Origin: Natrinema versiforme
GTDB lineage: Archaea; Halobacteriota; Halobacteria; Halobacteriales; Natrialbaceae
Direction of reading: 5' to 3'
NCBI RefSeq assembly: GCF_005576615.1
Contig: NZ_CP040330.1
Location: forward strand, 2,108,001 to 2,172,000
Length of the DNA stretch: 64,000 bases
Shown here in pieces: positions 1 through 64,000 of the stretch; position 1 is the first letter of the stretch; each line of letters starts with the position of its first letter. The position numbers and the translations under genes were made by a program. Under the pieces are notes generated by a model. That model was not told where the DNA came from, did no database searches, and was given only the letters and a program-made list of their open reading frames with translations.

Positions 1-585
1 TCGGCCGTCGTGCAGTGGACCGAACAGGAATCGCTCAATCCCTTCGCGGACGGCAACGCCGTCGCCAACCGTAACTGGCCGTTCGCGATCGCCGAGACCG
101 GCGGCGAGGACGGATTCGGCGAGGATCTCGGCGTCATGGCCCGACCCACCGCGATTTCCCAAGACGAGGCCGAGTACGAGGGCGTCGGTGGCACCGCCGC
201 GGCGCTCGGCGGGTGGAACCTCGCCGTGAGCCCGTTTACGGAGCGCCGCGAGGAGGCCCTGCAGGTCCTCGAGGCGTTCACCACCGAGGAAGTCCAACTC
301 ACGATCTTCGAACTGGGCGGGTTCCTGCCACCGAACATCGACCTGATCACCGAGGCCGATCCCGACGAGATCGGCCCGTCCGCGCGGTACACGGAGCAGC
401 TCCAAGCGGCCGGCGAGAACGCGATTCCGCGGCCGGTGACCGACCTCTGGCCCGAACAGTCGGCGCTGATCTATCAGGAGGTCAACGCGGCGTACCGCGG
501 AGCGAAAGCACCCGACACCGCGATGAACGACCTCGCGGAGCGACTCGAGCGGAGCGAAGCGGAGGTATCCGAGAATGACGACTGA
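1..585 (+). CDS. Sugar ABC transporter substrate-binding protein, C-terminal part
   Basis: This is the 3' end of a family-1-type extracellular solute-binding protein; the reading frame is open from base 1, so the start lies outside the window. The visible 194 residues show the usual ending of these proteins: an alternating Gly/Ala-rich stretch (GGTAAALGGWNLAVSP), a segment rich in EEA/VLEAF helices, and a C-terminal NDLAERLER helix. It overlaps the next gene, a MalF-like permease, by 11 bases, so it is co-transcribed with a full importer. It should sit outside the membrane as a lipid-anchored receptor, but the lipobox is not in view and the sugar cannot be told. Confidence 0.85.
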   Translation, partial: SAVVQWTEQESLNPFADGNAVANRNWPFAIAETGGEDGFGEDLGVMARPTAISQDEAEYEGVGGTAAALGGWNLAVSPFTERREEALQVLEAFTTEEVQLTIFELGGFLPPNIDLITEADPDEIGPSARYTEQLQAAGENAIPRPVTDLWPEQSALIYQEVNAAYRGAKAPDTAMNDLAERLERSEAEVSENDD

Positions 586-1663
586 TCCCGACACTGAGAC
601 CGAAACCGAGATCGCGCCGCCGCTGGCGACCGACGGCGGCGCGGTGACCGGCGAGACCGGAACGGGCCGGGAGCGCGACCGGGACCGGACCGGCAACGCC
701 GTCGTCAACTGGATGGAAAACCTGAGCGAGGGAGCGTACGCCTACCTTCTGTTGCTCCCGGCGTTCGCGCTGCTCGCACTGATCGCGTTCTACCCGTTGC
801 TCCGAACGTTCGTCATGTCGCTGCGCGCCGACGAGACGCGCGGAATGGAACCCCTTGGGGAGTTCGTCGGCATCGAAAACTACGTCGACATTCTCACCGG
901 GAACGCCCGACTGGCCCGGCAGTTCCTCGACGTTGGACTGTCGTCGTCGTTCCCCTTTATCGAACTCGGCGTTCCGTTCTTCCAGCAGGCGCTGTTCGTC
1001 ACGCTCGCGTTCGCGGTCATCAGCGTCGTCCTCGAGACGGTGATCGGGTTCGGGCAGGCCTACGTGCTCGATCAGGACTTCCGGGGTCGGCGCTGGGTCC
1101 GCGTGGCGATCATCCTCCCGTGGGCGGTACCGATCGTGATTCAGGGGATGATCTTCTTCCTGCTGTTCCAGCCGACGGTCGGGTTCGGCTCCGACCTCAT
1201 GCAGAGCCTCGGCATCTTCAGTTCGACGCCGCTTGCCAACAGCCGGGACGCCTTCATCATCATCCTCGTGGCCGACATCTGGAAGTCCTCGGCGTTCATG
1301 GCCCTGCTGATCCTCGCCGGGCTCCAGAGCGTCGACCGGAGCCTGTACGACGTCGCTCGCGTTGCGGGGGCCTCGCCGTGGCAGCGGTTCAAACTGATCA
1401 CGCTCCCACTCGTGATGCCGGCCCTGCTGGTCGCGATGTTGTTCCGAACGATGGACGCGATGCGGGTCTTCGGGCTGATCGAGTCGACCGCGGGCTGTAC
1501 GACCGTCCCGTCGCTGACCTGCCTCGTCGTCGAGGCGATGTTCGGCGGCACGCGGATCTACGCGACCGCCGCCGCCGTGGCGTTCGCGACGGCGCTCGTG
1601 ATCGGGCTGATAATCGGCGGCTACGTGGTCCTGTTCCGCGACACCGACGGAGGAATGTACTGA
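575..1663 (+). CDS. Sugar ABC transporter permease (MalF/UgpA type)
   Basis: A 362-residue inner-membrane permease of the CUT1 sugar importer family. An acidic, disordered N-terminal tail of about 45 residues (Glu/Thr/Asp-rich) precedes roughly six membrane helices. The EAA loop that docks with the ATPase is readable near residues 258-275 as DVARVAGASPWQRFKLITLP, the diagnostic motif. The start overlaps the end of the binding-protein gene and the stop overlaps the next permease start, so the genes are translationally coupled. The long soluble N-terminus is more than most bacterial MalF proteins carry but is common in haloarchaea. Confidence 0.93.
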   Translation: MTTDPDTETETEIAPPLATDGGAVTGETGTGRERDRDRTGNAVVNWMENLSEGAYAYLLLLPAFALLALIAFYPLLRTFVMSLRADETRGMEPLGEFVGIENYVDILTGNARLARQFLDVGLSSSFPFIELGVPFFQQALFVTLAFAVISVVLETVIGFGQAYVLDQDFRGRRWVRVAIILPWAVPIVIQGMIFFLLFQPTVGFGSDLMQSLGIFSSTPLANSRDAFIIILVADIWKSSAFMALLILAGLQSVDRSLYDVARVAGASPWQRFKLITLPLVMPALLVAMLFRTMDAMRVFGLIESTAGCTTVPSLTCLVVEAMFGGTRIYATAAAVAFATALVIGLIIGGYVVLFRDTDGGMY

Positions 1664-2697
1664 TGAGTGATCCCAGAGATTCCATCGATCCGACCGACGC
1701 TGGCGACACTGAGACCGAACTGTCCCGCGATCCGACGCTCCGTCGGCCCGACGGCGGCACGTCGATCCTCGAGGACGACCGCGACGCCGAACTCGACCGC
1801 GGGCCGTTCCAGCAGTGGGTCGCCGACTCCATCTCCCACCCCGAACGGGTCTACCGGGCGCTGTTCTACGTTGCGGCGATCTTCTTCCTCTTTACGACGC
1901 TGTTCCCGTTCTACTGGCTGCTGATGGTCGCACTGACGCCGGAAGGCCAGCTTCAGGACATCGTCTTCACGCCCAACGGCTTCAATCCGGGCGCGTTCGT
2001 CGAGGTCTTTCAGGTCATCCCCTTCCACGTCTACATGTTCAACAGCTTCGTGATCGCGCTGGCTTCGACGGTGGTCGTCCTCGTCATCGCCAGCCTCGCG
2101 GGCTACGCCTTCGGCCGCCTCGAGTTCCCCGGCCGGACGCCGCTCATGTTACTCGTGCTGGTGATTTCCTTTTTCCCGCCAGCCGCGTTCTTCATCCCGC
2201 TGAACGACCTGTTTAACACCTCCTTCTTCTTCCTCGAGCCGATCACCGGCGACGGCACCCTCTACAACACGCCCTTCGCGCTCGTGACGCCGCTGTCGGC
2301 GATCTTCATGCCGCTGGCGATCTTCATTCTGACGACGTTTTACTCGCAGATTCCGGACGGGTTAGAGGACGCGGCTCGCGTCGAGGGGACGACCCGGCTG
2401 GGCGCGCTCTTCCGGGTCATCATCCCGCTGTCGGCACCCGGCGTCGCGACCGCGGGCGTGTTGACCTTCATCGCCGTCTACAACGAGTTCTTCTTCTCGT
2501 TCCTGATGACGGACGGCCAGCCCGAGAACTGGGCACCCATCCTCGACGGCATTCTCGCCTATCAGGGGCAGTACGAAGTGATGTACCACCTCATGGCCGC
2601 CGCGAGCATCCTCGGGGTCATCCCCGTCGCGATCCTCGTGGTCATCGCACAGGAAAAGATCGTCAGCGGGCTGACTGCAGGCGCACTCAAAGAGTAA
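1663..2697 (+). CDS. Sugar ABC transporter permease (MalG/UgpE type)
   Basis: Second membrane subunit of the importer, 344 residues. The start ATG overlaps the preceding stop in a TGATG junction. The same frame is open far upstream, but that part is shadow coding over the first permease. After about 60 acidic residues come six membrane helices, with the EAA loop near the C-terminal third reading EDAARVEGTTRLGALFRVI. With the upstream permease it forms the heterodimeric channel served by the ATPase four bases downstream. Confidence 0.93.
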   Translation: MSDPRDSIDPTDAGDTETELSRDPTLRRPDGGTSILEDDRDAELDRGPFQQWVADSISHPERVYRALFYVAAIFFLFTTLFPFYWLLMVALTPEGQLQDIVFTPNGFNPGAFVEVFQVIPFHVYMFNSFVIALASTVVVLVIASLAGYAFGRLEFPGRTPLMLLVLVISFFPPAAFFIPLNDLFNTSFFFLEPITGDGTLYNTPFALVTPLSAIFMPLAIFILTTFYSQIPDGLEDAARVEGTTRLGALFRVIIPLSAPGVATAGVLTFIAVYNEFFFSFLMTDGQPENWAPILDGILAYQGQYEVMYHLMAAASILGVIPVAILVVIAQEKIVSGLTAGALKE

Positions 2698-2701
2698 CAC
2701 A

Positions 2702-3889
2702 ATGGCACGAGTACGACTCGAGAACGTCACGAAACGGTACGGAGAGGAAACGGCGGTCGACGACATCAGCCTCGAGGTCGAAGACGGCGAGTTCGTCACG
2801 CTGGTCGGCCCCTCGGGCTGTGGAAAGTCCACGACGATGGAGACCGTCGCGGGGTTGACCCAGCCCACCGAGGGCCGGGTGTACATCGGCGACGACGACG
2901 TGACGACCCTCGCACCCAAAGACCGGGGCGTCGCGATGGTCTTCCAGAACATCGCACTGTTCCCGCACATGGACGTCTACGAGAACATCTCCTTCGGGCT
3001 CCGCCTCCGGAAGTACGACGACGAGGAAGTCAGGCGCCGCGTCGAGCAGGCGGCCGACATCGTCCAACTCGAGGGGATGTTAGACCGGATGCCCGAGGAG
3101 ATGTCCGGCGGCCAGCAACAGCGGGTCGGCATCGCTCGCGCCATCGTTCGCAACCCGGACGTGTTCCTGATGGATGAGCCGCTGGCGAACTTAGACGCGA
3201 AGCTGCGGGTCCACATGCGGACGGAGCTCCAGCGGCTCCACCGGGAGCTCGACGCGACGGTCATCTACGTCACCCACGATCAGGCCGAAGCGATGACGAT
3301 GTCGAACCGAATCGCGGTGCTGAACGGCGGCAAACTCCAGCAGATCGCGCCGCCGCTGGTCTGCTACAACGAGCCCGCGAACCTGTTCGTCGCGGGCTTT
3401 ATCGGCTCCCCGTCGATGAACTTCGTCGAGGGGACACTCGTCGAGGGCGGCCTCGAGACGAACAACTTCACCGTCGATCTCGATCCGGCGCGGATTCCGG
3501 GTGTTACGGTCGGCGACGACGTAACACTCGGGATTCGGCCGGAGGACGTCCACCTGTCGCGGTTCGTCGAGACGGTCGGTTCGCCGACGGACCCGATCAG
3601 TGCTCGAACCGACGTATTAGAGCCGATGGGCGACGAGGTCTTCGTCTACGTCTTGCTCTCCGAGGCTGCGACGGGGTCGATGGATCAAGATCCCGCCACG
3701 TCGCCGAATCAGTTGCTGATGAGCGTCACCCCCGACACGGACATCGAGGCGGACCAAGAGATCGACGTCGTCCTCGACCGGTCGAAGATCCATCTCTTCG
3801 ATACCGCGACCGGCGACGCGCTGGTCCACGGCATCACCGACCTCTCGGAGCGAGAGCCCGGGACGACGCCGACGGAAGCCGACAGCTAA
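2702..3889 (+). CDS. Sugar ABC transporter ATP-binding protein (MalK/UgpC type)
   Basis: A 395-residue nucleotide-binding subunit. Walker A is GPSGCGKST (about residues 37-45), the ABC signature is MSGGQQQRV, and Walker B is VFLMDEPLANLD followed by the switch histidine in YVTHDQ. The C-terminal third is a TOBE/OB-fold regulatory domain (LGIRPEDVHL), as in MalK. It follows the second permease by four bases and closes the importer operon. The second importer in this window, at 36690-41077, has a separate ATPase of the same family. Confidence 0.95.
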   Translation: MARVRLENVTKRYGEETAVDDISLEVEDGEFVTLVGPSGCGKSTTMETVAGLTQPTEGRVYIGDDDVTTLAPKDRGVAMVFQNIALFPHMDVYENISFGLRLRKYDDEEVRRRVEQAADIVQLEGMLDRMPEEMSGGQQQRVGIARAIVRNPDVFLMDEPLANLDAKLRVHMRTELQRLHRELDATVIYVTHDQAEAMTMSNRIAVLNGGKLQQIAPPLVCYNEPANLFVAGFIGSPSMNFVEGTLVEGGLETNNFTVDLDPARIPGVTVGDDVTLGIRPEDVHLSRFVETVGSPTDPISARTDVLEPMGDEVFVYVLLSEAATGSMDQDPATSPNQLLMSVTPDTDIEADQEIDVVLDRSKIHLFDTATGDALVHGITDLSEREPGTTPTEADS

Positions 3890-4060
3890 GCCGCCAGCGA
3901 CTCGAGCGCGCTCGAGTCCTCCGAGTTGTCCGTCGGCCGGCCGCCCCTCGCATCGTTTGGCGACGGACGGAAGTCGCTCGAGTCAAAGAATTCGATATAG
4001 CGGTCACGGGTGTATCAGTCCGAAACGAGACGGCCCCGGCAGTTCCAGAATCACAGAGAA

Positions 4061-5128
4061 ATGATAGGAGATCGATCCGACATCGAAACCGGCATCGTTG
4101 GCCTCGGCAACATCGGCCAGTACCACGCCGAGCGACTCGTCGACCTCGGCGTGACACTCGCCGGGGGGATGGACGTCGCCGCCGAGGCGCGAACGCGCTT
4201 CGCCCGACGGTACGACGTCGATGTCTACGACGACCACCGGGAACTCTACGACACCGTCGACGCCGTCATCATCACGACGCCCAACAAGTATCACGAGGAG
4301 TACGCGGTCGACGCCTTCGAGCGGAACCTCCACGTCCTGCTCGAGAAACCGCTCGGTCACTCGATCGAGAGCGCCGAACGGATCGCCGAGGCGGCGAATG
4401 CGTCGGACGGCTACGCGATGGTGGGCTTTAACAATCGGTTCGCGAACACCGTCCAGATCGTGCGAAACCGAATCGAACGAGGCGACCTCGGCGACGTGTC
4501 CCACGTCGAGGCGAACTACGTCCGGCGGCGCGGCATCCCGGGTCGGGGCTCGTGGTTCACCCGGCGACAGATCGCCGGCGGCGGCGCGCTGATCGACCTC
4601 GGCGTCCACGCCATCGATCTCGCCCTCTACCTGCTCGGCTATCCCGAGGTCGAAGCGGTAAACGGCGTCGCCCGCAGCGAGTTCGGCTCCCGCGAGGAGT
4701 ACGCCTACCTCGACATGTGGGCCGACGACGCGGGCCCCGCCGGGTTCGACGTCGACGACTCCGCCAGCGCCTTCATCCGCTGTGCCGGGAACCGAACCAT
4801 CTCCCTCGAGGTCGCGTGGGCGACCAACCGGCCAGCGACCCACGAGTTCGTCGCCCGCGGTACCGACTCAGCGGCCCGGTTCGACCTCCTCGAGGGCGAT
4901 CTCACCTTCCACTCGGCGAGCAAGGTCGGTCCCGACCACCTCGAGGACACGTCGATCGAGACGCGACAGAACGACACCCACTCGGACGAACAACGGGAGT
5001 TCTTCGACCGGATCGTCGGCGAGGAGGACCGCGGCAACAGCGTCGCGGAGGCGCTGACGGTCCAGCGAGTCATCAACGGGATCTACCGCTCGAGCGACGA
5101 GGGCCGCACCGCTTCGATCGACGAATAA
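4061..5128 (+). CDS. Gfo/Idh/MocA family oxidoreductase
   Basis: A 355-residue NAD(P)-dependent dehydrogenase. The N-terminal Rossmann motif reads GIVGLGNIGQYHAERL, and the family's EKP motif occurs in VLLEKPLGHS. A later GVHAIDLALYLLG helix carries the conserved Asp/His. Members oxidise sugars, inositols or sugar acids or reduce imines; the substrate is not readable. The start was taken at ATG 4061; a GTG at 4010 would add 17 unconserved-looking residues. Lying just after an ABC importer and before a sugar epimerase, it probably acts on the imported sugar. Confidence 0.88.
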   Translation: MIGDRSDIETGIVGLGNIGQYHAERLVDLGVTLAGGMDVAAEARTRFARRYDVDVYDDHRELYDTVDAVIITTPNKYHEEYAVDAFERNLHVLLEKPLGHSIESAERIAEAANASDGYAMVGFNNRFANTVQIVRNRIERGDLGDVSHVEANYVRRRGIPGRGSWFTRRQIAGGGALIDLGVHAIDLALYLLGYPEVEAVNGVARSEFGSREEYAYLDMWADDAGPAGFDVDDSASAFIRCAGNRTISLEVAWATNRPATHEFVARGTDSAARFDLLEGDLTFHSASKVGPDHLEDTSIETRQNDTHSDEQREFFDRIVGEEDRGNSVAEALTVQRVINGIYRSSDEGRTASIDE

Positions 5129-5217
5129 GGGGTGGACGGATCGACGACTGCCGGACGCGTCTCGAGCGGGCAATAGCGTGCACGGCGTTTACGGCGGAGA
5201 GCCACCAACGGCCAATC

Positions 5218-5463
5218 ATGGAGACGCCTCCCGAACTGCAAAACGTGGCCGGCGACGAGGACGACGTCACGATCAGCAATCGCGAGTACGAGGACGAGAG
5301 CATCATTGCCGTCGATTTCGGCCCCACCGGCGAGAAGCCGACGGTCGACATCATCGACGAGACGGCGATCGTCACCGTCGGCGAGACACAGTTCGAGTTC
5401 GACGTTCCGGCCGGCGCGAGCGACGTTACCGTCAACGATGGGATTCTGACGATCTCTGGCTGA
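5218..5463 (+). CDS. Small Hsp20/CS-like protein (DUF7127-like)
   Basis: An 81-residue acidic protein with alternating beta strands ending in a VNDGILTISG strand, the pattern of the last strands of the alpha-crystallin/CS fold. I recall haloarchaeal Hsp20-like small proteins of this shape (DUF7127 is my tentative assignment). The ATG at 5218 is chosen because the open frame upstream is shadow coding over the oxidoreductase. It lies between two sugar-metabolism genes, but nothing links it to them functionally. Confidence 0.7.
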   Translation: METPPELQNVAGDEDDVTISNREYEDESIIAVDFGPTGEKPTVDIIDETAIVTVGETQFEFDVPAGASDVTVNDGILTISG

Positions 5464-5596
5464 CGATTCCGCGATCCGGACACCCCGTCACTCGGTGCCC
5501 TCGAGTCCGAAGTCCCCCGACCGGCGCTCGGTGAACCGTCGCCACCGAGCGCGTGCGCCCCACGTCTTTATTTTCCCGGCTGTGGACGCTGTTTCC

Positions 5597-6565
5597 ATGG
5601 AGATCGGCGTTCACACCCCGCCGCTGGCCGATGAACCGCTCGAAAGCGCGCTGCCCTATCTCGACGGACTCGGCGTCGGCGCGATCGAACCCGGCGTCGG
5701 CGGTCACCCGGGACAGGACCACCTCGAGCGGGCCGCGTACCTCGACGACGAGATCGAACAGGCGGAACTTCGCGACCTGCTCGAGGAGTACGGCATGCGG
5801 ATTAGCGCGCTCGCGATCCACAACAACCCGCTCCACCCCGACGAGGAGCGGGCCGAAGAAGCCGACACCGAACTCCGCGAGGCGATCCGGCTGGCTTCCC
5901 AACTCGAGGTCGGGACCGTCACCTGCTTCTCGGGGCTGCCGGCCGGCGGGCCGAACGACGACGTCCCGAACTGGATCACGGCCCCGTGGCCGCCCGAGCA
6001 CGCCGACGCGCTCGAGTACCAGTGGGAGCGGGCGATCGACTACTGGGGCGAGATCGCCGATGTGGCCGCCGAGCAGGGGGTCGACATTGCCATCGAGATG
6101 CACCCGAACATGCTGGTCTACGAGCCCCACGGGATGGCGAGACTGCGCGAGGAGACCGGCGAGCGGATCGGCGCGAACTTCGATCCCTCGCATCTCTACT
6201 GGCAGGGGATCACGATCACCGACGCGATCCGGTATCTGGGCGAGCGAGACGCGATCCACCACGTCCACGCCAAAGACACCAAGATCTACGACGCACAGGC
6301 CCGCGAGAAAGGGGTGCTGGATACGACCGCCTACGACGACGAGCCGAACCGCTCGTGGCTCTTCCGCTCCGTGGGATACGGTCACGACGAGACCCACTGG
6401 AAGGACATCGTCTCGACGCTCCGGATGGTCGGCTACGACGGCGCGTTGAGCATCGAACACGAGGACTCGCTGACCAGCTCCCGCGAGGGACTCGAGAAGG
6501 CGATCGATCTGCTCGAGCGGGCGGTCTTCGAGACCCAGCCCGGCGAGGCTTACTGGGCCGAGTGA
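5597..6565 (+). CDS. Sugar phosphate isomerase/epimerase (AP2Ec TIM barrel)
   Basis: A 322-residue xylose-isomerase-like TIM-barrel protein. Metal-ligand segments of the family are visible: IAIEMHPNM, GANFDPSHLYWQG, HHVHAKDTKI and SIEHEDSL, giving the usual Glu/Asp/His/Glu set. Such enzymes interconvert keto and aldo sugars or dehydrate inosose. With the neighbouring Gfo/Idh/MocA enzyme and ABC importer it forms a plausible catabolic cluster. The ATG at 5597 gives a start directly on the first beta strand (MEIGVHTPP). Confidence 0.88.
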   Translation: MEIGVHTPPLADEPLESALPYLDGLGVGAIEPGVGGHPGQDHLERAAYLDDEIEQAELRDLLEEYGMRISALAIHNNPLHPDEERAEEADTELREAIRLASQLEVGTVTCFSGLPAGGPNDDVPNWITAPWPPEHADALEYQWERAIDYWGEIADVAAEQGVDIAIEMHPNMLVYEPHGMARLREETGERIGANFDPSHLYWQGITITDAIRYLGERDAIHHVHAKDTKIYDAQAREKGVLDTTAYDDEPNRSWLFRSVGYGHDETHWKDIVSTLRMVGYDGALSIEHEDSLTSSREGLEKAIDLLERAVFETQPGEAYWAE

Positions 6566-6602
6566 GCCGACCGGCGGCTCCTCGAGCGGGCCAGTGACCC
6601 GG

Positions 6603-6878
6603 TCAGCGGAGGGGACGAACCTCGATATCGCTGCCGGGGCGGACGACGATCTCGTACCCCTCGTACTCGAGTCGGACGACCACGTCGCCGGCGGTTCCGG
6701 CGGTGGTGTGGAACAGTTCGTCGAGCGCCTCCGGGTTGATGACCGTAAACAGCGGGTCGTACGCCGGTGGCTCGACCTCGGTGACGCCGACGCCTTCCTC
6801 GGCGGCGATCGCCTCGATGATCGCCTGGGTCGGCGGCACCTCCCCATCGGGCGTCGACGTGTTGTCCGAAGTGGACAT
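6603..6878 (-). CDS. HalOD1 output domain protein
   Basis: A 91-residue protein with the haloarchaeal HalOD1 pattern: an N-terminal PTQAIIEAIAAEEGV helix, a central PPAYDPLFTVINPEALDELF segment and a closing strand with YEGYEIVVRPG. HalOD1 domains are found as stand-alone proteins or as the output part of response regulators; their biochemical role is unknown. It is convergent with the epimerase gene. Confidence 0.85.
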   Translation of the reverse strand: MSTSDNTSTPDGEVPPTQAIIEAIAAEEGVGVTEVEPPAYDPLFTVINPEALDELFHTTAGTAGDVVVRLEYEGYEIVVRPGSDIEVRPLR

Positions 6879-7257
6879 ACTGTCGTCTATGACAGTCCAG
6901 CTGATAAGGGTAATGGCAAAAATACGTGGCTGATGAACAGCCGTAATATCTGCTGTGGCGGTTGATTACCGCGTCTGAATCGGCCGCTGATCGGTCCGTT
7001 CTCTCGATCGCTCACCCCGGTCTCGCTCCCGGGGCTCGAGTAGCCACGTCACGGACCGACTGGTATCACTCGATGAAAGTCATGATTAGAAGAGAGTAGT
7101 GAGTCCATGAGAGTCTTTTTATCTCCTATACGATGGCCATAACAATATCCGTTTCCGCCGATCCACCGGACGTGGAACCCGTTCCAATCCCGGTCGATCC
7201 GCCCGGTCCCTGCTGATCGGTCGCGGTCGCGCCGGGGAACGGCCACGACAGACAGCT
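6879..7257. other. Intergenic region before cetZ, with a short proline-rich reading frame
   Basis: No conventional gene is supported here. A T-rich, TATA-like block (ctttttatc, 7115-7123) lies ahead of cetZ. From ATG 7133 to TGA 7216 runs a 27-codon frame beginning MAITISVS and ending DPPGPC, with Pro at 8 of its last 18 positions. It could be a leader peptide or chance. The TATA-like block is only about 14 bases before its ATG, too close for a standard haloarchaeal leaderless start, so transcription may begin inside it. Confidence 0.3.
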
Positions 7258-8418
7258 ATGAAACTCGCACTCATCGGCTTCGGTCAGGCAGGCGGGAAGG
7301 TAGTCGACGAGTTCCTGGCGTTCGACGACTCGATCGGCGGCGGCTTCATCGAATCGGCGATCGCGGTCAACTCGGCGACGACGGACCTCAAGGGACTCGA
7401 GAACGTATCGGACGAGAACCGCGTCCTCATCGGACAGGCGCGCGTGAAAGGCCACGGCGTCGGCGCGGACAACGAACTCGGCGCGGAAGTCGCCGAGGCG
7501 GACATCGACGAGATTCAGGGCGCGATCGACCGGGTCCCGGTCCACGAGATCGACGCGTTCCTGATCGTCGCCGGCATGGGCGGCGGCACCGGGTCGGGCG
7601 GCGCGCCCGTCCTCGCGAAACACCTCCAGCGGATCTACACCCAGCCGGTCTACGGGCTCGGCATCCTCCCCGGGACCGACGAGGGCGGGATCTACACGCT
7701 CAACGCCGCCCGATCGTTCCAGACGTTCGTCACCGAGGTCGACAACCTGCTCGTCTTCGACAACGACGTCTGGCGCAGCGCCGGCGAATCCGTCGAGGGC
7801 GGCTACGACCGCATCAACCGTGAAATCGTCGAGCGGTTCGGCCTCCTCTTCGCCGCCGGCGAGGTCGAACAGGGCGATCACGTCGCCGAGAGCGTCGTCG
7901 ACTCGAGCGAGATCATCAACACGCTCTCGGGCGGCGGCGTCTCCACGATCGGCTACGCCAGCGAGGTCGTCGAGACGGACGACGGCCTGCTCTCCTCGCT
8001 GACCGGCGGCGACGAGTTCGACGAGGGCGCGGCGACGAACCGGATGACCAGCCTCGTCCGCAAGGCTACCCTCGGACGGCTCACGCTGCCGTGTGATGTC
8101 GGCAGCACCGACCGCGGGCTGGTCGTCGCCACCGGTCCGCCGAGCCAGCTCAACCGCAAGGGCGTCGAGCGCGGCCGCCAGTGGCTCGAGGACGAGACCG
8201 GGAGCATGGAGATCCGCGGCGGCGATTACCCGATCCCCAACCGGGATGAAGTCGGCGCGATCGCCCTGCTGTCGGGTGTGACGGACGTGCCGCGGATCGA
8301 CCAGCTCCAGCAGGTCGCGATCGAGGCCCAGGAGACGACCGAGAACGTCCGGGCCAGCGCCGAAGAAGACTTCGCGTCGCTGATGGACACCGGTGGCGAA
8401 CTCGACGCGCTGTTCTAG
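7258..8418 (+). CDS. cetZ: Tubulin-like protein CetZ
   Basis: A 386-residue tubulin/FtsZ-superfamily GTPase. The N-terminal nucleotide-binding loop LIGFGQAGGK and the tubulin signature GGGTGSGG (residues 108-115) are intact. The length and the archaeal-specific sequence place it with CetZ, the family that controls cell shape and motility in Haloferax, rather than with FtsZ, which directs division. It would polymerise under the cell membrane. It stands alone with opposite-strand neighbours. The CetZ subgroup cannot be assigned by eye. Confidence 0.92.
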   Translation: MKLALIGFGQAGGKVVDEFLAFDDSIGGGFIESAIAVNSATTDLKGLENVSDENRVLIGQARVKGHGVGADNELGAEVAEADIDEIQGAIDRVPVHEIDAFLIVAGMGGGTGSGGAPVLAKHLQRIYTQPVYGLGILPGTDEGGIYTLNAARSFQTFVTEVDNLLVFDNDVWRSAGESVEGGYDRINREIVERFGLLFAAGEVEQGDHVAESVVDSSEIINTLSGGGVSTIGYASEVVETDDGLLSSLTGGDEFDEGAATNRMTSLVRKATLGRLTLPCDVGSTDRGLVVATGPPSQLNRKGVERGRQWLEDETGSMEIRGGDYPIPNRDEVGAIALLSGVTDVPRIDQLQQVAIEAQETTENVRASAEEDFASLMDTGGELDALF

Positions 8419-8553
8419 CGGTTCCGACTGACGGATTCTTTGCTCGATAGTCATCGAGACGGCACATCGTTCTATCATCGCTACCGAACGGACTCCTCCA
8501 TCGTCACTATCGGACAGAATCTGGATAGCGACTGCGAAACCGGGGCCCTCGAG

Positions 8554-8994
8554 TCAGTTCCGTGCATCGGACGGGCCGACGAGGTTGTCGACCGCCGAGC
8601 GGAATCCGGGACTCTCGCGGTACCACAGCCAGCAGCCGACGCCGGCGGTGAGCAGCGAGCCCGCGATCAGTCCGATCGTCGACGCCAGAAACGCGGTCGA
8701 CCCGTCGCCGGAGACCGCGAAGACGTTCGCCGGGTTGTCGTGAAGGAAGAAGAAATACGTCACGAACCAGGCGTTCGTGAGCATCGTCGAGACTAACACC
8801 GGCGCGCCGTAGGCGTAGTTTCGCGCCCAGATCAGCCCGATCGCGACCAGCGGGCCGACCAACCCGACGATGGCGATAAACGCCGGTTGCCCCTGCGTGA
8901 GCGGGGCCTCGACCGTCGACTGGGCGAGGCCGAACAGCCCGCAGAGCGCCAGATAGACGAGAAACGGCGTCGTGACGATGATTCGTTGATCCAC
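8554..8994 (-). CDS. Four-helix membrane protein of unknown function
   Basis: A 146-residue protein with four hydrophobic segments (about residues 8-25, 42-60, 68-88 and 104-128) and a short charged C-terminus. I do not recognise the family. It converges with cetZ and is followed by about 300 bases without a gene, so context gives no clue. Confidence 0.65.
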   Translation of the reverse strand: MDQRIIVTTPFLVYLALCGLFGLAQSTVEAPLTQGQPAFIAIVGLVGPLVAIGLIWARNYAYGAPVLVSTMLTNAWFVTYFFFLHDNPANVFAVSGDGSTAFLASTIGLIAGSLLTAGVGCWLWYRESPGFRSAVDNLVGPSDARN

Positions 8995-9306
8995 GTCGTA
9001 TCGTGGTGACCTGTTCGTCTTAACTGTTATTCCCAGATACTCGAGAGAATCGCGATCGCGTCGCGGCGGCGATCGGCCGAACCCGCGCTCGATCGGAGAC
9101 GTGGCGTCCCGGACGGCAGAGAGGCGAGAATCGGTTGAACGAGCGGTCGACGACGATTCGGGACAGGCCGAGACATCTCAAATAGACCAATCGCAGGCGG
9201 GCACCGAGATTATAGGGACCGATTACCACAGGATCGAACGATCGCCGCTCGTGTCAGTCACGATAACGAGACAATAACGAATTGTGATATCCGCAACTGA
9301 ACGGCC
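8995..9306. other. Intergenic region, nothing recognised
   Basis: No frame with coding character was seen in these 312 bases. The last 60 are AT-richer (around 9258-9290) and probably hold the promoter of the zinc-ribbon gene. Confidence 0.5.
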
Positions 9307-9492
9307 ATGAGGGGTCAGGAGAACGATACCACGACGCAGTCGACGATGCGGAAAGCACTCGCGGCGGTCTTGTCCCGGGGGACCGACCGAACGGTCATCG
9401 AGGAGTGCCGGCGGTGTGGCACGACCCTCGAGTCGACGGCGGAGTGTCCGTCCTGTGGCGGCGACGACATCGTCGAGTATCGGATTCGGTGA
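9307..9492 (+). CDS. Small zinc-ribbon protein
   Basis: A 61-residue protein with two paired cysteines, CRRCG near residue 35 and CPSCGG near residue 49, forming a single zinc ribbon. Small CPxCG proteins of this kind are abundant in haloarchaea and mostly uncharacterised. The true start may be the internal ATG at 9346, which would remove a disordered Thr/Gln stretch and leave a compact 48-residue protein. Confidence 0.65.
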   Translation: MRGQENDTTTQSTMRKALAAVLSRGTDRTVIEECRRCGTTLESTAECPSCGGDDIVEYRIR

Positions 9493-9525
9493 ACGTATCG
9501 AGACCGGCAGCCGTCGACTGTCGGC

Positions 9526-10233
9526 TCACCGCGACTCGAGCGGAATCGCGCTCGTCTCGATCGAATCACGTCGCCCGTCGAGTACGTCGAACCGCTCGTC
9601 GCGGCGCGACTCGAGCCAGTAGAGGAGCCGCTCGGCCCACTCGAGCTTGCGCGCTTTCGGCGGGTCGACCGCGGGGTCGTCGAAGTCCCAGCCGACGAAG
9701 GTGAGCCGGGCGGCACCGAGGTGATCGGCGAGAAACGCGGCTCGATCGCCGTCGGTAAAGCCGCCGACGTTGCGGACCGGACCGCGCGGTGCGGCCTGCG
9801 TCGTCGGCAACACGTACCCGTGGTCGCAGTCGGGGACCACGTCGCGAATCGCCTCGCGGTTGTCGCCGTGGGCGTGAACCGCGACCGGAACGCCCCGGTC
9901 GGTGAGCCGGACGACGGTCTCCGGGTTCTTATCGAGGTCGGTTACCATGCAGTCGGCGTCGATCCCGCGGCTCGCGAGGGTGTCGACCGCAGTCGACGCG
10001 GCGACGACGACATCGGCCTCGCGAGCGCGCTCGAGGTCCCGGTCGGTCTCGAGGGACGGCCCAGCACCCGCGACGGCGACGGTCGTCTCGGGACCGATTC
10101 CCAGTTCGGCGGGATCGAACGAGTCCTCGAGCAGCGATGCGAGGCGGTCACGCACCTGCTCGTCGCCGGCTCGGTCGTAGCCGAAATCGCGGAGAATTGC
10201 CTCGTAGACCGGTTCCCACTCGTCGAACTTCAT
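9526..10233 (-). CDS. mptE: 6-hydroxymethyl-7,8-dihydropterin pyrophosphokinase MptE
   Basis: A 235-residue protein of the DUF115/MptE family, the archaeal enzyme that transfers pyrophosphate from ATP to 6-hydroxymethyl-dihydropterin. Readable family segments are AGAGPSLE, DCMVTDLDKNPE, VHAHGDN and GGFTDGDRAAFLA. In haloarchaea the product is used for folate, and folP lies 300 bases upstream on the same strand, which strongly supports the call. The ATG at 10233 overlaps the stop of a short upstream frame in an ATGA junction. Confidence 0.92.
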   Translation of the reverse strand: MKFDEWEPVYEAILRDFGYDRAGDEQVRDRLASLLEDSFDPAELGIGPETTVAVAGAGPSLETDRDLERAREADVVVAASTAVDTLASRGIDADCMVTDLDKNPETVVRLTDRGVPVAVHAHGDNREAIRDVVPDCDHGYVLPTTQAAPRGPVRNVGGFTDGDRAAFLADHLGAARLTFVGWDFDDPAVDPPKARKLEWAERLLYWLESRRDERFDVLDGRRDSIETSAIPLESR

Positions 10234-10412
10234 GGCGGATACCCGTACTCGTCGTTCGACCGGTTTGTGTGTTCGGTGTCGGCGGTGGTTCGCCACCCGC
10301 TGGGTCCGTTCGGATCGGTCGGCGATGGGTCGCGTCGACCACGCCGGCACAGCGGCTCGTCCAGTTCGGTATCTGTCAGTTCCTCGCGAGGGACCCAGTC
10401 GTCACTGGGCAA
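10230..10412 (-). other. Possible small frame coupled to mptE
   Basis: A 60-codon frame opening at a TTG (10412) and stopping inside the mptE start codon (ATGA overlap). Its first third (DDWVPREELTDTELDEPLC) looks like an acidic haloarchaeal protein; the rest is Arg/Pro/Thr-rich and poor. The same frame is open upstream to an in-frame TAG at 10467-10469, and beyond that to ATG 10511. I do not recognise it; it may be a leader, a decayed gene or chance. Confidence 0.25.
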
Positions 10413-10439
10413 CGTAGTACCACAATAATTCCGTGTTAT

Positions 10440-10487
10440 GGGCCGGGGGTCGCCTCCAAAGTACCCCTACCCGGGAGGCCGCCCGGC
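10440..10487 (-). promoter_or_regulatory. Structured GC-rich spacer element between folP and mptE
   Basis: Three complementary pairs interlock: 10446-10450 with 10463-10467 (GGGGT/ACCCC), 10452-10457 with 10474-10479 (GCCTCC/GGAGGC), and an outer 10442-10447 with 10482-10487 (GCCGGG/CCCGGC). The first two together make an H-type pseudoknot; the outer pair is an alternative to the first. It lies just downstream of the folP stop and about 210 bases before mptE. It could be a terminator/attenuator or a structured RNA. No known motif was recognised. Confidence 0.35.
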
Positions 10488-10528
10488 GTCCACTCCCACC
10501 TTTCGAAGCATCCGGCATAAGCTTTCTC

Positions 10529-11722
10529 TTAACGCAGCAGCTTTGACAGCTTCGCTCCGATATCGCTAAGGCGGCCGCTTTCGTCTTCGAGACGTTCTGA
10601 TACGTCGGAAATACTCGTCTCCGATCCCATGAGGAGGAGATCACCGTCAGACGCGCGTTGGACATCCGCGCCGTGCTCCGCCGCGACCGCGAGCAGCCGC
10701 TCGCTTGCATCGGCGTCGAGACCCTCGACCTCGAGCAGTTGAGTCCGCCAGTCGTCGGCGAACGCGGGGTCGACGCCGCGCTCTCTGAGCTGTGCCCGGA
10801 ACTCGCGGGTCGAATGAACGTCCAGTTGCGAGACCGCGACCCCGTCGCCGGCGACGCTCGCACGCTCGGTGAAGGCGTCCCCGATCAGCGCCGCGTCCCG
10901 GGTCTCGGCCACGTCGTGGGTCCGAATGACGTGTGCGCCGCGCTCGACGGCCATCGAGGTCGCCGCGAGGCTGACCGGCAGCCGCTCGTCGGTCTCGCGG
11001 CCCGCGATCTCGCCGAGGAAGTTCTTCCGGTTGATCGAGACCAGCATCGGCCGCTCGAGCGCGCGGAACTCCCGCAGTCGGCGGAAGGTCTCGCGGTCGT
11101 CCTCGAGGGTCTGGGCCTCGCTCCAGCCGCCGAAGGCGGGGTCGACGATCGTCTTGTCCGTCAGGCCGTTCTGTTTGAGCGCCTCGTAGACCTGCTCGAC
11201 GTACCCTGCCTGCGACGCCCACTCCGGGGACTTCCGCTCTGCCCAGTCGGTCTCCTCGACGGCACCCGGCCGCTCGAGGTCCGGCGGGCTCGCCATCTTC
11301 GCGACCGCGACGTCGTGGTCCTCGCAGACGGTCGGCATCTCGGGGTCGGCGAAGCCGCAGATGTCGTTGACCATGTCGAACCCCCGCGAGATCGCCTCGT
11401 CGGCCACCTCGGCATACCGCGTCTCGATCGAGAAGATCGCATCGCCGGAGACGCTCTCGATGGTTTCGAGCGCGACGTGGAGCCGCTCGAGTTCCTCCTC
11501 GGCCGAGAGCACGTCGAACCGCTTGTTCGCCGACTCGAGGCCGACATCGACGATGTCGGCACCCTCGCCGATCAGGGACTCGTCGACGTACCGTGCCGCC
11601 TCGCCGGGGTCGTCGTAGACGCTCGGATCGTAGGGCGACTCCTCGCTGACGTTCAGGACGCCCATGATCCGGGGCGGATGGTCGTCACCGATCCCCAAGC
11701 CGGCGGCGTCGACGCTGTTCAT
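10529..11722 (-). CDS. folP: Dihydropteroate synthase
   Basis: A 397-residue protein joining p-aminobenzoate to hydroxymethyl-dihydropterin pyrophosphate. The DHPS barrel occupies about residues 1-285, with IMGVLNVSEESPYD (pterin loop), DIVDVGLESANKRF, SINRKNFLGEIAG and HVIRTHDVAETRDA in the expected order. About 110 further residues form an extra helical C-terminal part not needed for catalysis. The start is put at ATG 11722; an upstream start at 11746 adds eight residues. Directly upstream of mptE, whose product it uses. Confidence 0.92.
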   Translation of the reverse strand: MNSVDAAGLGIGDDHPPRIMGVLNVSEESPYDPSVYDDPGEAARYVDESLIGEGADIVDVGLESANKRFDVLSAEEELERLHVALETIESVSGDAIFSIETRYAEVADEAISRGFDMVNDICGFADPEMPTVCEDHDVAVAKMASPPDLERPGAVEETDWAERKSPEWASQAGYVEQVYEALKQNGLTDKTIVDPAFGGWSEAQTLEDDRETFRRLREFRALERPMLVSINRKNFLGEIAGRETDERLPVSLAATSMAVERGAHVIRTHDVAETRDAALIGDAFTERASVAGDGVAVSQLDVHSTREFRAQLRERGVDPAFADDWRTQLLEVEGLDADASERLLAVAAEHGADVQRASDGDLLLMGSETSISDVSERLEDESGRLSDIGAKLSKLLR

Positions 11723-11814
11723 ACCCCGAGTGAGGAAGCGAGACAAAAAGGCACCGCGGTTCCGGCGAACCGGTATCGCCTCGCAGCGGGCTCACCATCG
11801 CGACGGAGCGACGG

Positions 11815-13059
11815 TCACCGCGTCGACGCGGCTCGAGCGGCGTCCGATTCCGTTGCGAGGACGATCTCGTCGTTCCGGGACTGCACCGGGACGCCGGTCG
11901 CAATCCAGTGAGCCTCGTCGAGCGTCTCGGTCATCTCGTCGGTCAGGCTCGATCGCTCGAAGTAGCCGTCCATGAGCGCCGGGCCGGCGACCGCGAGTTC
12001 GTCGCCGTCGGCGCGCTCGAGGACTCGCGCTCGAACGTCTGAAAGCGGTGTTCCGATCGTCCCGGACTCGAGGTCGTCCGGCGTTCTACGGTGGGTGAGA
12101 CCGGTCTCCGGAAGCCCGAAGAGCCGGTCGGCGTCGCCGGTATCGCCGGACTGTCCGCCGATGGCGGTTGGCGTCGACTCGACGACGGTGAGGTCGTACT
12201 CCTCGGTCGAGAGATCGCTCGCCCGGAGGTCGCGGTACTGCTGTGGGGTGAGGAACGTCCGATCGATATCGGCCGTCACGATCAGCGAGCGAATCGCCTC
12301 CGAATCCGGCTCCGCGATCGGGTGGTACCGTCCGCCGTCGGTAAGCGTCGCGTTCGCTCCGTACATGAATTCGATCGGGTTCGAAAGCTGGAGTCCGCTG
12401 CAGTGGGACTCGAGGTCGCCGTCAGCGCCGTCGGCACCCTCCGGGCGGAGCGACGCCCCAGCGGTCGCGGCGGCGGTGAGCGTCGCATGCGTGTAGACGA
12501 CGGCGAGTGGCGCTTCGTCACCCCGGTCGACGGGCGGCGCGGTGTCTCGGTCGACGTACGCGATCAGTGCAGGCGCGTCGTCCGGTCGACGCACCACGTC
12601 GATTCCGGTCCGCGAGTTCGAGCCGTTCATGCTCCCGTCCTCGAGCAGCGACGAGAGCGAGACGCCCATCCGGGTGTCGGTATCAACGGTAACGGCGACG
12701 CGCAGCGCTTCGCTACTGGTCAACAGCGACATGATCGGACTCGAGTCCGTGACGAGCGCCTTCGCCTCTGTCTCGCTCAGGACCCGTCTGACCGCCCTGT
12801 TCTCGTAGCACGCGGGGAGCGTCACGGGAACGCAGCCGGCTCTGAGCGTTCCGTAAACCGCGATGAGAAACGAGCGCGGATCGGACGTATGAACCGCAAC
12901 CCTGTCCCCGGTCGTGATCTCTCTATCCTGAAGGCCGCCCGCGAACGAGTCCGTCGCGGACCAGAGTTGCGAAAACGTCATCGGCTCCTCGCACTCTACC
13001 GCCGTCTCCCCCGGTATCTCCATCGCTACCGATTGTAGCTCTTTCACGAAGTTCGACAT
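11815..13059 (-). CDS. Degenerate AMP-binding (adenylate-forming) protein
   Basis: A 414-residue relative of acyl-CoA/aryl-CoA synthetases. The N-terminal subdomain is recognisable (TFSQLWSATDSFAGGLQDR, then a GDRVAVHTSDPR segment and RAGCVPVTL). The P-loop that normally reads YTSGTTGxPKG appears only as VVYTHATLTAAATAGA. The late ATG-binding part reads IATGVPVQSRNDE in place of TGD, and the protein ends there, without the mobile C-terminal domain and its catalytic lysine. It is therefore unlikely to be an active ligase. Acidic residues and third-position bias are normal for the genome, so it is not obviously decaying. Confidence 0.75.
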   Translation of the reverse strand: MSNFVKELQSVAMEIPGETAVECEEPMTFSQLWSATDSFAGGLQDREITTGDRVAVHTSDPRSFLIAVYGTLRAGCVPVTLPACYENRAVRRVLSETEAKALVTDSSPIMSLLTSSEALRVAVTVDTDTRMGVSLSSLLEDGSMNGSNSRTGIDVVRRPDDAPALIAYVDRDTAPPVDRGDEAPLAVVYTHATLTAAATAGASLRPEGADGADGDLESHCSGLQLSNPIEFMYGANATLTDGGRYHPIAEPDSEAIRSLIVTADIDRTFLTPQQYRDLRASDLSTEEYDLTVVESTPTAIGGQSGDTGDADRLFGLPETGLTHRRTPDDLESGTIGTPLSDVRARVLERADGDELAVAGPALMDGYFERSSLTDEMTETLDEAHWIATGVPVQSRNDEIVLATESDAARAASTR

Positions 13060-13090
13060 CTGTTTATAGTCTCACGTCGAGAGAGGTAGT

Positions 13091-13098
13091 TATAAAAT
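13091..13098 (-). promoter_or_regulatory. TATA box of the AMP-binding protein gene
   Basis: On the minus strand this reads ATTTTATA, inside a local AT-rich stretch. It is centred about 35 bases before the ATG at 13059, fitting a haloarchaeal promoter with a short leader. Confidence 0.6.
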
Positions 13099-13261
13099 TT
13101 CACTCTCTTCGAGATAGTCAAACATTCGTATTATTGTGTCCAAATATGCCGTTCGATCTGAGACGATTTTCGGAACGACCGGGCAGAAACACAACGGGTG
13201 GGAGTTGAAAGGAGCAAGAGAGAATCGAAACGAGCGGTCGGCAAGCGAGCCGATCGAACTG

Positions 13262-14497
13262 TTAGTCCCCGTCCTCGTCCTCGAGCACGGCTAACCGCGA
13301 GTCCCGTAGGAGCACCTTCCTGACGATCGAGGGGTTCTCGAGCAGGCGGTGTTTCGCGTGTGCACCGCGGCCGCGACCGCGGCCCTCACGTTCCGACTGG
13401 ATCACGTTGAGGAAGTTCTGTTCCTGCAGAATTTCCTGTACTCGCCGTTCGGAAAGCACATCGAAGTCAAGTCGGCTGGCGACCTCCTTGTACTGGTTGT
13501 AGATGATCTTCGTCGGGAACTCCTTCTCCGAGCTGTTCTCGGTCAGCAGCGTCAGCGAGTAAAGGATCGCCTTGGCCTGCTGTGGCGACCCCTCGATCAA
13601 TTCGTTGAACCGGTCGGCCTCGGTCTTCTCCTTGGCGTCGCGGACGTGGTCCGCCGTGACCCGCGTATCGTTTCGCTTCTTCGCGATGCGCCCCGCGTTC
13701 CGGAGGATGTCGATCGCCTTGCGCGCGTCGCCGTGTTCCTGGGCGGCCAGTGCGGCCGTGAGCGGAATCACATCGTCGGAGAGCACCCCGTCGTGGAAGG
13801 CGTCGCGGCGCTTCTCGAGAATTTCGACGAGTTGGTTCGCGTCGTACGGCGAGAAGACGAGTTCGTCCCGCGAGAGACTCGATTTGACCCGCTCGGAGAG
13901 GTGATCGGGGAAGTCGATCTTGTTCGAGATGCCGATGATACCGATACTCGAGTCCGAAATGCGTCGGTTCTCGCCCGCACGGGAGAGTTTGCGGAGGACC
14001 TCGTCGTCCTCGAGCATGTCGATCTCGTCTAAGATGACGATGGTGACGTCGGTACAGTGGTCGACGGCCTGCCAGAGGCGCTTGTAGTAGTCGCCGGTGC
14101 CGAGGCCGCGGTCGGGGACGGTGACCCCGCTCGCGTCGGGTTCGTTGACGATCTGGGCGATCGTCTTGACGATGGACGCCTCGGTGTTCTGCTCGCCGCA
14201 GTCGATGAAGGCGTACTTGACCGTGATATCGTCGTGGCCGGCCTCGGTGATCACTCGCTGTGTCACCGACCGCGAGATGAGTGATTTGCCGGTGCCGGTC
14301 TTGCCGAAGATGAACAGGTGGTTGGGCTCGCTCCCGAAGATCGCCGGATTCAGGGCGTCCGCAACCCGTTGCATCTGCTCGTCGCGACCGACGATCCGAT
14401 CCGGACCAGGCAGGTGCGTGATCTCGAGCAGGCGCTCGTCGGCGAAAACCGGATCGTCGTACCGAAAGAGCGGGTCTCGATCGTCGTTGGCGGACAT
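13262..14497 (-). CDS. orc1: Origin recognition protein Orc1/Cdc6
   Basis: A 411-residue archaeal initiator. The AAA+ core shows Walker A GKTGTGKS (65-72), Walker B ILDEID (155-160), a sensor segment GISNKID and the arginine-rich ARKAID region; the C-terminal winged helix ends in an Arg/Gly-rich basic loop (residues about 368-385) and LLENPSIVRKVLL. It binds origin recognition boxes and loads MCM. A Shine-Dalgarno-like GGAGG lies 13 bases before ATG 14497 and a TATA-like aaataaa at 14528-14534. Its start faces the putative origin at 14640-15230. The exact orc paralogue number cannot be given. Confidence 0.94.
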   Translation of the reverse strand: MSANDDRDPLFRYDDPVFADERLLEITHLPGPDRIVGRDEQMQRVADALNPAIFGSEPNHLFIFGKTGTGKSLISRSVTQRVITEAGHDDITVKYAFIDCGEQNTEASIVKTIAQIVNEPDASGVTVPDRGLGTGDYYKRLWQAVDHCTDVTIVILDEIDMLEDDEVLRKLSRAGENRRISDSSIGIIGISNKIDFPDHLSERVKSSLSRDELVFSPYDANQLVEILEKRRDAFHDGVLSDDVIPLTAALAAQEHGDARKAIDILRNAGRIAKKRNDTRVTADHVRDAKEKTEADRFNELIEGSPQQAKAILYSLTLLTENSSEKEFPTKIIYNQYKEVASRLDFDVLSERRVQEILQEQNFLNVIQSEREGRGRGRGAHAKHRLLENPSIVRKVLLRDSRLAVLEDEDGD

Positions 14498-14667
14498 TGC
14501 AGTACCCGCCTCCTTCCAACTGGATTGAAATAAAGATGTGGGGATCGATCGCGGGTGTAAACCACCCGTCTCAGCGACTCGAGTGAGGGACAACGGCGGC
14601 ATGACTCATATACAGTCCCGGCGCCTCCCTCGCGCTTCTAACCGTGGATCCGGGCGCGATCGGAGAC

Positions 14668-14690
14668 GGACACCCCCGTCGCGGATGTAA
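14668..14690 (+). repeat. Origin-recognition-box-like repeat 1
   Basis: Forward copy with core ACACCCCCGTCGCG followed by gATGTAA. It differs from copies 2 and 3 in having GGATGTAA where they have GTTTGTAA. Confidence 0.75.
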
Positions 14691-14836
14691 TTATCGCGGT
14701 ATGCGGCCGGTGATGGCCCTCATAGCCCCGATCCCGGGAGCAACTTCCCGCGGTATGCGCGAGGACAGTTATCCGCGGGTTCAACGAGATGTCGACTCGA
14801 GAACGGAGCGAGCGAACGATCCGCCGGTCCCGCAGG

Positions 14837-14863
14837 GGACACCCACCCCCGTCGCGTTTGTAA
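14837..14863 (+). repeat. Origin-recognition-box-like repeat 2
   Basis: Forward copy with core CACCCCCGTCGCGTTTGTAA and four additional bases within the 5' GGACACC end compared with copy 1. Confidence 0.78.
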
Positions 14864-14988
14864 CGGCGAGACGGTGGGGATGGGGACGAGTTATCCGGAG
14901 ATATCCGGCGATTGATGCCGATTTCAGGACGATTTTACAGCCGCGACAACGGTGTGTTCCGAAACAATACCGCCACACATTATTCGAC

Positions 14989-15013
14989 TTACAAACGCGA
15001 GGGGGGTGTGTCC
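14989..15013 (-). repeat. Origin-recognition-box-like repeat 3, inverted
   Basis: On the minus strand it reads GGACACAC, a C-run, TCGCGTTTGTAA, closely matching copy 2. It faces copies 1 and 2, the inverted arrangement typical of archaeal ORBs that bound the unwinding zone. Confidence 0.78.
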
Positions 15014-15109
15014 CTCTCTCATGTGTCGTGTAGCGATTACGACTCGGGCAATAGTCCGGATATACCGGTATAAGTTTGTTCTAACAGCGGGTACGTATTT
15101 TCCACCCTC

Positions 15110-15230
15110 CATACCTATCTCTATGTAGACAATAACTTCTAGAATCTAGTTACTAGTACTCACTAGTGAGAAAACAAGAACAACAAAACAAGTACAACAA
15201 GTATAGTAAGATAAACTCTAGCATGAACAG
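15110..15230. other. AT-rich block with clustered CTAG sites, candidate unwinding element
   Basis: About 120 bases of low G+C in a GC-rich genome. It contains CTAG at 15139, 15146, 15153, 15163 and 15218, and a run without any T at about 15165-15192, made mostly of AAC/AAG units. It lies just beyond the inverted ORB-like repeat, where a duplex-unwinding element is expected. Confidence 0.65.
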
Positions 15231-15417
15231 TCGATGGATCGGGAATCGAACGCGCTCCTTTTTGCGTTCCCGCTCGGTACTCCGGCTATGAACGCACATC
15301 GTCACACCGTCTCAGTCGGAGGGAACCGTCATCTCCGAAGGCGGAGTCGGAATCAAAGCCAAAGTCGAACCGGCATCGAACAATCGGACGCGGATTCGTC
15401 CCGCACGTCACAGACCG

Positions 15418-16185
15418 ATGAGTGACGACACGTCGGATACCGGGCGTCCCGCGGATCGAACGCCGCCCGCCGTCGCCGTCGTCGACGCCCAGTCGCCCGG
15501 CAACGTCGGAACGATCGCCCGCGCGATGAAGAACTTCGGCTTCGAGGACCTCCTGCTCGTCGATCCGCCGGAACTCGATCCCGATGGCGAGGCCTACGGC
15601 TACGCGGGCCACGCTCGAGAGGATATTCTCCCGAACGCCACGGAGATCAGTTTCGACCACCTCGCCGAGAACTACCACACGATCGGCTGTACCGCGGTGA
15701 CCAACGAGGACGACCACGGCCACGTTCGATTCCCCTACTCGACGCCCGCCGATCTGGCCGACCGGCTGCCGACCGTCGAGGCACCGACCGCGCTCGTCTT
15801 CGGCCGCGAACGGGTCGGCCTGACGAACGAAGAACTCTCGCGAATCGACGAGATCTGCTCGATTCCCGCGAACGCCGAATACCCCGTCCTCAATCTCGGG
15901 CAGGCCGCGACGATCACGCTCTACGAACTCCGATCGCTCGCCCTCGGGGACGACGACACGCAGCTGCCCGACCTCGAGCGCGTCCGCGCCCCCGAGCCCA
16001 CCGTCGATCGGCTCTACGACCAGTGGGCGGCACTCCTCGAGGAGATCAACCGCCCGGAGGAAAAGCGCGACAAGACGATGCGGATGCTCCGCCGGGTGTT
16101 CGGCCGGGCCGATCTGACCGAGCGCGAGGCGAATACGATGCTGGGGCTCCTCCGGCGAGCGACCGAGCGCCCGGCCGAGGACTGA
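15418..16185 (+). CDS. trmJ: tRNA 2'-O-methyltransferase TrmJ-like (SpoU/SPOUT)
   Basis: A 255-residue SPOUT-fold RNA methyltransferase. Knot motifs are all present: NVGTIARAMKNFGF (motif 1), LVFGRERVGLTNEEL (motif 2) and PANAEYPVLNLGQAATI (motif 3). A C-terminal helical tail follows, as in TrmJ, which methylates ribose 32 of tRNAs using S-adenosylmethionine. The archaeal enzyme is mostly specific for cytidine 32. It starts just downstream of the origin region and is transcribed away from it. Confidence 0.88.
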   Translation: MSDDTSDTGRPADRTPPAVAVVDAQSPGNVGTIARAMKNFGFEDLLLVDPPELDPDGEAYGYAGHAREDILPNATEISFDHLAENYHTIGCTAVTNEDDHGHVRFPYSTPADLADRLPTVEAPTALVFGRERVGLTNEELSRIDEICSIPANAEYPVLNLGQAATITLYELRSLALGDDDTQLPDLERVRAPEPTVDRLYDQWAALLEEINRPEEKRDKTMRMLRRVFGRADLTEREANTMLGLLRRATERPAED

Positions 16186-16271
16186 CCGCACCCGACACCT
16201 GTCAATCTCCTCAAAACAGCCGCTCTCGGCGGCCAGTACAGTAATACGGTCGCAGTAAGCACCACCATAGG

Positions 16272-17306
16272 ATGACTGAATTTCGCCGACGGAAAGCGTT
16301 GAGTCTGCTGGGCGGTGGGATGGCACTCCTCGCCGGCTGTTCGGAGACGTCCGACGGGAACGGCAACGGAGCGACCGACGAGGACGACGGCTCGAACGAG
16401 ACGATCGACGGCGACCTCCCGCCGTACGCCTCGATGCTGCCGACGAACGATCGCGCCGCCTACTTCTACGGCTCGATCGATGTCGGGACGATGAACACCC
16501 TGCTCGAGGACGAGGGTGCCGAAGCTGGCGAGGAGCCGACGGACCCGCTCGTCGGGAATCCGGTCGTCATCGCGCTCCTCTGTTCGTTCGCGATTCAGCA
16601 ACTCAGTTCCTCGACCGGCCGGGACGCCTACCTCGACAACAACGAAACGCCCGACGGTGAGGAGCAGTTCGTCTACGCCGACGGTGTGTACGCGTTCGTC
16701 GGCTCGTACGACCGCGACGGCCTCGCGACCGACCTCGAGAGCGCGAGCTACTCCGTCGCGGCCGAGACGGACGCGTATGCGGTCTACACCGACGACGGGA
16801 GCGACGAGGTGGTCGGCGTCGCGGACGACATCTACGCCTACTCCTATCCGAACGGCAGCGACGCCGGCTTCGATCCGGTCGCGGCCGTCGAGCGAACGGT
16901 CGCGACGGCCGCCGGCGACCAGGAGCCGAAACACGAGGCAGACGGGAAGTTCGAGCGGTTGCTCCGGGCCGGCGAGAACGGCGGGATCGCGTGCTGTCTG
17001 TACACCGACAGCGACGAATTCGCTTCGGAAACCCTCTCGAGCGACCAAGCGACCGACGAGGAGAGTCTCCAGTTCGAATTCGGAGCCCTCGACGGGGCAT
17101 TCGGTATCCACCAGCAACTCGCGGTGACCGGCACCGATGCGGCCGCGACCGCGAGCGCCATCGTCACCTACAGCAGCGAGGCCAGCGTCGACAAAGCGCG
17201 CCTCGAGTCGGCGCTCGGAACGGAGGCGAAAACCGTCGACTTCGTCACGACCGGATCGACGGTCGAAATCGACGCCGAGTACGGCGGGGAGTTCGCTCGA
17301 GAGTAG
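16272..17306 (+). CDS. Haloarchaeal lipoprotein of unknown function
   Basis: A 344-residue secreted protein. The N-terminus has RRRKAL, a hydrophobic stretch and a lipobox LLAGC (cysteine at about residue 23), then a Gly/Asn/Asp-rich linker of about 25 residues. The mature part is acidic and looks like two alpha/beta repeats (YFYGSIDVGTMNTLL and later ACCLYTDSDEF). I do not recognise the fold. It is probably anchored outside the cell membrane. Confidence 0.75.
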   Translation: MTEFRRRKALSLLGGGMALLAGCSETSDGNGNGATDEDDGSNETIDGDLPPYASMLPTNDRAAYFYGSIDVGTMNTLLEDEGAEAGEEPTDPLVGNPVVIALLCSFAIQQLSSSTGRDAYLDNNETPDGEEQFVYADGVYAFVGSYDRDGLATDLESASYSVAAETDAYAVYTDDGSDEVVGVADDIYAYSYPNGSDAGFDPVAAVERTVATAAGDQEPKHEADGKFERLLRAGENGGIACCLYTDSDEFASETLSSDQATDEESLQFEFGALDGAFGIHQQLAVTGTDAAATASAIVTYSSEASVDKARLESALGTEAKTVDFVTTGSTVEIDAEYGGEFARE

Positions 17307-17366
17307 GTTCGGAAGAATCGCTGTGACCTGTCACAGGCCGGCACGTTCGCACACCGCCGCGTTCGT

Positions 17367-18038
17367 CTATCGCGATCGCGGTTCGGCGACCGACTGCTCG
17401 CTCCCCTGTTCCGACTGCTCTGACTGTGACTCGTACCGCCCGGTTTCGGTGACGGTCCCGGCCCATCCGCAGTCCCCACAGGTGAACAGCCCCTGCCCGT
17501 CGATCAGGGACCCGCCGCAGTCGGGGCAGGTACTCGAGGTCGCCGACTCGAGGTCCGCGTCCGTCTCGTCGACGGAGCCGAACGGCGTCGGGATCTCGCC
17601 GGTTCGAAGCGTCGCGATCGCCTCGTCGGTGGTGTAGGTCTCCTCGGTCGCCTCGTCGGAGTGGGGGAAGACGCCGACTAGTTCGTCGTCGGCGTAGAGT
17701 TCGAGACACACCAGCGGCGTCACGAGCAGCTCCCGGGTCGTCCCGGTGACCTGTGAGGTCGTCGAGCGCTCCCGGAACGGCGGGCGAACCGTCACGCCTC
17801 GCTCGTCGGCCCACTGCAGGAACCGCTCGTAGTTCGCGAGGACTTCCTGATGAGGGCTCTCCTCGGACAGCGCGACCTCCTTCGGCCAACTCCGGAGCAG
17901 CAGGTCGTCGATCGCCCCTTCGGATTCGCAGGCCTGCAGGGTCTCGATCTGCCGGTCGACCGGCTCGAGCAGCAGCGGCGCACGCACGTGACACACCGCA
18001 GTGAGTTCCGCTGGGTCAGTGTCTCTCGTTGCAGTCAT
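17367..18038 (-). CDS. Protein with C-terminal zinc ribbon, possibly regulatory
   Basis: A 223-residue protein. The first 110 residues are mixed alpha/beta with an RAPLLLEPVDRQIETL segment; the last third has a zinc ribbon, CPDCGG then CGDCGW (about residues 176-197), and a Gln/Ser/Glu-rich tail. The family is haloarchaeal as far as I know, but I cannot name it. Converges with the lipoprotein gene. Confidence 0.68.
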   Translation of the reverse strand: MTATRDTDPAELTAVCHVRAPLLLEPVDRQIETLQACESEGAIDDLLLRSWPKEVALSEESPHQEVLANYERFLQWADERGVTVRPPFRERSTTSQVTGTTRELLVTPLVCLELYADDELVGVFPHSDEATEETYTTDEAIATLRTGEIPTPFGSVDETDADLESATSSTCPDCGGSLIDGQGLFTCGDCGWAGTVTETGRYESQSEQSEQGSEQSVAEPRSR

Positions 18039-18194
18039 CGGTCACGTGAGTCGGCAATGTGTATCCGGATAAATGTTTTCGACGACGCAGATCTGGGCTG
18101 TAGCCGGTCGGCGTGACTGTCCGGAACAATCGGGAATCGAACGGCAGCAGTGATGCCGTCGGCTTCTGTCGGACGAGACCGGCCGGAGCCGTGA

Positions 18195-19145
18195 TCACGA
18201 CGTCGCGGTCGAGTGCCCCTCGAGCACCGAGCGAAGCAGGGATCGAAGTGCGGTGCGTTTGATGACGACGAACCCCGCGAGGATCGTCAGCAGGCCGACG
18301 AGCGTGAGCGAATCGACGAGATAGCCCAAGGCGACCCAGCTCACACCCATCGCCACCACCGGTTCGGCGTAGCTGACGAGGACGACCTGCGTCGCTCCGG
18401 TTTGCTCGAGCAGTTCGAAGTAGAGGAAGAACGCGAACGCGCCGGAGACGATCGTCAGGTAGCCAAAGGAGAGCAGCATCTCGCGGGTCAGTTCGACCGA
18501 CGCGACCGACTCTCCGCGGAGGACCGACCAACCCAGCAAGACGCCGGCACCGATGAGCATCGCCCACGCCTGCAGGGTCTCGATCGGCAGCGCCGAGTCG
18601 AGCGGCCGAACGAGGACGCCTCCGAGGGCGAACGCGACCGCCGAACCGAACACCAGGACGGCACCGACGGCGATGTTGCTTTCGAGCCCGACCGAGGTGG
18701 GCTGGACGACGGCGATCACGCCGACCAGTCCGAGCACGAAGCCCGCGACGCCGGCGGGTGCCAGCCGCTCCTCCGGGAGCAAGACGCCGGCGAACGCCGC
18801 CGTCAGTATCGGGGCCGTGCTGACGATGGTCGCCGCAACCGCCCCCGAGACGTACAACTCGCCGAGATACAGGAGGCCGTGGTAGAGCGCGATGACGAAC
18901 ACGCCGGCGATGGCGACGGCCGCCCACTCCGCCCGGCCGACCGGCCGGAGCCGATCGCTCGCGACGGCCGCGTACCCGAAGACGATCGCGCCCGCGATCG
19001 CGTACCGAGCGCCGGCGAACAACAGCGGCGGGACGTACTCGAGGCCGACTTCGATCGCGACGAACGAACTTCCCCAACAGAGTGCGAGTATCGAAAAGAG
19101 CACCGCTTCGCGGTACCCGTCTGGCACTGAACGCAACATTGTCAT
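18195..19145 (-). CDS. EamA/DMT superfamily transporter
   Basis: A 316-residue membrane protein with about ten helices in two EamA repeats. The first begins LFSILALCWGSSFVAIEVGL, the second about residue 145 onwards; SYAEPVVAMGVSW near the end is typical of the second repeat. DMT exporters of this type move amino acids or metabolites. It is divergent from an Lrp/AsnC regulator, with shared operator-like repeats between, suggesting amino-acid-linked control. Confidence 0.87.
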   Translation of the reverse strand: MTMLRSVPDGYREAVLFSILALCWGSSFVAIEVGLEYVPPLLFAGARYAIAGAIVFGYAAVASDRLRPVGRAEWAAVAIAGVFVIALYHGLLYLGELYVSGAVAATIVSTAPILTAAFAGVLLPEERLAPAGVAGFVLGLVGVIAVVQPTSVGLESNIAVGAVLVFGSAVAFALGGVLVRPLDSALPIETLQAWAMLIGAGVLLGWSVLRGESVASVELTREMLLSFGYLTIVSGAFAFFLYFELLEQTGATQVVLVSYAEPVVAMGVSWVALGYLVDSLTLVGLLTILAGFVVIKRTALRSLLRSVLEGHSTATS

Positions 19146-19214
19146 ACTCCCTTCGAAACTGATGGCCGTATTTAGGTCCTTCTACGAGAAACCGCCGTTT
19201 GCCGAATTGAAAAT

Positions 19215-19306
19215 CACACATATGGATGTGTTTCGAATACCGCTCTACGGTCTATGTGTGTCTTGTAGAAATCTCCAATTACATCGGTCGGCAAACATAT
19301 GTGTGA
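19215..19306. promoter_or_regulatory. Operator-like repeats between transporter and AsnC regulator
   Basis: TCACACATATG at 19215-19225 recurs as its exact inverse, CATATGTGTGA, at 19296-19306, and a related TATGTGTG lies between at about 19253-19260. All contain the palindromic CATATG or a half of it. The spacing, about 81 bases between the two outer copies, suits wrapping of an Lrp/AsnC octamer and would cover both divergent promoters. Confidence 0.6.
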
Positions 19307-19324
19307 CGCGGTCGTACCGCCGCT

Positions 19325-19807
19325 ATGGACGACCGCGACGTGCGCCTGCTCAAGGCGATCGCTGAACGCGAGACGGGGAGTCCCGAACGGCTCCACGAGG
19401 CGACCGGCATTCCGATCTCGACGATCCACTACCGGCTCAACAACCTCCGCGAGGAGGGGATCATCGAAAACGACCGCTACGACATCGACCTCGAGGAACT
19501 CGGCCTCGGCGTCACAGTGCTGGTCGAGATCCACGCCGACTATCAGGGCTCCTACGAGGAGTTCGCGGACCGGCTGCTGACCGTCGAGGGCGTCACGAAC
19601 GTCTACTTCACGATGGGCGAGACGGACTTCATCGTCATCGCCCGACTCAGCGATAGCGGGATGGTCGAGCGGCTGATCGCCGAGTTCGAGCAACTCGAGG
19701 GCGTCGAGCGAACGGACTCGACGTTCGTCATCTCGGCGGTCGAGGAACGCGACGCGCTCCAGAGCTACGAGTTAGCGACGCTGCTCGAGGAACTGACCGA
19801 CGAGTGA
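19325..19807 (+). CDS. Lrp/AsnC family transcriptional regulator
   Basis: A 160-residue regulator. A winged helix-turn-helix occupies residues 1-60 (IPISTIHYRLNNLREEGII is the recognition region), followed by a RAM-type ligand-binding domain (VTVLVEIHADYQGSYEEFADRL, then GVTNVYFTMGETDFIVIARL). Lrp/AsnC proteins sense amino acids. It is divergent from the EamA transporter and probably binds the repeats between them. Confidence 0.9.
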   Translation: MDDRDVRLLKAIAERETGSPERLHEATGIPISTIHYRLNNLREEGIIENDRYDIDLEELGLGVTVLVEIHADYQGSYEEFADRLLTVEGVTNVYFTMGETDFIVIARLSDSGMVERLIAEFEQLEGVERTDSTFVISAVEERDALQSYELATLLEELTDE

Positions 19808-19838
19808 AACACGGGACGTAGCTCGAGCGCGACCGGCG

Positions 19839-21758
19839 TTACGCTTGCTTCTGGATTTCTTCGCGCAGGAGTTCGCTCACGAGGTCGCCGTCCGCCTTCC
19901 CGCGCAGCGCGCCCATGCACTCGCCCATGAGCCCGGAGAAGGCCTGCATGCCCTCTTCTTCGACCTGACTCTCGTTTCGTTCGACGACCTCGGCGATCGC
20001 CTCCCGGACCTCGTCCTCGTCGGCGCCGCCGAGTCCTTCTTCCTCGGCGGCTTCTTCGGCAGTTCGATCCGGCTCTGCTGCCAGTGCCGTCAGGAGGGCG
20101 CCCACCCCTTCGTTGGGAAGGTCGCCGTCCTCGACCATGCGGAGGACGCCCTCGAGGTGCTCCCGAGTCAGCTTCTCGACGGGCACGTCGTCCCGGCGCA
20201 GTTCGGTCAGCGTCGACTCGAGCGTCGAGGCCGCGAGCGTCGGGTCGACACCGTCGGCGACGACGTCCTCGAACAGCGGCATGTACTCGCCGTAGGCGAC
20301 CTGTTCGGCCAGCCCCTCGCCGAGGTCGTACTCGTCCTGATAGCGGTCGACCTTTGCGGTCAGCAGTTCGGGCTCGGGCACCTCGCTCGGGTCCGGCTCG
20401 ACGGGCGGCACGTCCGTCTCGGGGTACATCCGCGCCGCACCGGGCAGCGGCCGCAGGTACCGCGTCGTCCCGTCGTCGTTCGCGCCGCGGGTCTCCTCGG
20501 GGACGCCCTCGAGTGCGGTTTCGGCCCGCTCTGCGGCGGCCTCGATGGCCGACTCCGCGATCTCGGTGTCGGCGGCGACGATCGCGACGGCGTCCTCGGG
20601 GCCGGCTCGCGGCTGCTCGCCGCTCGCCGAATTCGAGGCGCTCTGCGCCTCGCCCGCCCCGACCGCATCGCGCAGGGCCGCGACCTCCTCCTCCGTGACC
20701 CCGTACGCAGGCAGTTCGTCGGTGTGGAAGATCCCGCCCGCGCCGTGGCGCTTCGCGTGGTCCGAGAGTTCGGTGCCGAGCCGGCGGTCGGGGGCGATCT
20801 CTCGACCCACGATGCCGTCAAAGTCGTACAGCGGCACCGCCATCACGGAACCACCCGAACTGAGCGCGCCGCCGATGACGCCGCTCTCGGTTTCCTCGAA
20901 GACCGCGGTCACGTCCTGTACGTCGCCGACAGACGCCTCGCGCTCCGCGAGTTCGTCCCGAATCTCGACGAGTTCGGCCTGCCGGGCGACCTCGTTGCGC
21001 ACGATGTCGTCGATATCGTCCAGACTCTGGACGCCCTTGATCTCGACGCGAGCGCCCTCCTCGATGGAGACGTTGACGTCCTGTCGGATCGTCCCCAGTC
21101 CGCGCTTGACCTTCCCGGTCGAGCGCAGGAGCATCCCGATCCGTTCGGCCGCCTCGAGGGCCTGTTCGGGGCTCGAGATGTCCGGGCTCGTGCCGATCTC
21201 GACCAGCGGGATCCCCAACCGGTCGAGGCTGTAGCGCACGCCGTCGTCAGTCTCCTCGACGCGCTGGGCGCTCTCCTCCTCGAGCAGCATGTCCTCGATG
21301 CCGACGGTGCCCTCGCTGGTCTCGATCTCGCCGTCGGTGGCGATCAGCGACGAGCGCTGGAAGCCGGTCGTGTTCGAGCCGTCGACGACGATCTTGCGCA
21401 TGACGTGGGCCTGATCGACCGGGCTCATGTCCATGAGCTGGGCGACCTCGAGGGTCGTCTCGAGGGCCTCTTCGTCGAGTTCGTGGGGCGGTTCGTCGTC
21501 CTCCTCGACGAGGCAGGTCGTGTCGTAGGCGAGGTACTCGAACTCGCGTTCGACCTTACTCTCCTCGACGGCGGCGTCGTCGAGTTCGCCCAGTTCGCTC
21601 CGGGTCGGGTGCAGATAGCGCGTGAACGAACGCGTCGACTCCGCGGGCTCGCGAAGCTCGGTCGGACACTGGCAGAACAGCTTCGTCGCCGTGTCGAGTT
21701 GCTGGTGGATCTCCAGCCCGGCGACGAGTCCGAGGGACTCGTAATCGTACTCGGTCAT
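19839..21758 (-). CDS. gatE: Glu-tRNA(Gln) amidotransferase subunit E
   Basis: A 639-residue archaeal tRNA-dependent amidotransferase subunit that, with GatD, converts Glu-tRNA(Gln) to Gln-tRNA(Gln). The GatB/E cradle starts at GLVAGLEIHQQLDT and has QCPTELREP, QDVNVSIEEGARVEIKGV and PLVEIGTSPDI. The GAD (AspRS-like) insert follows at about residues 280-400, then the helical tail and a YqeY-like C-terminus (FSGLMGECMGALRGKAD). Full family length. The cell therefore uses the indirect glutamine pathway. Confidence 0.96.
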   Translation of the reverse strand: MTEYDYESLGLVAGLEIHQQLDTATKLFCQCPTELREPAESTRSFTRYLHPTRSELGELDDAAVEESKVEREFEYLAYDTTCLVEEDDEPPHELDEEALETTLEVAQLMDMSPVDQAHVMRKIVVDGSNTTGFQRSSLIATDGEIETSEGTVGIEDMLLEEESAQRVEETDDGVRYSLDRLGIPLVEIGTSPDISSPEQALEAAERIGMLLRSTGKVKRGLGTIRQDVNVSIEEGARVEIKGVQSLDDIDDIVRNEVARQAELVEIRDELAEREASVGDVQDVTAVFEETESGVIGGALSSGGSVMAVPLYDFDGIVGREIAPDRRLGTELSDHAKRHGAGGIFHTDELPAYGVTEEEVAALRDAVGAGEAQSASNSASGEQPRAGPEDAVAIVAADTEIAESAIEAAAERAETALEGVPEETRGANDDGTTRYLRPLPGAARMYPETDVPPVEPDPSEVPEPELLTAKVDRYQDEYDLGEGLAEQVAYGEYMPLFEDVVADGVDPTLAASTLESTLTELRRDDVPVEKLTREHLEGVLRMVEDGDLPNEGVGALLTALAAEPDRTAEEAAEEEGLGGADEDEVREAIAEVVERNESQVEEEGMQAFSGLMGECMGALRGKADGDLVSELLREEIQKQA

Positions 21759-21824
21759 TGGCGGCCACTCGGTGGCGGAGGGGTAAAAAACCGTCCAGTC
21801 CGGCCGTCCCCGCCGGTCGGTCCG

Positions 21825-23168
21825 TTAGTCCTCGGCCGACTCAGTCGAGGACGCCGACTGGGTCCATCGCGCGGCCGCTTCGGCGACCGCCGCGAGGACC
21901 GTCTCCGTCGTCGCCTCGAGCGCTCCCTCTCGACTCTGGTCCCAGTTCCGGTCCCGCTCCCGGTCGGCGGCGTTTCGAATCGCGGGCTCCGAACGCGACG
22001 AATCGGCGGCCGACCGATCCCCGACGACGACGAGCGGTGGCGTCCCGTCGAGTCGCTCGAGGATTTCCCCGCCGGTGGCGCCGACGCCCGCAGCGACCGC
22101 CACGTCGGCCTCGCGAACCAACCGCTCGGCATCGGCTCGGTCCGCGGAAGAAATCGGCGTGAACGGCTCGAGTACGAGCGCGTCGGTTCCGAGCGAGCGG
22201 GCCGTCTCGGCCGCCGAATCGCCGCTCGTGACCGGGCCGAGCGTCACCTCGATGCCCGCGGCCTCGAGGCGGGCGATGACCCCGGCAGCGGCCGAGCCGG
22301 ACCCGAGTACGTGTACTCGATCCGGAAGCGACGCCGCCTCGCGGTCGGTCGCGAACGCGGTCACTGTCTCGGTCCCCGTCACCGGGTTCGGCGTCACGAC
22401 TGCGTTCGCGTCGAACGAGTCCGCGAGCGCCCCGCTTGTCACCACCGCCGACGGGGGACCGTCTCGAGCGACCGCGCCGTCGGCGAGCAACACGAGCCGA
22501 TCGCAGTAGCGCGCGGCCAGATCCAGATCGTGGATCGCCGCGACCACGGTCCGGCCCTCCGCGACCAGTTCGCGGACCGACTCGAGGGTCTCGACCTGAT
22601 GGTTGATATCGAGGCTCGCCGTCGGCTCGTCGAGCAGCATGACCGGCGTCGCCTGTGCGATCGCCCGCGCCAGCACGACCCGTTGGCGCTGGCCGCCGCT
22701 GACCTCGTCGATCGGACGGTCCGCGAGGTCGGCCGTGCGGGTCCGCTCGAGGGCGCGCTCGACCGCGGCGCGGTCCTCGGGCGACGGCGAGGAAAACCGC
22801 GAGCGGTGGGGGTGTCGCCCCATCTCGACGACGTCCCGGACGGGGAACGAAAACGAGAGCGACGTGTCCTGGGGAACGACGGAGACGAGCCGGCTCGAGG
22901 TCCGCGAGGACGCGTCGTGAACGTCGACGCCGTCTATCGTGACCGTTCCCGAATCGGGCTCGAGCGCGCCGCTGATGAGCCGGAGCAGCGTCGTCTTCCC
23001 GGCCCCGTTCGGCCCGACGAAGCCGACGAACTCCCCCGGCTCGATCTCGAGGGAAACGTCCTCGAGTACCGAGAGGTCGCCGAACGACAGCGAGCAGTCC
23101 GCGATCGAGATCGACGCCGAGTCGTGGCCGGTGATTCCGTCCCCGGATTCGGAGTCGGGGCCGCTCAC
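21825..23168 (-). CDS. btuD: Cobalamin-type ABC transporter ATPase with C-terminal extension
   Basis: A 447-residue ATPase of the iron/B12 importer family. Walker A is GPNGAGKTT, signature VSGGQRQRV, Walker [13 protein letters not shown]. The start is a GTG at 23168 whose second base begins the permease stop (GTGA overlap). Residues about 260-447 are an added Rossmann-like region ([24 protein letters not shown], then [11 protein letters not shown]), seen in haloarchaeal BtuD proteins but absent from bacterial ones. The substrate could be cobalamin or an iron chelate; the cobalamin name rests on overall resemblance. Confidence 0.85.
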
Positions 23169-24262
23169 AGCGAGTGCACCTCCCGTCGGGTGAGCAGGAA
23201 CAGGAAGAACGGCGCCCCGAGCGCCGCCGTGATGACTCCGACCGGGACGACGGCCGGCCCCGCCCGGGCGAGGGTGTCGGTCGCGACGAGGAACGAGGCT
23301 CCCGCGAGTGCGCTGGTCGGCAGCAGGATTCGGTGGTCCGGGCCGACGATCAGCCGCATGATGTGCGGGACGACGAGGCCGACGAAGCCGATGACGCCCG
23401 CGACCGCGACGCCGGCGGCGGTGACGACGCTCGCGAGCGCGAGCAGGAGGAGTTTGGTCCGCTCGACCTCGATCCCGAGGTGGTGGGCGTCCTCCTCGCC
23501 GAGCAGGAGGACGTTCAGCTCCCGCCGGAACGCACAGAGGATCAGCACGCCGACCAGCGCGATCGGCAGGGCGAACTGCACGTCGCTCCACTGGCTGTTG
23601 TTGAGGTGGCCCATCATCCAGAAGACGGCCTCCCTGAGCGAGTCGCCGCTGTGGACGAGCATGTAGGAGATCATCGCGCCGAGAAAGGCCTGGACCGCGA
23701 CGCCGGCGAGCAACAGCGTCGCGACCGGCGTCCGCCCGCCGTCGGTCGCGATCCCGTAGACGAGAAACGCCGTCCCGAGCGCGCCGACGAACGCCGAGAG
23801 GTGGAGGCCGCCGACGGGAATCAGCGCCGGGAACGCGATCGCGGCCACCGCGCCCGCGGCGGCCCCCGACGACACGCCGATGATCGACGGATCGGCGAGC
23901 GGGTTCCGAAAGAACCCCTGCATCACCGTCCCCGCGGCGGCGAGTGCGAGCCCGACCGTCGCCGCGAGCGCGATGCGTGGCAGCCGAATGTCCGCGACGA
24001 TGATCTGGCGGGTCGCCGGGATATCGAACGAGAAGACCGCGGCGTACTCGAGCCCGGGGACCGGAACCGAGACCCCGAGGAGCGGAAGCGAGGCGCTACC
24101 GACGGTCACGCCCACGGGGACGACGACCGCGTTCAGTACCGCCATCGCGACCGTCACGAGGTCGATCCTGACCGGGCCGAGCGCGGCGCTGGTGAGGGTA
24201 ACGGCGACCAGGAGGACGAGGAGTCCGGCCGACCACGCCGCCGTGCGGGCCGGTCGGTACAT
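23165..24262 (-). CDS. btuC: Cobalamin/iron ABC transporter permease (FecCD family)
   Basis: A 365-residue permease with about ten membrane helices. Family segments are [39 protein letters not shown] and [18 protein letters not shown], the last containing the conserved loop that contacts the ATPase. It overlaps btuD by four bases. Its ATG at 24262 lies exactly as far from a central TATA palindrome as the divergent btuF ATG. Confidence 0.92.
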
Positions 24263-24288
24263 ACACGACAAGCACGCTTGCAGCAGCC

Positions 24289-24296
24289 AAATATTT
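24289..24296. promoter_or_regulatory. Shared palindromic TATA box of btuC and btuF
   Basis: AAATATTT reads the same on both strands. Its centre is 30 bases from the btuF ATG at 24323 and 30 bases from the btuC ATG at 24262, the spacing of leaderless haloarchaeal transcripts in both directions. No other TATA-like sequence occurs in the 60-base spacer. Confidence 0.7.
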
Positions 24297-24322
24297 GTTG
24301 AAGTGGGGTGGAGGGTGGGACG

Positions 24323-25387
24323 ATGCGACGACAACTTACCGTCCTGTTGGCCGTATTGCTCGCCGTTTCCGCGTTCGCGCCCGCCGCAGCCGGGCAGTCG
24401 AACGACGGCGGCGAATCGACCGCCGACTGCGAGTTTCCCCTCGAGGTGACCGACGCCACGGGCGAGACGATCACGCTCGAGGAAGCGCCCGAGTCGGTCG
24501 TGGCGCTCCAGCCGAGCGACGCCCAGACGGTGTTCGAGATCGGAGCCGAGGACCGGCTCGTCGGGATGCCCAACAACCCGGCGACGAGCGACCTCGAACT
24601 CGGCGATCGAACGGCCATCTCCGACAATTACCAGCTCGTTCCCGAGCGGGTGGTCGATCTCGACCCCGACCTCGTCTTGGCCGCCAACGCGACCGAGACC
24701 CAGAACGTCGAGCAACTCCGCAACGCTGGTCTCACCGTCTATCAGTTCGATAACGCCGAATCGCTCGACGATGTCCGCGACAACGTCCTGACGACGGGCG
24801 AACTCACCGGCGAGTGTGACGGGGCCGAGGAGACCGTCGACTGGATGGACGAGCAACTCGAGATCGTCGAGACCGCACTCGAGGACGAAGAGCGTCCGCT
24901 GGCGTACTACGCGATGGGCGACGGCTACACCGCCGGCACGGGGACGTTCATTCACGAAGCGATGACGACAGCGGGCGTCGAAAACGTCGCTGAGCGCGCC
25001 GGAATCGAGGACTACGGGACGATCAACGCCGAAACGGTGGTCGACGAGAACCCCGATTGGATCATCCATCCCGACGACAGGGAGGAGCCGCCGGTCCACC
25101 AGTCGGTGCAGGCGACGACGGCGTATCAGGACGGCAACGTCCTCGCCATCGACGCGAATCAGATCAGCCAGCCCGCGCCCGGGATCGTCGACGCGATCGT
25201 GAACATCGTCGAGACGGTCCACCCCGATGCCTACGAACAGGCGAGCGACGAACTCGAGGCGGGTGCCGAGAGCGACGACGGATCTGACGACGACGCGAGC
25301 GGCGAGAGCGCCATCCCCGGGTTCGGCGTCGCCGCCGCGCTGGTCGCCGTGCTGGCCGTCAGCGGGGTCGTCGCGAGCCGACGGTAG
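24323..25387 (+). CDS. btuF: Cobalamin/iron ABC substrate-binding protein with PGF-CTERM anchor
   Basis: A 354-residue receptor. A Sec-type signal peptide covers residues 1-25, then two binding lobes ([37 protein letters not shown]; a long linking helix). An Asp/Glu/Ser-rich spacer at about 305-325 is followed by [16 protein letters not shown] and RR: a PGF-CTERM signal, normally cleaved by archaeosortase ArtA with lipid attachment. Divergent from btuCD and evidently their receptor. Confidence 0.9.
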
Positions 25388-25495
25388 TCCGAACCCCGAT
25401 ACCGCTCCGTTTTCGCGCGTTCCGTTCGAACTCGCGTCGAATTCCGACGTATCGTTTTGAAAAGGGTTTACTCGCCGGCCCTCCCAGCAACGCGC

Positions 25496-25777
25496 ATGGT
25501 CGAGAACGTCATCTGGCCCGCCTATCTCGATGCGGCCCTCTCGCGGGCCGAGGGACGGCGCGTGTCCGAGGATCTGGCGGTCGAGGAACCGACGGTCGAC
25601 GAGATCGCGAAGGCCGTCCAGCAGATCGGGTACGACGCCACGATCGAGCGGGACAAGTCCTACTCCCGAGAGCACTGGGCCGACCGGGGCCGAGTCGTCG
25701 TCCGCGGCGCCGACGATTCGACGAAGAACGACCTCGTGCAAGCCGTCGCGGCGTACGTCGTCGCGATGCGGGACTGA
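25496..25777 (+). CDS. srp19: Signal recognition particle protein SRP19
   Basis: A 93-residue RNA-binding protein that helps SRP54 bind SRP RNA. The opening [19 protein letters not shown] is the family signature (the bacterial-type start WPxYxDxxxSRxEGRRV). Start at ATG 25496. It overlaps gar1 by one base (TGATG), the same pairing that occurs in other haloarchaea. Confidence 0.95.
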
Positions 25778-26034
25778 TGCGCCGGGTCGGATCCGTCGTC
25801 CGCACCGCACAGGGCCTCGCGGTCCTCCGGGCGGACGACACCGACGGTGACGACGCCGGCGATACCGACGCGTTCCGCGACGAGATCGGCACGATGGTCC
25901 TCGACGACGACCTCGAGGATGTCGGCCGGGTCGTCGATGTCTTCGGCCCCGTTTCCAGACCGTATCTGGCGGTGACGCCCGATGACGGCGTCCACCTGCC
26001 GTCGCTGGTGGGGTCGACGCTGTACGCGCGGTAG
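25777..26034 (+). CDS. gar1: H/ACA RNA-protein complex component Gar1
   Basis: An 85-residue beta-barrel protein of the pseudouridylation guide complex with Cbf5, Nop10 and L7Ae. Recognisable are [16 protein letters not shown], then [18 protein letters not shown], the Gar1/Naf1 core. Coupled to srp19 by a one-base overlap. Confidence 0.92.
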
Positions 26035-26166
26035 CCGCGGAACCGCGGAACCGCGATGGCACGGTAACGGTAGCCCGGAGTCGCTCGCCCGGGCCGGCAA
26101 TTTGTCGCTCGAGTCCCGAGAACCGGAGTGGAAAAGCCAATAGGAGCGGGGTGCAAACGCCGCGCC

Positions 26167-27192
26167 ATGAACGACCGAACCCGGATCCTTGCCGCCGTCG
26201 GCGTGACGGTCCTCCTGTTTCTCGGCGTCCAACTCGGTGCGCTCGCGTTGCTCGAGCCCTTTACCGAGTCCGAGCGCCAGGCCGTCGAGAACCCCCAAGA
26301 TCCGACCAACAGCATCCTCTACGTCGGCGTCATGCTCGTCGCGACCGGGCTCATGCTCGCCGCGTTCAAGTACGATCTGGACAACCTCATCAGGCTCTTG
26401 CTCGTCGGCGTCAGCGTGATGATCTCGTGGTACGTCTTCGCCGAACTCGTCCCGTCGCTGGTCGGGCCGTTCGTCTCCGGGGGAGTCGCCGACGCCCTCG
26501 CGATCGCGGCCTCGCTGGCCGTCGGTGCGGCGCTGCTGTGGTACCCCGAGTGGTACGTCATCGACAGCGCCGGGGTCGTGATGGGTGCCGGTGCCGCCGC
26601 CCTCTTCGGGATCAGTTTCGGACTGCTCCCCGCGCTGGTCTTGCTCTCGGTGCTCGCGATCTACGACGCCATCAGCGTCTACGGCACCGAACACATGCTC
26701 GACCTCGCCGACGGCGTCATGGACCTCAAGATTCCCGTCGTCCTCGTGATCCCGATGACCCTCTCGTACTCCTATCTCGCCGCCGGCAGCACCGACGACG
26801 TTCTCGAGGACGGCGGCGACGAGTCCGATGAAACCGAGACCGACGCAAACACCGACGAACCCGACGCGGACACCGACGAACCCGACGCGGGCGCGCTCGA
26901 GCGCGACGCGCTGTTCATCGGTCTCGGTGACGCGGTCATTCCGACGATTCTCGTCGCCAGCGCGGCCGCCTTCCTCGACGTGGGCACGCTCGCGGTTCCC
27001 GGAATCGCGCTCAACCTGCCGGCACTCGGCGCGCTGCTCGGAACGATCGCCGGGTTGCTCGTACTGATGTGGATGGTCCTCAAGGGGCGAGCCCACGCCG
27101 GACTACCGCTGCTCAACGGCGGCGCGATCGGCGGCTACCTGCTCGGCGCGCTCGCGAGCGGGCTCTCGATCGCCACCGCGATCGGGCTGTAG
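26167..27192 (+). CDS. Presenilin/signal peptide peptidase homologue
   Basis: A 341-residue intramembrane aspartyl protease with about nine membrane helices. The catalytic pair is in place: YD at 166-167 ([17 protein letters not shown]) and GLGD at 252-255; the closing PxL motif is read as GLPLLNGG near residue 316. Between helices 6 and 7 an acidic loop carries a repeated [14 protein letters not shown] unit. Archaeal members cleave leftover signal peptides or small membrane proteins, but no substrate is known here. Confidence 0.9.
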
Positions 27193-27237
27193 GGCTACGA
27201 AATCGCGAGCAAAAACGGTATCCTCGACGCAGTCGGC

Positions 27238-27939
27238 TCAGTTGCTGGAACTGTCCCAGCCGTCGCTCTCGACGATGTCGACCTCGAGGTCGTCGTAGCT
27301 CTGCAGGCCGCGGATCAGCGTGTCGATCCGCTCCTGTTCCGATGGGAGCACGTCCTCGACGGGGTAGATCGCGGCGACCACGATGTGGTCGTCCTCGTGC
27401 TCGCGCCGGAAGATATCGAGGACGACCTCGATATCGAACTCGCCCTGTAGCGACGCGGTCCCCTCGTAGGACTCGAGGGAGAATCGGACACCCAGCGCCT
27501 CGAGCGCCCGGCCGCCGACGGCGCGGACGATCTCGAGACCCTCGTAGTGGTCCTGAATGCGGGCCGCGATCTCCCTGTCCGAGAAGTCGCTGATCGGGTT
27601 GAAGTCCTCGCCGCCGACGTTGATCTGCGGCGTCGTGCCCACGCCGAACGCGCCGGCCCGAACCGGTTCGTCGCCGAACCGTCCGGACGGCAGGTCGATC
27701 GACCGGTCGTACGTGCTGAGGTAGCTCGTCGCCTCGATCTCTTCGCCGCCGACCTGTCGTTCGTCGACGCGTTTGCGCGTCCCCCGATACTCGTAGCCGG
27801 TTTCTGACGCCGCGTCCTCGGAGACGCGCGCCGGTGCCGCGGTAAACGTCGTCGCGTCGTCAGCGAACCCGCTGAGGCAGCCGGCTACCGTACCGACACT
27901 GCCTGCCGCGAGCGCGCCGAGGAACTGCCGTCGATCCAT
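27238..27939 (-). CDS. DUF6517-type lipoprotein
   Basis: A 233-residue lipoprotein with a twin-arginine-like start (DRRQFLGALAAG) and a lipobox ending in AGC at about residue 21. The mature part opens with TFTAAPARVSEDAASETGYEY, the pattern I associate with DUF6517, and ends in alternating strands and helices. Function unknown. Converges with the presenilin-like gene. Confidence 0.78.
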   Translation of the reverse strand: MDRRQFLGALAAGSVGTVAGCLSGFADDATTFTAAPARVSEDAASETGYEYRGTRKRVDERQVGGEEIEATSYLSTYDRSIDLPSGRFGDEPVRAGAFGVGTTPQINVGGEDFNPISDFSDREIAARIQDHYEGLEIVRAVGGRALEALGVRFSLESYEGTASLQGEFDIEVVLDIFRREHEDDHIVVAAIYPVEDVLPSEQERIDTLIRGLQSYDDLEVDIVESDGWDSSSN

Positions 27940-28094
27940 ATCACTCACTCCGACCAGACTCGAAGAAATAAGCGCCGCGGTGGTCTTCACTCCCTGATGA
28001 CCGTTCAGCTGCGCGTCACTGCCGGCGTCCGGTCGAACGCGACCGAAGCCGTCGCCGATCGAGATCCGGATCGGGACCGGAACGGGAACAGCCG

Positions 28095-29615
28095 TTACTC
28101 GCCGGAGGGCAGCCGGTACGTCGACCCGTCGTCCGTATCCTGCACTTCGATTCCGAGCCCCTCGAGTTCGTCGCGCAGTTCGTCGGCGCGCTCGTAGTTG
28201 CCGGCCTCGCGTTCCTGCTCGCGAACCTCGAGTACGAGATCGACGACGTCGCCGGCGAGTTCCGCCGACCCCGTCGTCTCGCCCGCAAAGGAGAGCCCGA
28301 GCACGCCGCCCAGTTCCTCGAGCGTCTCGACGGCCCGCCGGAGCCCGCGGTAATCGCAGCCCCCGGAAGCATCGCCGTCGCCGCCTTCGTCCTCGGTTTC
28401 GAGATGGCGGTTGATCGCCGTCGCGACCGACAGCAGCGCGGACTGGGCCTCCCGCGTGTTGAAGTCGTCGTTCATCGCGGTCGTAAACGCCTCGCGCGCG
28501 CCGTCGATCTCGTCGCGGAACGACTCGTCCGTGACCTTCGAACTCGCATCGGGCGAGTCCAGCGCCTCGACGGCCGCCTCGTAGCCCCGCTCGAGTTGGT
28601 CCCACCGCTCCTCGGCCTCGGCGATCGTCTCGTCGGAGTAGAGCTGTTTGCTGTTGTAGGAGCCGGCGGTCAGGAACGTTCGCATGACGTTTGTCCCCCA
28701 GCGGTCGATCGCCTCCTCGACCGTGACGAAGTTGCCCAGACTCGAGGACATCTTCTCCTCGTCCATCTGGAACAGTTCGCAGTGGAGCCAGTAGTTCGCG
28801 AACTGCTGGTCCGTCGCCGCCTCGGATTGGGCGATCTCGTTTTCGTGGTGAGGGAAGACCAGATCCCGGCCGCCGACGTGGATGTCCAGGGTCTCATCGA
28901 GGTGGGTCATGCTCATCGCAGAGCACTCGATGTGCCAGCCGGGGCGGCCCTCTCCCCACGGCGAGTCCCAGGTCAGCCCCTCGGGGGGATCGCCGCCGTG
29001 GTCGACGCCCTCGTGGCGGTGTTCCGCGACCGCATCGGCGTCGACGCCGCCGGCCTTCCAGAGGGCGAAGTCCGCCGGATTGCGCTTCTCGGTGCGCTCG
29101 TCGGGATCGCCCTGTGACTCGATCTCGCCGAGTTCCTGATTCGAGAGCTTGCCGTACTCGTCGAAGCTGGTGACGTCGAAGTAGACCGAGCCGTTGGACT
29201 CGTAGGCGTAGCCCTTCTCGATCAGGGTCTCGACGAGGTCGATGATCTCGGGGACGTGTTCGGACACCCGCGGGTAGACCTCCGCGCGCAGGAGGTTCAG
29301 CGAGCGCATGTCGTCGATCGTCCGCTGGATGTAGGTCTCGGCGACCGAACTCTCGTCCTCGCCCAACTCGTCCTCGCCGACGCGGGCGACGATCTTCTCG
29401 TTGACGTCGGTGAAGTTCTCGACGTGACGCACGTCGTATGAGAGGTGCTCGAGCCAGCGGTGCATGACGTCGACGTGGACCCACGACCGCGCGTGGCCCA
29501 GATGCGGCGGGTCGGAGACCGTCAGGCCACAGTAGTAGAGGAGAACGTTCTCGGGGTCCCGTGGCTCGAACGGCTCTTTCTCGCCCGTCAACGTGTTCGT
29601 CACGTGCAGGGTCAT
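28095..29615 (-). CDS. cysS: Cysteinyl-tRNA synthetase
   Basis: A 506-residue class I synthetase. Zinc cysteine in [18 protein letters not shown] also holds the HIGH motif as HLGH (38-41); KMSKS appears as [10 protein letters not shown]. The remaining zinc ligands are in [10 protein letters not shown] and PHHENEI. The C-terminal anticodon region is shortened and acidic. ATG 29615 opens directly at [14 protein letters not shown], the usual haloarchaeal N-terminus. Confidence 0.96.
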
Positions 29616-29761
29616 GACGCTCACTTCCCCCGGACGAAAGTTAAACGGTGTGATGGCACCCGGACGAGGCGCTCGCGGCGCATTCTCGCGAACCGAGCGA
29701 ACGTTTGGACGCATTCGTCAGAATCCCTTTTGACGTACTGGTCGACGTGACGACCAGAAAG

Positions 29762-30082
29762 ATGGAACACGACGTCGCCGTCTCCGGTGCCGTCCGCGCG
29801 GACGACGGCACCACCCCGAACAGAATCCAGTGGGAATCGATGCAGCGCCGACACCGGCTCGTCGCACACCTCGAGTCTCGAGCCGACCGCGCGACCGTCG
29901 ACCGACTCGTCGACGCGCTGGCGAGCGACGACGAGGAATCGCTCGACCGCACGCCGCTCCGGGTTCGGCTCGTCCACGTCGATTTGCCGCGGCTCGAGGA
30001 CGCGGGGACGATCGTTCATGATTCAGACCGCGGCACCGTTCGGTTGCGCGAGGAACCCGACTGGTACCGACGCGGGAAGTGA
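29762..30082 (+). CDS. DUF7344-like winged-helix protein
   Basis: A 106-residue soluble protein. RRHRLVAHLESRADRATVDRL and VRLVHVDLPRLEDAGTIVHD match the helix and wing of the haloarchaeal DUF7344 domain, a likely DNA-binding fold also present twice in the gene at 54385-55602. Divergent from cysS. Confidence 0.72.
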   Translation: MEHDVAVSGAVRADDGTTPNRIQWESMQRRHRLVAHLESRADRATVDRLVDALASDDEESLDRTPLRVRLVHVDLPRLEDAGTIVHDSDRGTVRLREEPDWYRRGK

Positions 30083-30308
30083 GCCGTCCGTCGGCTCTCT
30101 CAGTGCTCGAGACGAGGGCCACGTTCCGACGAGACGACGGCGATGCTACGACAGGTCGGCCCGCCAACGCCGCTCTCGGGTCCCGTCGGTCCGCCCGTCC
30201 GCCGTCTCCGTCGCGGCCTGTATCAACATACGCAACCGTTCGGCATGAGCCATATATCAGTTCCGCCCGGTCGTTCGCGTCCGCAGCGGACCGTTCCGGC
30301 CGTCGCTG

Positions 30309-30929
30309 TCAGTCCAGATACTCGAGGTCGCCGAACCGCTCGCGGTTCATCGTCGTGACGACGAACCGGCGCACCGTATCGATCAGTTCCGCCTCCGTCT
30401 CGTAGGTCTCTATACGGAGGTCCCATCGACTCCGTGCCGACCGGATCATCTCGCTGGTCACGTTCGTCTCGTGAACGAAAACGATCCGATCTCCCTTCGC
30501 TTTCGCGACGTTTTCAAGAATGCTCCCTGCTTCCTCTCCGACGCCGAAATTGTGGCCGAGGAACGGGAGGACGAACACGGTCGCGTTCGCACACCGCGTG
30601 TACTCGATGCTCTGTGTCACCGCGTCGATCTCGTCCGTCTCTATATCGACGTCGACCGCGAGGAACGCGTTCACTCCCGGGTCTGCCCGGAGCGAGCCCT
30701 GTACGCGCCGCAGCAGCGCTTTCGCTTCGTCTATCGCGTCCTCGTTCTGGAAGAGCTTCTCGAACGGACCGGGCAGGTCTTCGACCGAAACGTCCTGCAG
30801 TTCCTCGTCGGTCAGCACGTAGTTCAGGTTGAACGACTTGTACGGCCCCATCAGATAAAGCAGAAAGCGGTCGTATCCGACGGTTCCGAGCCGGTCGGCA
30901 ACGAGATCCCGGGTGATTTCCCGAGCCAT
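30309..30929 (-). CDS. DUF7509-like protein of unknown function
   Basis: A 206-residue protein with alternating strands and helices: RFLLYLMGPYKSFN, NAFLAVDVDIETD, FVLPFLGHNFGVGEEAGSILEN and RIVFVHETNVTSEM. This order resembles a nucleoside-2-deoxyribosyltransferase/TIR-like flavodoxin-type fold, but catalytic residues cannot be assigned. Divergent from a winged-helix gene; the two face each other across a 98-base spacer and are probably regulated together. Confidence 0.7.
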   Translation of the reverse strand: MAREITRDLVADRLGTVGYDRFLLYLMGPYKSFNLNYVLTDEELQDVSVEDLPGPFEKLFQNEDAIDEAKALLRRVQGSLRADPGVNAFLAVDVDIETDEIDAVTQSIEYTRCANATVFVLPFLGHNFGVGEEAGSILENVAKAKGDRIVFVHETNVTSEMIRSARSRWDLRIETYETEAELIDTVRRFVVTTMNRERFGDLEYLD

Positions 30930-31027
30930 ACCCTGACCGACTCACCAGTGCTACTTAAATAAGGGTGTTTTCAGCGAACGCTGGCTTGGCAAAGACTAAA
31001 AACCGAGAACGAGAAGTCATCGATACG

Positions 31028-31432
31028 ATGGGGACGAAACACACTCGAGTCGACGACGCTCCGGACGATCCGGACGACCTCCTCCCGGAGCGAAGCGTCC
31101 TCTCACTCGAGGAATACCTCGAGATGCAGGCCGCAGTCGGGAACCGGACCCGCTTCGAGATCGTCTATCGACTCTCTCGGACGGACGAACTGACCCCCAC
31201 GGAACTCGATTCGATGATGGACGTCGACGACAGTACCCTCCACTACCACCTTGGCAAACTCCGAGACGTGGGGCTGATCGAAAAGCGCGTCCGGACCGAA
31301 CGGGACAGCGAGGGACTGTACACGTACTACAGCGCGACGATCCTCGGCGAGGTCATCCTCGAGCACGGCGTCGAAGAACTCCTCCGCCGCGAGTGGGAGT
31401 TCAGCGACGCGTACGATAGCAGCGAGAACTGA
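31028..31432 (+). CDS. Winged-helix transcriptional regulator (ArsR-like)
   Basis: A 134-residue regulator. The helix-turn-helix is readable as RFEIVYRLSRTDELTPTEL, then DDSTLHYHLGKLRDVGLIEKR, and the wing as TYYSATILGE. The acidic N-terminus (about 30 residues) is disordered. The start was taken at ATG 31028. Probably controls its divergent DUF7509-like neighbour and itself. Confidence 0.83.
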   Translation: MGTKHTRVDDAPDDPDDLLPERSVLSLEEYLEMQAAVGNRTRFEIVYRLSRTDELTPTELDSMMDVDDSTLHYHLGKLRDVGLIEKRVRTERDSEGLYTYYSATILGEVILEHGVEELLRREWEFSDAYDSSEN

Positions 31433-31501
31433 ACCGAACCCCGTCCGAGGGTTCGCCCCGACTCCGCGTCTATTCCTCATACCGCGCCGGTCTCCCGTCC
31501 G

Positions 31502-32068
31502 TCACGCCGACCGAACCGCCACACCCTCGAGTGCGTCTTCGACCGTCCGAAGCGCGTTCGCACCCTCGAGTCGGTCGACGACGACCACCAGCGTTCCGTC
31601 GGCGACGCCCGCCGCGGTCGGGGAGATGTCCGCGAGCGAAAGCCGCGCCAGCACGTCGGCGAGCGCCGCGGTATCGACCTCGCCGGCGGCGACGATCGCG
31701 GTCCGATCGCCGTCGCAGGGACCGACGGCCGTCCCGCCGACGCGGAGGAGCCGGTCGTCGGCCTCGCCGTCCGCGCCCGCTCCGTCCGTGTCCGCGTCGT
31801 CCGCCCCACCCTCGAGCGGCCCGATTCCGCTTTCCATTCGCACGCGAACGTCCCGCGACTCGGTCTCGTAGGCCGGTAACTCGTCGGCGTACCGGCGTAG
31901 CGCCGTCGCGATGGCGTCGGTTTCGCCGTCGACCGCGAGGGTGCGAGCGGCGGCGGTGTAGTTGACGACGCCGGCCCGCAGGGCGGTCCGGAGGAAGGGG
32001 CGGCGGTCGACTGCCCGTCGCGTCTCGGCTGCCAGTGACATAGCGGCGACGGCGTCGCGAGCGGGCAT
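31502..32068 (-). CDS. Haloarchaeal alpha/beta protein (DUF7523-like)
   Basis: A 188-residue acidic protein. It begins with a helix (LAAETRRAVDRRPFLRTALRAG), a VNYTAAARTL segment and two ACT-like halves: DVRVRMESGIGPLEG and LVVVVDRLEGANALRTVEDAL. A Asp/Gly-rich insertion divides them. DUF7523 is my tentative recollection. The ATG at 32041 is an alternative start. Divergent from the nifU-like gene. Confidence 0.62.
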   Translation of the reverse strand: MPARDAVAAMSLAAETRRAVDRRPFLRTALRAGVVNYTAAARTLAVDGETDAIATALRRYADELPAYETESRDVRVRMESGIGPLEGGADDADTDGAGADGEADDRLLRVGGTAVGPCDGDRTAIVAAGEVDTAALADVLARLSLADISPTAAGVADGTLVVVVDRLEGANALRTVEDALEGVAVRSA

Positions 32069-32174
32069 AAAGCCGCCGCCATCGCGGCTCGAGTTGCCGC
32101 GTTTGTCCGTCCGCGATCCCGGCAAGAATCGGTTCGCCCGACAGTATATACCGTTCCGGCCCCTTGGCTCGCCC

Positions 32175-32498
32175 ATGAGCCAGTCCGAGCCGGAGCAGTC
32201 GGCCGAGGACGCCGTCCGGGAAGACGTATCGCTGTTCCTCCGCCGGAACTTCCCCCAGATCGAGGCCCACGGCGGCGAGTCCGCGATCACCGAGGTCGAC
32301 CTCGAGGAGGGACGCATTTCGATCGCCCTGTCCGGGGCCTGTAGCGGCTGCGGCGTCAGTTCGATGACGACCCAGGCGATCCAGCAGCGGCTGCCCGCCG
32401 AGATCGATCCGATCGACTACGTCGATGTCAGCACCGGATTCGACGGGATGGCCGGGGGATCGTCGGGACGCGACGTGCCCGACGACGTGCCGTTCTGA
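32175..32498 (+). CDS. NifU C-terminal domain iron-sulfur scaffold protein
   Basis: A 107-residue protein with the NifU/Nfu fold: FPQIEAHGGESAITEVDLEEG followed by the cluster motif CSGCG (Cys56 and Cys59). Nfu proteins carry a 4Fe-4S cluster between two subunits and deliver it to client enzymes. An acidic Gly/Ser/Asp tail ends the protein. A BolA-family gene follows 60 bases downstream. Confidence 0.92.
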   Translation: MSQSEPEQSAEDAVREDVSLFLRRNFPQIEAHGGESAITEVDLEEGRISIALSGACSGCGVSSMTTQAIQQRLPAEIDPIDYVDVSTGFDGMAGGSSGRDVPDDVPF

Positions 32499-32558
32499 AC
32501 CGGGTACGCCACCGACCGCGACCGCGGCGCTTTTGCCGCGAGCGACCAACGCTCCCCT

Positions 32559-32816
32559 ATGAAGCCAGCCGACGTCGAGGAGATCATCGAGTCGAACCTC
32601 GAGGACGCCGACGCCACGGTCACGCACGCACGCGACGAACACGACGAGGACCACCTCGCCGCGACGGTCGTCTCGCCGGTCTTCGAGGACCTGCCGCTGG
32701 TCCAGCAACACCAAGAGGTCTACGACGCTTTGGGCGATCACATGACCACCGACATCCACGCCCTCGAGCTGTCGACGTACACCCCCGAGGAGTACGACGA
32801 CCTCGAGGCCGAATAG
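32559..32816 (+). CDS. BolA family protein
   Basis: An 85-residue protein with the BolA class II KH-like fold. FxGxSxxxRHxxVY is read here as FEDLPLVQQHQEVYDALG, and the C-terminus is HALELSTYTPEEYD. BolA proteins act with monothiol glutaredoxins or NifU-like proteins in iron-sulfur transfer, so the neighbouring nifU-like gene is a meaningful partner. Confidence 0.88.
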   Translation: MKPADVEEIIESNLEDADATVTHARDEHDEDHLAATVVSPVFEDLPLVQQHQEVYDALGDHMTTDIHALELSTYTPEEYDDLEAE

Positions 32817-32981
32817 CCGCGTCCGGCCGGGTTCCGCGGGGAACGAATTCCGGCCCCGAAGACTCGTTTCACGCCGTGCAGCGACTTCACGGAGCGATTC
32901 GAACGCGAGGAATGAAATTTTGACCCGGTATGCATACTTTTCTGGACAGATATATCGTTCTCCGCCCGGTACGACGACGTA

Positions 32982-33485
32982 ATGGCATCGTCCTCGAGAG
33001 AACCGAACGAATCGACCTCGAGTAGCGGTCTTGCGGTTGCAGATGCACAGTCCACCGGCGCAGAGACCTTCGACCGCGTTCTCGTCGCGACCGACGGCGA
33101 CACCGACGACGCGGTCGGGGCGGTCGCCGTCGCGGAGGCCGCCCGCCACAACGGGCGCGTCGAGACGCTGTCGGTCGTCCCGATGAACGCGTCCGTCGAC
33201 CGGTGGGATATGGTGGTCGAGCGCCGGGAAGAGAGCGCCGAGGCAGCGCTGGATGCGGTCGGCGACGCGGCCGCCGAAACCGACGTGTCGGTCACGAAAC
33301 GGCTCCGATACGGCGACCCCGTCGAGGAAATCGTCCGGTACGCGAGACACAATGACGTGGATCTCGTCGTTCTGGGCGAACCGAATCGGACCGGTCTCCG
33401 CCGATTTCTCTCGCCGACGAGCGTCACCGAGCAGGTCCGCAAATCGGTGTCGGTCCCCGTGCTCACGGTCCCCGCTGACGACTGA
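32982..33485 (+). CDS. Universal stress protein UspA family
   Basis: A 167-residue protein. After about 28 disordered residues comes the Usp strand DRVLVATDGD, and the ATP-binding tail is read as LVVLGEPNRTGLRRFLSPTSVTEQVRKSVSVPVLTV; the classic GxxGxxxxxxGS is altered to GEPNRTGLRRFLSPTS. A single-domain cytosolic protein, stress-linked by family. Confidence 0.85.
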   Translation: MASSSREPNESTSSSGLAVADAQSTGAETFDRVLVATDGDTDDAVGAVAVAEAARHNGRVETLSVVPMNASVDRWDMVVERREESAEAALDAVGDAAAETDVSVTKRLRYGDPVEEIVRYARHNDVDLVVLGEPNRTGLRRFLSPTSVTEQVRKSVSVPVLTVPADD

Positions 33486-33585
33486 CCGGCGCTCGAGACT
33501 CGCCGTCGGCGAGCCGATACCTGCGAGACTCGCGGCGTATCCCCGGAACCGTAGCTTTATCCACCAGTCTTGACATGTATCAGAT

Positions 33586-34068
33586 ATGGAATCGCTGCAT
33601 CCCCGCATCCGACTGCTCTGGATCGCCCGCGGCGCGCTCGCCGCGGCCGTTCTCGCCGTCGCCCTCGTCGTTCTCGACCAGTGGCTCCCCACCGTGCTCC
33701 CGGTCTCGATCTCCGTGCCGCCGGCGGCGATCGCCGCGGTCGTCGCAGTCGCGTTCGTTCTCGGCGTCGTCTACGCCGTCCGGCTCTATCAGGTCTGGCA
33801 GTTCGAACTCCAGGACGACGCCCTCTACCTCGAGCGGGGCGTCGTTACCTTCGTCGAGACCGCGGTCCCGTTCGTGCGAGTCCAGCACGTCGACACCCAG
33901 TTTGGTCCCGTCGAGCGCGTGCTCGGCCTCTCGAGCGTCGTCGTCTACACGGCCGGGTCCCGAAACGCCGACGTTCGGATTCCGGGGCTGACGCCGGACC
34001 GCGCCCGGAGCCTGCAGAACACGCTCCGCGAACTGGCCGTCGAGAGCGAGGCCGAGGATGCCGTCTGA
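33586..34068 (+). CDS. Bacterial PH domain membrane protein (YdbS-like), copy 1
   Basis: A 160-residue protein with two membrane helices (about 15-35 and 48-66) and a bPH2 domain from residue 70: WQFELQDDALYLERGVVTFVETAVPFVRVQHVDTQFG. It is followed by a larger bPH2 protein, like B. subtilis ydbS-ydbT. A second pair with the same layout lies at 43509-45598. Confidence 0.87.
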   Translation: MESLHPRIRLLWIARGALAAAVLAVALVVLDQWLPTVLPVSISVPPAAIAAVVAVAFVLGVVYAVRLYQVWQFELQDDALYLERGVVTFVETAVPFVRVQHVDTQFGPVERVLGLSSVVVYTAGSRNADVRIPGLTPDRARSLQNTLRELAVESEAEDAV

Positions 34069-34069
34069 G

Positions 34070-35740
34070 ATGAATCGCTTACATCCGCTCAGCGCGGTGT
34101 CGATGGCGCTTCAGCGTGGGTTGACCGGGTTCTCGATTCCGGTCCTCCTCACGGGTCTCGGTTCCGGCGTGCTCGGCATCGACAGCGATGCGCTGTTACT
34201 GCTGGTCCCGATCGGCCTCGTCGCCGGTATCGGCTACGGCCTCGCGTACTACTATCGGTTCACCTACGGGGTCACCGCGGACACCTTCGACGTGACGTCT
34301 GGCGTGCTCTCCCAGCGGTCCCGCGAGATCCCCTACGGTCGCATCCAGAACGTCGACGTCGCACAGGGCGTTCTCCAGCGGGTGCTCGGACTCGCCGTCG
34401 TCTCGATCGAGACCGCCGGCGGCGGCGAGACCGAGGCGACGCTCAGATTCGTCAGCGAGGCGGAAGCGAACCGACTGCAACGCGATATTCGGCGCCGAAC
34501 CGCCGCCGTGAAACAGCGCCGGCGCGAGGCGGATTCGGCCGAGGCCGAGACCGGCGCTGGCACTGGCACTGACACCGGTACCGATAGCGAGCCGTCTCCC
34601 GATGAGGCGGCTCGTGCCGACGACACGCCGGATTCAGCGTCCGAGTCCGGACGGACGCCGTCCGCGGACCGGACCCGCGAGGAGACCCAGCCCGCCCGTA
34701 CCCGACGACAGCGGTTGTTCGCCCTCGAGCCGCGGGAACTCCTGTTGTACTCGCTCTCGTCGTTTCGGCCGGCCGCCGCCGCGGGACTTCTCTTCATCTT
34801 TGCCTTCGCGAGCGGGCCCATCCTCGACTTCCTCGTCGCCGTCGCCCAGCCGTTCGGCGGCCCGGCGGACCTCGATAGCGGCTCCGTCGGCAGTTACGGC
34901 ATCCTGACGCTGATCTCGATGATCAACGGGATCGCGGTCACGTACGTCCTCAACGCCGGCTACACGTTCATCGCGTACTACGGCTTCCAGTTAGGGCGGG
35001 CCGACGAGGACTTCGTCTACGAACGCGGGCTGTTCCAGCGCTACAGCGGGTCGATCCCCGCCGATAAGATTCAGGCGGTGACGATCACCGACAACCCCCT
35101 CCAGCGACTGCTCGGCTACGCCGGCCTCTGGGTCGAGACCGCCGGCTACGGCCCCGAGAGCAGCGGCGGCAGCCAGTCGGCCGTTCCCCTCGCCGACACG
35201 GCCCGAATCCGCCGCTTCGCCGAAAACCTCACCGGCGTCGAGCCGCCGCAGTTCCGGCGGCCGCCGACGCTCGCCCGCCGGCGCTATCTCGTCCGCTATT
35301 CCATCGTCGCTGCCGTCATCGTCGCGATCGCGTTCGGGCTCGCGCAGGTCTACACCCTCGAGCGCTGGTATCTCGCCGCGGTCGTCTTCGCGGCGGTGCC
35401 GCCCGCGGCGCACCTGAAGTACGTCCATCTGGGCTACTTCGTCGGCGAGGACCACCTCGTGATCCGGACCGGGTTCTGGAACCGGCGGACGACCGTGATC
35501 CCCTACTACCGGATCCAGACGGTCTCGACGCAGCGGTCGGTCTTCCAGCGGCGACTCGGGCTGGCGTCGCTGGCCGTCGACACCGCCAGCTCACGGACGT
35601 TCAGCTGGGGGACGCCGACGATCTACGATATCGACCTCGAGGACGCGCGTGCCGTCCACGAAACCAGTCGGGAGCATCTGCAGGTTGCCCTGCGAAAACG
35701 CGCTCGAGACGACGTCGGGCTATCGGTTGATTTCACCTGA
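34070..35740 (+). CDS. Tandem bacterial PH domain membrane protein (YdbT-like), copy 1
   Basis: A 556-residue protein with three bPH2 modules, each after a helix pair: FDVTSGVLSQRSREIPYGRIQNVDV, DFVYERGLFQRYSGSIPADKIQAVTI and LVIRTGFWNRRTTVIPYYRIQTVS. A disordered acidic linker of about 60 residues (Thr/Gly/Asp/Ala repeats) separates the first two. The start at 34070 matches the start of the paralogue at 43994; an ATG at 34058 would overlap the previous gene. Function in the family is unclear; some bacterial members give resistance to bacteriocins. Confidence 0.88.
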   Translation: MNRLHPLSAVSMALQRGLTGFSIPVLLTGLGSGVLGIDSDALLLLVPIGLVAGIGYGLAYYYRFTYGVTADTFDVTSGVLSQRSREIPYGRIQNVDVAQGVLQRVLGLAVVSIETAGGGETEATLRFVSEAEANRLQRDIRRRTAAVKQRRREADSAEAETGAGTGTDTGTDSEPSPDEAARADDTPDSASESGRTPSADRTREETQPARTRRQRLFALEPRELLLYSLSSFRPAAAAGLLFIFAFASGPILDFLVAVAQPFGGPADLDSGSVGSYGILTLISMINGIAVTYVLNAGYTFIAYYGFQLGRADEDFVYERGLFQRYSGSIPADKIQAVTITDNPLQRLLGYAGLWVETAGYGPESSGGSQSAVPLADTARIRRFAENLTGVEPPQFRRPPTLARRRYLVRYSIVAAVIVAIAFGLAQVYTLERWYLAAVVFAAVPPAAHLKYVHLGYFVGEDHLVIRTGFWNRRTTVIPYYRIQTVSTQRSVFQRRLGLASLAVDTASSRTFSWGTPTIYDIDLEDARAVHETSREHLQVALRKRARDDVGLSVDFT

Positions 35741-35840
35741 TCGGTAGAGTCAAAACGGTCTCGAGTCCGGTTCGAGGCCCGGCGAACTCTGGCTCCAAGA
35801 GACCACGTCGCTTTTGCCCTGACCGTTCCACTCGCTCCGT

Positions 35841-36596
35841 ATGGATCCAGAAGGCATCGGTCGGCCGATCGAGGACCATCGCCGGGGAGGCATGATCGCC
35901 GATGCGCTTCGGTACCCAGTTAATGATACGTTCGGACGGGCAGCGCTGCTCAGAAGTAGCGTCTGTGTCGTCGCGATCGCGGTCGGGCTGCGGTACGCGG
36001 CGGCGTTCTCGTCGTCGATCGTCGCGCTCATCCCCGCGCTCGTCTCGTTTCTCGGCGTCGTCGTCCTCTTCGGGACGACGGCGTTCGTACTCGGGGGTGC
36101 CGAGCAGCGATCGCAGCCGTCCGTCCGGGCGGTCGTCCGGCCCGGTCTCGAGTCGCTCGCGTTGTCGATCGTGTTCCTCGTCCCGTCGATCGTCCTCCTG
36201 GCCCGGTCGCTGACCGTGACGCCGGCGGCGCTCGCACTCGAGAACGGCGCGGGCCTGTTCTCGCTCGTCTCGTCGACCGCGTCGCTGTTCTTCTTCGTCG
36301 CGTGTGCGTACACGTACCCGGCCGCGGTCACCGCGAACGCCTCGACCGGACGCCTGCGAACGGCCGTCGAGGCCGAGACGTTACTCCCCGTGTTGACCGC
36401 CCCGGCGTACTTCCTCCGATGGATCGCCGGCTTCTCGGCCGTCGTTCTCGCGGTGTGGCTCGCCGTCACGTCCGTTCGTCGCGGCGACGCACTGGGGTTG
36501 ATCGCCGCCGCGGCCGCCGCTTACCTTCTCGTCGCGAGCGCCCGCATCGTCGGCGTCGGCTACGCTCGAGCGGCGGGCAGTGACCCGACGTCGTAG
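35841..36596 (+). CDS. Multi-helix membrane protein of unknown function
   Basis: A 251-residue integral membrane protein with about six hydrophobic segments and short loops, starting after a soluble N-terminus MDPEGIGRPIEDHRRGG. It resembles the DUF4013-like class of haloarchaeal membrane proteins only in general layout. It lies between the PH-domain pair and the second sugar importer, on the opposite strand from the importer. Confidence 0.6.
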   Translation: MDPEGIGRPIEDHRRGGMIADALRYPVNDTFGRAALLRSSVCVVAIAVGLRYAAAFSSSIVALIPALVSFLGVVVLFGTTAFVLGGAEQRSQPSVRAVVRPGLESLALSIVFLVPSIVLLARSLTVTPAALALENGAGLFSLVSSTASLFFFVACAYTYPAAVTANASTGRLRTAVEAETLLPVLTAPAYFLRWIAGFSAVVLAVWLAVTSVRRGDALGLIAAAAAAYLLVASARIVGVGYARAAGSDPTS

Positions 36597-36689
36597 CCAC
36601 GGGACGGCAGTCGACCGAAACTCGCGACGGACGAAGAACAGTACTGCGAACCGTCCGGAAACCGTGGGACCCGGTCCCGACCTCGCCGA

Positions 36690-37862
36690 TCAGACGTTCG
36701 GCATTCGCGGCTCGTTGCTCTCGACGCGGCGGTTGTGGAGTGCCTCGTTGGTTTTCGCATCGAAGACGTGAATCGCGTCCTCGGGAAGGTGAACCATCAC
36801 GCGTTCGCCGGCGTCGATCCGGGTCATGCCGTCGATCGTCGCGATGAGCGTCTCGTTCTCGTCGTCGTCGAGTGCGAGATAGACGATGTTCTCGTCGCCG
36901 GTCGGTTCGACCACGGTGACCGTCGCGGGGACGGTGTGGCCGTTCGCCCGCCGTTGGTCTCCCTCGCTGCGTTCGATATTGATGTCTTCCGGACGCACGC
37001 CGAGGACGAGGTCGTCTCGATCGCCGACCGCCGTCGCGATGTCGTTCGAGACGGTGTACTCGAGGTTCTCGTCGACGAGGACGGCCCCGTCGCCGTCCGC
37101 ATCGCGGCGCGTCACGTCGAAGAAGTTCATCGCCGGCTCCCCGATGAAGTCCGCGACGAACACGTTCGCGGGCTCGTGATAGCACTCGAGCGGCGTCCCG
37201 ACCTGCTGCAGTTCACCGTCGTTGAGGATGGCGATTCGGTCGCCCATCGTCATCGCTTCCGTCTGATCGTGGGTGACGTAGACCGTCGTCGTCTCGAGTT
37301 GCTCTTGGAGCTGCTGGAGTTCGGTCCGCATCTGGGCCCGGAGCTTGGCGTCGAGGTTCGACAGCGGCTCGTCCATCAGGAATACGGACGGCTCCCGGAC
37401 GATCGCGCGACCGAGCGCGACTCGCTGTTGCTGGCCGCCCGAGAGCTCCTCCGGCTTCCGGTCCAGCAGGGGATCGATCCCCATCATTTCGGCGGTCTCT
37501 TCGACCCGCGCGGCGATTTCGTCGTCCGGGAGGTCGGTGGACTCCTCGAGTCCGAACGCCATGTTCTCCCGAACGGTCATGTGCGGGTACAGGGCGTAGG
37601 ACTGGAACACCATCGCGATGTTCCGTTCTTTCGCCGGCAGGTCGTTGATCACCCGGTCGTCGAGGCGAATATCGCCGTCCGAAATCGTCTCGAGGCCCGC
37701 GATCATCCGCAGCGTCGTCGACTTGCCACAGCCCGAGGGGCCGACGAGAACGAGGAACTCCCCGTCATCGATATCGATCGATACATCGTTGACGGCAACG
37801 ATCTCGTTGCCGTCGTTTTCCGTGAATACTTTTCGTACGTCGTCGAGTTGAGTTTCTGCCAT
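36690..37862 (-). CDS. Second sugar ABC importer, ATP-binding protein
   Basis: A 390-residue MalK/UgpC-type ATPase: Walker A GPSGCGKST, signature LSGGQQQRV, Walker B VFLMDEPLSNLD, and a TOBE domain with LGVRPEDINIERS. ATG 37862 is used (ATG 37868 adds two residues). It is the last gene of a minus-strand importer operon that runs from the binding protein at 41077. Confidence 0.94.
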   Translation of the reverse strand: MAETQLDDVRKVFTENDGNEIVAVNDVSIDIDDGEFLVLVGPSGCGKSTTLRMIAGLETISDGDIRLDDRVINDLPAKERNIAMVFQSYALYPHMTVRENMAFGLEESTDLPDDEIAARVEETAEMMGIDPLLDRKPEELSGGQQQRVALGRAIVREPSVFLMDEPLSNLDAKLRAQMRTELQQLQEQLETTTVYVTHDQTEAMTMGDRIAILNDGELQQVGTPLECYHEPANVFVADFIGEPAMNFFDVTRRDADGDGAVLVDENLEYTVSNDIATAVGDRDDLVLGVRPEDINIERSEGDQRRANGHTVPATVTVVEPTGDENIVYLALDDDENETLIATIDGMTRIDAGERVMVHLPEDAIHVFDAKTNEALHNRRVESNEPRMPNV

Positions 37863-37902
37863 CGTCAAATCCTCCGGTTCGATACCGCTTGTTGTCGATC
37901 GG

Positions 37903-38832
37903 TCATGTCTGTACTCCCTCCGCGAACTTGTCGGCGAACAGCACGTAGACGAGCAGCGTCGGAAGCGCCGTGATGAACGCGCCCGCCATTCGGAGCGGGT
38001 AGTCCGTTCCCTCCATCGACTGGCCGAGCCCGGACAGAATGAGGGTCGCGGACGCGGCCGGGTTGTTGGTGCTCCCGATGATCGTCAGCGAGAACAGGAA
38101 CTCGTTCCAGATCTGGGTGAACTGGAAGATGAACACGACCGCGAACATCGGTATCGACAGCGGCAGGACGATCCGTCGGTAGACCCGCCAGACCGACGCG
38201 CCGTCGAGCCTCGCGGCCTCGATCATCTCCTCGGACATCGTCTTGTACTGCGAGCGGAACAGCAGCGTCACGATCGGGATCCCGTACGCCGTGTGCGTGA
38301 TGATCAGTTCGAGGATCGTCGCGTAGTGCGGCTCGAGCAGCGGGAGCCCCCACAGGAACGAGAGCCGTGCGCCCAGTTGCATGTACTGGCTCCAGAACTG
38401 GAAGAGCGGAACGATCACCGCCTGGTACGGGACGAAAATGCCCGCGATGAACAGCGCCAGCACGGCCATCTGACCGCGCCAGTCGACGAGCGTCAGCCCG
38501 TAGGCGGCCATGCTGCCGAGGATCGCACACAGGATCGTCGAGGGGATGGTGAACAGCATGCTGTTCACCATCCCGGGTGCGAGGAAATCGAACGCGACCT
38601 GCCACTTCTCGACCGTAATCCCGCTCGCAGAGAGGGGCGGAAGGAACGGGAAGGTCTCTTGGAGTGCGGTCGACGTTTTGATCGACGTCACGAGTCCGGA
38701 TTCGATCGGGATCAGGTAGAACCCGACGAGACCGATCAGCGTCGCGTACAGTCCCACGCGGCTAATCGAAATCCCGCTGGTCGCGTGCTCCGTCGCCGTC
38801 GCCTCCTCGGTAGTAACTGTCTTTTCGCTCAT
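37903..38832 (-). CDS. Second sugar ABC importer, permease (MalG type)
   Basis: A 309-residue permease with six membrane helices. The EAA loop reads EEMIEAARLDGASVWRVYRR. Its start ATG overlaps the stop of the MalF-type permease (ATGA). The reading frame is open further upstream, but that part is shadow coding. Confidence 0.93.
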   Translation of the reverse strand: MSEKTVTTEEATATEHATSGISISRVGLYATLIGLVGFYLIPIESGLVTSIKTSTALQETFPFLPPLSASGITVEKWQVAFDFLAPGMVNSMLFTIPSTILCAILGSMAAYGLTLVDWRGQMAVLALFIAGIFVPYQAVIVPLFQFWSQYMQLGARLSFLWGLPLLEPHYATILELIITHTAYGIPIVTLLFRSQYKTMSEEMIEAARLDGASVWRVYRRIVLPLSIPMFAVVFIFQFTQIWNEFLFSLTIIGSTNNPAASATLILSGLGQSMEGTDYPLRMAGAFITALPTLLVYVLFADKFAEGVQT

Positions 38833-39800
38833 AGGTTCCCTCGCTTGTATTGGTTGTACAGATACGGCGCGATGACCGCCAGCGACACCGCGAACAGCAT
38901 GATCGCGATCGACGACCCGTACGCCCACTCGGATCGGCCGAACGACTCGCGGACCATTTTGGTCGCCAGGATGTCGGCCCCGCGGCGGGGTCGGTAGCCG
39001 TCGAAGGTCGCGTACAGGAAGTCGAAGGCCTTCAGCGCGAACAGCACGAGGACGACGGACGCGCTGACCGTCGCCGGCCGCAACTGCGGAACGATCACGC
39101 GCCAATACATCCGAACCGTGCTCGCACCGTCGACTCGTGCGGCCTCGTACTGGTCGTTCGGAATCGACCGGAGCGCGGCGAGGTAGATAATCATCGTGTA
39201 CCCGCTGAACTGCCAGACGAGCGCGAAGATCACCGCCCCTAACACGAGGTTGGGACTCCCCAGCCAGTTGTAGGGTCCGAGACCGAAGAGCCCGATGAAT
39301 TGGTTGATGATGCCGTTGTTCACGTTGTACATCCACCGCCAGAACTGCGCCGTGACGATGAACGAGAGGGCGAACGGGAGGAGGTAGATCGTCCGAAACG
39401 ACCTGCCGAACCGAATCTCACGGTCGAGCAGCAGCGCTAACAGGAGACCGACGATCAGACAGACGATCGTAAATCCGATGAGTAGAACGAACGTGTTCCA
39501 CGTCGCCGACCACATCCCCGGATCGTCCAACATCGCCCAGTAGTTCTGGAGACTCAGATTGCCGTAGTCCGGATCTCCGAATCCCGAGTACTCCGTCAGC
39601 GAGAGCAGGAGGTTCCAGCCGATCGCGGCGTAGACGAAAAAGCCCATCAACAGGAACGGCGGCAGCCAGAACGGCGACGACTGCACGATATCGCTGTCGA
39701 GCCAGCGGCGGAGCGTCGAGCGCTCCTCGGCGGTCCCCCCGTCCGTCCTGACGCGTCGCTTACGCCGAACGCTACGCAGTAATTCGAAAAAACGTTTCAT
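38829..39800 (-). CDS. Second sugar ABC importer, permease (MalF type)
   Basis: A 323-residue permease with a basic N-terminus (LRSVRRKRRVR) and about six membrane helices. The EAA loop is YEAARVDGASTVRMYWRV. It follows the binding protein gene by 14 bases. Confidence 0.93.
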   Translation of the reverse strand: MKRFFELLRSVRRKRRVRTDGGTAEERSTLRRWLDSDIVQSSPFWLPPFLLMGFFVYAAIGWNLLLSLTEYSGFGDPDYGNLSLQNYWAMLDDPGMWSATWNTFVLLIGFTIVCLIVGLLLALLLDREIRFGRSFRTIYLLPFALSFIVTAQFWRWMYNVNNGIINQFIGLFGLGPYNWLGSPNLVLGAVIFALVWQFSGYTMIIYLAALRSIPNDQYEAARVDGASTVRMYWRVIVPQLRPATVSASVVLVLFALKAFDFLYATFDGYRPRRGADILATKMVRESFGRSEWAYGSSIAIMLFAVSLAVIAPYLYNQYKRGNL

Positions 39801-39814
39801 AGTCTTGAAGCGAG

Positions 39815-41077
39815 TTAGATGTCGTCCATGAACCCGCTCGTCGCACCGTCGACGTCGTAGGGGTCCGCGAAGTTGTTGTTGAGGACCTCCTCGAGGTCGG
39901 CCTGCGTGTTCGTGTCAACGGCGAGGCCGTGTGCGAGCGTCGGCGGCTTCTCCGAGACGTTATTGAAGTCCTCGATCGTCTCCGTGAGGTAAGGGTTGAA
40001 CTCGTCGGTAGCCGCGTCCGGTATCGTCGGGATCGACCCCTTGTACTGGTTGTACGCGACTTGCGCCGTTTCGGAGCCGACGAACTGTAACCAGGTCGCG
40101 GTGTCGTCGGGCGTCGGATTGTCGCTCGGGTAGATAAACGAGTCGATGTGGAGGGTGTAGTAATCCTCCGTACCGGGGTACCGGATCGCATCCCAATCTT
40201 CGCCGTACGTGAGATCCCTGTCATCCGCGATGTACGCGCCGGCGGCCCAGTTGCCCTGGTGGACGAACGCGACGTTGCCGCCCATGAGGTCCTGATTGAC
40301 TTCGGTGAAGTCGACGGAGGCCGCGTCGTTGTTGATGTAGCCGAGGAGCTGCTCGAGCTTCTCGAAAGTGTCGCGGACGGCGCTCTCGTCGCCGTTGCCC
40401 TCGATGAAGTTCATGTAGGCCTCGTAGCCGTGTTCGCCGAGCATCGTCTGCGCCCACGTCTGGAGGATACACCACGTCGCGAGCGAGAACCCGAACGGCG
40501 TCGCGTCGGTCTCCGATTCGACGGCGTCGAGCGCGTCGATGAAGGCGTCGGCGCTGTCGATCGACTCCGGATCGACGCCGGCGCTCTCGAGGACCTCGAC
40601 GTTGTAGAAGAGGTCGTTCAGGCGGTGAGAGCCGAGCGGGACCGCCGAGAAGCCGTCGTTGTGCCGGCAGAGTTCGATCGCTTCCTCGACGTGGGTGTCC
40701 TTCAGGCCGGCCTCGTCCCAGACCTCCGACTCGATGTCGCCGACGGCGTCCCCGTACTGCTCCAGGTTCGCACCCGGCCAGCCGGCGAACGAACTCGGCG
40801 GGTCGCCGCCTTGGAGGCGGTTGGAGACCGTCTGGTCGAGCGTCGTGTTTCCACCGCCACCGATCGGGTTCTCGTTGTAGTCGATGTCCGAGTGCTCGTC
40901 CTCGAACGCCGAGAAGAGCGCGTCGGCGGCCTCGGCACCGTCGCCGCTGGTCCAGCCGTGGAGGAGCTCGAGCGTATCGCTTCCCCCACCGCCCGTACAT
41001 CCTGCGAGTCCGGCGAGTCCAGCTGCACCTGCCCCTTTCAGCACCGTTCTCCGTGGTACCTTGTTAGCGTTAGTCAC
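39815..41077 (-). CDS. Second sugar ABC importer, substrate-binding lipoprotein
   Basis: A 420-residue family-1 solute-binding protein. A twin-arginine-like motif PRRTVLKG is followed by a lipobox LAGC (cysteine at about residue 27) and a Gly/Ser linker. The binding lobes open with LELLHGWTSGDGAEAADALF. The start is a GTG at 41077, because the frame has a TGA three codons upstream. Binding-protein features resemble glucose or cellobiose-type receptors, but the sugar is not determined. Confidence 0.92.
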   Translation of the reverse strand: MTNANKVPRRTVLKGAGAAGLAGLAGCTGGGGSDTLELLHGWTSGDGAEAADALFSAFEDEHSDIDYNENPIGGGGNTTLDQTVSNRLQGGDPPSSFAGWPGANLEQYGDAVGDIESEVWDEAGLKDTHVEEAIELCRHNDGFSAVPLGSHRLNDLFYNVEVLESAGVDPESIDSADAFIDALDAVESETDATPFGFSLATWCILQTWAQTMLGEHGYEAYMNFIEGNGDESAVRDTFEKLEQLLGYINNDAASVDFTEVNQDLMGGNVAFVHQGNWAAGAYIADDRDLTYGEDWDAIRYPGTEDYYTLHIDSFIYPSDNPTPDDTATWLQFVGSETAQVAYNQYKGSIPTIPDAATDEFNPYLTETIEDFNNVSEKPPTLAHGLAVDTNTQADLEEVLNNNFADPYDVDGATSGFMDDI

Positions 41078-41288
41078 TGCGAATCACACATGATAGATTG
41101 TATGGGTCCTACTTAATAGTTTCCAAAATTAATTATGTTCTGAGTGAATGGTTTAATTTGATAGGAGTTGGCCGGATGCCCACTGAGATCCCGACACGGT
41201 GCACGTCGGGACGGTTACGCGGGGTCCCGAATCGGGACACAGAACCAGACCGGTGGATTTTACGCACCCGACCGTCAACGCACCGCAC

Positions 41289-42698
41289 ATGAGCGAGGAT
41301 TACAGAGTCGAACGCGACAGCCTCGGCGAAATGCAGGTTCCCGCGGACGCCTACTGGGGCGCACAGACCCAGCGCGCGATCCAGAACTTCCCCATTTCGG
41401 GAATCACGTTCAGCCGTCGGTTCATCCGCGGGCTCGGCGTCGTCAAGAAGGCCGCCGCACAGGCCAACCGCGATCTCGGTCTGGTCGACGACGACGTCGC
41501 CGAGGCGATCATCGAGGCCGCCGACGAGGTCATCGCCGGCGAGCACGACGACCAGTTCCCGGTCGACATCTTCCAGACCGGCTCGGGGACGTCCTCGAAC
41601 ATGAACGCCAACGAGGTCATCGCCAACCGCGCCGCCGAACTCATGGGCAGCGAAATCGGCGACCGCCTCGTCCACCCCAACGACCACGTCAACTACGGCC
41701 AGTCGAGCAACGACGTCATCCCGACCGCGATGCACGTCGCCTCGCTCGAGGCCGTCGAGAAGGACGTCATTCCGGCACTCGATACCCTCCGCGAAGCGCT
41801 CGAAGAGAAAGAAGAGGAGTTCGACGACGTCGTCAAGACCGGCCGAACGCACCTGCAGGACGCGACGCCGGTCACGCTGGGTCAGGAGTTCAGCGGGTAT
41901 CGCACGCAGGTCGAGAAGGGACTGGCCCGCGTCGACCAAGTTCGCGATCACCTCGGCGAACTCGCGCTCGGCGGCACCGCAACGGGGACCGGCCTGAACA
42001 CCCACGAGGAGTTCCCCGGCCGCGCCGCGGAGTACATCACGAAGGAGACCGGCGTCCAGTTCCGCGAGGCCGACAACCACTTCGAAGCCCAGGCCGCCCA
42101 CGACGCGATGAGCGAGGCCCACGGCGCACTCCGGACCGTCGCCGGCTCGCTGAACAAGATCGCCAACGACCTCCGGTTGCTCGCCTCGGGCCCGCGCAAC
42201 GGACTCGGCGAGGTCGAACAGCCCGAGAACCAGCCCGGCTCCTCGATCATGCCCGGCAAGATCAACCCCGTCGTCGCCGAGGCCGTCAATCAGGTCCACA
42301 AGCAGGTCGTCGGCAACGACGCCGCCGTCTCCGCCGGCGCCGCGGAGGGCCAGATCGACCTGAACCTCTACAAGCCCGTGCTCGCCCACAACTTCCTCGA
42401 GTCGGCCGAGCTCATCTCGAACGCGAGTCAGGTCTTCGGCGAGCGGTTCGTCCGGAAACTCGAGGCCAACGAGGAGTACTGCGAGGAGCGCGTCGAGCAG
42501 TCGATGGCGATGGCCACCTCGCTGAACGTCCACATCGGCTACGACAAGGCCAGCGAGGTCGCCAAGGCCGCCCTCAAAGAGGACAAGACCGTCCGCGAAG
42601 TCGTCCTCGAGAAGGGCTACCTCGACGAGGAGGAGGCCGACGAGGTGCTCGATCCCCGGAAGATGGCCGAGCGCGGCATCCTCGGGCAGGACGACTGA
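41289..42698 (+). CDS. fumC: Fumarate hydratase class II
   Basis: A 469-residue fumarase of the TCA cycle interconverting fumarate and malate. The three superfamily regions are intact: GSGTSSNMN (98-106), KTGRTHLQDATPV (183-195) and the signature GSSIMPGKINP (317-327). Divergent from the sugar importer. Length and motifs are normal for the cytosolic homotetramer. Confidence 0.96.
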   Translation: MSEDYRVERDSLGEMQVPADAYWGAQTQRAIQNFPISGITFSRRFIRGLGVVKKAAAQANRDLGLVDDDVAEAIIEAADEVIAGEHDDQFPVDIFQTGSGTSSNMNANEVIANRAAELMGSEIGDRLVHPNDHVNYGQSSNDVIPTAMHVASLEAVEKDVIPALDTLREALEEKEEEFDDVVKTGRTHLQDATPVTLGQEFSGYRTQVEKGLARVDQVRDHLGELALGGTATGTGLNTHEEFPGRAAEYITKETGVQFREADNHFEAQAAHDAMSEAHGALRTVAGSLNKIANDLRLLASGPRNGLGEVEQPENQPGSSIMPGKINPVVAEAVNQVHKQVVGNDAAVSAGAAEGQIDLNLYKPVLAHNFLESAELISNASQVFGERFVRKLEANEEYCEERVEQSMAMATSLNVHIGYDKASEVAKAALKEDKTVREVVLEKGYLDEEEADEVLDPRKMAERGILGQDD

Positions 42699-43058
42699 AC
42701 CGGGAGCCGTCTCCCGCTCACCGCCCGCCCGCTTTCATCGTCTCCTGTTCTCCGTCCCGTTCATCGCTCACCGCATACCGCTCGATCGAGTCGACTGCTC
42801 GCGGACCGTCGTTCCTCGCCGTCTTTCTCACGATCACTCGAGGTTCTGATACAACGATGAGATGGTTGTTCCCATACGGCATGATCCGTGTGATCTGACA
42901 GCAAGCGGAATACTCGAGCACGAGTAAACTGCCGATTCTGTCGTTCTTTTTTCCCGGACCGGATCGACCAAATCGGCGCAGTGGAGCCGAATCAGGGCAC
43001 AATTCGATGTAATAAAAGAACCCAAGCAGTTTTGGCGGAGGCTCGCGTCAGACGAAAT
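42699..43058. other. Intergenic region with a possible 54-residue minus-strand frame
   Basis: No firm gene. On the minus strand, ATG 42882 to TGA 42718 gives 54 residues (MPYGNNHLIVVSEPRV at the start, QETMKAGGR at the end). Its third-position GC (about 65 %) is lower than in neighbouring genes, and I do not know the family. A T-rich block at 42944-42952 might be a terminator or TATA-like. Confidence 0.25.
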
Positions 43059-43292
43059 ATGCACACCTGTCGCAACTGCAACCAGTCGTTCCAGACCGAA
43101 CTTGCCCTCGAGTTACACCGGGATACGTGTAAAAACGGACAACTCCTCTGTCAGGTATGCGGGGAGCGATTCCAGGAGGGCACTGCGACGGAAGACGGCT
43201 GGCACTACGAGTGTCCGAACGAGGACTGCGAGGGAGACGGACTACAGGAGGACCTCTATCGCGTCGGGGATGTCCGAACGGCGACGCAGTAA
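43059..43292 (+). CDS. Small C2H2/zinc-ribbon protein
   Basis: A 77-residue protein with a C2H2 finger at residues 4-24 (CRNCNQSFQTELALELHRDTC), a second pair CQVCG at 32-36 and a third in CPNEDCEG. Small zinc-finger proteins of this kind are common in haloarchaea. It is followed by the second PH-domain pair, transcribed the same way. Confidence 0.78.
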   Translation: MHTCRNCNQSFQTELALELHRDTCKNGQLLCQVCGERFQEGTATEDGWHYECPNEDCEGDGLQEDLYRVGDVRTATQ

Positions 43293-43508
43293 CCCCCTCG
43301 AATCGCGACTCGCTTCTCTCGTATTCCGCCCGTGAGCGATGGCTCGAGAGATTCGTCTGTGTCGTGGCGATCCGAACTTCCTCGGACGACGGCGTGTCCC
43401 CTCGCTGCGGACGGGTCCGTCGATTACCCGCGGCCAGCGTGCCTTTCACGTCGTGAGAACCACCGCCGCTTTCCCACCCTTTAATCGGGTAGTGCCCGCA
43501 CGATAGGT

Positions 43509-43997
43509 ATGGAACGGCTCACTCCGCGAGTGCGAGTCGTCTGGATCGCCCTCGCGATCGTTCGAGCCGTGATTTTCGGTGGCCTCCTCGTGGGCGCAGC
43601 GATCGCCCTCACGCGGACCGATTTCTGGGACAGCGCGCCGTCGATCCTCGTGCCCGCCGCCGTCGCGATCGCCGTCGTCCTCGCCGTGGTGCGCGTGCTC
43701 GTGGCGTGGCGACGCTACGGCGTCTGGCGGTTCGAACTCCGGGACGACGACCTCTACATCGAACGCGGCGTCTTCACCCGAGTCAAGACCGTCGCCCCCT
43801 ACGTCCGCGTCCAGCACGTCGACTCCCGGCGGTCGCCGCTCGAGCGAACCACGGGTCTCGCGACCGTCGTGGTCTACACGGCCGGTTCACGGAGTTCGGA
43901 CGTCGCGATCCCCGGGCTGACGCCGGCTCGCGCCGAGGAAGTACAGGAATCGCTTCGCCGACTCGCGATCGAGAGCGCGGGTGAGGACGCCGTATGA
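43509..43997 (+). CDS. Bacterial PH domain membrane protein (YdbS-like), copy 2
   Basis: A 162-residue paralogue of the gene at 33586, with the same two helices and the bPH2 strand VWRFELRDDDLYIERGVF and APYVRVQHVDSRRSPLERTTGL. It overlaps the next gene by four bases. Confidence 0.87.
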   Translation: MERLTPRVRVVWIALAIVRAVIFGGLLVGAAIALTRTDFWDSAPSILVPAAVAIAVVLAVVRVLVAWRRYGVWRFELRDDDLYIERGVFTRVKTVAPYVRVQHVDSRRSPLERTTGLATVVVYTAGSRSSDVAIPGLTPARAEEVQESLRRLAIESAGEDAV

Positions 43998-45598
43998 GGT
44001 CGCTCCACCCGGCGTCAGTCGCCGTCCGATCGCTCTCGCGGAGCCTCAACACCGGCTTCCTGTTCTTCGTCGTCGGCATCGTCGTCTCGCCGGGCGGGAA
44101 CGGGACCGATCTGCTGTCGGTCGGCGCGCTCGTCGCGATCGGCATCATCACAGGAATCATCTACGAGTTCGCGTACTACCGACGGTTCCGGTACGAACTC
44201 ACCGACGACACATTCGACGTCACCTCCGGGGTGTTCGCTCGCAGGGACCGCGAACTCCCCGTCGGACGGATCCAGAACGTCGATATCAGACAGAACGTGA
44301 TCGGTCGCGTTCTCGGTATCGCCGCCGTCCACATCGAGACCGCGGGCGGTGGCCAGACCGAGGTCAGCCTGCAGTACGTCGCCGAGGACGAGGCCCACCG
44401 GCTCAGGCGACGACTCCGGCGCGGCGCGAGCGCCGAAACTGCCGACGCGACCGACTCGAGTCCCACCGAAACGGGAGCGCAGGCGACGGAGAGCGAACGG
44501 GAGATCGACGAAGACGAGCAACTCCTGTTCGAGATTCGGCCGCACGAACTCGCGATTCTGAGTATCTTCACCATCGATCCGGGGGCGAGTCTGCTGGGCG
44601 GCATCGCGCTCTCGTTCGCCAGCGGCTTCGATCCCGCGACGTTGCTCCCGACCGACCGCATCGCGGGGCTCCCGGGTCCGGAATCGGGATTGCTCACGCT
44701 CGCGTGGGGACTCGTCCTCTTCTTGCTCGCCGCGTGGGTCATCAGCGCGGCGCTTACCTTCACCCGGTACTACGGCTTCCGACTCACCCGCGTCGGCGAC
44801 GAACTCTACTACGAACGCGGGCTCCTCCAGCGCTACAGCGGGACGATCCCCCTCGAGAAGGTTCAGACGCTCACCGTCTCGGAGTCGATCCCGTTCCGGT
44901 GGTTCGGCTACGCCGCACTGAGCGTCGAGACGGCCGGCTACGCGCCCGGCCAGTCCGACTCCCGCGGGACGGAGTCCGCGATTCCGCTCGCCGACGCCGA
45001 TCGCGTGGCCGAACTCGCGCGGGCGATCGAACCGTTCGGCCCGATCGACCTCGAGTCCCCGCCGCGACGGGCGCGCGAGCGGTACGCGGTCCGGTATTCG
45101 CTCGTCGTCGCCGCCATCGTCGGCGGTGCGTACGTGCTGGCGCGGTATACGGCGGTCGTCCGGCAGTGGTACGTCCTCGCCGTGCTCGCCGTCCTCGTCC
45201 CGGTCGCCGCTCATCTGAAGTGGTCGAACCGAGGGTACCGAATCGGTGACCGATACTTTCTCACCCGCACGGGCTTCTGGCGACGGACGACCAAAGTCGT
45301 CCCCTACTACCGGGTGCAGGCCGTCATCCATCAGGCGACGATCTTCCAGCGTCGACGCCGACTCGCCAGCGTGACGGCCGACACCGCAAGCTCCGCGTCG
45401 CTCCTCGGGCGGGCCGCGATCGCCTACGACGTGGACGAAAAGCGGGGACTCGAGATGCAGGCCCTCATCGAAGAGCGATTACAGGACCGACTCCGCGCGC
45501 GCCAGCGCGAACGGACGGTCGGACAGTGGTTTGGTGACTCGAGTGGCGACGAGTCGGCGGACGACGAGCCGTCGACTGAGCCCGGCGACGACGGGTGA
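43994..45598 (+). CDS. Tandem bacterial PH domain membrane protein (YdbT-like), copy 2
   Basis: A 534-residue paralogue of the gene at 34070 with three bPH2 modules: FDVTSGVFARRDRELPVGRIQNVDI, ELYYERGLLQRYSGTIPLEKVQTLTV and FLTRTGFWRRTTKVVPYYRVQAV. The linker between the first two is shorter than in copy 1 (about 45 residues) and the C-terminus is an acidic tail. It directly precedes the accessory region. Confidence 0.88.
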   Translation: MRSLHPASVAVRSLSRSLNTGFLFFVVGIVVSPGGNGTDLLSVGALVAIGIITGIIYEFAYYRRFRYELTDDTFDVTSGVFARRDRELPVGRIQNVDIRQNVIGRVLGIAAVHIETAGGGQTEVSLQYVAEDEAHRLRRRLRRGASAETADATDSSPTETGAQATESEREIDEDEQLLFEIRPHELAILSIFTIDPGASLLGGIALSFASGFDPATLLPTDRIAGLPGPESGLLTLAWGLVLFLLAAWVISAALTFTRYYGFRLTRVGDELYYERGLLQRYSGTIPLEKVQTLTVSESIPFRWFGYAALSVETAGYAPGQSDSRGTESAIPLADADRVAELARAIEPFGPIDLESPPRRARERYAVRYSLVVAAIVGGAYVLARYTAVVRQWYVLAVLAVLVPVAAHLKWSNRGYRIGDRYFLTRTGFWRRTTKVVPYYRVQAVIHQATIFQRRRRLASVTADTASSASLLGRAAIAYDVDEKRGLEMQALIEERLQDRLRARQRERTVGQWFGDSSGDESADDEPSTEPGDDG

Positions 45599-45651
45599 GC
45601 ACCGATATCGGGCAGCGAGGACCGATGCCGGCCGCTCGAGAGGGTAGTTAC

Positions 45652-45790
45652 ATGACGCAGACTCCGAAACGGCCATCGGAAAGAGCGACGAGCACACGAA
45701 AGTCGCGATCGACTGCCAGGGCGGCGGACGCTACACAGCGTTCACCGCGGGGGCGCTCCAGCGACTCCTTCCGGCGATGTTGGCCCGATA
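45652..45790 (+). pseudogene. Patatin-like phospholipase, N-terminal fragment
   Basis: In the frame through 45696 the sequence reads KVAIDCQGGGRYTAFTAGAL, the oxyanion-hole and first-helix motif of haloarchaeal patatin-like phospholipases, then ends without the GxSxG and Asp motifs. The likely start ATG at 45652 lies in another frame, so a frameshift separates the start from the motif. The match stops near 45790, where the fragment of a second gene begins on the other strand. Confidence 0.6.
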
Positions 45791-45799
45791 CCGGAGTCC

Positions 45800-45947
45800 C
45801 CTGCTCGGCCGCCGCGTCGACGGCGCCGGTCCGGTCAGCGTACCCCTGACTGCCGTCGGCCAGTATATTGCCGTTTCGGTGGCGCAGTCGCCAGCGGTGG
45901 TCGCCGCCCTTGTCCTCGTACTGTTCGAAAGCGCCTACTAAGTCCAC
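45800..45947 (-). pseudogene. YegP/DUF1508-like protein, N-terminal fragment
   Basis: From a GTG at 45947 the frame reads FEQYEDKGGDHRWRLRHRNG and NILADGSQGYADRTGAVDA, the DUF1508 (YegP/HVO_2922-like) strand pattern. About 45 residues match; from about 45800 the frame continues as unrelated Arg/Glu-rich shadow sequence over the patatin fragment. Only the first part of the domain repeat survives. Confidence 0.6.
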
Positions 45948-45950
45948 AAC

Positions 45951-46055
45951 CTCCCACCAGATCTGTTTTATCGCCGTGCGTATCCGAATTGTAACTTCGA
46001 GTGTTGACCGCGGGGAGGATCCACTCTACGGAAAAATGGATGTGGCTGGTGGGAG
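45951..46055. repeat. 10-base inverted repeat at the left edge of the accessory region
   Basis: CTCCCACCAG at 45951-45960 and its exact inverse CTGGTGGGAG at 46046-46055 enclose about 85 AT-richer bases. It sits between the gene scar and the HNH-recombinase gene. It could be a recombinase site, an operator or a remnant end. No direct partner copy was found elsewhere by eye. Confidence 0.4.
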
Positions 46056-46150
46056 TAGTCACGGTCCACAATCAGACGGAAATCGATATAGCCATATATG
46101 ATTTACAAACTGTCGTACACCTTGAAGTGAAAAGGCGATAATGAATTACT

Positions 46151-47017
46151 ATGGGTGAGCGACTTCACGGACACGATTGGTTCAAGATCCGTGAGCAAGT
46201 ACTGGAACGTGATAACGGGAGTTGTCGAAACTGTGGGGAAGGAAGTAATTTAGTCGTCCACCATATCGTCCCCATTAGCGGTCAGGGAACGAATCAAGTG
46301 ACGAATTTGGTCACCCTTTGTCGGCCGTGTCATCGGTCCGCCCATAACCACCGATGGAAGGAAGAGAGTGATTCGTCACCGGAATCAACTTCACGGAAAA
46401 TTTTCTCTACAGAGGCAATTTCGACCGTTTGTAGGTCTACTCGGCATCCGCTTCATCTTGCTCTTATCGGTATTGTCGCAAAAACCGGAATCGGAGTTGG
46501 CGAGATATGCAACCTCGATCTCACGGACGTTGCTCTCGTCAAAAGTGATACTACAGACACCCTCCCGGAACTGTCCGGATCTGGCCTACAGATACGATAT
46601 GGTGGAGCAATCCCGTATAGCAATCGTCGTGAGAGAAAGGAACGCACCGTCATTCCGGCCGATTCCGAACTGGAAGACATCTTGCTGAGGTGGATAGCAA
46701 TTCGGCCGGATAATCCGCATACCGATGCCCTATTCGTTAAAACGAAGGAAAAATGGGGTGAGCGGATCGATCCATCCACAGTCCGATACGTATTTGAGAA
46801 AATAGGACGGGATCACGGGCTGTATTCCGAAAACAATGAGATGAAGAACTTAACCCCGGTTTCTTTGCGATACTTCTTCGAAGAACGATTTAATGGCCGT
46901 CCGGTCCATCGAAAGTACATCCTCGGTCAAGGAGCAGGTGCGGACATTGATTATCTATCGCTTGAAGACGATTACCGGAAAAACGTATTCAAAATATCTG
47001 ACCAGGGTTCGACGTGA
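46151..47017 (+). CDS. HNH endonuclease fused to a catalytically altered tyrosine recombinase domain
   Basis: A 288-residue fusion. Residues 14-66 are a complete HNH nuclease: Cys25/Cys28, VVHHIV (His37-38), Asn52, Cys57/Cys60 and His61. From about residue 95 the protein is clearly homologous to the neighbouring integrase (TRHPLHLALIGI, KTGIGVGEICNLDL, RWIAIRPD, KWGERID). Catalytic positions are changed: the first Arg is Gly115, the HxxR box is V237-x-x-R240, the third-box His is absent, and the nucleophilic Tyr position is Val/Phe (279-280). It lacks the usual core-binding domain, replaced by HNH. It is AT-rich relative to the genome. It overlaps the integrase gene tail to tail by 29 bases. 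Confidence 0.85.
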   Translation: MGERLHGHDWFKIREQVLERDNGSCRNCGEGSNLVVHHIVPISGQGTNQVTNLVTLCRPCHRSAHNHRWKEESDSSPESTSRKIFSTEAISTVCRSTRHPLHLALIGIVAKTGIGVGEICNLDLTDVALVKSDTTDTLPELSGSGLQIRYGGAIPYSNRRERKERTVIPADSELEDILLRWIAIRPDNPHTDALFVKTKEKWGERIDPSTVRYVFEKIGRDHGLYSENNEMKNLTPVSLRYFFEERFNGRPVHRKYILGQGAGADIDYLSLEDDYRKNVFKISDQGST

Positions 47018-48017
47018 GCGAGTAAATATTATCGAGATACGTCTCACGAACCCGATCCCCCCAGTTGTGGGTGTAGGTGTCGATGATATCGCTTGCAACG
47101 TCGCCACGGAGATACTTCACAACGCCACGATCGCCGGTCCGATCCCGTAGATGTGTTGTGAAGAAGTGCCGGAAGTAGTGGGGCGTCACATTCTCTGCCG
47201 CCCCGCCACCGGTTCGATACCACCCGTACTCAGTGGCGTACTGTTCGACGATGTGATGCACCATATCGATCGTAATCCGTTCTCCCCATCGGTCGACAGT
47301 CCCAGCGAACAGCGGATCGGTTTCGGAAACTGAATCAGGCCGAATCGCGAGCCAGCGAAGAAGTGCATTCTCGAGTTCGCTATCGACAGGAATGATAGTT
47401 TCACGTTTACGCTTGTTGGAGGCTGTTCGCACGGCTCCTTCCGATTCTTTTCCATACGAATGATCCGGCGAAATGTAGATCGAATTCGGTCCGGCGTCAA
47501 TTTGAGCTCGTGGATGCCAGTAGGCGGCTTCGTGATCGAGATTTAGATCGATTAGATCGAGGTTGCACAGCTCTCCAGACCGAATCCCCGTCTTCAATAA
47601 CGTCAATATAACCGCCCTATGAAGGGGATGACGGACGGTTGCGACGAAGTCGCGCATATCTGTGAGCTGAATGTCTCTGCGAGATGGATTCGACTCAATC
47701 GACTCGTTCATTTCCTCTAAAACGAGTTCCATTGGGTTCTCGTCGTGTCGTCCGACGCGAACGAGATATCCATAAAAGCGATTCAAGTACGATGCGTAAC
47801 TCGCGACCGTACTCTCTGCGTATTGTGAACGCAGCTCATGAGTGAAGGCCATACAATCCCGATAGCCGGCTTCTGTAGGCGTTTTTCCGAACCGATCGGA
47901 GAGGAACCCCTCAAAACGAGAAAGAACGCGTTGATACGCTGAAACTGTCCGTTTATTACGACCGTGTTGCTCGATATCCGCGAGGAAGTAGTCGATCGAC
48001 TCTGCTCGTTCACTCAT
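46989..48017 (-). CDS. Tyrosine recombinase (XerC/D-like integrase), intact
   Basis: A 342-residue integrase. The core-binding domain occupies residues about 5-95; the catalytic domain has R146 (KTGIRSGEL), Lys in the NKRKRET turn, H280-x-x-R283 (PHYFRHF), H317 (YTHNW) and Tyr327 (RETYL). All catalytic residues are present, so it should cut and rejoin DNA. The start overlaps the stop of the DUF5805-like gene by eight bases. Its codons are AT-richer than the flanking core genes. Confidence 0.93.
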   Translation of the reverse strand: MSERAESIDYFLADIEQHGRNKRTVSAYQRVLSRFEGFLSDRFGKTPTEAGYRDCMAFTHELRSQYAESTVASYASYLNRFYGYLVRVGRHDENPMELVLEEMNESIESNPSRRDIQLTDMRDFVATVRHPLHRAVILTLLKTGIRSGELCNLDLIDLNLDHEAAYWHPRAQIDAGPNSIYISPDHSYGKESEGAVRTASNKRKRETIIPVDSELENALLRWLAIRPDSVSETDPLFAGTVDRWGERITIDMVHHIVEQYATEYGWYRTGGGAAENVTPHYFRHFFTTHLRDRTGDRGVVKYLRGDVASDIIDTYTHNWGDRVRETYLDNIYSLTSNPGQIF

Positions 48018-48399
48018 TGCTGGTCCGAACGTATCCTCCCTTACGACCACTGTATCGAACGAGATTGTCGTCTTGAAGCTGTCCTAACGCCGTGTCTACG
48101 TCCTCTTCTATATCGTCAATGAGTCTGTCAACGAGTTCGTCCCAATCCAAGACGCCTTCCCGCTCGAGTAGAGCGAGAATTCGATCCTGAAAGCCGTCGT
48201 CATTCGACTCCGTTGACTCCTCAGCATTGGAAACCAGGTTGTCCATTGAGGGGATACCGAAATCACTGCGGCCGGCTTGAACCATCGTTCGGACGAACTC
48301 GCTCTGGCTCATCTCGAGTTCGTCAGCGTGTTCAGCCCACTTCTCCTTCTGATACTGCGGGACGTAGGTTTTCACGGCAGTTCGATCATCGGAAGCCAT
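48010..48399 (-). CDS. DUF5805-like protein, partner of the integrase
   Basis: A 129-residue protein. The N-terminal third (TAVKTYVPQYQKEKWAEHADE, then MSQSEFVRTMVQAG) resembles a ribbon-helix-helix DNA-binding unit; the C-terminal half (DRILALLEREGVLDWDELV, then LGQLQDDNLVRYSGRKGGYV) looks like a winged helix. DUF5805 is my recollection for this integrase-associated family. It is coupled to the integrase and may act as its regulator or directionality factor. Confidence 0.75.
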   Translation of the reverse strand: MASDDRTAVKTYVPQYQKEKWAEHADELEMSQSEFVRTMVQAGRSDFGIPSMDNLVSNAEESTESNDDGFQDRILALLEREGVLDWDELVDRLIDDIEEDVDTALGQLQDDNLVRYSGRKGGYVRTSNE

Positions 48400-48441
48400 A
48401 CGCCCACAATTGAACTGTCGTCACTTCAGTCTTCCCTACTT

Positions 48442-48488
48442 TCACAAATAAGGGTATTTATTTGGTACCGTAGTGCCACAGATGGCAC
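48442..48488. promoter_or_regulatory. Palindromes in the promoter of the DUF5805-integrase operon
   Basis: CAAATAA (48445-48451) is inverted as TTATTTG (48458-48464), and GTGCCA (48473-48478) is inverted as TGGCAC (48483-48488). A TCACAAATAA at 48442 recurs directly at 48547. The operon starts at 48399, so these sit 40-90 bases upstream, fitting autoregulation by the ribbon-helix-helix-like protein. Confidence 0.55.
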
Positions 48489-48654
48489 AATATGAATATA
48501 TTATTTGTTATCGCGGCCCCATAGTTGCTACCGAATAGTACTGCCATCACAAATAAATATATGAGTGTCACCGGGAGTAGCTCAAGCCGAAAGATAGGCG
48601 ATTGGAGACAAGAATTGTCACAGAAATTATAATCCGTTCCGAAAGCGTTACCCC

Positions 48655-48857
48655 CAGGGTGACGACCTCGAGACACGGGTCCTCGAATTGCTGGAATCCG
48701 ATCCGTACTCTGGGAGGAACTCCTCGAGGCGGTCTCGGACGACATCGAGTCGCGATTGGACGAGACGCTCGAGGATCTCCAGTCGGCAAACCGGATTCGA
48801 TACAGCGGTCGCCACGGCGGGTACACGACGATCGACGGTGGTGGCGATGGCGACTGA
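48655..48857 (+). pseudogene. DUF5805-like gene remnant, second copy
   Basis: From 48661 the frame reads DDLETRVLELLESDPYS, then a one-base shift near 48706-48711, then WEELLEAVSDDIESRLDE and RIRYSGRHGGYTT to the stop at 48857. This matches the C-terminal half of the intact protein at 48010-48399. The N-terminal DNA-binding half is missing. Confidence 0.8.
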
Positions 48858-49898
48858 ATCCGGGACCGACACCCCGGAGGACGTGACCGACCCATCGAGT
48901 ACTTCCTCGACGACCAGCGCTATCACGGCAAGAGCGACCGCACGCTCGAGGCCTACGAACGGGTGCTCCGGCAGTTCGAGGCCTTCGTCCGCGAGCGCTT
49001 CGACGCGGACGCGGTCGGTGCGGCCGAGCGACGGGAGTGTATGGCCTGGATTCACTCGCTGCGCGGCGAGTTCGAGTCGAGTACGATCGCGAGCTACGCG
49101 TCCTATCTCAACCGATTCTACGACTACATGACCCGCGTCGGTGTCTTCGATGCCAACCCGATGGCGCTCGTCATGGAGGAGATGTCCGAATCGATCGATA
49201 CCAACCCGACGAGACGGGATCTCTCCGTCGGCGAAATGCGGTCGTTCCTCGGTTCGATCGACCATCCCCTCGAGCGGGCCGTTATCGTTACCCTCCTGAA
49301 GACGGGAATGCGCGTCGGAGAGCTGTGTAACCTCGATCTGCGGGATCTCCATCTCGAGTCCGTGCAGGCGGAACTCGACTGCGAGTGGTCTCCGCGCGTC
49401 GGACTCGAGCGCCGGCCGTCGTCGCTGTTCGTTTCCTCCGAGCCGACCCGCGGGACGGCCGTCAACGGCGAGGAACGGACGGCCTCGAACAAGCGAAAGC
49501 GGGACACGGTCGTCCCCGTCGACGCCGAACTACAGCGGGCGCTACTCGAGTGGCTGGCGATCCGTCCGGACGCGATTTCGACGGCGCGGCCGCTCTTTCT
49601 CGATACCAGAGACTCGTGGGGTGAACGGCTCGAGCCGTCGGACGTCCGCTATATCGTCGAAAAACACGCTCGTGACTACGGCTGGTACCGGACCGGTGGC
49701 GGGACCCAAGAGAACGTCACCCCCCACTACTTCCGGCACTTCTTCACCACGCACCTGCGGGATCGGACCGGCGACCGGGGGATCGTCCAGTACCTCCGCG
49801 GCGACGTCGCCGGCGACGTGATCGATACCTATACCCACAACTGGGGCGACCGCGTTCGCGAGACCTACCTCGAGAACATCTACGCTATCACCGAGTAG
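48847..49898 (+). pseudogene. Tyrosine recombinase, second copy, frameshifted at its N-terminus
   Basis: ATG 48847 overlaps the DUF5805 remnant as in the intact cassette, but the frame is broken near 48891: the start frame reads ESGTDTPEDVTDP and the integrase continues as IEYFLDDQRYHGKSDRTLE in another frame. From there it is open to 49898 with all catalytic residues (KTGMRVGEL, PHYFRHF, YTHNW, RETYL). A shorter product from GTG 48963 would lack part of the core-binding domain. Base composition is GC-rich, unlike the intact copy. Confidence 0.85.
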
Positions 49899-50341
49899 GG
49901 GAATCAGTCCCGCTGGTTCTCACTGTCGGCGACCCGAGTCACGGTTGGGGCTGCAGACGGGCGATTTCGGCTGTCCGACGCATATTACTGTAGATATTTA
50001 CTACAAGTATCCGTAACCGGCGCGCTCGAGACAGTACAGATAAATTTCATACCGCTATATCGACTTCGCCCCCGAATGGTGAACGCGATCGGTCGTCGAC
50101 ACCGTCGAAGGAACCGTCCGCTGCATCGGTGTCGACATCGATAGCGAAGTGAGTCCCCGGAAGCGGAACGTTCTCCAGTCACGACCGTAGCAGGGGTGAG
50201 ACCGTGGATTCTCAACCAACGACGGAGCAGTACGGCGAGGTGGGCCGGCAGTACCGACTTCGGCTACCGTAGACTCTCCCTTCGGTCAGTTCGACGGAGC
50301 GACCGGCAGAAAGCGGCATCGACGATCCGAAAGAACGCAGG
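49899..50341. other. Intergenic region right of the integrase copies
   Basis: No supported gene in 440 bases. An AT-rich island is present at about 49982-50065 (tattactgtagatatttacta). Short frames such as VDTVEGTVRC (about 50095-50130) and DSQPTTEQYGEVGRQYRL (from 50200) look like scraps of older genes but were not identified. It may contain the right edge of an integrated element. Confidence 0.4.
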
Positions 50342-51283
50342 TTACGGCTCGACGGCGAGTTCCGTCTCGAGGTCGCCCCCGTTCAACAGGGAGCGAACGA
50401 GATCGACCGTCTCGGTGGTTTCGGCCGTGTTTTCGAGCAACACGGTCTCACTCGGAAAGAGCTGTTCGCCGAGCAGGAGCCCGTGATCGCGAGCCGTCGA
50501 GCCGGTGACGGTCAGATAGACGCCGAGCCCCGCGTCGGCGATGGCCGCCTCCTCCTCGCGGCCCTCCTCGGGGTAGCGAAAGTCGACGCCGTCGAGCGTC
50601 CGCGTGCCGAGGACCGCCTGCACGAGCCGTTCGTATCTGGGTTCGATGCAGAGCGGCCCCTCGTAGGCCTCGAGGAAGTCCCGGTCGAGCGATTCCGATG
50701 ACGGAGCGACCTCGGGCGACGCTAACAGCGTGTGGTAGACCGTATCGCCGAGGCCGGTGACGACCTGGACATCGGTATCGGAGGGATTGATCCGGGCGTT
50801 TACGTCGGCGATCCGGTTGAGCGGCTCCGGCCGGAGTTCGACGACTTCCTCGAGGACCAGATCGGCGCTGTCGAACCCGAGCGCGAACTCGTGGGTCCGA
50901 AGGGAACGGAACGGCTCCTCGCGGCCGACGAGTTGGATCGCCGTGTCGTCGGGTACACCCTCGATATTCGTCAGCGGGATCGTGACGCTGTCGAAGACGA
51001 TCCGGCGGGGCTTCCCGGCGCGGTCGTCCCGCAACAGCGTGTATTCGGGTTCGGTCGGATCGTCCACGGCGCTGTAGTCGGCGAGACGATGGTAGACGTC
51101 CTCCTCGTCGGGATCGATCGACCCCTTCGTGAGTGCCTTTTCGTGGCGGAGCGTCGACGTAATGTCGTCCGCGAGGTCGGGGACATCGAGGCGATCCGCG
51201 AGCCGGTCGAGAACCGACTCGAGGGGTCGCCCCTTGCGTGGAACAGCGATCGGTATCGTCTCGCCCATCGATCGGTTCTCCAT
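50342..51283 (-). CDS. HisG-like (ATP phosphoribosyltransferase-related) protein
   Basis: A 313-residue protein. The start IPIAVPRKGRPLESVLDRL resembles the opening of HisG (IAVPNKGRL), and the end has VYLTVTGSTARDHGLLLGEQL, like the GNTLRANGL loop. The middle differs from true HisG and lacks a clear PRPP loop, so catalysis is doubtful. The start may be ATG 51268. It is upstream of nothing obviously histidine-related. Confidence 0.6.
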   Translation of the reverse strand: MENRSMGETIPIAVPRKGRPLESVLDRLADRLDVPDLADDITSTLRHEKALTKGSIDPDEEDVYHRLADYSAVDDPTEPEYTLLRDDRAGKPRRIVFDSVTIPLTNIEGVPDDTAIQLVGREEPFRSLRTHEFALGFDSADLVLEEVVELRPEPLNRIADVNARINPSDTDVQVVTGLGDTVYHTLLASPEVAPSSESLDRDFLEAYEGPLCIEPRYERLVQAVLGTRTLDGVDFRYPEEGREEEAAIADAGLGVYLTVTGSTARDHGLLLGEQLFPSETVLLENTAETTETVDLVRSLLNGGDLETELAVEP

Positions 51284-51352
51284 CGGCGACGGATAAACGA
51301 GTTGTGTTTCCGGAAGAGTCGCGAGCCCTGGGGCCGAGATTCGCGAACCGAG

Positions 51353-53344
51353 TCAGTCCGAGAACATCGATCCGAGCTGGTCGCGCCACTCCTGAATATC
51401 GGTCACGTCTTCTCGCACGGCCTCGAGTTCGTCCTCGACGGTCTCGAGGTCGTCTTCGACGGTTTCGACCTCTTCTTCGACGGATTCGACGTCTTCCCCG
51501 ACGCGTTCGAGATCGTTCTCGACCGTGTCGACGGTGTCCTCGACGGCGTCGAGGTCGTCCGCAACCGTTTCGACATCATCGTCGACCGAGTCGATATCGT
51601 CAGCGAGCACGTCGACGTCCGATTCGAGTTCGTCGACATCGTCGCCGACCGCACGCAGATCGGTCTCGAGGTCGCCGTTCCAGTCGGTGAGGTCGGCGAC
51701 GTCGCCTTCGATATCGTCGACCGTGGTCTCGGTCCCCTCGAGTCGGTCGTCCATCGACGCGAGGTCGTCCTCGAGGGCGTCGATATCGGTCTGGAGCTCC
51801 TCGATGAGTTGCGCGCCGGTGCCGTTCTCCTCGAGGAACGTCTCGAGGGCATCCGTGTAGGCCGCGACCTCCTCGACGCGGCTCTGGAGGTGCTCGACTT
51901 TCGCGATGTCCGGCCCCGAAGTCTCGAGGTCGAGTTCCGCCTGAATGGTCTCGAGATCGTCGTCGTCGATCGTTCCGTCGCGGATTTCGGTCGCGAGACG
52001 GGCGGCGATCGATCCGCCGAAATCGGGATCGGGATTCGGTGCCGCAGCGGCCGCCGCGTCCTCGTCGACCGAGGGTTCGGACTCGGTGTCAGCCGTTGCC
52101 TCGAGCGATTCGTCCGTCGTCGCATCCGTGTCGGCTTCGGCAGCCGCGGACTCGGCGTCCGTTTCGTCGTCGCCGTCGGCCGCGTCCGGTTCGTCGTCGA
52201 GGACGGCCTCCTCGTCGACGACCACGTCTTCCTCGAGCGCGGACTCGTCCGCTTCGTCTGCCGCCGCGTCGTCCGTGTCGTCGGGTGTGGTCTCGCCGAC
52301 CTCGTCGGAATCCGACTCGGTTTCGGCGACCGGTTCGGTCGACTCGAGGTCGTCCGTCGCGTCGGTCGATCCCTCGTCGTCCGGTTCCGCCGTCTCCGTC
52401 TCGAGGTCGTCGACGGCGTCCGATTCCGCGGTCGATTCGTCGGCCGCGTCCTCGTCGGCAGCAGCGGCCGCCTCCTCGAGATCGAGTTCGATTTCGGGCT
52501 CGTCGGCGGCGTCGGGTTCGTCGGCCGTCTCGTCCGCGGGCGTGTCGTCGGACTCGTCGGTTTCAGTCCCGAAATCGAGTTCGACGGACTCGTCGGCGTC
52601 GCCGTCGTCAGTGTCGTCCTCCGGTTCCGGAATCTCTTCCTCTTCGAATCCGAGATCGATATCCGGCGTGTCCGCCGCGTCGCCGTCGTCCGCATCCGTC
52701 TCGACATCGACCGGGTCCGGATCGACGTTACCGAGATCGAGGTCGAGGCCGTCCGATTCGTCCGCCGTCTCGTCGGTGGATTCCCCGTCGGTCCCCGCGG
52801 CCGTGGTACCGCTCGCGTCCGCCGCCGAATCGGCGTCGTCCTCGCCGTCCTCGAGCCCGGGGACGGTGTCCGATTCGCCGGAAATCATGTCCTTGACGGC
52901 CTGATTCCGGTCCTCGGAGACAATGTTACCGATGACCTCGTCGTCGACCTCGTCGGCGTCCGCCGCGCCGTCGTCGGTCGCGTTGCGTTCGACGATCGTC
53001 GGCTCGGTGAGGAACGCCGCGGCCCGGCTCTCGTCGTCGATCTGGATCCCGTAGACCGTCTCGAGTCGGTCGCCGGGCTCGAGCGTCGCGGTGAACTCGA
53101 CGTGGTTGTCCTGAAACGCCGTCCAGTCGTCACTGTGATAGTCCGGATGGAACCCCACCTTGTCCATCGGGAACGATTCGGGGATCTCCTCTGAAAGCTG
53201 AAACGTGACCGGCTCGTCGCGATCGGACTCGATCTGGAATCGGATCGCGGGGACGGGAAACTCGTCCGCTGCGAACGTCTTTCGGACGGCTATCCCGTCT
53301 GAACTGACCTCTATCACGTCGTCCGTGTCGGCGGTGCTACTCAT
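51353..53344 (-). CDS. Long acidic protein with disordered centre and coiled coil
   Basis: A 663-residue protein with three parts. Residues 1-125 form a beta-rich domain (IEVSSDGIAVRKTFAADEFPVP, VEFTATLEPGDRLETVYGIQ). Residues about 125-420 are almost entirely Asp/Glu/Ala/Ser/Thr and must be disordered. Residues about 420-655 have long heptad patterns (DDLETIQAELDLET, then repeated VDDIEG/VDTVENDLERVGEDVESVEEEV), ending in WRDQLGSMFSD. It may be a structural or scaffold protein. I cannot name it. Confidence 0.75.
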   Translation of the reverse strand: MSSTADTDDVIEVSSDGIAVRKTFAADEFPVPAIRFQIESDRDEPVTFQLSEEIPESFPMDKVGFHPDYHSDDWTAFQDNHVEFTATLEPGDRLETVYGIQIDDESRAAAFLTEPTIVERNATDDGAADADEVDDEVIGNIVSEDRNQAVKDMISGESDTVPGLEDGEDDADSAADASGTTAAGTDGESTDETADESDGLDLDLGNVDPDPVDVETDADDGDAADTPDIDLGFEEEEIPEPEDDTDDGDADESVELDFGTETDESDDTPADETADEPDAADEPEIELDLEEAAAAADEDAADESTAESDAVDDLETETAEPDDEGSTDATDDLESTEPVAETESDSDEVGETTPDDTDDAAADEADESALEEDVVVDEEAVLDDEPDAADGDDETDAESAAAEADTDATTDESLEATADTESEPSVDEDAAAAAAPNPDPDFGGSIAARLATEIRDGTIDDDDLETIQAELDLETSGPDIAKVEHLQSRVEEVAAYTDALETFLEENGTGAQLIEELQTDIDALEDDLASMDDRLEGTETTVDDIEGDVADLTDWNGDLETDLRAVGDDVDELESDVDVLADDIDSVDDDVETVADDLDAVEDTVDTVENDLERVGEDVESVEEEVETVEDDLETVEDELEAVREDVTDIQEWRDQLGSMFSD

Positions 53345-53414
53345 ATGGAACCAACGTTACCATACCATTACTATAAATTGTGCGGACGGACTCATATCTG
53401 TCTGTAGATAGGTT

Positions 53415-54248
53415 CTACAGATCGACGCGATCGCCGATCTCGCGGATCTCGAGTCGACGCGGATACTCGAAGCTGTTCGCGTGGTGGTGAAGCGCCGTCG
53501 GATCGGCGGTGAGCCCCTTCCACATGTCCCAGTGGCTCGGCAGGAGTCGCTCGCACTCGAGGGCCGCGGCACACTCGACGAGCTGGTTCTCGTCGTTGTA
53601 CCAGCGAGTCCGCTTCGGTTCACGGGTCCGTTTGTCGGGGATCTGCCCGACGGTTCCGAACGCGAGCGCCGCGAGATCGATCTCGTACTCGTCGCCGATC
53701 CGCTCGAACTCGTCGCTTGGTTTCGTATCACCGCCGTGGAAGAAGGTTCCGGCGTCGTGCTCGAGTACGTAGCTCACGGGGTGGGTCGCGTCGGGGTCGG
53801 TCGCCGCCTCGACGTGGACCGTGAACTCACCGACCTCGAGTGTCTCGTCCTCGGTGACTTCGGTCAGTTGGTCGTCGGTTACGTCCCACTCGTCGGTCCA
53901 GTTCTCGTCCTCGCGGGCGACCGCGAGGCTATCGTCGGGCGCGTAGAAGGTCGCGCCCGTGTTCGCGAGAATCGGTGCCTGACTCGGGCCGTGAACGTGG
54001 TCGGTGTGTTCGTGGGTCGCGAAGACGGCGTCGGCCGCATCGACGTCGTCCGGATCGAACGGCACGGGAATCATGCGAATCGTCCGGGGCGGGCTCCCGA
54101 GTCCGACGTACGGATCGATGAAGATCGTCGTTCCCTCGCGGCCTTTGACGATAAAGCCGTTACAGCCGAGATACCAGACCGCGACCCCGTCCGGATCGGC
54201 GTCCTCGACGTCGCGAACGAGCCAGTCTCCCCAGTCGCTTTGGGTCAT
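53415..54248 (-). CDS. MBL-fold metallohydrolase
   Basis: A 277-residue metallo-beta-lactamase-fold enzyme related to UlaG/YcbX-like hydrolases. The metal box is THEHTDHVHG, with further ligands in HGGDTKP and a final LPSHWDMWKG. An IFIDPYVGLG strand precedes. Substrates of this subgroup vary (lactonates, phosphodiesters) and cannot be assigned here. Confidence 0.85.
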   Translation of the reverse strand: MTQSDWGDWLVRDVEDADPDGVAVWYLGCNGFIVKGREGTTIFIDPYVGLGSPPRTIRMIPVPFDPDDVDAADAVFATHEHTDHVHGPSQAPILANTGATFYAPDDSLAVAREDENWTDEWDVTDDQLTEVTEDETLEVGEFTVHVEAATDPDATHPVSYVLEHDAGTFFHGGDTKPSDEFERIGDEYEIDLAALAFGTVGQIPDKRTREPKRTRWYNDENQLVECAAALECERLLPSHWDMWKGLTADPTALHHHANSFEYPRRLEIREIGDRVDL

Positions 54249-54384
54249 ACTCGAGGGTGTGAGGACCGACTGGGTAAATGTTGTCGTCTCTGTTGACGGG
54301 TCGACGTGCCGATGCGTGTCGCGAAACGAGAGTCAGTCCGAGAGAAAAGCGACCGGCGCTGTGAGCGGACGTGTGGCCACGGTA

Positions 54385-55602
54385 TTATAGCGGGAACTGC
54401 GAGCGGCGATCCGCGCTCTGGGCGTCGGGGCCGTCGAGTCGCGAGCCGAGCATCTGGCGCATGAGGGCGACGAGCCCGTTGTGTGGTCCCTCGCCCAAAA
54501 TCGCGGTCTCGGCGTACTCGCCGTCGCCCGGCAGCGGCTGCCCGAGCGTCCCCAGCATGACCGCATCGCGGTCGGCGAACACCAGTCGGCCGACCGACTC
54601 GCCCTCGGGCGGCAGGTTGAGCCAGTCGAGTTGGGGCTCCCAGAGGACGACCTCGGGCACACGCTCGCGGACGAGGTCGCGGACACGTGGGTCGCGCGAG
54701 CCGAGATAGACGTCGACGCCGCGATCGACCGCGTCCTCGATCCGGCGAAAACAGCCCTCCTCGAGCAGCCCTGTCGTCGTGAACATCAGGAAGAGTTCGT
54801 CCTCCGCTCGCTCGCAGAGGGACTGGCCGGTCGCGATGATCGTGTCCCGGCCGTCGAGCGTGCGGACATCCGTCCCGGCCGTGCTGTCCGCGACTGCGTC
54901 GGTGCCGGCATCGCCGGTCGTCGCCGGCGCGCTATCAGCGGGCTGGATCCACTCGGCGCGGACGGCGGGGTGGCCCTCGTAGGAGACGCGGTCCGCGTCG
55001 TCATCGTAGCCGACGAGCGTGGCGTCGCTCAACAGCGGCAGGTGGACGTGGACGAGGGAGGCCAGTACCTCGTCGACGCGTTCCCCCGAGACCTCGCGCT
55101 CGGTCACGTCGTCTTCGCGCGCCGCGATATCGCGGGCGAGCGTCTCGGTCGCGATCGGGTGATACTGATCGCTGAGGACGGCGAGGACGGTCCGCCGGCG
55201 GCTATCGGCGAGCGCCTCGAAGACGGCGTCGAGTTCCTCAGCGTCGTCGGTCCGGTGACCCGAGACGGCCGCCTCAAATCCGGGTTCGTCGAACGCCCGG
55301 TGGTCGGTGGTCCGGATCAGGTCGCCGTCGGTCTCCTCGAGGAGGCCGGCGTCCGTCAAGCGGGGTACCAGTCGGTGGTGGAGGTCGACGAGCGCTCGCT
55401 GGTGGTCGTCGTCGGTGACCGACGCGAGCTGTTTATCCGATGTTACCGCCGCGAGCCGGAACGCAAGATCGTCTTTCTCGATCCCCTGCGGCGATCGTTC
55501 GTGGACGAGACGGAGGACGGTTCGGCGGCGGGCGTCGGCGAGGGCGGCGAAATAGTCGTCGCGGGCGGCGACCGCGGATCCGCTCGGATCTGAGTTACTC
55601 AT
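54385..55602 (-). CDS. Regulator with two DUF7344-type domains and a PLD-like C-terminus
   Basis: A 405-residue protein. Two similar winged-helix units (YFAALADARRRTVLRLVHER at residue 17; VFEALADSRRRTVLAVLSDQ at about 128) are followed by a linker rich in Thr/Asp/Ala, then a TrmB C-terminal/PLD-like region (GRDTIIATGQSLCERAEDELFLMF, VDVYLGSRDPRVRDLV). A single such winged helix occurs at 29762-30082. It probably binds DNA and a ligand. ATG 55602 is used; the TTG before it is less likely. Confidence 0.75.
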   Translation of the reverse strand: MSNSDPSGSAVAARDDYFAALADARRRTVLRLVHERSPQGIEKDDLAFRLAAVTSDKQLASVTDDDHQRALVDLHHRLVPRLTDAGLLEETDGDLIRTTDHRAFDEPGFEAAVSGHRTDDAEELDAVFEALADSRRRTVLAVLSDQYHPIATETLARDIAAREDDVTEREVSGERVDEVLASLVHVHLPLLSDATLVGYDDDADRVSYEGHPAVRAEWIQPADSAPATTGDAGTDAVADSTAGTDVRTLDGRDTIIATGQSLCERAEDELFLMFTTTGLLEEGCFRRIEDAVDRGVDVYLGSRDPRVRDLVRERVPEVVLWEPQLDWLNLPPEGESVGRLVFADRDAVMLGTLGQPLPGDGEYAETAILGEGPHNGLVALMRQMLGSRLDGPDAQSADRRSQFPL

Positions 55603-55860
55603 CAACTACTGGTCGGGGACTAGCGTCCAAAAGAACTGCTCCAAACCACTTTGGAATCAGTGAAGTATTACCCTTCTTTAGAGCGATATTCAACTATATA
55701 TACTAATTTTCCGATGATCGTAGTGTCCTATTTCGATCCGTCTGTCGAATATACAACCGAGTCTGAGGCTCCTCGACCAGTGACGCTCATCGGTTCCGGA
55801 ACGAATTCGATCGGTCGAAAACGAGATAGTCGGCGCGTGATCAACCAGCGGTTCCGCCAC

Positions 55861-56910
55861 CTACCACGTCCCGTGGAACGTATCGAACGAGAGACTGTCG
55901 AGCGGCTCGTCGCCGACGGCGATCCGGTACTCGCCGGGCGTGAGCATCGGCTTGTGGAACTGCGGCCCGTCGTCGGTCGTGATCCGCGGGCAGCCGGTGT
56001 TGACGAACGCGTCCATGTCGAAGTTCCGCAGGCGGTCCGGCGTCACTTCGTCCATCGTGATAAGGTAGGCGTTATCGTTGTCCTCGAGGATCTCTTGGGC
56101 CATTTCCCAGCGGCCCTGCCCGATCTTGGTACAAAAGATGACGCCCCATTTCTCGGCGTCCATCGCGCGGTGGATGGCACCGTAGCGCTGTTTCATGAAC
56201 TTGTCCGTGTCCGCGACGGTGACGACGTTGTTGACCGGGTCCGCGATGACGACGTGCTTGTCGGGGTGTTCCATCGCCAGCCCGAGCGGGTGGAACTTGC
56301 CGCCGCCGACGTAGAGCACCTGATCCGCGGGCACGTCCGCGCTCGCGTAGTTGCAGCCGAGCACCTGTCCCTCGTGGGTCAGTCGCTCGTCGCCGCGGCG
56401 GCTCTGGACCTCGTAGCCCCGCTCCTCTAAGAACGCCTTCATCTCGTCGTACAGGTTCATGTGCTGGGCCGTGGTGACGAGCCCAACGCCCTCGGTCTCT
56501 TCCGGTGGCTCGAGGGTCTCGAGGGACTCTTCCATGATCGGCTCGACCTCGACGTTCGAGAACAGCGGCACGTAGATCACCTTGTCCGTGTCCTTCATCG
56601 GGGAGTGCCCAAAGTGAACGAACACGTCGGTGCGTTTCATCAGGTAGGTGTCGAGATCGCAGGCGCCGTAGCAGGGCTGTCCCGAGAGCATGAACGTCAC
56701 GTCGTCATCGGCCAGCGTCCGGAGGTCGTCCGCGACGGCCGGTCCGCGGCGCTTTAACCCCTCGGGGAACTGCAGTCCGACCTTCGTCGCGTCCCGCTCT
56801 TCGATCGCGTCGACGATCGTCTCGAGTTCGTAATCCCACTCGCGATCGTGTTTCAACTGCATTCCGGTGTTCCGGAGGTCCCCCTCGGTGTATTCCGACT
56901 CCTGACTCAT
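55861..56910 (-). CDS. dph2: Diphthamide biosynthesis radical enzyme Dph2
   Basis: A 349-residue homodimeric archaeal Dph2. It transfers 3-amino-3-carboxypropyl from S-adenosylmethionine to the histidine of elongation factor 2. Cysteines for the 4Fe-4S cluster are in SGQPCYGAC (Cys80/84), LGCNYA (Cys186) and NTGCPRI (Cys307). The N-terminus VGLQFPEGLKRR is typical. ATG 56910 opens the conserved region cleanly. Confidence 0.93.
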   Translation of the reverse strand: MSQESEYTEGDLRNTGMQLKHDREWDYELETIVDAIEERDATKVGLQFPEGLKRRGPAVADDLRTLADDDVTFMLSGQPCYGACDLDTYLMKRTDVFVHFGHSPMKDTDKVIYVPLFSNVEVEPIMEESLETLEPPEETEGVGLVTTAQHMNLYDEMKAFLEERGYEVQSRRGDERLTHEGQVLGCNYASADVPADQVLYVGGGKFHPLGLAMEHPDKHVVIADPVNNVVTVADTDKFMKQRYGAIHRAMDAEKWGVIFCTKIGQGRWEMAQEILEDNDNAYLITMDEVTPDRLRNFDMDAFVNTGCPRITTDDGPQFHKPMLTPGEYRIAVGDEPLDSLSFDTFHGTW

Positions 56911-57181
56911 TGACCGTTCTAACGACCACGGACGTATATACTGCACGCTGTCTCGAGCCCCACGAATTCGCCGTCGTTCCGTCGAGTTCGTGTCCGAAGG
57001 TAACGAGTGTCTCGGCACTTCCGTGGGCCAACGAGCGGGGTCGCTGGCCGGCCCCGAGACGGGGCGACAGCCTCGATGCGGGTTGCGTCCGCGGCCGAAT
57101 TCGATCGTGGCGGCCGCGACGATCGGCGTCGTTCATTTCCCGTCCCAACAGTCATAGTACTGGAGTGTAAACGGTGGGCTA

Positions 57182-58105
57182 ATGGCAGCGGAACAGGCCG
57201 CAGACGGCTATCTCTTCGACCTCTATCGTCGATACATCGGTGAACCCGAGGACCGGACCGACGTCTACGTCGGCTTCGGACTCTTTCTCGGCGGGATCGG
57301 GCTGGCAATTATCGGGCTCTTGCTCTTTCTGTGGGGCAATACGTTCGAGGCGCGATCCGGCGGCTACTTCGCGTGGGTCGGCCCCGCGTACGCGCTCGCG
57401 ATGATGGCACTCCCCGTGACGATGCTCGGGATCGTCGTGCTCCTGCCCTCGGAACGGCGAATGCTGTACACGTCGATCGCCGGCGTCGCCGTCACGATCG
57501 GTGCGATCGTCGGCTTCCTCGTCGCCTATCCGGACAACTGGAACGGCTACGGCAACGACTACACTGTCGAAGTCATCGCGACCTACGCCGTCGGACTCGC
57601 CGGCATCACCGCCTCGACGGGTGCGGCGCTCATCGCTCACTACCTCGACATGGCCCAGCAGGCCGATGTCGTCGCGATCGAAGACGATGACACCGACGAC
57701 GACCCCGAACTCACCGACGCGGAGATCCAGCAGGACATCGACGACGCGATGGACGGCGTCGAACTCTCGTGGGGCGGCGTCGAGAAGACCGAGCACAAAC
57801 GCCTGAACTTCTCGAGCGACGATCTCGACGACGTCAGCATCGACACCGACGCCGGGACCACGACGACCCGCTCGTCGGGGGTCGACGCACAGGTCAACGG
57901 TCTCAAGGGGCTGAAAGGCGGCGAAACGAAGGAGACGACCTCGCAATCGACGGTCGACGACCAGACGGCGAAGCTCAAAGAGCTCCGCGAACAGCAGCGC
58001 GCGGAAGAGTTGGCGACGGCCGACGACGACGGTGCCGTCGACACCGTGACGAAACCGTTTTCGGGGCTGCTCGAACGGTTCCGTGACCTCGTAAAAAGGA
58101 ATTAA
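57182..58105 (+). CDS. Membrane protein with long cytoplasmic tail (DUF7139-like)
   Basis: A 307-residue protein with five hydrophobic segments in the first 155 residues (LGGIGLAIIGLLLFLWG, AYALAMMALPVTMLGIVVLL, etc.) then an acidic cytoplasmic tail of about 150 residues with Asp/Thr/Ser-rich parts and an amphipathic end (AKLKELREQQRAEEL). DUF7139 is tentative. It lies directly upstream of the salactin-like gene, in the same direction. Confidence 0.72.
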   Translation: MAAEQAADGYLFDLYRRYIGEPEDRTDVYVGFGLFLGGIGLAIIGLLLFLWGNTFEARSGGYFAWVGPAYALAMMALPVTMLGIVVLLPSERRMLYTSIAGVAVTIGAIVGFLVAYPDNWNGYGNDYTVEVIATYAVGLAGITASTGAALIAHYLDMAQQADVVAIEDDDTDDDPELTDAEIQQDIDDAMDGVELSWGGVEKTEHKRLNFSSDDLDDVSIDTDAGTTTTRSSGVDAQVNGLKGLKGGETKETTSQSTVDDQTAKLKELREQQRAEELATADDDGAVDTVTKPFSGLLERFRDLVKRN

Positions 58106-58171
58106 AATACGGGGGGAGAAAGTAATAGCCGATTGTGCCGTAGTATCAGTTCCGAAAGTGGCGCACATAGA

Positions 58172-58179
58172 TTTATAAT
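58172..58179 (+). promoter_or_regulatory. TATA box of the salactin-like gene
   Basis: TTTATAAT is centred 26 bases before ATG 58202, the spacing of a leaderless haloarchaeal transcript starting at or beside the A of ATG. The actin gene thus has its own promoter despite the upstream same-strand gene. Confidence 0.65.
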
Positions 58180-58201
58180 CCGTCGGTGGCCTTGCCCACA
58201 C

Positions 58202-59233
58202 ATGGCCAAAGGCCTGGACGTTGGAACGATGAACATCCTGTCAGCACAACAGGATGGGAACGATACAGTTTTCGTGCAACAGCGTAACTCATTCGTCGAG
58301 ATCGAGTACTCGGATATGGCCGAGCAGATGCTCTCGCGAAGCGAAGTGCTCCACATTCGGAAGGACGACAAGGTCTACGTCGTCGGCGACGACGCCCTGA
58401 ACTTCGCGAACATCTTCAACAAGGAGACCCGCCGCCCGATGAAACACGGGATCCTCTCGAACGACGAGCAGAGCGCGATCCCGATGATGAAGCTCATCAT
58501 CGAGCAGGTCGTCGGCGAGCCCGCCTATTCCGACGAGAAGCTCTACTTCTCGTCCCCGGCGGATCCGATCGACTCGGATCTCTCGACGCTGTACCACCAG
58601 AAGACGATCGAGTCGTTCCTCGACGACATGGGATACGACTCCGAACCGATCAACGAGGGGATGTCCGTCATCTACAGCGAACTCGCGGACAACAACTTCA
58701 CCGGACTGGGGATCAGTTTCGGTGCCGGGATGACGAACGTCTGTCTCTCCTACTACGCGGTCCCCGTCATGAAGTTCTCCGTCGCCCGCGGTGGCGACTG
58801 GGTCGACGAGCAGGCCGCCCGCGCGACGGGGACGCCCGTCGACAAGGTCACCTCGATCAAGGAGGACGACTTCGAACTCGACTTCACGACCGACGTCGGC
58901 GGCGTCGAAGGCGCGCTCTCGATCTACTACGAGAACCTGCTGGACTACGTCATCGAGAACATCGTCAAAGAGGTCGACGAGGAAGACGTCGAAGAGGGTC
59001 TGGACGTGCCCGTCGTCGTCACCGGCGGCACCTCGAGCCCCAGCGGCTTCGAGGCGCTGTTCAAGGACCACCTCGAGGACGCGAACATTCCGTTCTCGAT
59101 CAGCGGCGTCACGCACGCGAACGAACCGCTCTACAGCGTCGCACGCGGTGGCCTCGTCGCGGCCCGCTCCGACGAGGACGTCGACCACGACGCCGCGGAC
59201 GACGAAGCGGAAGCGGCAGCCGCAAACGAGTAA
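58202..59233 (+). CDS. Salactin-like archaeal actin
   Basis: A 343-residue actin-fold ATPase close to the salactin family first described in Halobacterium. The phosphate-1 loop is [13 protein letters not shown], phosphate-2 [13 protein letters not shown] and the adenosine region [16 protein letters not shown]. It ends in an acidic, Ala/Glu-rich tail of about 25 residues. Such proteins form dynamic filaments. ATG 58202 gives MAKGLDVG at the start. Confidence 0.9.
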
Positions 59234-59344
59234 TCCGTCGGCAGTGCGGTTTGCGTTCTTTTGCCACTCACGTCTCGAAGAGTGACGACTCGAGTCACGA
59301 ATCGACTCGAACGGACCGCCGTGGCTCGAGCCGTCGCGGCCGGC

Positions 59345-59515
59345 TCACTCCTTGTAAAAACGGTTGAACGCGTCTCGCCAGGATTCCGGTTCCTCGCCGG
59401 CGGGCAGATGTTCGACGGGCACGTCGGCGTACCCACAGCGGGAACACGTCACCGTCGACACGTCACCGAGCGAGAGTTCTTCGATGGCTCCCCCACACCG
59501 TGGACACTCGTCCAT
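59345..59515 (-). CDS. Small CPxCG zinc-ribbon protein (56 residues)
   Basis: A 56-residue gene: residues 4-8 CPRCG and residues 25-29 CSRCG form a four-cysteine ribbon, then a Pro/Glu-rich stretch and an aromatic tail (WRDAFNRFYKE). Start ATG 59515 to stop 59345. Third-position bias fits the genome. Such tiny zinc proteins are common in haloarchaea, some linked to motility or biofilm, others unknown. Confidence 0.72.
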   Translation of the reverse strand: MDECPRCGGAIEELSLGDVSTVTCSRCGYADVPVEHLPAGEEPESWRDAFNRFYKE

Positions 59516-59684
59516 ACCTGTAACTTTCCCGGGGCATCCTTAACTCTATTCGAAACTGTCGCGAAACCGGGACGTTCTCGATCGGTGGATCGGCCGCCTC
59601 TCGTGGCGGCGTCACATCGGCTCGAGTGTATTACTACTGCGTATTCACCAACCTTTTTGTATGCAAGCCATGTATGCACTGGCA

Positions 59685-60080
59685 ATGAGTACGACGTCAT
59701 CCCATGCCCGTGCGATCGACCGCTGTCAGCCCGCAGACGCCACCCCCGTCGCCCTCGAGGCCGACGCGCTCGAGTCGACGTCGCCGGAGTACCTCCGCGA
59801 TTTCAAGGGCCAACTGACCGCGGAAGGGTTGGTCCCCGCCGAACTGACCGTCGAGGCCTGTTTCGACGAGGACTGCTCGCTGGCGACCCAAGCGGAAATC
59901 GACCGCATTCGGGGCTACGTCCGTGCCGGTTCCTTCCTCGGCGTCGGGACGGTGACCGTCACCGTCGACGACGTCGCCGACCCCGAGAAAGTCCGCCCCG
60001 CGCTGGCGGCCTGTGCCGAACGGGCCGACCGCGAGGGACTCGCGTTCGAACTCGAGGGGCCGATCGCCGTCGACGCGTGA
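59685..60080 (+). CDS. Conserved-looking small protein of unknown function
   Basis: A 131-residue acidic protein; strands and helices alternate in TPVALEADALESTSPEYLRDFK, LVPAELTVEACFDEDCSLAT and GVGTVTVTVDDVADPEKV. It ends one base before the METTL5-like start, so the two are co-expressed. I do not recognise the domain. ATG 59685 is preferred over two nearby upstream ATGs (59661, 59670). Confidence 0.7.
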   Translation: MSTTSSHARAIDRCQPADATPVALEADALESTSPEYLRDFKGQLTAEGLVPAELTVEACFDEDCSLATQAEIDRIRGYVRAGSFLGVGTVTVTVDDVADPEKVRPALAACAERADREGLAFELEGPIAVDA

Positions 60081-60081
60081 G

Positions 60082-60717
60082 ATGGCCGGCCTCGCTCGGC
60101 GCACGCTCGCCCGCCGACTCGAGTCGGTCGCTGACTTCTCCGATCCCAGCGCCGGCTTGGAGCAGTATCTGACGCCGGCGGAACTCGCCGCACACCTCTG
60201 TCATCTGGCCGGATTGCAGGACGACCTCGAGCGGCGGGTCGTCGACTTGGGCACCGGGACCGGGATGCTCGCGATCGCGGCGTCGCTCGCCGGTGCCGAG
60301 CGGGTCGCGGGGATCGACGTGGACCCGGACGCGCTCGCGTTGGCTCGTCGGAACGAACGGACGGCTGGGGATGATGGTGTCCGCGGACGCGCGATCGAGT
60401 GGCTCCGCGGGGATGTCACTCGGCACCCGTTTTCGACGACCGACGCGACCGTGCTCTCGAACCCGCCGTTCGGTGCCCAGCGGGGGAATCGCCACGCCGA
60501 TCGGGACTTCCTCGAGACGGCGCGCGAGATCGCGTCGGTCTCGTACACGATCCACAATGAGGGGAGTCAGGAGTTCGTCGAGTCCTTCGCCGCCGACGGG
60601 GGCGGCGACGTGACCCACGCGTTCCGAGCCGAGTTTCCGATCGCGAAGCGATTCGAGTTCCACACCGAAGCCCGAGAAACGCTCGAGGCCGAGGTCTTCC
60701 GGATCGAGTGGGAGTAA
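60082..60717 (+). CDS. METTL5-like SAM-dependent methyltransferase
   Basis: A 211-residue Rossmann methyltransferase. EQYLTP (27-32), the SAM motif DLGTGTGML (55-63) and the N6-adenine catalytic motif NPPF (127-130, followed by GAQ) match METTL5, which methylates an adenosine of small-subunit rRNA. The C-terminus is short. Coupled to the small gene before it. Confidence 0.85.
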   Translation: MAGLARRTLARRLESVADFSDPSAGLEQYLTPAELAAHLCHLAGLQDDLERRVVDLGTGTGMLAIAASLAGAERVAGIDVDPDALALARRNERTAGDDGVRGRAIEWLRGDVTRHPFSTTDATVLSNPPFGAQRGNRHADRDFLETAREIASVSYTIHNEGSQEFVESFAADGGGDVTHAFRAEFPIAKRFEFHTEARETLEAEVFRIEWE

Positions 60718-60721
60718 CGGG

Positions 60722-61249
60722 TTAGCTTCGGTCAGGGCGGAGTGGAGGGCCGGAATTACCCCGAGTGCTGCCGGCGACGCGTCTAACGGCGGTCCCGACG
60801 AGGAATCCGAGTACTGCAAGCGGGAGGCCGACGACGAGTGCAGCGCCCGTCCCGTCGGCGACCGCCTCTGGCAACGAGACGATCAGGGTCATGTGTCCGA
60901 CCGCGTATTCAGTGCCGTACCGCGCGAGTCCGACGCCGAACGGGACGCTGGCGACCAGCGCGAACGTCGGGACGAATCCGGCCTTGAGAGCGGCACTCAG
61001 CGCGGCGACGCCGACGAGCAGGCAGGCGGCACCGATGACCTCGTAATGGAGCGTGGCTCCGCGCCACGTTTCGACGGCCGCGTCGGCGACGCGATCGCTT
61101 CCGGCGGTCATCCCGACGCCTGCCGCGGTCGCGAGTGCGAATACGGCGGCAAGGATAACGGCGGCAAGGGAGACGGTCGGACGGCGGCCAACGAGTATCG
61201 TTCGACCCGTCGCAGCGAGACGGCGACGGGTCGCTCGATCTAATGACAT
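60722..61249 (-). CDS. Small membrane protein of unknown function
   Basis: A 175-residue protein with four predicted membrane helices (SLAAVILAAVFALATAAGVG; YEVIGAACLLVGVAALSAAL; FALVASVPFGVGLA; ALVVGLPLAVLGFLVG) and a basic N-terminus. No family recognised. It follows the rhomboid gene on the same strand by 63 bases. Confidence 0.65.
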   Translation of the reverse strand: MSLDRATRRRLAATGRTILVGRRPTVSLAAVILAAVFALATAAGVGMTAGSDRVADAAVETWRGATLHYEVIGAACLLVGVAALSAALKAGFVPTFALVASVPFGVGLARYGTEYAVGHMTLIVSLPEAVADGTGAALVVGLPLAVLGFLVGTAVRRVAGSTRGNSGPPLRPDRS

Positions 61250-61312
61250 ACGAATAACCAATACGGAAATGGAGTAAAAAGTATCGGTAATCGACTGCGT
61301 CGCCACCGGACC

Positions 61313-63160
61313 TTAGCCGACCGCATCGTACGTCTCCTCGCTTGCAACCGCGACACGCGTTCCGTCGGCAGACGCGTAGACCGTCTCGTTGCTGCGCTCG
61401 AAGGTGAGCCCGCCCGCAGTCGCCGTTTCGTTTTCCCCGGGAATCGGCGTCGTCGCGACGGCGGTTCCGCTCGAGTCGACCTCGAGGACGAACTCGCCGT
61501 CGGCGGAGTCGATCGTCACGTTCCGGCCGGCGATCGTCGCCTCCGCGCGGGACTCGTTGGACTCGTGTGCGAGCCGTCGATCCTCGCCGTCTTCCCACAG
61601 CCAGACCTGATAGACGGTCTCGTTGCCGACGGGCTCCCAGCCGGTGCGTTCGACGTGGACCGCCTCGCGCCAGCCGGGGCCGCCGACGGTGACCGTCTCC
61701 TCGCCGGTAAAGGAGAGCCGCTGGGCGCTGACCGCCTCGAGCCAGACGTTTCGTTGCTCGCTGGCGACGATTACCCCGCTGGACTCGAGGCCGTCGTCGC
61801 TCTCGAGGGCCTCGATGCCGATCCCGGAGACGAGCCCGTTCGGAACGCCCTCGACGTACTCGACGGTGTAGTCCTCGATCTGGACGGCGGCGTCCGAGGA
61901 CGCGGTCGCGTCCTCGACGACGAGGAAACTGGCGGGGATCGCGACCCCGGCGAGGATCGCGAGGACGGCGACGACCGCGAGAAACGCGGCCCGTCTGCGT
62001 GTTAGGTCCGACAGCGCGCTCGAATCGGCGGCTTCGGTGGCCCGCGTTCGAGCCCCCGACACGAGTTCGCGAACGCGCTCGAGTCGGGCGGTGACGGCTC
62101 CGTCGGCGGGACCGCCGGCGAGTTCGAACGACCGATCGATCGATGGTTGGACCCCGCCGTTCGACCGCGGATTCGCCCGCTCCGATCCGGCGAACAGCTC
62201 CTCGAGTCGCGCCGGGACGAGCGGCGTCTCGGAGGCGGTCATCGAGAGGGTGACCACGAGCGCGAGTATCGAGACGACGACGACGCCCGGCCCCTGAAAG
62301 AGGATGTACGTGTTCTCGCCGCCGAACCAGTAGATCGCCCACAGTCGCTTCGAGAAACCAAAGAGGAGGACGGCGAGCCAGAGTCGCAGCGGATTGGGAC
62401 GGGTTCCACGGCGCTCGAGGAGCGCGATGCCGAGGACGAAGCCGATGAAGAGCCCGAGCGCGTGGCCCTGAATGGCGATGCCGGCCCACGAGGGTGCAGA
62501 CGGCGGGCTTGGCTGTGCGGTGTAGACGTTGATCGGCTCCCGAAGCGCGTAATAGAGCCGCAAAAGCACGCTCTGGACGCCGAGCGTGCCGACGATCGTG
62601 ACGATCGGATAGTGGACGACGGCGAAGCCGGCGAGGGCGAAGACGACGCCCGAGAAGCCGATCACGGGGCCGAGGGAGAAGAGACTGGTCGCCAGCCCGA
62701 CGGCGACGACGGCCAGCGGAAAGAGCACGAACGCCCGCAGCCGCGGATTCGTCCGCCACGAGTCGGGCCGCTCGGGGTCCCGGTCGTCCGGGTAGTGGCT
62801 CCACGCGAACTCGACGAGCGGTGCGACGACGACCGTCCCGGCCAGATTCCCGAGGAGATGGCTCAGCCCAGCGTGGGAGAACGCCGCCGTGGCCATCCCC
62901 AGCGGATAGAAGTACGACCAGCTGCGGTAGGGGATCGTCACCGGATCGGATATGTCCGCGATACCGTCCTGGACGAACAGATAGACACAGACCACGAACG
63001 CGATCACGATCAGCGACCCCCACGGGACCCCGTACACGAGCCGCGACTCGAGTACGTCGCGCCAGCGTCGGGTCGGCCGGTGAACCCGTCTGACGACCGC
63101 GATCGACCCCACCAGCGCCGCGGCGACGACGACCGTCAGCAGGGCCGCAAGCGAGAGCAT
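61313..63160 (-). CDS. Rhomboid intramembrane protease with extra C-terminal exported domain
   Basis: A 615-residue protein. The rhomboid core covers residues about 45-300: H96..H101..N105 ([12 protein letters not shown]), catalytic Ser170 in GFSG and His233 in GHALG. After about six or seven helices comes a soluble stretch, then another membrane helix (about 400-420, [20 protein letters not shown]) and an approximately 190-residue beta-rich part rich in Thr, Gly, Val and Glu. That tail is not usual for rhomboids. Confidence 0.87.
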
Positions 63161-63262
63161 GTCCCGTGGTTCGAACGGCGGCGTATAGTGATTTGCCTTC
63201 GCATGCGGTCCTCGAGCGGCGGCTTCGAAAGGTACAAGCAGCCGACGAACGGACTGCGTGAC

Positions 63263-63544
63263 ATGGAACTGCGGGTCACCGAGAGCACCGAGGACGAACT
63301 CTCGATCGAAATCGCCGGCGAGGATCACACATTCATGAACGTGCTCAAGGGCGCGCTGCTCGAGCACGACGACGTGAGCGCAGCGACCTACGACGTCAAT
63401 CCCGAACAGTCGGGCGGCCAGACCGAGCCGATCCTGACGATCAAGACCGAGGGCGCGGACCCCCTCGAGTGTCTCGAGGAAGCCGCCGTCGCGGTCCGCG
63501 AGAAGGCGAACTCCTTCCGGGACGCGTTCGAGGCGGCCGCATAA
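63263..63544 (+). CDS. rpo11: DNA-directed RNA polymerase subunit Rpo11 (L)
   Basis: A 93-residue subunit that pairs with Rpo3 in RNA polymerase assembly. [21 protein letters not shown] and the later YDVNPEQSG segment, closing with the helix [13 protein letters not shown], match archaeal Rpo11/RpoL. Divergent from the rhomboid gene. Confidence 0.93.
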
Positions 63545-63707
63545 GACGCCGACGCGGCCGGCGGTCGATCGCAGCGCTCTCGATCGTTCTTTTTCCGCTC
63601 GTTGCTCGGGTCACGTTTCGGTTCGGTCACGTCTTACAGCGAGATAACGAGCTGTCGTCACCGACGAACTGCGACGCCGAAACGATGCATCAGCCGACTG
63701 TCATCGA

Positions 63708-64000
63708 TCAGCACGCCGCGTAGACGGTGTAGACATCCCCGTTCGGCGCGACGTGAACGTCGACACCTTCGGCGTCGAACCCGGTCCGCATATCGTCGCC
63801 GTACTGCGAGAGCAACGCCGAAGCGATGTCCTCGGCGAGTCCCGATTCGTCGGCGTAGTCGTCAACCGAGATGGCCGTGAGGACCGTCGGTACGCCGTGT
63901 ACCGGGGCCTCGCAGTCGTGATCGAACTCGTCGGCGCTCGCTCCATCCGGATTTCTGTCCTCGAAGTCGCGCACGACGAGCCTGCGGTTCTCGGACTCCG
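63708..64000 (-). CDS. Acidic protein of unknown function, 5' part outside the window
   Basis: The frame is open to the right edge (SENRRLVVRDFEDRNPD upstream of a GTG at 63974), so the gene probably begins beyond the window. The visible end is acidic: SVDDYADESGLAEDIASALL and GVDVHVAPNGDVYTVYAAC. I do not recognise it. Convergent with rpo11. Confidence 0.55.
   Translation of the reverse strand, partial: ESENRRLVVRDFEDRNPDGASADEFDHDCEAPVHGVPTVLTAISVDDYADESGLAEDIASALLSQYGDDMRTGFDAEGVDVHVAPNGDVYTVYAAC

Follow-up and report, generated by a model that had tools for sequence, protein, structure and literature searches.

A conserved CTAG cluster at a second, largely family-confined predicted replication origin of Natrinema versiforme

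The GATC sites of the Escherichia coli origin oriC overlap the AT-rich part of the origin, and SeqA prefers sites positioned on one face of the helix. We know of no SeqA-like reader for CTAG. The role of Dam and SeqA at oriC is described in PMC6471742 and PMC5867850. In Haloarchaea, clusters of CTAG are located upstream of orc1/cdc6 genes at several origins per genome, as presented by Blow et al. 2016 (PLoS Genet e1005854, Fig 6D). The clusters correlate with an orphan enzyme, and the same paper proposes a role in replication and already likens the class to the GATC cluster of E. coli. The motif is printed there as m4CATG in the text and as CTAG in the figure legend. In Haloferax volcanii, one of three origins is CTAG-dense, and deletion of the enzyme caused no growth defect (Ouellette et al. 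2018, PMC5867850). The function of the CTAG enzyme is called open by Fullmer et al. 2019 (PMC6471742) and by a 2023 survey (PMC10609329). In the text passages covered here, the published accounts give CTAG density only; a layout of the sites relative to the ORBs at base level, a fixed spacing of the oriC1 sites, and their loss together with the origin were found neither there nor among the literature matches listed.

Here, we analyze a 64-kb window (G000:C2:2108001-2172000) of the 4.67 Mb genome of Natrinema versiforme. CTAG is rare in the window, as noted in an earlier sequence-only reading of this DNA: it occurs eight times, compared with a mean of 88.6 expected from 100 dinucleotide shuffles. 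Five of the eight sites, at 15139, 15146, 15153, 15163, and 15218, are packed into 83 bp from end to end, and the remaining three, at 8415, 17678, and 55620, are single sites. The sequence-only reading had placed all of them correctly. The five sites form a peak of CTAG density in the non-coding DNA upstream of an orc1/cdc6 gene, where the following features are arranged:

13262-14497, minus strand: initiator gene of the orc1/cdc6 family, 411 aa when read from the start common to relatives (Pfam Cdc6_lid, Cdc6_C; TIGR02928)
14622-14641, minus strand: degenerate ORB-like box, 3 mismatches
14671-14690, minus strand: ORB-like box, 0 mismatches
14844-14863, minus strand: ORB-like box, 0 mismatches
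14935-14954, plus strand: ORB-like box, 2 mismatches
14989-15008, plus strand: ORB-like box, 0 mismatches to the consensus TTACANNCGCGANNGGGGTG, G-string towards the cluster, also in family loci
15096-15215, no strand: candidate DNA unwinding element, an AT-rich block of 32% GC, lowest-GC 120 bp of the 64 kb
15139-15221, no strand: CTAG cluster, exact matches, kept at orthologous origins
15159-15170, no strand: perfect palindrome of 12 bp, CTCACTAGTGAG, with the fourth CTAG at its centre
15418-16185, plus strand: conserved neighbouring gene on the side of the cluster, for an RNA methyltransferase of the SpoU family (Pfam SpoU_methylase)

Inverted G-string ORB repeats (five boxes) and an AT-rich element beside orc1/cdc6 are combined at the locus as in haloarchaeal origins. 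The five CTAGs are positioned inside or just past the AT-richest 120 bp. By nearest-neighbour energies, the 80 bp of lowest stability in the window begin at 15136 and overlap the AT-rich block, which on grounds of stability is plausibly the unwinding element. The CTAG block begins about 130 bp past the last ORB-like box, on the G-string side of that box. It belongs to the origin region, yet is located outside the ORB array. The earlier assignment of the cluster to the likely unwinding element is plausible, in that the sites occupy the least stable DNA of the orc1-adjacent origin, but they are not enclosed by inverted ORBs as at oriC1. The gap between the ORB array and the CTAG block has a median of 144 bp (interquartile range 109-175) across 44 loci of the origin family, a figure that leaves out L078 and L081, with gaps above 600 bp. 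The SpoU motif is present at 38 of 50 loci of this family.

The window origin is a second, largely family-confined predicted origin and not the universal oriC1 (G000:C2:178-543), from which it differs in belonging to a family-limited Orc. The window Orc has at least 97% identity within the genus, 81-97% in the family, and 65-74% in a few other genera (e.g. Halorussus), beyond which it is matched only by paralogues with about 50% identity or less. To judge from these identities, it is a family-limited initiator under strong constraint. The GC skew over the 64 kb has no clear switch at 15 kb, and is uninformative as proof of an active origin.

The cluster is a well-supported addition to the class already published by Blow et al. 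2016, with which it shares the motif, the non-coding position upstream of orc1/cdc6, the occurrence at several origins, and the correlation with an enzyme (HG1 in PMC10609329, cHG U in PMC6471742). What appears to be new is the layout of the sites at base level, the fixed spacing of those at oriC1, and the disappearance of the array where oriC1 is dismantled. Haloferax volcanii, with its orphan CTAG m4C enzyme HVO_0794 (Zim), resembles N. versiforme, for which such an enzyme is predicted, and also has a CTAG-dense origin, oriC2, and differs in that only this origin is dense, that GATC is dense there too, and that the enzyme can be deleted without a growth defect (PMC5867850). The parallel to the E. 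coli GATC cluster, which the sequence-only reading proposed and Blow et al. 2016 had drawn before, extends to layout only: palindromic four-base targets of an orphan methyltransferase, predicted ones in N. versiforme, are packed at an origin and overlap its AT-rich part. By homology and literature, the modification would be m4C and not the m6A of Dam; CTAG is a rare word across the genome and GATC a common one; orc1 and ORBs take the place of DnaA boxes; and a CTAG cluster is not known to be sequestered. The window origin has a cluster of predicted methylation targets, as in a Dam/SeqA-type system, but not the arrangement on one helix face that would suit a SeqA-like protein, since its sites have no helical phase (mean cosine -0.10 at 10.5 bp, 859 pairs), in contrast to the phased sites of oriC1.

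Composition alone does not yield the cluster. Mononucleotide shuffling of its 150-bp tile produced at least five CTAGs in 13 of 200,000 trials. Counting CTAG in the window and in a background sample gives the eight sites of the former and 21 in 123,082 bp of the latter (0.171 per kb). The background sample joins the window, less the intergenic region, to three 20-kb stretches taken from this genome. None of the 818 background tiles of 150 bp contains three or more CTAGs. Clusters of this kind could also have been common in unrelated AT-rich spacers, a caveat attached to the original observation; however, the 18 AT-rich background tiles (GC at most 50%) contain one CTAG in total, and no CTAG occurs in any of the 24 further 120-bp stretches that were listed as the window's lowest in GC. 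Three CTAGs separated by gaps of at most 15 bp occur at five places in the genome, compared to 997 places for the reversed control pattern, which contains GATC.

The cluster is present at the orthologous origins of relatives, the second point on which the earlier interpretation depended. Between three and ten CTAGs within 150 bp are found at the orthologous place in all 30 close loci, and at least three within 150 bp in 45 of 49 named Natrialbaceae loci; the two counts are not additive, because the genomes of L056-L068 and L070 mostly coincide with some of those behind L008-L036. The family count and that outside the family together used 58 of 72 Orc loci, the other 14 being paralogues or remote. 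Among the four exceptions in the family, L093 and L094 have two sites each, and L087 and L098 lack a markedly AT-rich block as well (lowest GC 53% and 59%). Few genomes outside the family carry the Orc gene, and eight of nine such loci have fewer than three sites, one of the eight, L109, being truncated. The cluster and the AT-rich block tend to occur together.

The exact positions of the CTAGs shift between species, and the cluster is conserved despite this turnover of sites. In aligned pairs with at least 90% identity, CTAG is kept in 32 of 38 cases, compared to 674 of 964 for neighbouring 4-mers, and at 80-90% identity in 87 of 127 compared to 1169 of 2726; these are the two upper identity bins, the lower ones being biased in that the aligner itself lines up CTAGs. 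The pairwise retention and spacing analyses left out L037, L087, L098, and loci with fewer than two CTAGs. A functionless chance cluster might be imagined in a block of 32% GC, given that CTAG is half A+T. It is refuted by the persistence of the cluster at 30 of 30 close loci and 45 of 49 family loci, to which the rarity of such clusters among the shuffles can be added, and its probability is negligible.

The AT-richest 150 bp of 50 loci (the 49 family loci and the window), picked regardless of CTAG, contain 263 CTAGs, compared to 27 expected from composition, a 9.7-fold enrichment. No other 4-mer is as enriched as CTAG in these AT-rich cores, and those next in rank, ACTA and TAGA, overlap it. 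Other permutations of its four letters reach at most about 2.0-fold; AT-richness therefore does not account for the cluster. The strong avoidance of CTAG in the rest of the genome raises the alternative that purging of the word is inactive at origins, where sites would pile up by default. Such relaxation would at most restore the level set by composition, which the cores greatly exceed, and AT-rich tiles away from origins remain near the background. We consider it very improbable; as a full explanation it is refuted, like plain AT-richness, by the core enrichment and the background tiles.

Four of the 15 Orc loci of the genome have at least three CTAGs within 150 bp upstream: oriC1, the window locus, C2:599754, and C3:6219. 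The other 11 have no upstream cluster, though some orc genes may not stand at an origin. Seven CTAGs are located between the inverted ORBs of oriC1 (C2:178-543), with start-to-start spacings of 20, 31, 10, 21, 21, and 21 bp, and three of them read CTAGTAA or CTAGCAA. Of 30 Natrialbaceae oriC1 loci, 25 keep the core CTAG-6-CTAG-17/18-CTAG-16/17-CTAG-4-RCGG in full, with spacers that average only 49-57% identity, which indicates that the spacing itself is conserved. The distances between pairs of oriC1 sites fit a period of 10.5 bp (mean cosine 0.58, 348 pairs); because the loci share descent, this statistic is not independent, and the constant spacing is the better evidence. The CTAGs of oriC1 form a rigid array at spacings of one to three helical turns. 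In two Natrinema genomes, G020 and G028 (L238 and L239), oriC1 has lost its AT-rich block and ORB pair and has no CTAG within 2 kb upstream, with the orc1 gene intact; their copies of the window origin (L011 and L012) keep seven CTAGs within 150 bp. The two genomes are a natural case of an array and an origin going together.

The CTAGs may work independently of methylation, either as a flexible, easily unstacked word that aids opening or as the core of a repeat such as CTAGTAA that is bound by a protein (initiator, helicase loader, or nucleoid protein). The rigid spacing of oriC1 between diverged spacers and its CTAGTAA/CTAGCAA sites suit a bound array, and at the window origin the cluster coincides with the least stable 80 bp and includes a perfect 12-bp palindrome around one CTAG. 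An opening aid alone should, however, have raised other weak words too, yet CTAG alone reaches the 9.7-fold enrichment, and genomes that lack the CTAG methyltransferase mostly keep the AT-rich block at oriC1 but not the CTAGs. A binding or opening element of this kind is rather unlikely in our estimate; it is the chief rival to a methylation-based role, and both could be true. No archaeal paper connecting CTAGTAA with a replication origin was recognized by title among the literature matches listed.

The genome encodes a 353-aa N6_N4_Mtase protein at G000:C2:1996347-1997405, which resembles the putative modification methylase structure 2zie (E 9.4e-34). It is an N4/N6 methyltransferase of orphan type whose distribution among genomes fits that of the haloarchaeal CTAG enzyme, in line with the remark of the sequence-only reading that many haloarchaea have an orphan CTAG methyltransferase. 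Its predicted CTAG specificity follows from its family and from a phyletic profile matching HG1, the m4C CTAG orphan group found in 163 of 181 Halobacteria and in 1 of 10 Halorubrum (PMC10609329). Across the order, 222 of 243 genomes encode the methyltransferase. Among the 21 others, every one of the 20 that were listed belongs to the coded family f5, 12 of them to genus g13; f5/g13 probably corresponds to the Halorubrum group. No restriction enzyme is present in the three adjacent ORFs scanned (an FMN reductase and two without a Pfam match); the orphan status of the enzyme otherwise rests on the literature (PMC6471742, PMC10609329).

The universal Orc1, present in 243 of 243 genomes, was used to locate oriC1, and at least three CTAGs in 150 bp upstream were counted as a cluster. 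Such a cluster is present in none of 19 genomes without the enzyme, out of the 21 that lack it, and in 48 of 71 with it (Fisher p 3e-8). The latter consist of 5 of 21 genomes from the same family (f5), 16 of 20 from other families, both sets picked from the listed rows, and 27 of 30 from the family of the window. Because the listed enzyme-lacking genomes all belong to f5, lineage confounds the pooled association, and within f5 it is weak (5 of 21 versus 0 of 19, Fisher p 0.049). Three enzyme-bearing g13 genomes have 0, 0, and 1 CTAG at oriC1. The 19 genomes include G313, counted as lacking the enzyme on account of its absence from the listed positives, and G220 and G127, with less than 800 bp of upstream sequence. 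For the 30 loci of the window's family, upstream means the first 1500 bases, which overrun the gene start in L148, L162, L170, and L174 at contig edges; L170 has almost no upstream sequence. The methyltransferase is also present in all 50 genomes tested, of the 58 window-Orc loci, including those without a cluster (L098 and most Halorussus), and so the enzyme is not sufficient for a cluster.

We hypothesize, giving the idea an even chance, that the cluster is a selected origin component, in which dense targets of the orphan m4C CTAG methyltransferase occupy the most easily melted DNA and hemimethylation limits re-firing. Between rounds of replication, the CTAGs would be fully methylated by the enzyme, and passage of the fork would render the whole cluster hemimethylated. 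Until remethylation, this state may serve as a signal that alters the opening of the block, or the binding of the initiator or another reader, and immediate re-firing would be limited. The methylation-linked control of initiation suggested by the sequence-only reading would operate at the window origin in this form. The anatomy and position of the cluster, its conservation, its enrichment beyond composition, the presence of the enzyme, the order-wide association with it, and the joint loss of array and origin are observed; marking of these sites by the enzyme, hemimethylation as the signal, and an effect on initiation are the proposed steps. Enzyme carriers without a cluster, the 11 Orc loci that lack one, the three tight triplets away from orc genes, the lineage confounding of the association, and, in H. 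volcanii, the single CTAG-dense origin and the unimpaired growth of the deletion strain (PMC5867850) count against a role of methylation. More tentatively, we speculate that Haloarchaea possess a Dam-like, methylation-timed CTAG switch of replication, composed of a rigid array with one- and two-turn spacings in the unwinding region between the inverted ORBs of oriC1 and of a dense, unphased version at a second, family-specific origin, which would be read in the hemimethylated state by the initiator or an archaeal counterpart of SeqA and dropped when either the enzyme or the origin disappears.

The role of the CTAG methyltransferase, which nearly all Haloarchaea carry, is described as open (PMC6471742, PMC10609329), and the window locus offers a compact test piece for it, as its five sites in 83 bp can be changed at constant AT content. 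The oriC1 array, with its fixed spacing, is a second test piece, and natural controls exist in species whose oriC1 is dismantled or that have no such enzyme. Timing of initiation by methylation, should it occur at this locus, would give Archaea a counterpart of Dam control.

About 200 bp separate the end of the cluster from the coding start of the SpoU-family gene, and a ctcctttttgcg-like line common to many species is located just downstream of the cluster. The CTAG sites may be methyl-sensitive operators of that gene or of orc1, with no direct role in initiation. In Haloferax lucertense SVX82, CTAG is over-represented just upstream of transcription starts (PMC11001535), and two CTAG triplets elsewhere in the N. 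versiforme genome precede ORFs, one of them a CBS-domain gene. A purely transcriptional element is nevertheless improbable, as clusters recur at origins with different Orc paralogues, and the oriC1 array is enclosed by inverted ORBs and disappears where the origin is dismantled and the orc1 gene remains. Two of the five tight CTAG triplets in the genome precede orc genes and three are not beside orc genes, and therefore CTAG clusters are not confined to origins. Rfam searches of the other triplet loci, oriC1, and the C2:599754 orc gene gave no match.

Just downstream of a CTAG, oriC1 has a motif like RCGGATACTGTT in most families (e.g. L128:437-448). A variant of the motif, GTCGAGGGTACTGTT, persists in many genomes that lack the CTAG enzyme, there with CTAG absent. 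A CTAG is found within 25 bp of this core motif in 20 of 20 loci of the family, 3 of 14 without the enzyme, and 6 of 13 and 9 of 12 in the other two groups, which is a hint only, the pattern having been found in 59 of 90 loci and widened by eye to fit several lineages. Because Halorubraceae often carry a GATC enzyme (PMC10609329), clustering of GATC was tested in genomes without the CTAG enzyme; GATC does not replace CTAG at their oriC1 core, where it occurs at 4.47 per kb compared to 7.79 per kb around it. Positions 44000-50000 of the window have a low GC content of about 55%, many AT-rich windows, and no CTAG, and are possibly a genomic island. Further CTAG triplets are located at L141:3416-3443 and L142:3399-3428, of which one directly precedes an ORF start codon near an integrase gene and one is on the 414-kb contig C4. 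Four CTAGs within 38 bp at L140:3430-3467 (G000:C2:787930-787967) are positioned ahead of the CBS-domain gene and possibly form a methyl-sensitive promoter.

Follow-up and report, generated by a model that had tools for sequence, protein, structure and literature searches.

Organisation of the locus

We analysed a 64,000-nt stretch of the Natrinema versiforme genome (contig NZ_CP040330.1, positions 2,108,001 to 2,172,000), referred to here as the window; coordinates below are those of the window. One of its ORFs, for which the initial annotation had given the correct start, stop and length, encodes a 288-aa protein, HNHint, in which an HNH domain is fused to a catalytically dead tyrosine recombinase. 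The features of the locus are as follows.

46087..46106, minus strand: S1, a motif with consensus ATAAAYYnTATnnnGCTATA, inverted, ~45 bp upstream of the fusion
46151..47017, plus strand: HNHint, HNH-dead tyrosine recombinase fusion, 288 aa (ORF, Pfam HNH and Phage_integrase, orthologous fusions, structure model)
46172..46348, plus strand: HNH nuclease domain, residues 8-66 (Pfam, alignment A2, model)
46394..46996, plus strand: degenerate tyrosine-recombinase catalytic domain, residues 82-282 (alignments, structure matches, dN/dS 0.11)
46989..48050, minus strand: intA, tyrosine recombinase with core-binding domain (ORF, Pfam, alignment)
48010..48399, minus strand: DUF5805-1, with an RHH-like N-terminus, as judged from sequence, and a DUF5805 domain (PF19121, E 3e-25)
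48443..48465, no strand: inverted repeat CACAAATAA/TTATTTGG with arms 6 bp apart, located upstream of DUF5805-1 and conserved among cassette loci
48632..48856, plus strand: remnant of the resident DUF5805-2, C-terminal half only, frameshifted in the window
48647..48663, no strand: ACCCYGGGGGT-like palindrome at the truncation point, with one half inverted in the window
48839..49898, plus strand: intB, the resident near-universal haloarchaeal integrase, with an N-terminal frameshift at ~48891 (ORF 48963-49898)
50040..50059, plus strand: S4, matching S1, downstream of intB and head-to-head with S1

The intA gene is convergent with HNHint, overlapping it by 29 bp, and has DUF5805-1 as its operon partner. 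The integrase of the DUF5805-integrase operon is present in 386 of 391 Halobacteria genomes. We considered intB as the XerA equivalent and rejected this assignment, since another recombinase of the genome scores 154.6 bits against ~60 bits for each intB piece; neither of the two reaches the XerA profile cut-off. The GC content of the fusion (0.49) and of intA (0.52) is below that of intB (0.64) and of the window (0.65), which suggests that the AT-rich genes were acquired. By eye, the raw sequence between a bPH2 gene and the fusion (45650-45945) contains a possible remnant of a patatin-like gene.

Domains, recurrence and selection of the fusion

Residues 25-66 of HNHint match Pfam HNH (E 7.8e-10); the score against PF01844 is 39.2 bits, with a cut-off of 21.4, and the CxxC...HH...N...CxxCH...H motif is present, so the full HNH motif seen in the initial annotation is real. 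Residues 98-240 match Pfam Phage_integrase (E 1.9e-6), and this half of the protein is 34% identical to intA and 33% identical to intB, as expected if it is homologous to the neighbouring integrase. Pfam detects no SAM-like core-binding domain in HNHint, whereas intA has one, which supports the earlier proposal that HNH has taken the place of this domain. Alignment with intA and intB likewise bears out the catalytic losses proposed before: Arg-I is replaced by Gly115 (TGMR in intA and intB, TGIG in HNHint), the His of HxxR by Val (HYFR to VSLR), and the YTHNWG stretch that houses the Tyr nucleophile is deleted. Arg-II (R240) is kept, and the fusions show no conservation of the catalytic Lys; HNHint does not have the R-K-H-R-(H/W)-Y set of an active tyrosine recombinase. 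The third-box His is also absent, as had been noted, but this position is Asp in intA and intB as well (LRGD for LGH; most tyrosine recombinases have His), so its loss is not peculiar to HNHint.

The AlphaFold model of HNHint has a mean pLDDT of 82.5 and a disordered linker at residues 68-80. The structure matches of the second half are tyrosine-recombinase catalytic domains, the best being the archaeal Xer 4a8e (Z 20.9, rmsd 2.1, 172 aligned), so the predicted structure agrees with the fold assigned from the sequence. The dead-recombinase repressors MrpR/YopR and SroF also match the model (Z 12-15). MrpR (YopR) of Bacillus phage SPbeta is a dead tyrosine recombinase that acts as a DNA-binding repressor (PMC10516654). 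Like HNHint, MrpR and SroF (phi3T) have the recombinase fold with its catalytic residues lost. MrpR differs in keeping the core-binding domain and in having no nuclease, where HNHint has HNH; moreover, DNA binding is shown for MrpR and presumed for HNHint. MrpR is a direct precedent for the use of a dead recombinase fold in DNA binding.

The fusion occurs in at least 16 haloarchaeal genomes of several families, a lower bound because the search of the class took no more than six candidates from each genome. Nine copies, including that of the window, are intact and seven are damaged (G030, G057, G249, G330, G335, G369 and Halorussus ruber). The full-length relatives are 33-77% identical to HNHint and come from G019 (Natrinema hispanicum), G026, G044, G073, G092, G027 (N. 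salsiterrestre), G039 (Salinadaptatus halalkaliphilus) and G113; recurrence at these identities argues against a chance ORF or a one-off artefact. The recombinase halves of ten fusions form a single clade with support 100/100, indicating that the fusion has one origin. In A2, an alignment of eight full-length members, the HNH residues C25, C28, H37, H38, N52, C57, C60, H61 and H65 are invariant. At the Arg-I position A2 always has Gly, and at the His-II position V, Y, N or T; catalytic recombinase positions other than Arg-II are lost or unconserved across the fusions, and the G113 fusion has lost Arg-II too. The initial annotation had allowed that relatives might keep the catalytic residues; instead, every member is recombinase-dead, and the sequences indicate that the ancestor from which all known copies descend had already lost this activity.

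In the closest pair, the window and G019, the whole fusion has a dN/dS of 0.14, with 0.26 in the HNH part and 0.11 in the recombinase half; intA, in the same pair, has 0.05. Between intact fusion copies dN/dS ranges from 0.09 to 0.19. We conclude that the fusion has been selected as a protein, recombinase half included. The initial annotation had named confinement to this genome together with decay in close relatives as grounds against its reading. Overall these grounds fail, the gene being recurrent, of one origin and under purifying selection. About seven of the 16 copies are damaged, which indicates that the gene is dispensable. Outside the order, none of 101 sampled genomes of the phylum had a match reaching E 1e-25. 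No phage or plasmid record covered 80% of the fusion, and viral contigs gave two matches only, both to the HNH region. In fusion-free genomes, no significant fusion remnant was found in the ~1-kb slot upstream of DUF5805 (best profile E 0.95; tblastn from E 0.16).

The initial annotation had asked whether the fusion recurs beside integrases in other haloarchaea, and 13 of the 16 copies do adjoin a DUF5805-integrase operon. Seven lie upstream of the operon in the same direction (G073, G092, G039, G057, G030, G335 and G369), and six are convergent with a second pair, DUF5805-1/intA, which adjoins the resident DUF5805-2/intB (window, G019, G026, G044, G330 and Halorussus). No integrase adjoins the copies in G113, G027 and G249, where it is found elsewhere in the genome. 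The G027 copy lies within a provirus-like region and the G249 copy stands alone. The G113 fusion and a DUF5805 gene overlap and lie between apparent sdhB and sdhA genes. Besides DUF5805-HNHint, this sdhB-sdhA gap (L082, 7176-13596) contains one more ORF and a small HNH gene. There are no tRNA genes near seven fusion loci.

Damage and DNA sites at the resident operon

Two DUF5805-integrase pairs lie side by side in seven loci, namely the six with a convergent fusion and one, G005, that is fusion-free. The resident DUF5805-2 retains only its C-terminal half in all seven, starting at about codon 72-76. Its partner intB is damaged in five (window, G044, G330, G005 and Halorussus) and whole in G019 and G026. 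Among 74 loci treated as single-integrase loci, by contrast, DUF5805 is intact in every one and the integrase in 73, the exception (L096) having an open 388-aa frame. The difference in integrase damage gives a Fisher p of ~5e-6, uncorrected for shared ancestry. A further genome, G043, is fusion-free and retains only intA and a short stretch of the former junction. The resident damage in G005 and G043 is the same, so that state can persist in the absence of the fusion. Two other accounts of these loci were rejected. For an integrative-element model, tblastn did not detect the 5′ half of DUF5805-2 on the far flank, where it would have been left, and an invertible promoter switch between DUF5805-1 and DUF5805-2 has no specific support, the N-terminal halves being generally conserved.

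The truncation of DUF5805-2 lies no more than ~25 bp from GACCCTGGGGGTAACGGCCTCGA. This DNA site reads ACCCTGGGGGTAACG in a cassette-free DUF5805 gene, and ACCCYGGGGGTAACG inside DUF5805 genes (e.g. L088 and L109) is conserved at the DNA level beyond what the protein accounts for. The Pro codon at the site is CCT in 27 of 62 DUF5805 genes, against a background of 5%, and the palindrome ACCCCnGGGGT persists despite a shift of reading frame (P-G-G vs P-G-V). Cassette-free DUF5805 genes keep the palindrome; the intA-linked DUF5805-1 copies are without the GACCCTGGGGGTAACGGCCTCGA site. The site may be an operator, or one at which a nuclease cuts or a recombinase acts. The inverted repeat upstream of DUF5805-1, which can also be written CACAAATAA-N6-TTATTTGTG, may similarly be a recombinase core site or a DUF5805 operator. 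Other DUF5805 genes have an inverted repeat with a 6-bp spacer ~60 bp upstream, with arms that vary by lineage and are still partly palindromic.

S1 and S4 belong to a motif of 20-26 bp, in its longer form with consensus ATAAAYYnTATnTCGCTATAYCnAAT, whose copies stand head-to-head around the DUF5805-integrase operon (74 loci among L039-L155). Downstream of the operon we counted 36 copies on the plus strand and none on the minus strand (0.06 expected for plus); upstream, 27 lie on the minus strand and five on the plus strand (0.22 expected for minus); within the operon genes there are none. The pattern came from some of the counted loci, which makes the counts, though not the orientation rule, partly circular. 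Several fusions have S1 45-200 bp upstream of them. The neighbour gene (50342-51283 in the window) is found in two states only, upstream on the same strand (13 loci) or downstream and convergent (11 loci). These are the states expected from inversion of the segment, and they are independent of the motif counts. From this arrangement we infer that, over evolutionary time, the segment containing the operon and the enclosed fusion inverts. The S1/S4 motifs are likely recombinase sites, and the near-universal DUF5805-integrase operon is probably a self-inverting integrase locus.

Elsewhere in six genomes we observed ~15 pairs of the motif in minus-plus order, 0.7-6 kb apart, and none in plus-minus order; these genome-wide scans are pattern searches, for which a reversed-pattern control gave 0-1 matches per strand per genome. 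The pairs in G000 (L169-L173) are at C2:849509/850711, 1482640/1483609, 3012227/3013170 and 3674283/3675197, and at C4:70798/72834. Inside or next to the paired segments are a RIO2-like kinase, an orc1/cdc6 neighbourhood and a further tyrosine recombinase (gene names assigned by eye). The pairs may represent a genome-wide family of invertible segments.

A putative guided nuclease and its alternatives

We reasoned that a fusion of single origin beside a related, working recombinase probably uses its disabled half to steer the cutter to the sites of that recombinase. HNHint is, in our judgement, probably a sequence-guided DNA nuclease, a reading supported by its fold, its residue retention, its linkage and the MrpR precedent; its DNA binding, target and cleavage, and any causal role in replacement, are inferred. 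The C-terminal half would derive from a tyrosine recombinase of the DUF5805-integrase kind that lost strand-exchange chemistry and would have kept the DNA-binding clamp. Having replaced the core-binding domain, HNH should occupy the position on DNA that this domain would otherwise wrap. From there it would make nicks or cuts in or close to the sites of the recombinase itself, either the S1/S4 motif or the conserved site in DUF5805. This core mechanism, with targeting linked to the locus, we rate at slightly less than an even chance. In the lineage of the window, a small cassette of HNHint, intA and DUF5805-1 would have come to lie at the resident DUF5805-intB operon, accompanying its inactivation, which is the behaviour expected of a nuclease that is selfish or serves exclusion and brings a replacement recombinase with it. 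A role of HNHint in replacing the resident integrase is possible and, on balance, doubtful; the data nevertheless point to it as a third role, beyond the defence or regulation first suggested.

Retention of the HNH residues in intact members favours the guided nuclease. Truncation of DUF5805 in all seven two-pair loci, set against single-integrase loci that are essentially all intact, favours both the nuclease and the replacement. Against them stand the occurrence of the S1/S4 sites and of the DUF5805 site in fusion-free genomes, the fusion copies away from an integrase, the ~7 broken copies, the damage in G005 and G043, and the loss of Arg-II in G113. Isolated recombinase catalytic domains that lack a core-binding domain are, in addition, expected to bind DNA weakly.

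Regulation is an unlikely alternative that keeps some force. The dead recombinase domain would compete or co-assemble with intA or intB at their sites and repress or bias recombination, with HNH as a DNA-binding or occasionally nicking part. The resemblance of the model to the repressors MrpR and SroF, the linkage to an integrase in 13 of 16 copies and the G113 operon, in which DUF5805 overlaps the fusion as it does the integrase elsewhere, are consistent with this. However, a pure regulator would not need the catalytic and zinc residues of HNH, all of which are kept, and most genomes with the same integrase are without the fusion, and some copies lie away from any integrase.

We give little credence to a stronger form of the replacement, in which the nuclease breaks the resident recombinase locus at the conserved DNA site and supplies a diverged DUF5805-integrase pair. 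As the replacement pair is without the conserved site, the resident would be the target and the replacement immune. A defence nuclease that cuts incoming elements carrying the attachment sites of this recombinase family appears just as improbable. The fusion is patchily distributed, often decayed and low in GC (0.49, where the window has 0.65); these traits and the nuclease domain would suit such a function, as would the copy in a provirus-like region, where genes of defence or inter-element competition can be found. Nonetheless, the PADLOC match covers only the generic HNH region (best E 3e-6) with no full-length system match, no recognised defence genes lie beside the fusion, and the presumed sites are present in the host itself.

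A shade less probable again is that HNHint is a free-standing homing endonuclease whose specificity comes from a captured recombinase domain and whose only role is its own spread. HNH homing nucleases usually have their HNH at one terminus and bind DNA through a module at the opposite one (PMC10448857). Free-standing examples (e.g. HNH with AP2) resemble HNHint in having two domains at opposite ends and in their patchy, decaying copies; the second domain of HNHint, presumed to recognise DNA, differs in being a tyrosine-recombinase catalytic domain. Variable locations, including the one between apparent sdhB and sdhA in G113, and the many degenerate copies fit homing, whereas the long-term linkage to DUF5805-integrase and the strong constraint on the recombinase half do not, and no clean pair of occupied and empty alleles was found. 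Cassette loci do truncate DUF5805 at the site kept in cassette-free genes, but the tandem copies lie elsewhere. That the fusion is a functionless, decaying by-product hitch-hiking with intA, as the broken copies might suggest, is very improbable given the low dN/dS between intact copies and the persistence of both the HNH motif and the recombinase fold at 33-50% identity.

HNHint is best described as a putative HNH nuclease of modular build whose recognition module is of an undescribed type. Its recombinase half is homologous to archaeal XerA and the DUF5805-associated integrases, and differs from them in having no Arg-I, conserved Lys, His-II, Tyr or core-binding domain. Its HNH half recalls IscB and Cas9, scoring 63.3 bits against NCBIfam IscB (NF040563) over residues 11-136 only; this is below the 175-bit cut-off and centred on the HNH region, and no RuvC domain was found. 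A survey of archaeal tyrosine recombinases lists 17 major families, with no mention of HNH (PMC8371274). In line with the initial annotation, which knew of no such system, we found no published description of an HNH-tyrosine recombinase architecture in the open-access literature, represented mostly by titles and abstracts, and no open-access paper on DUF5805. If HNHint is a guided nuclease, evolution would have recruited a recombinase as the half of a nuclease that finds the target, and HNH nucleases would gain a new DNA-recognition scaffold. The fusion would then offer a handle on the replacement and control of a near-universal, apparently unstudied haloarchaeal recombinase locus.
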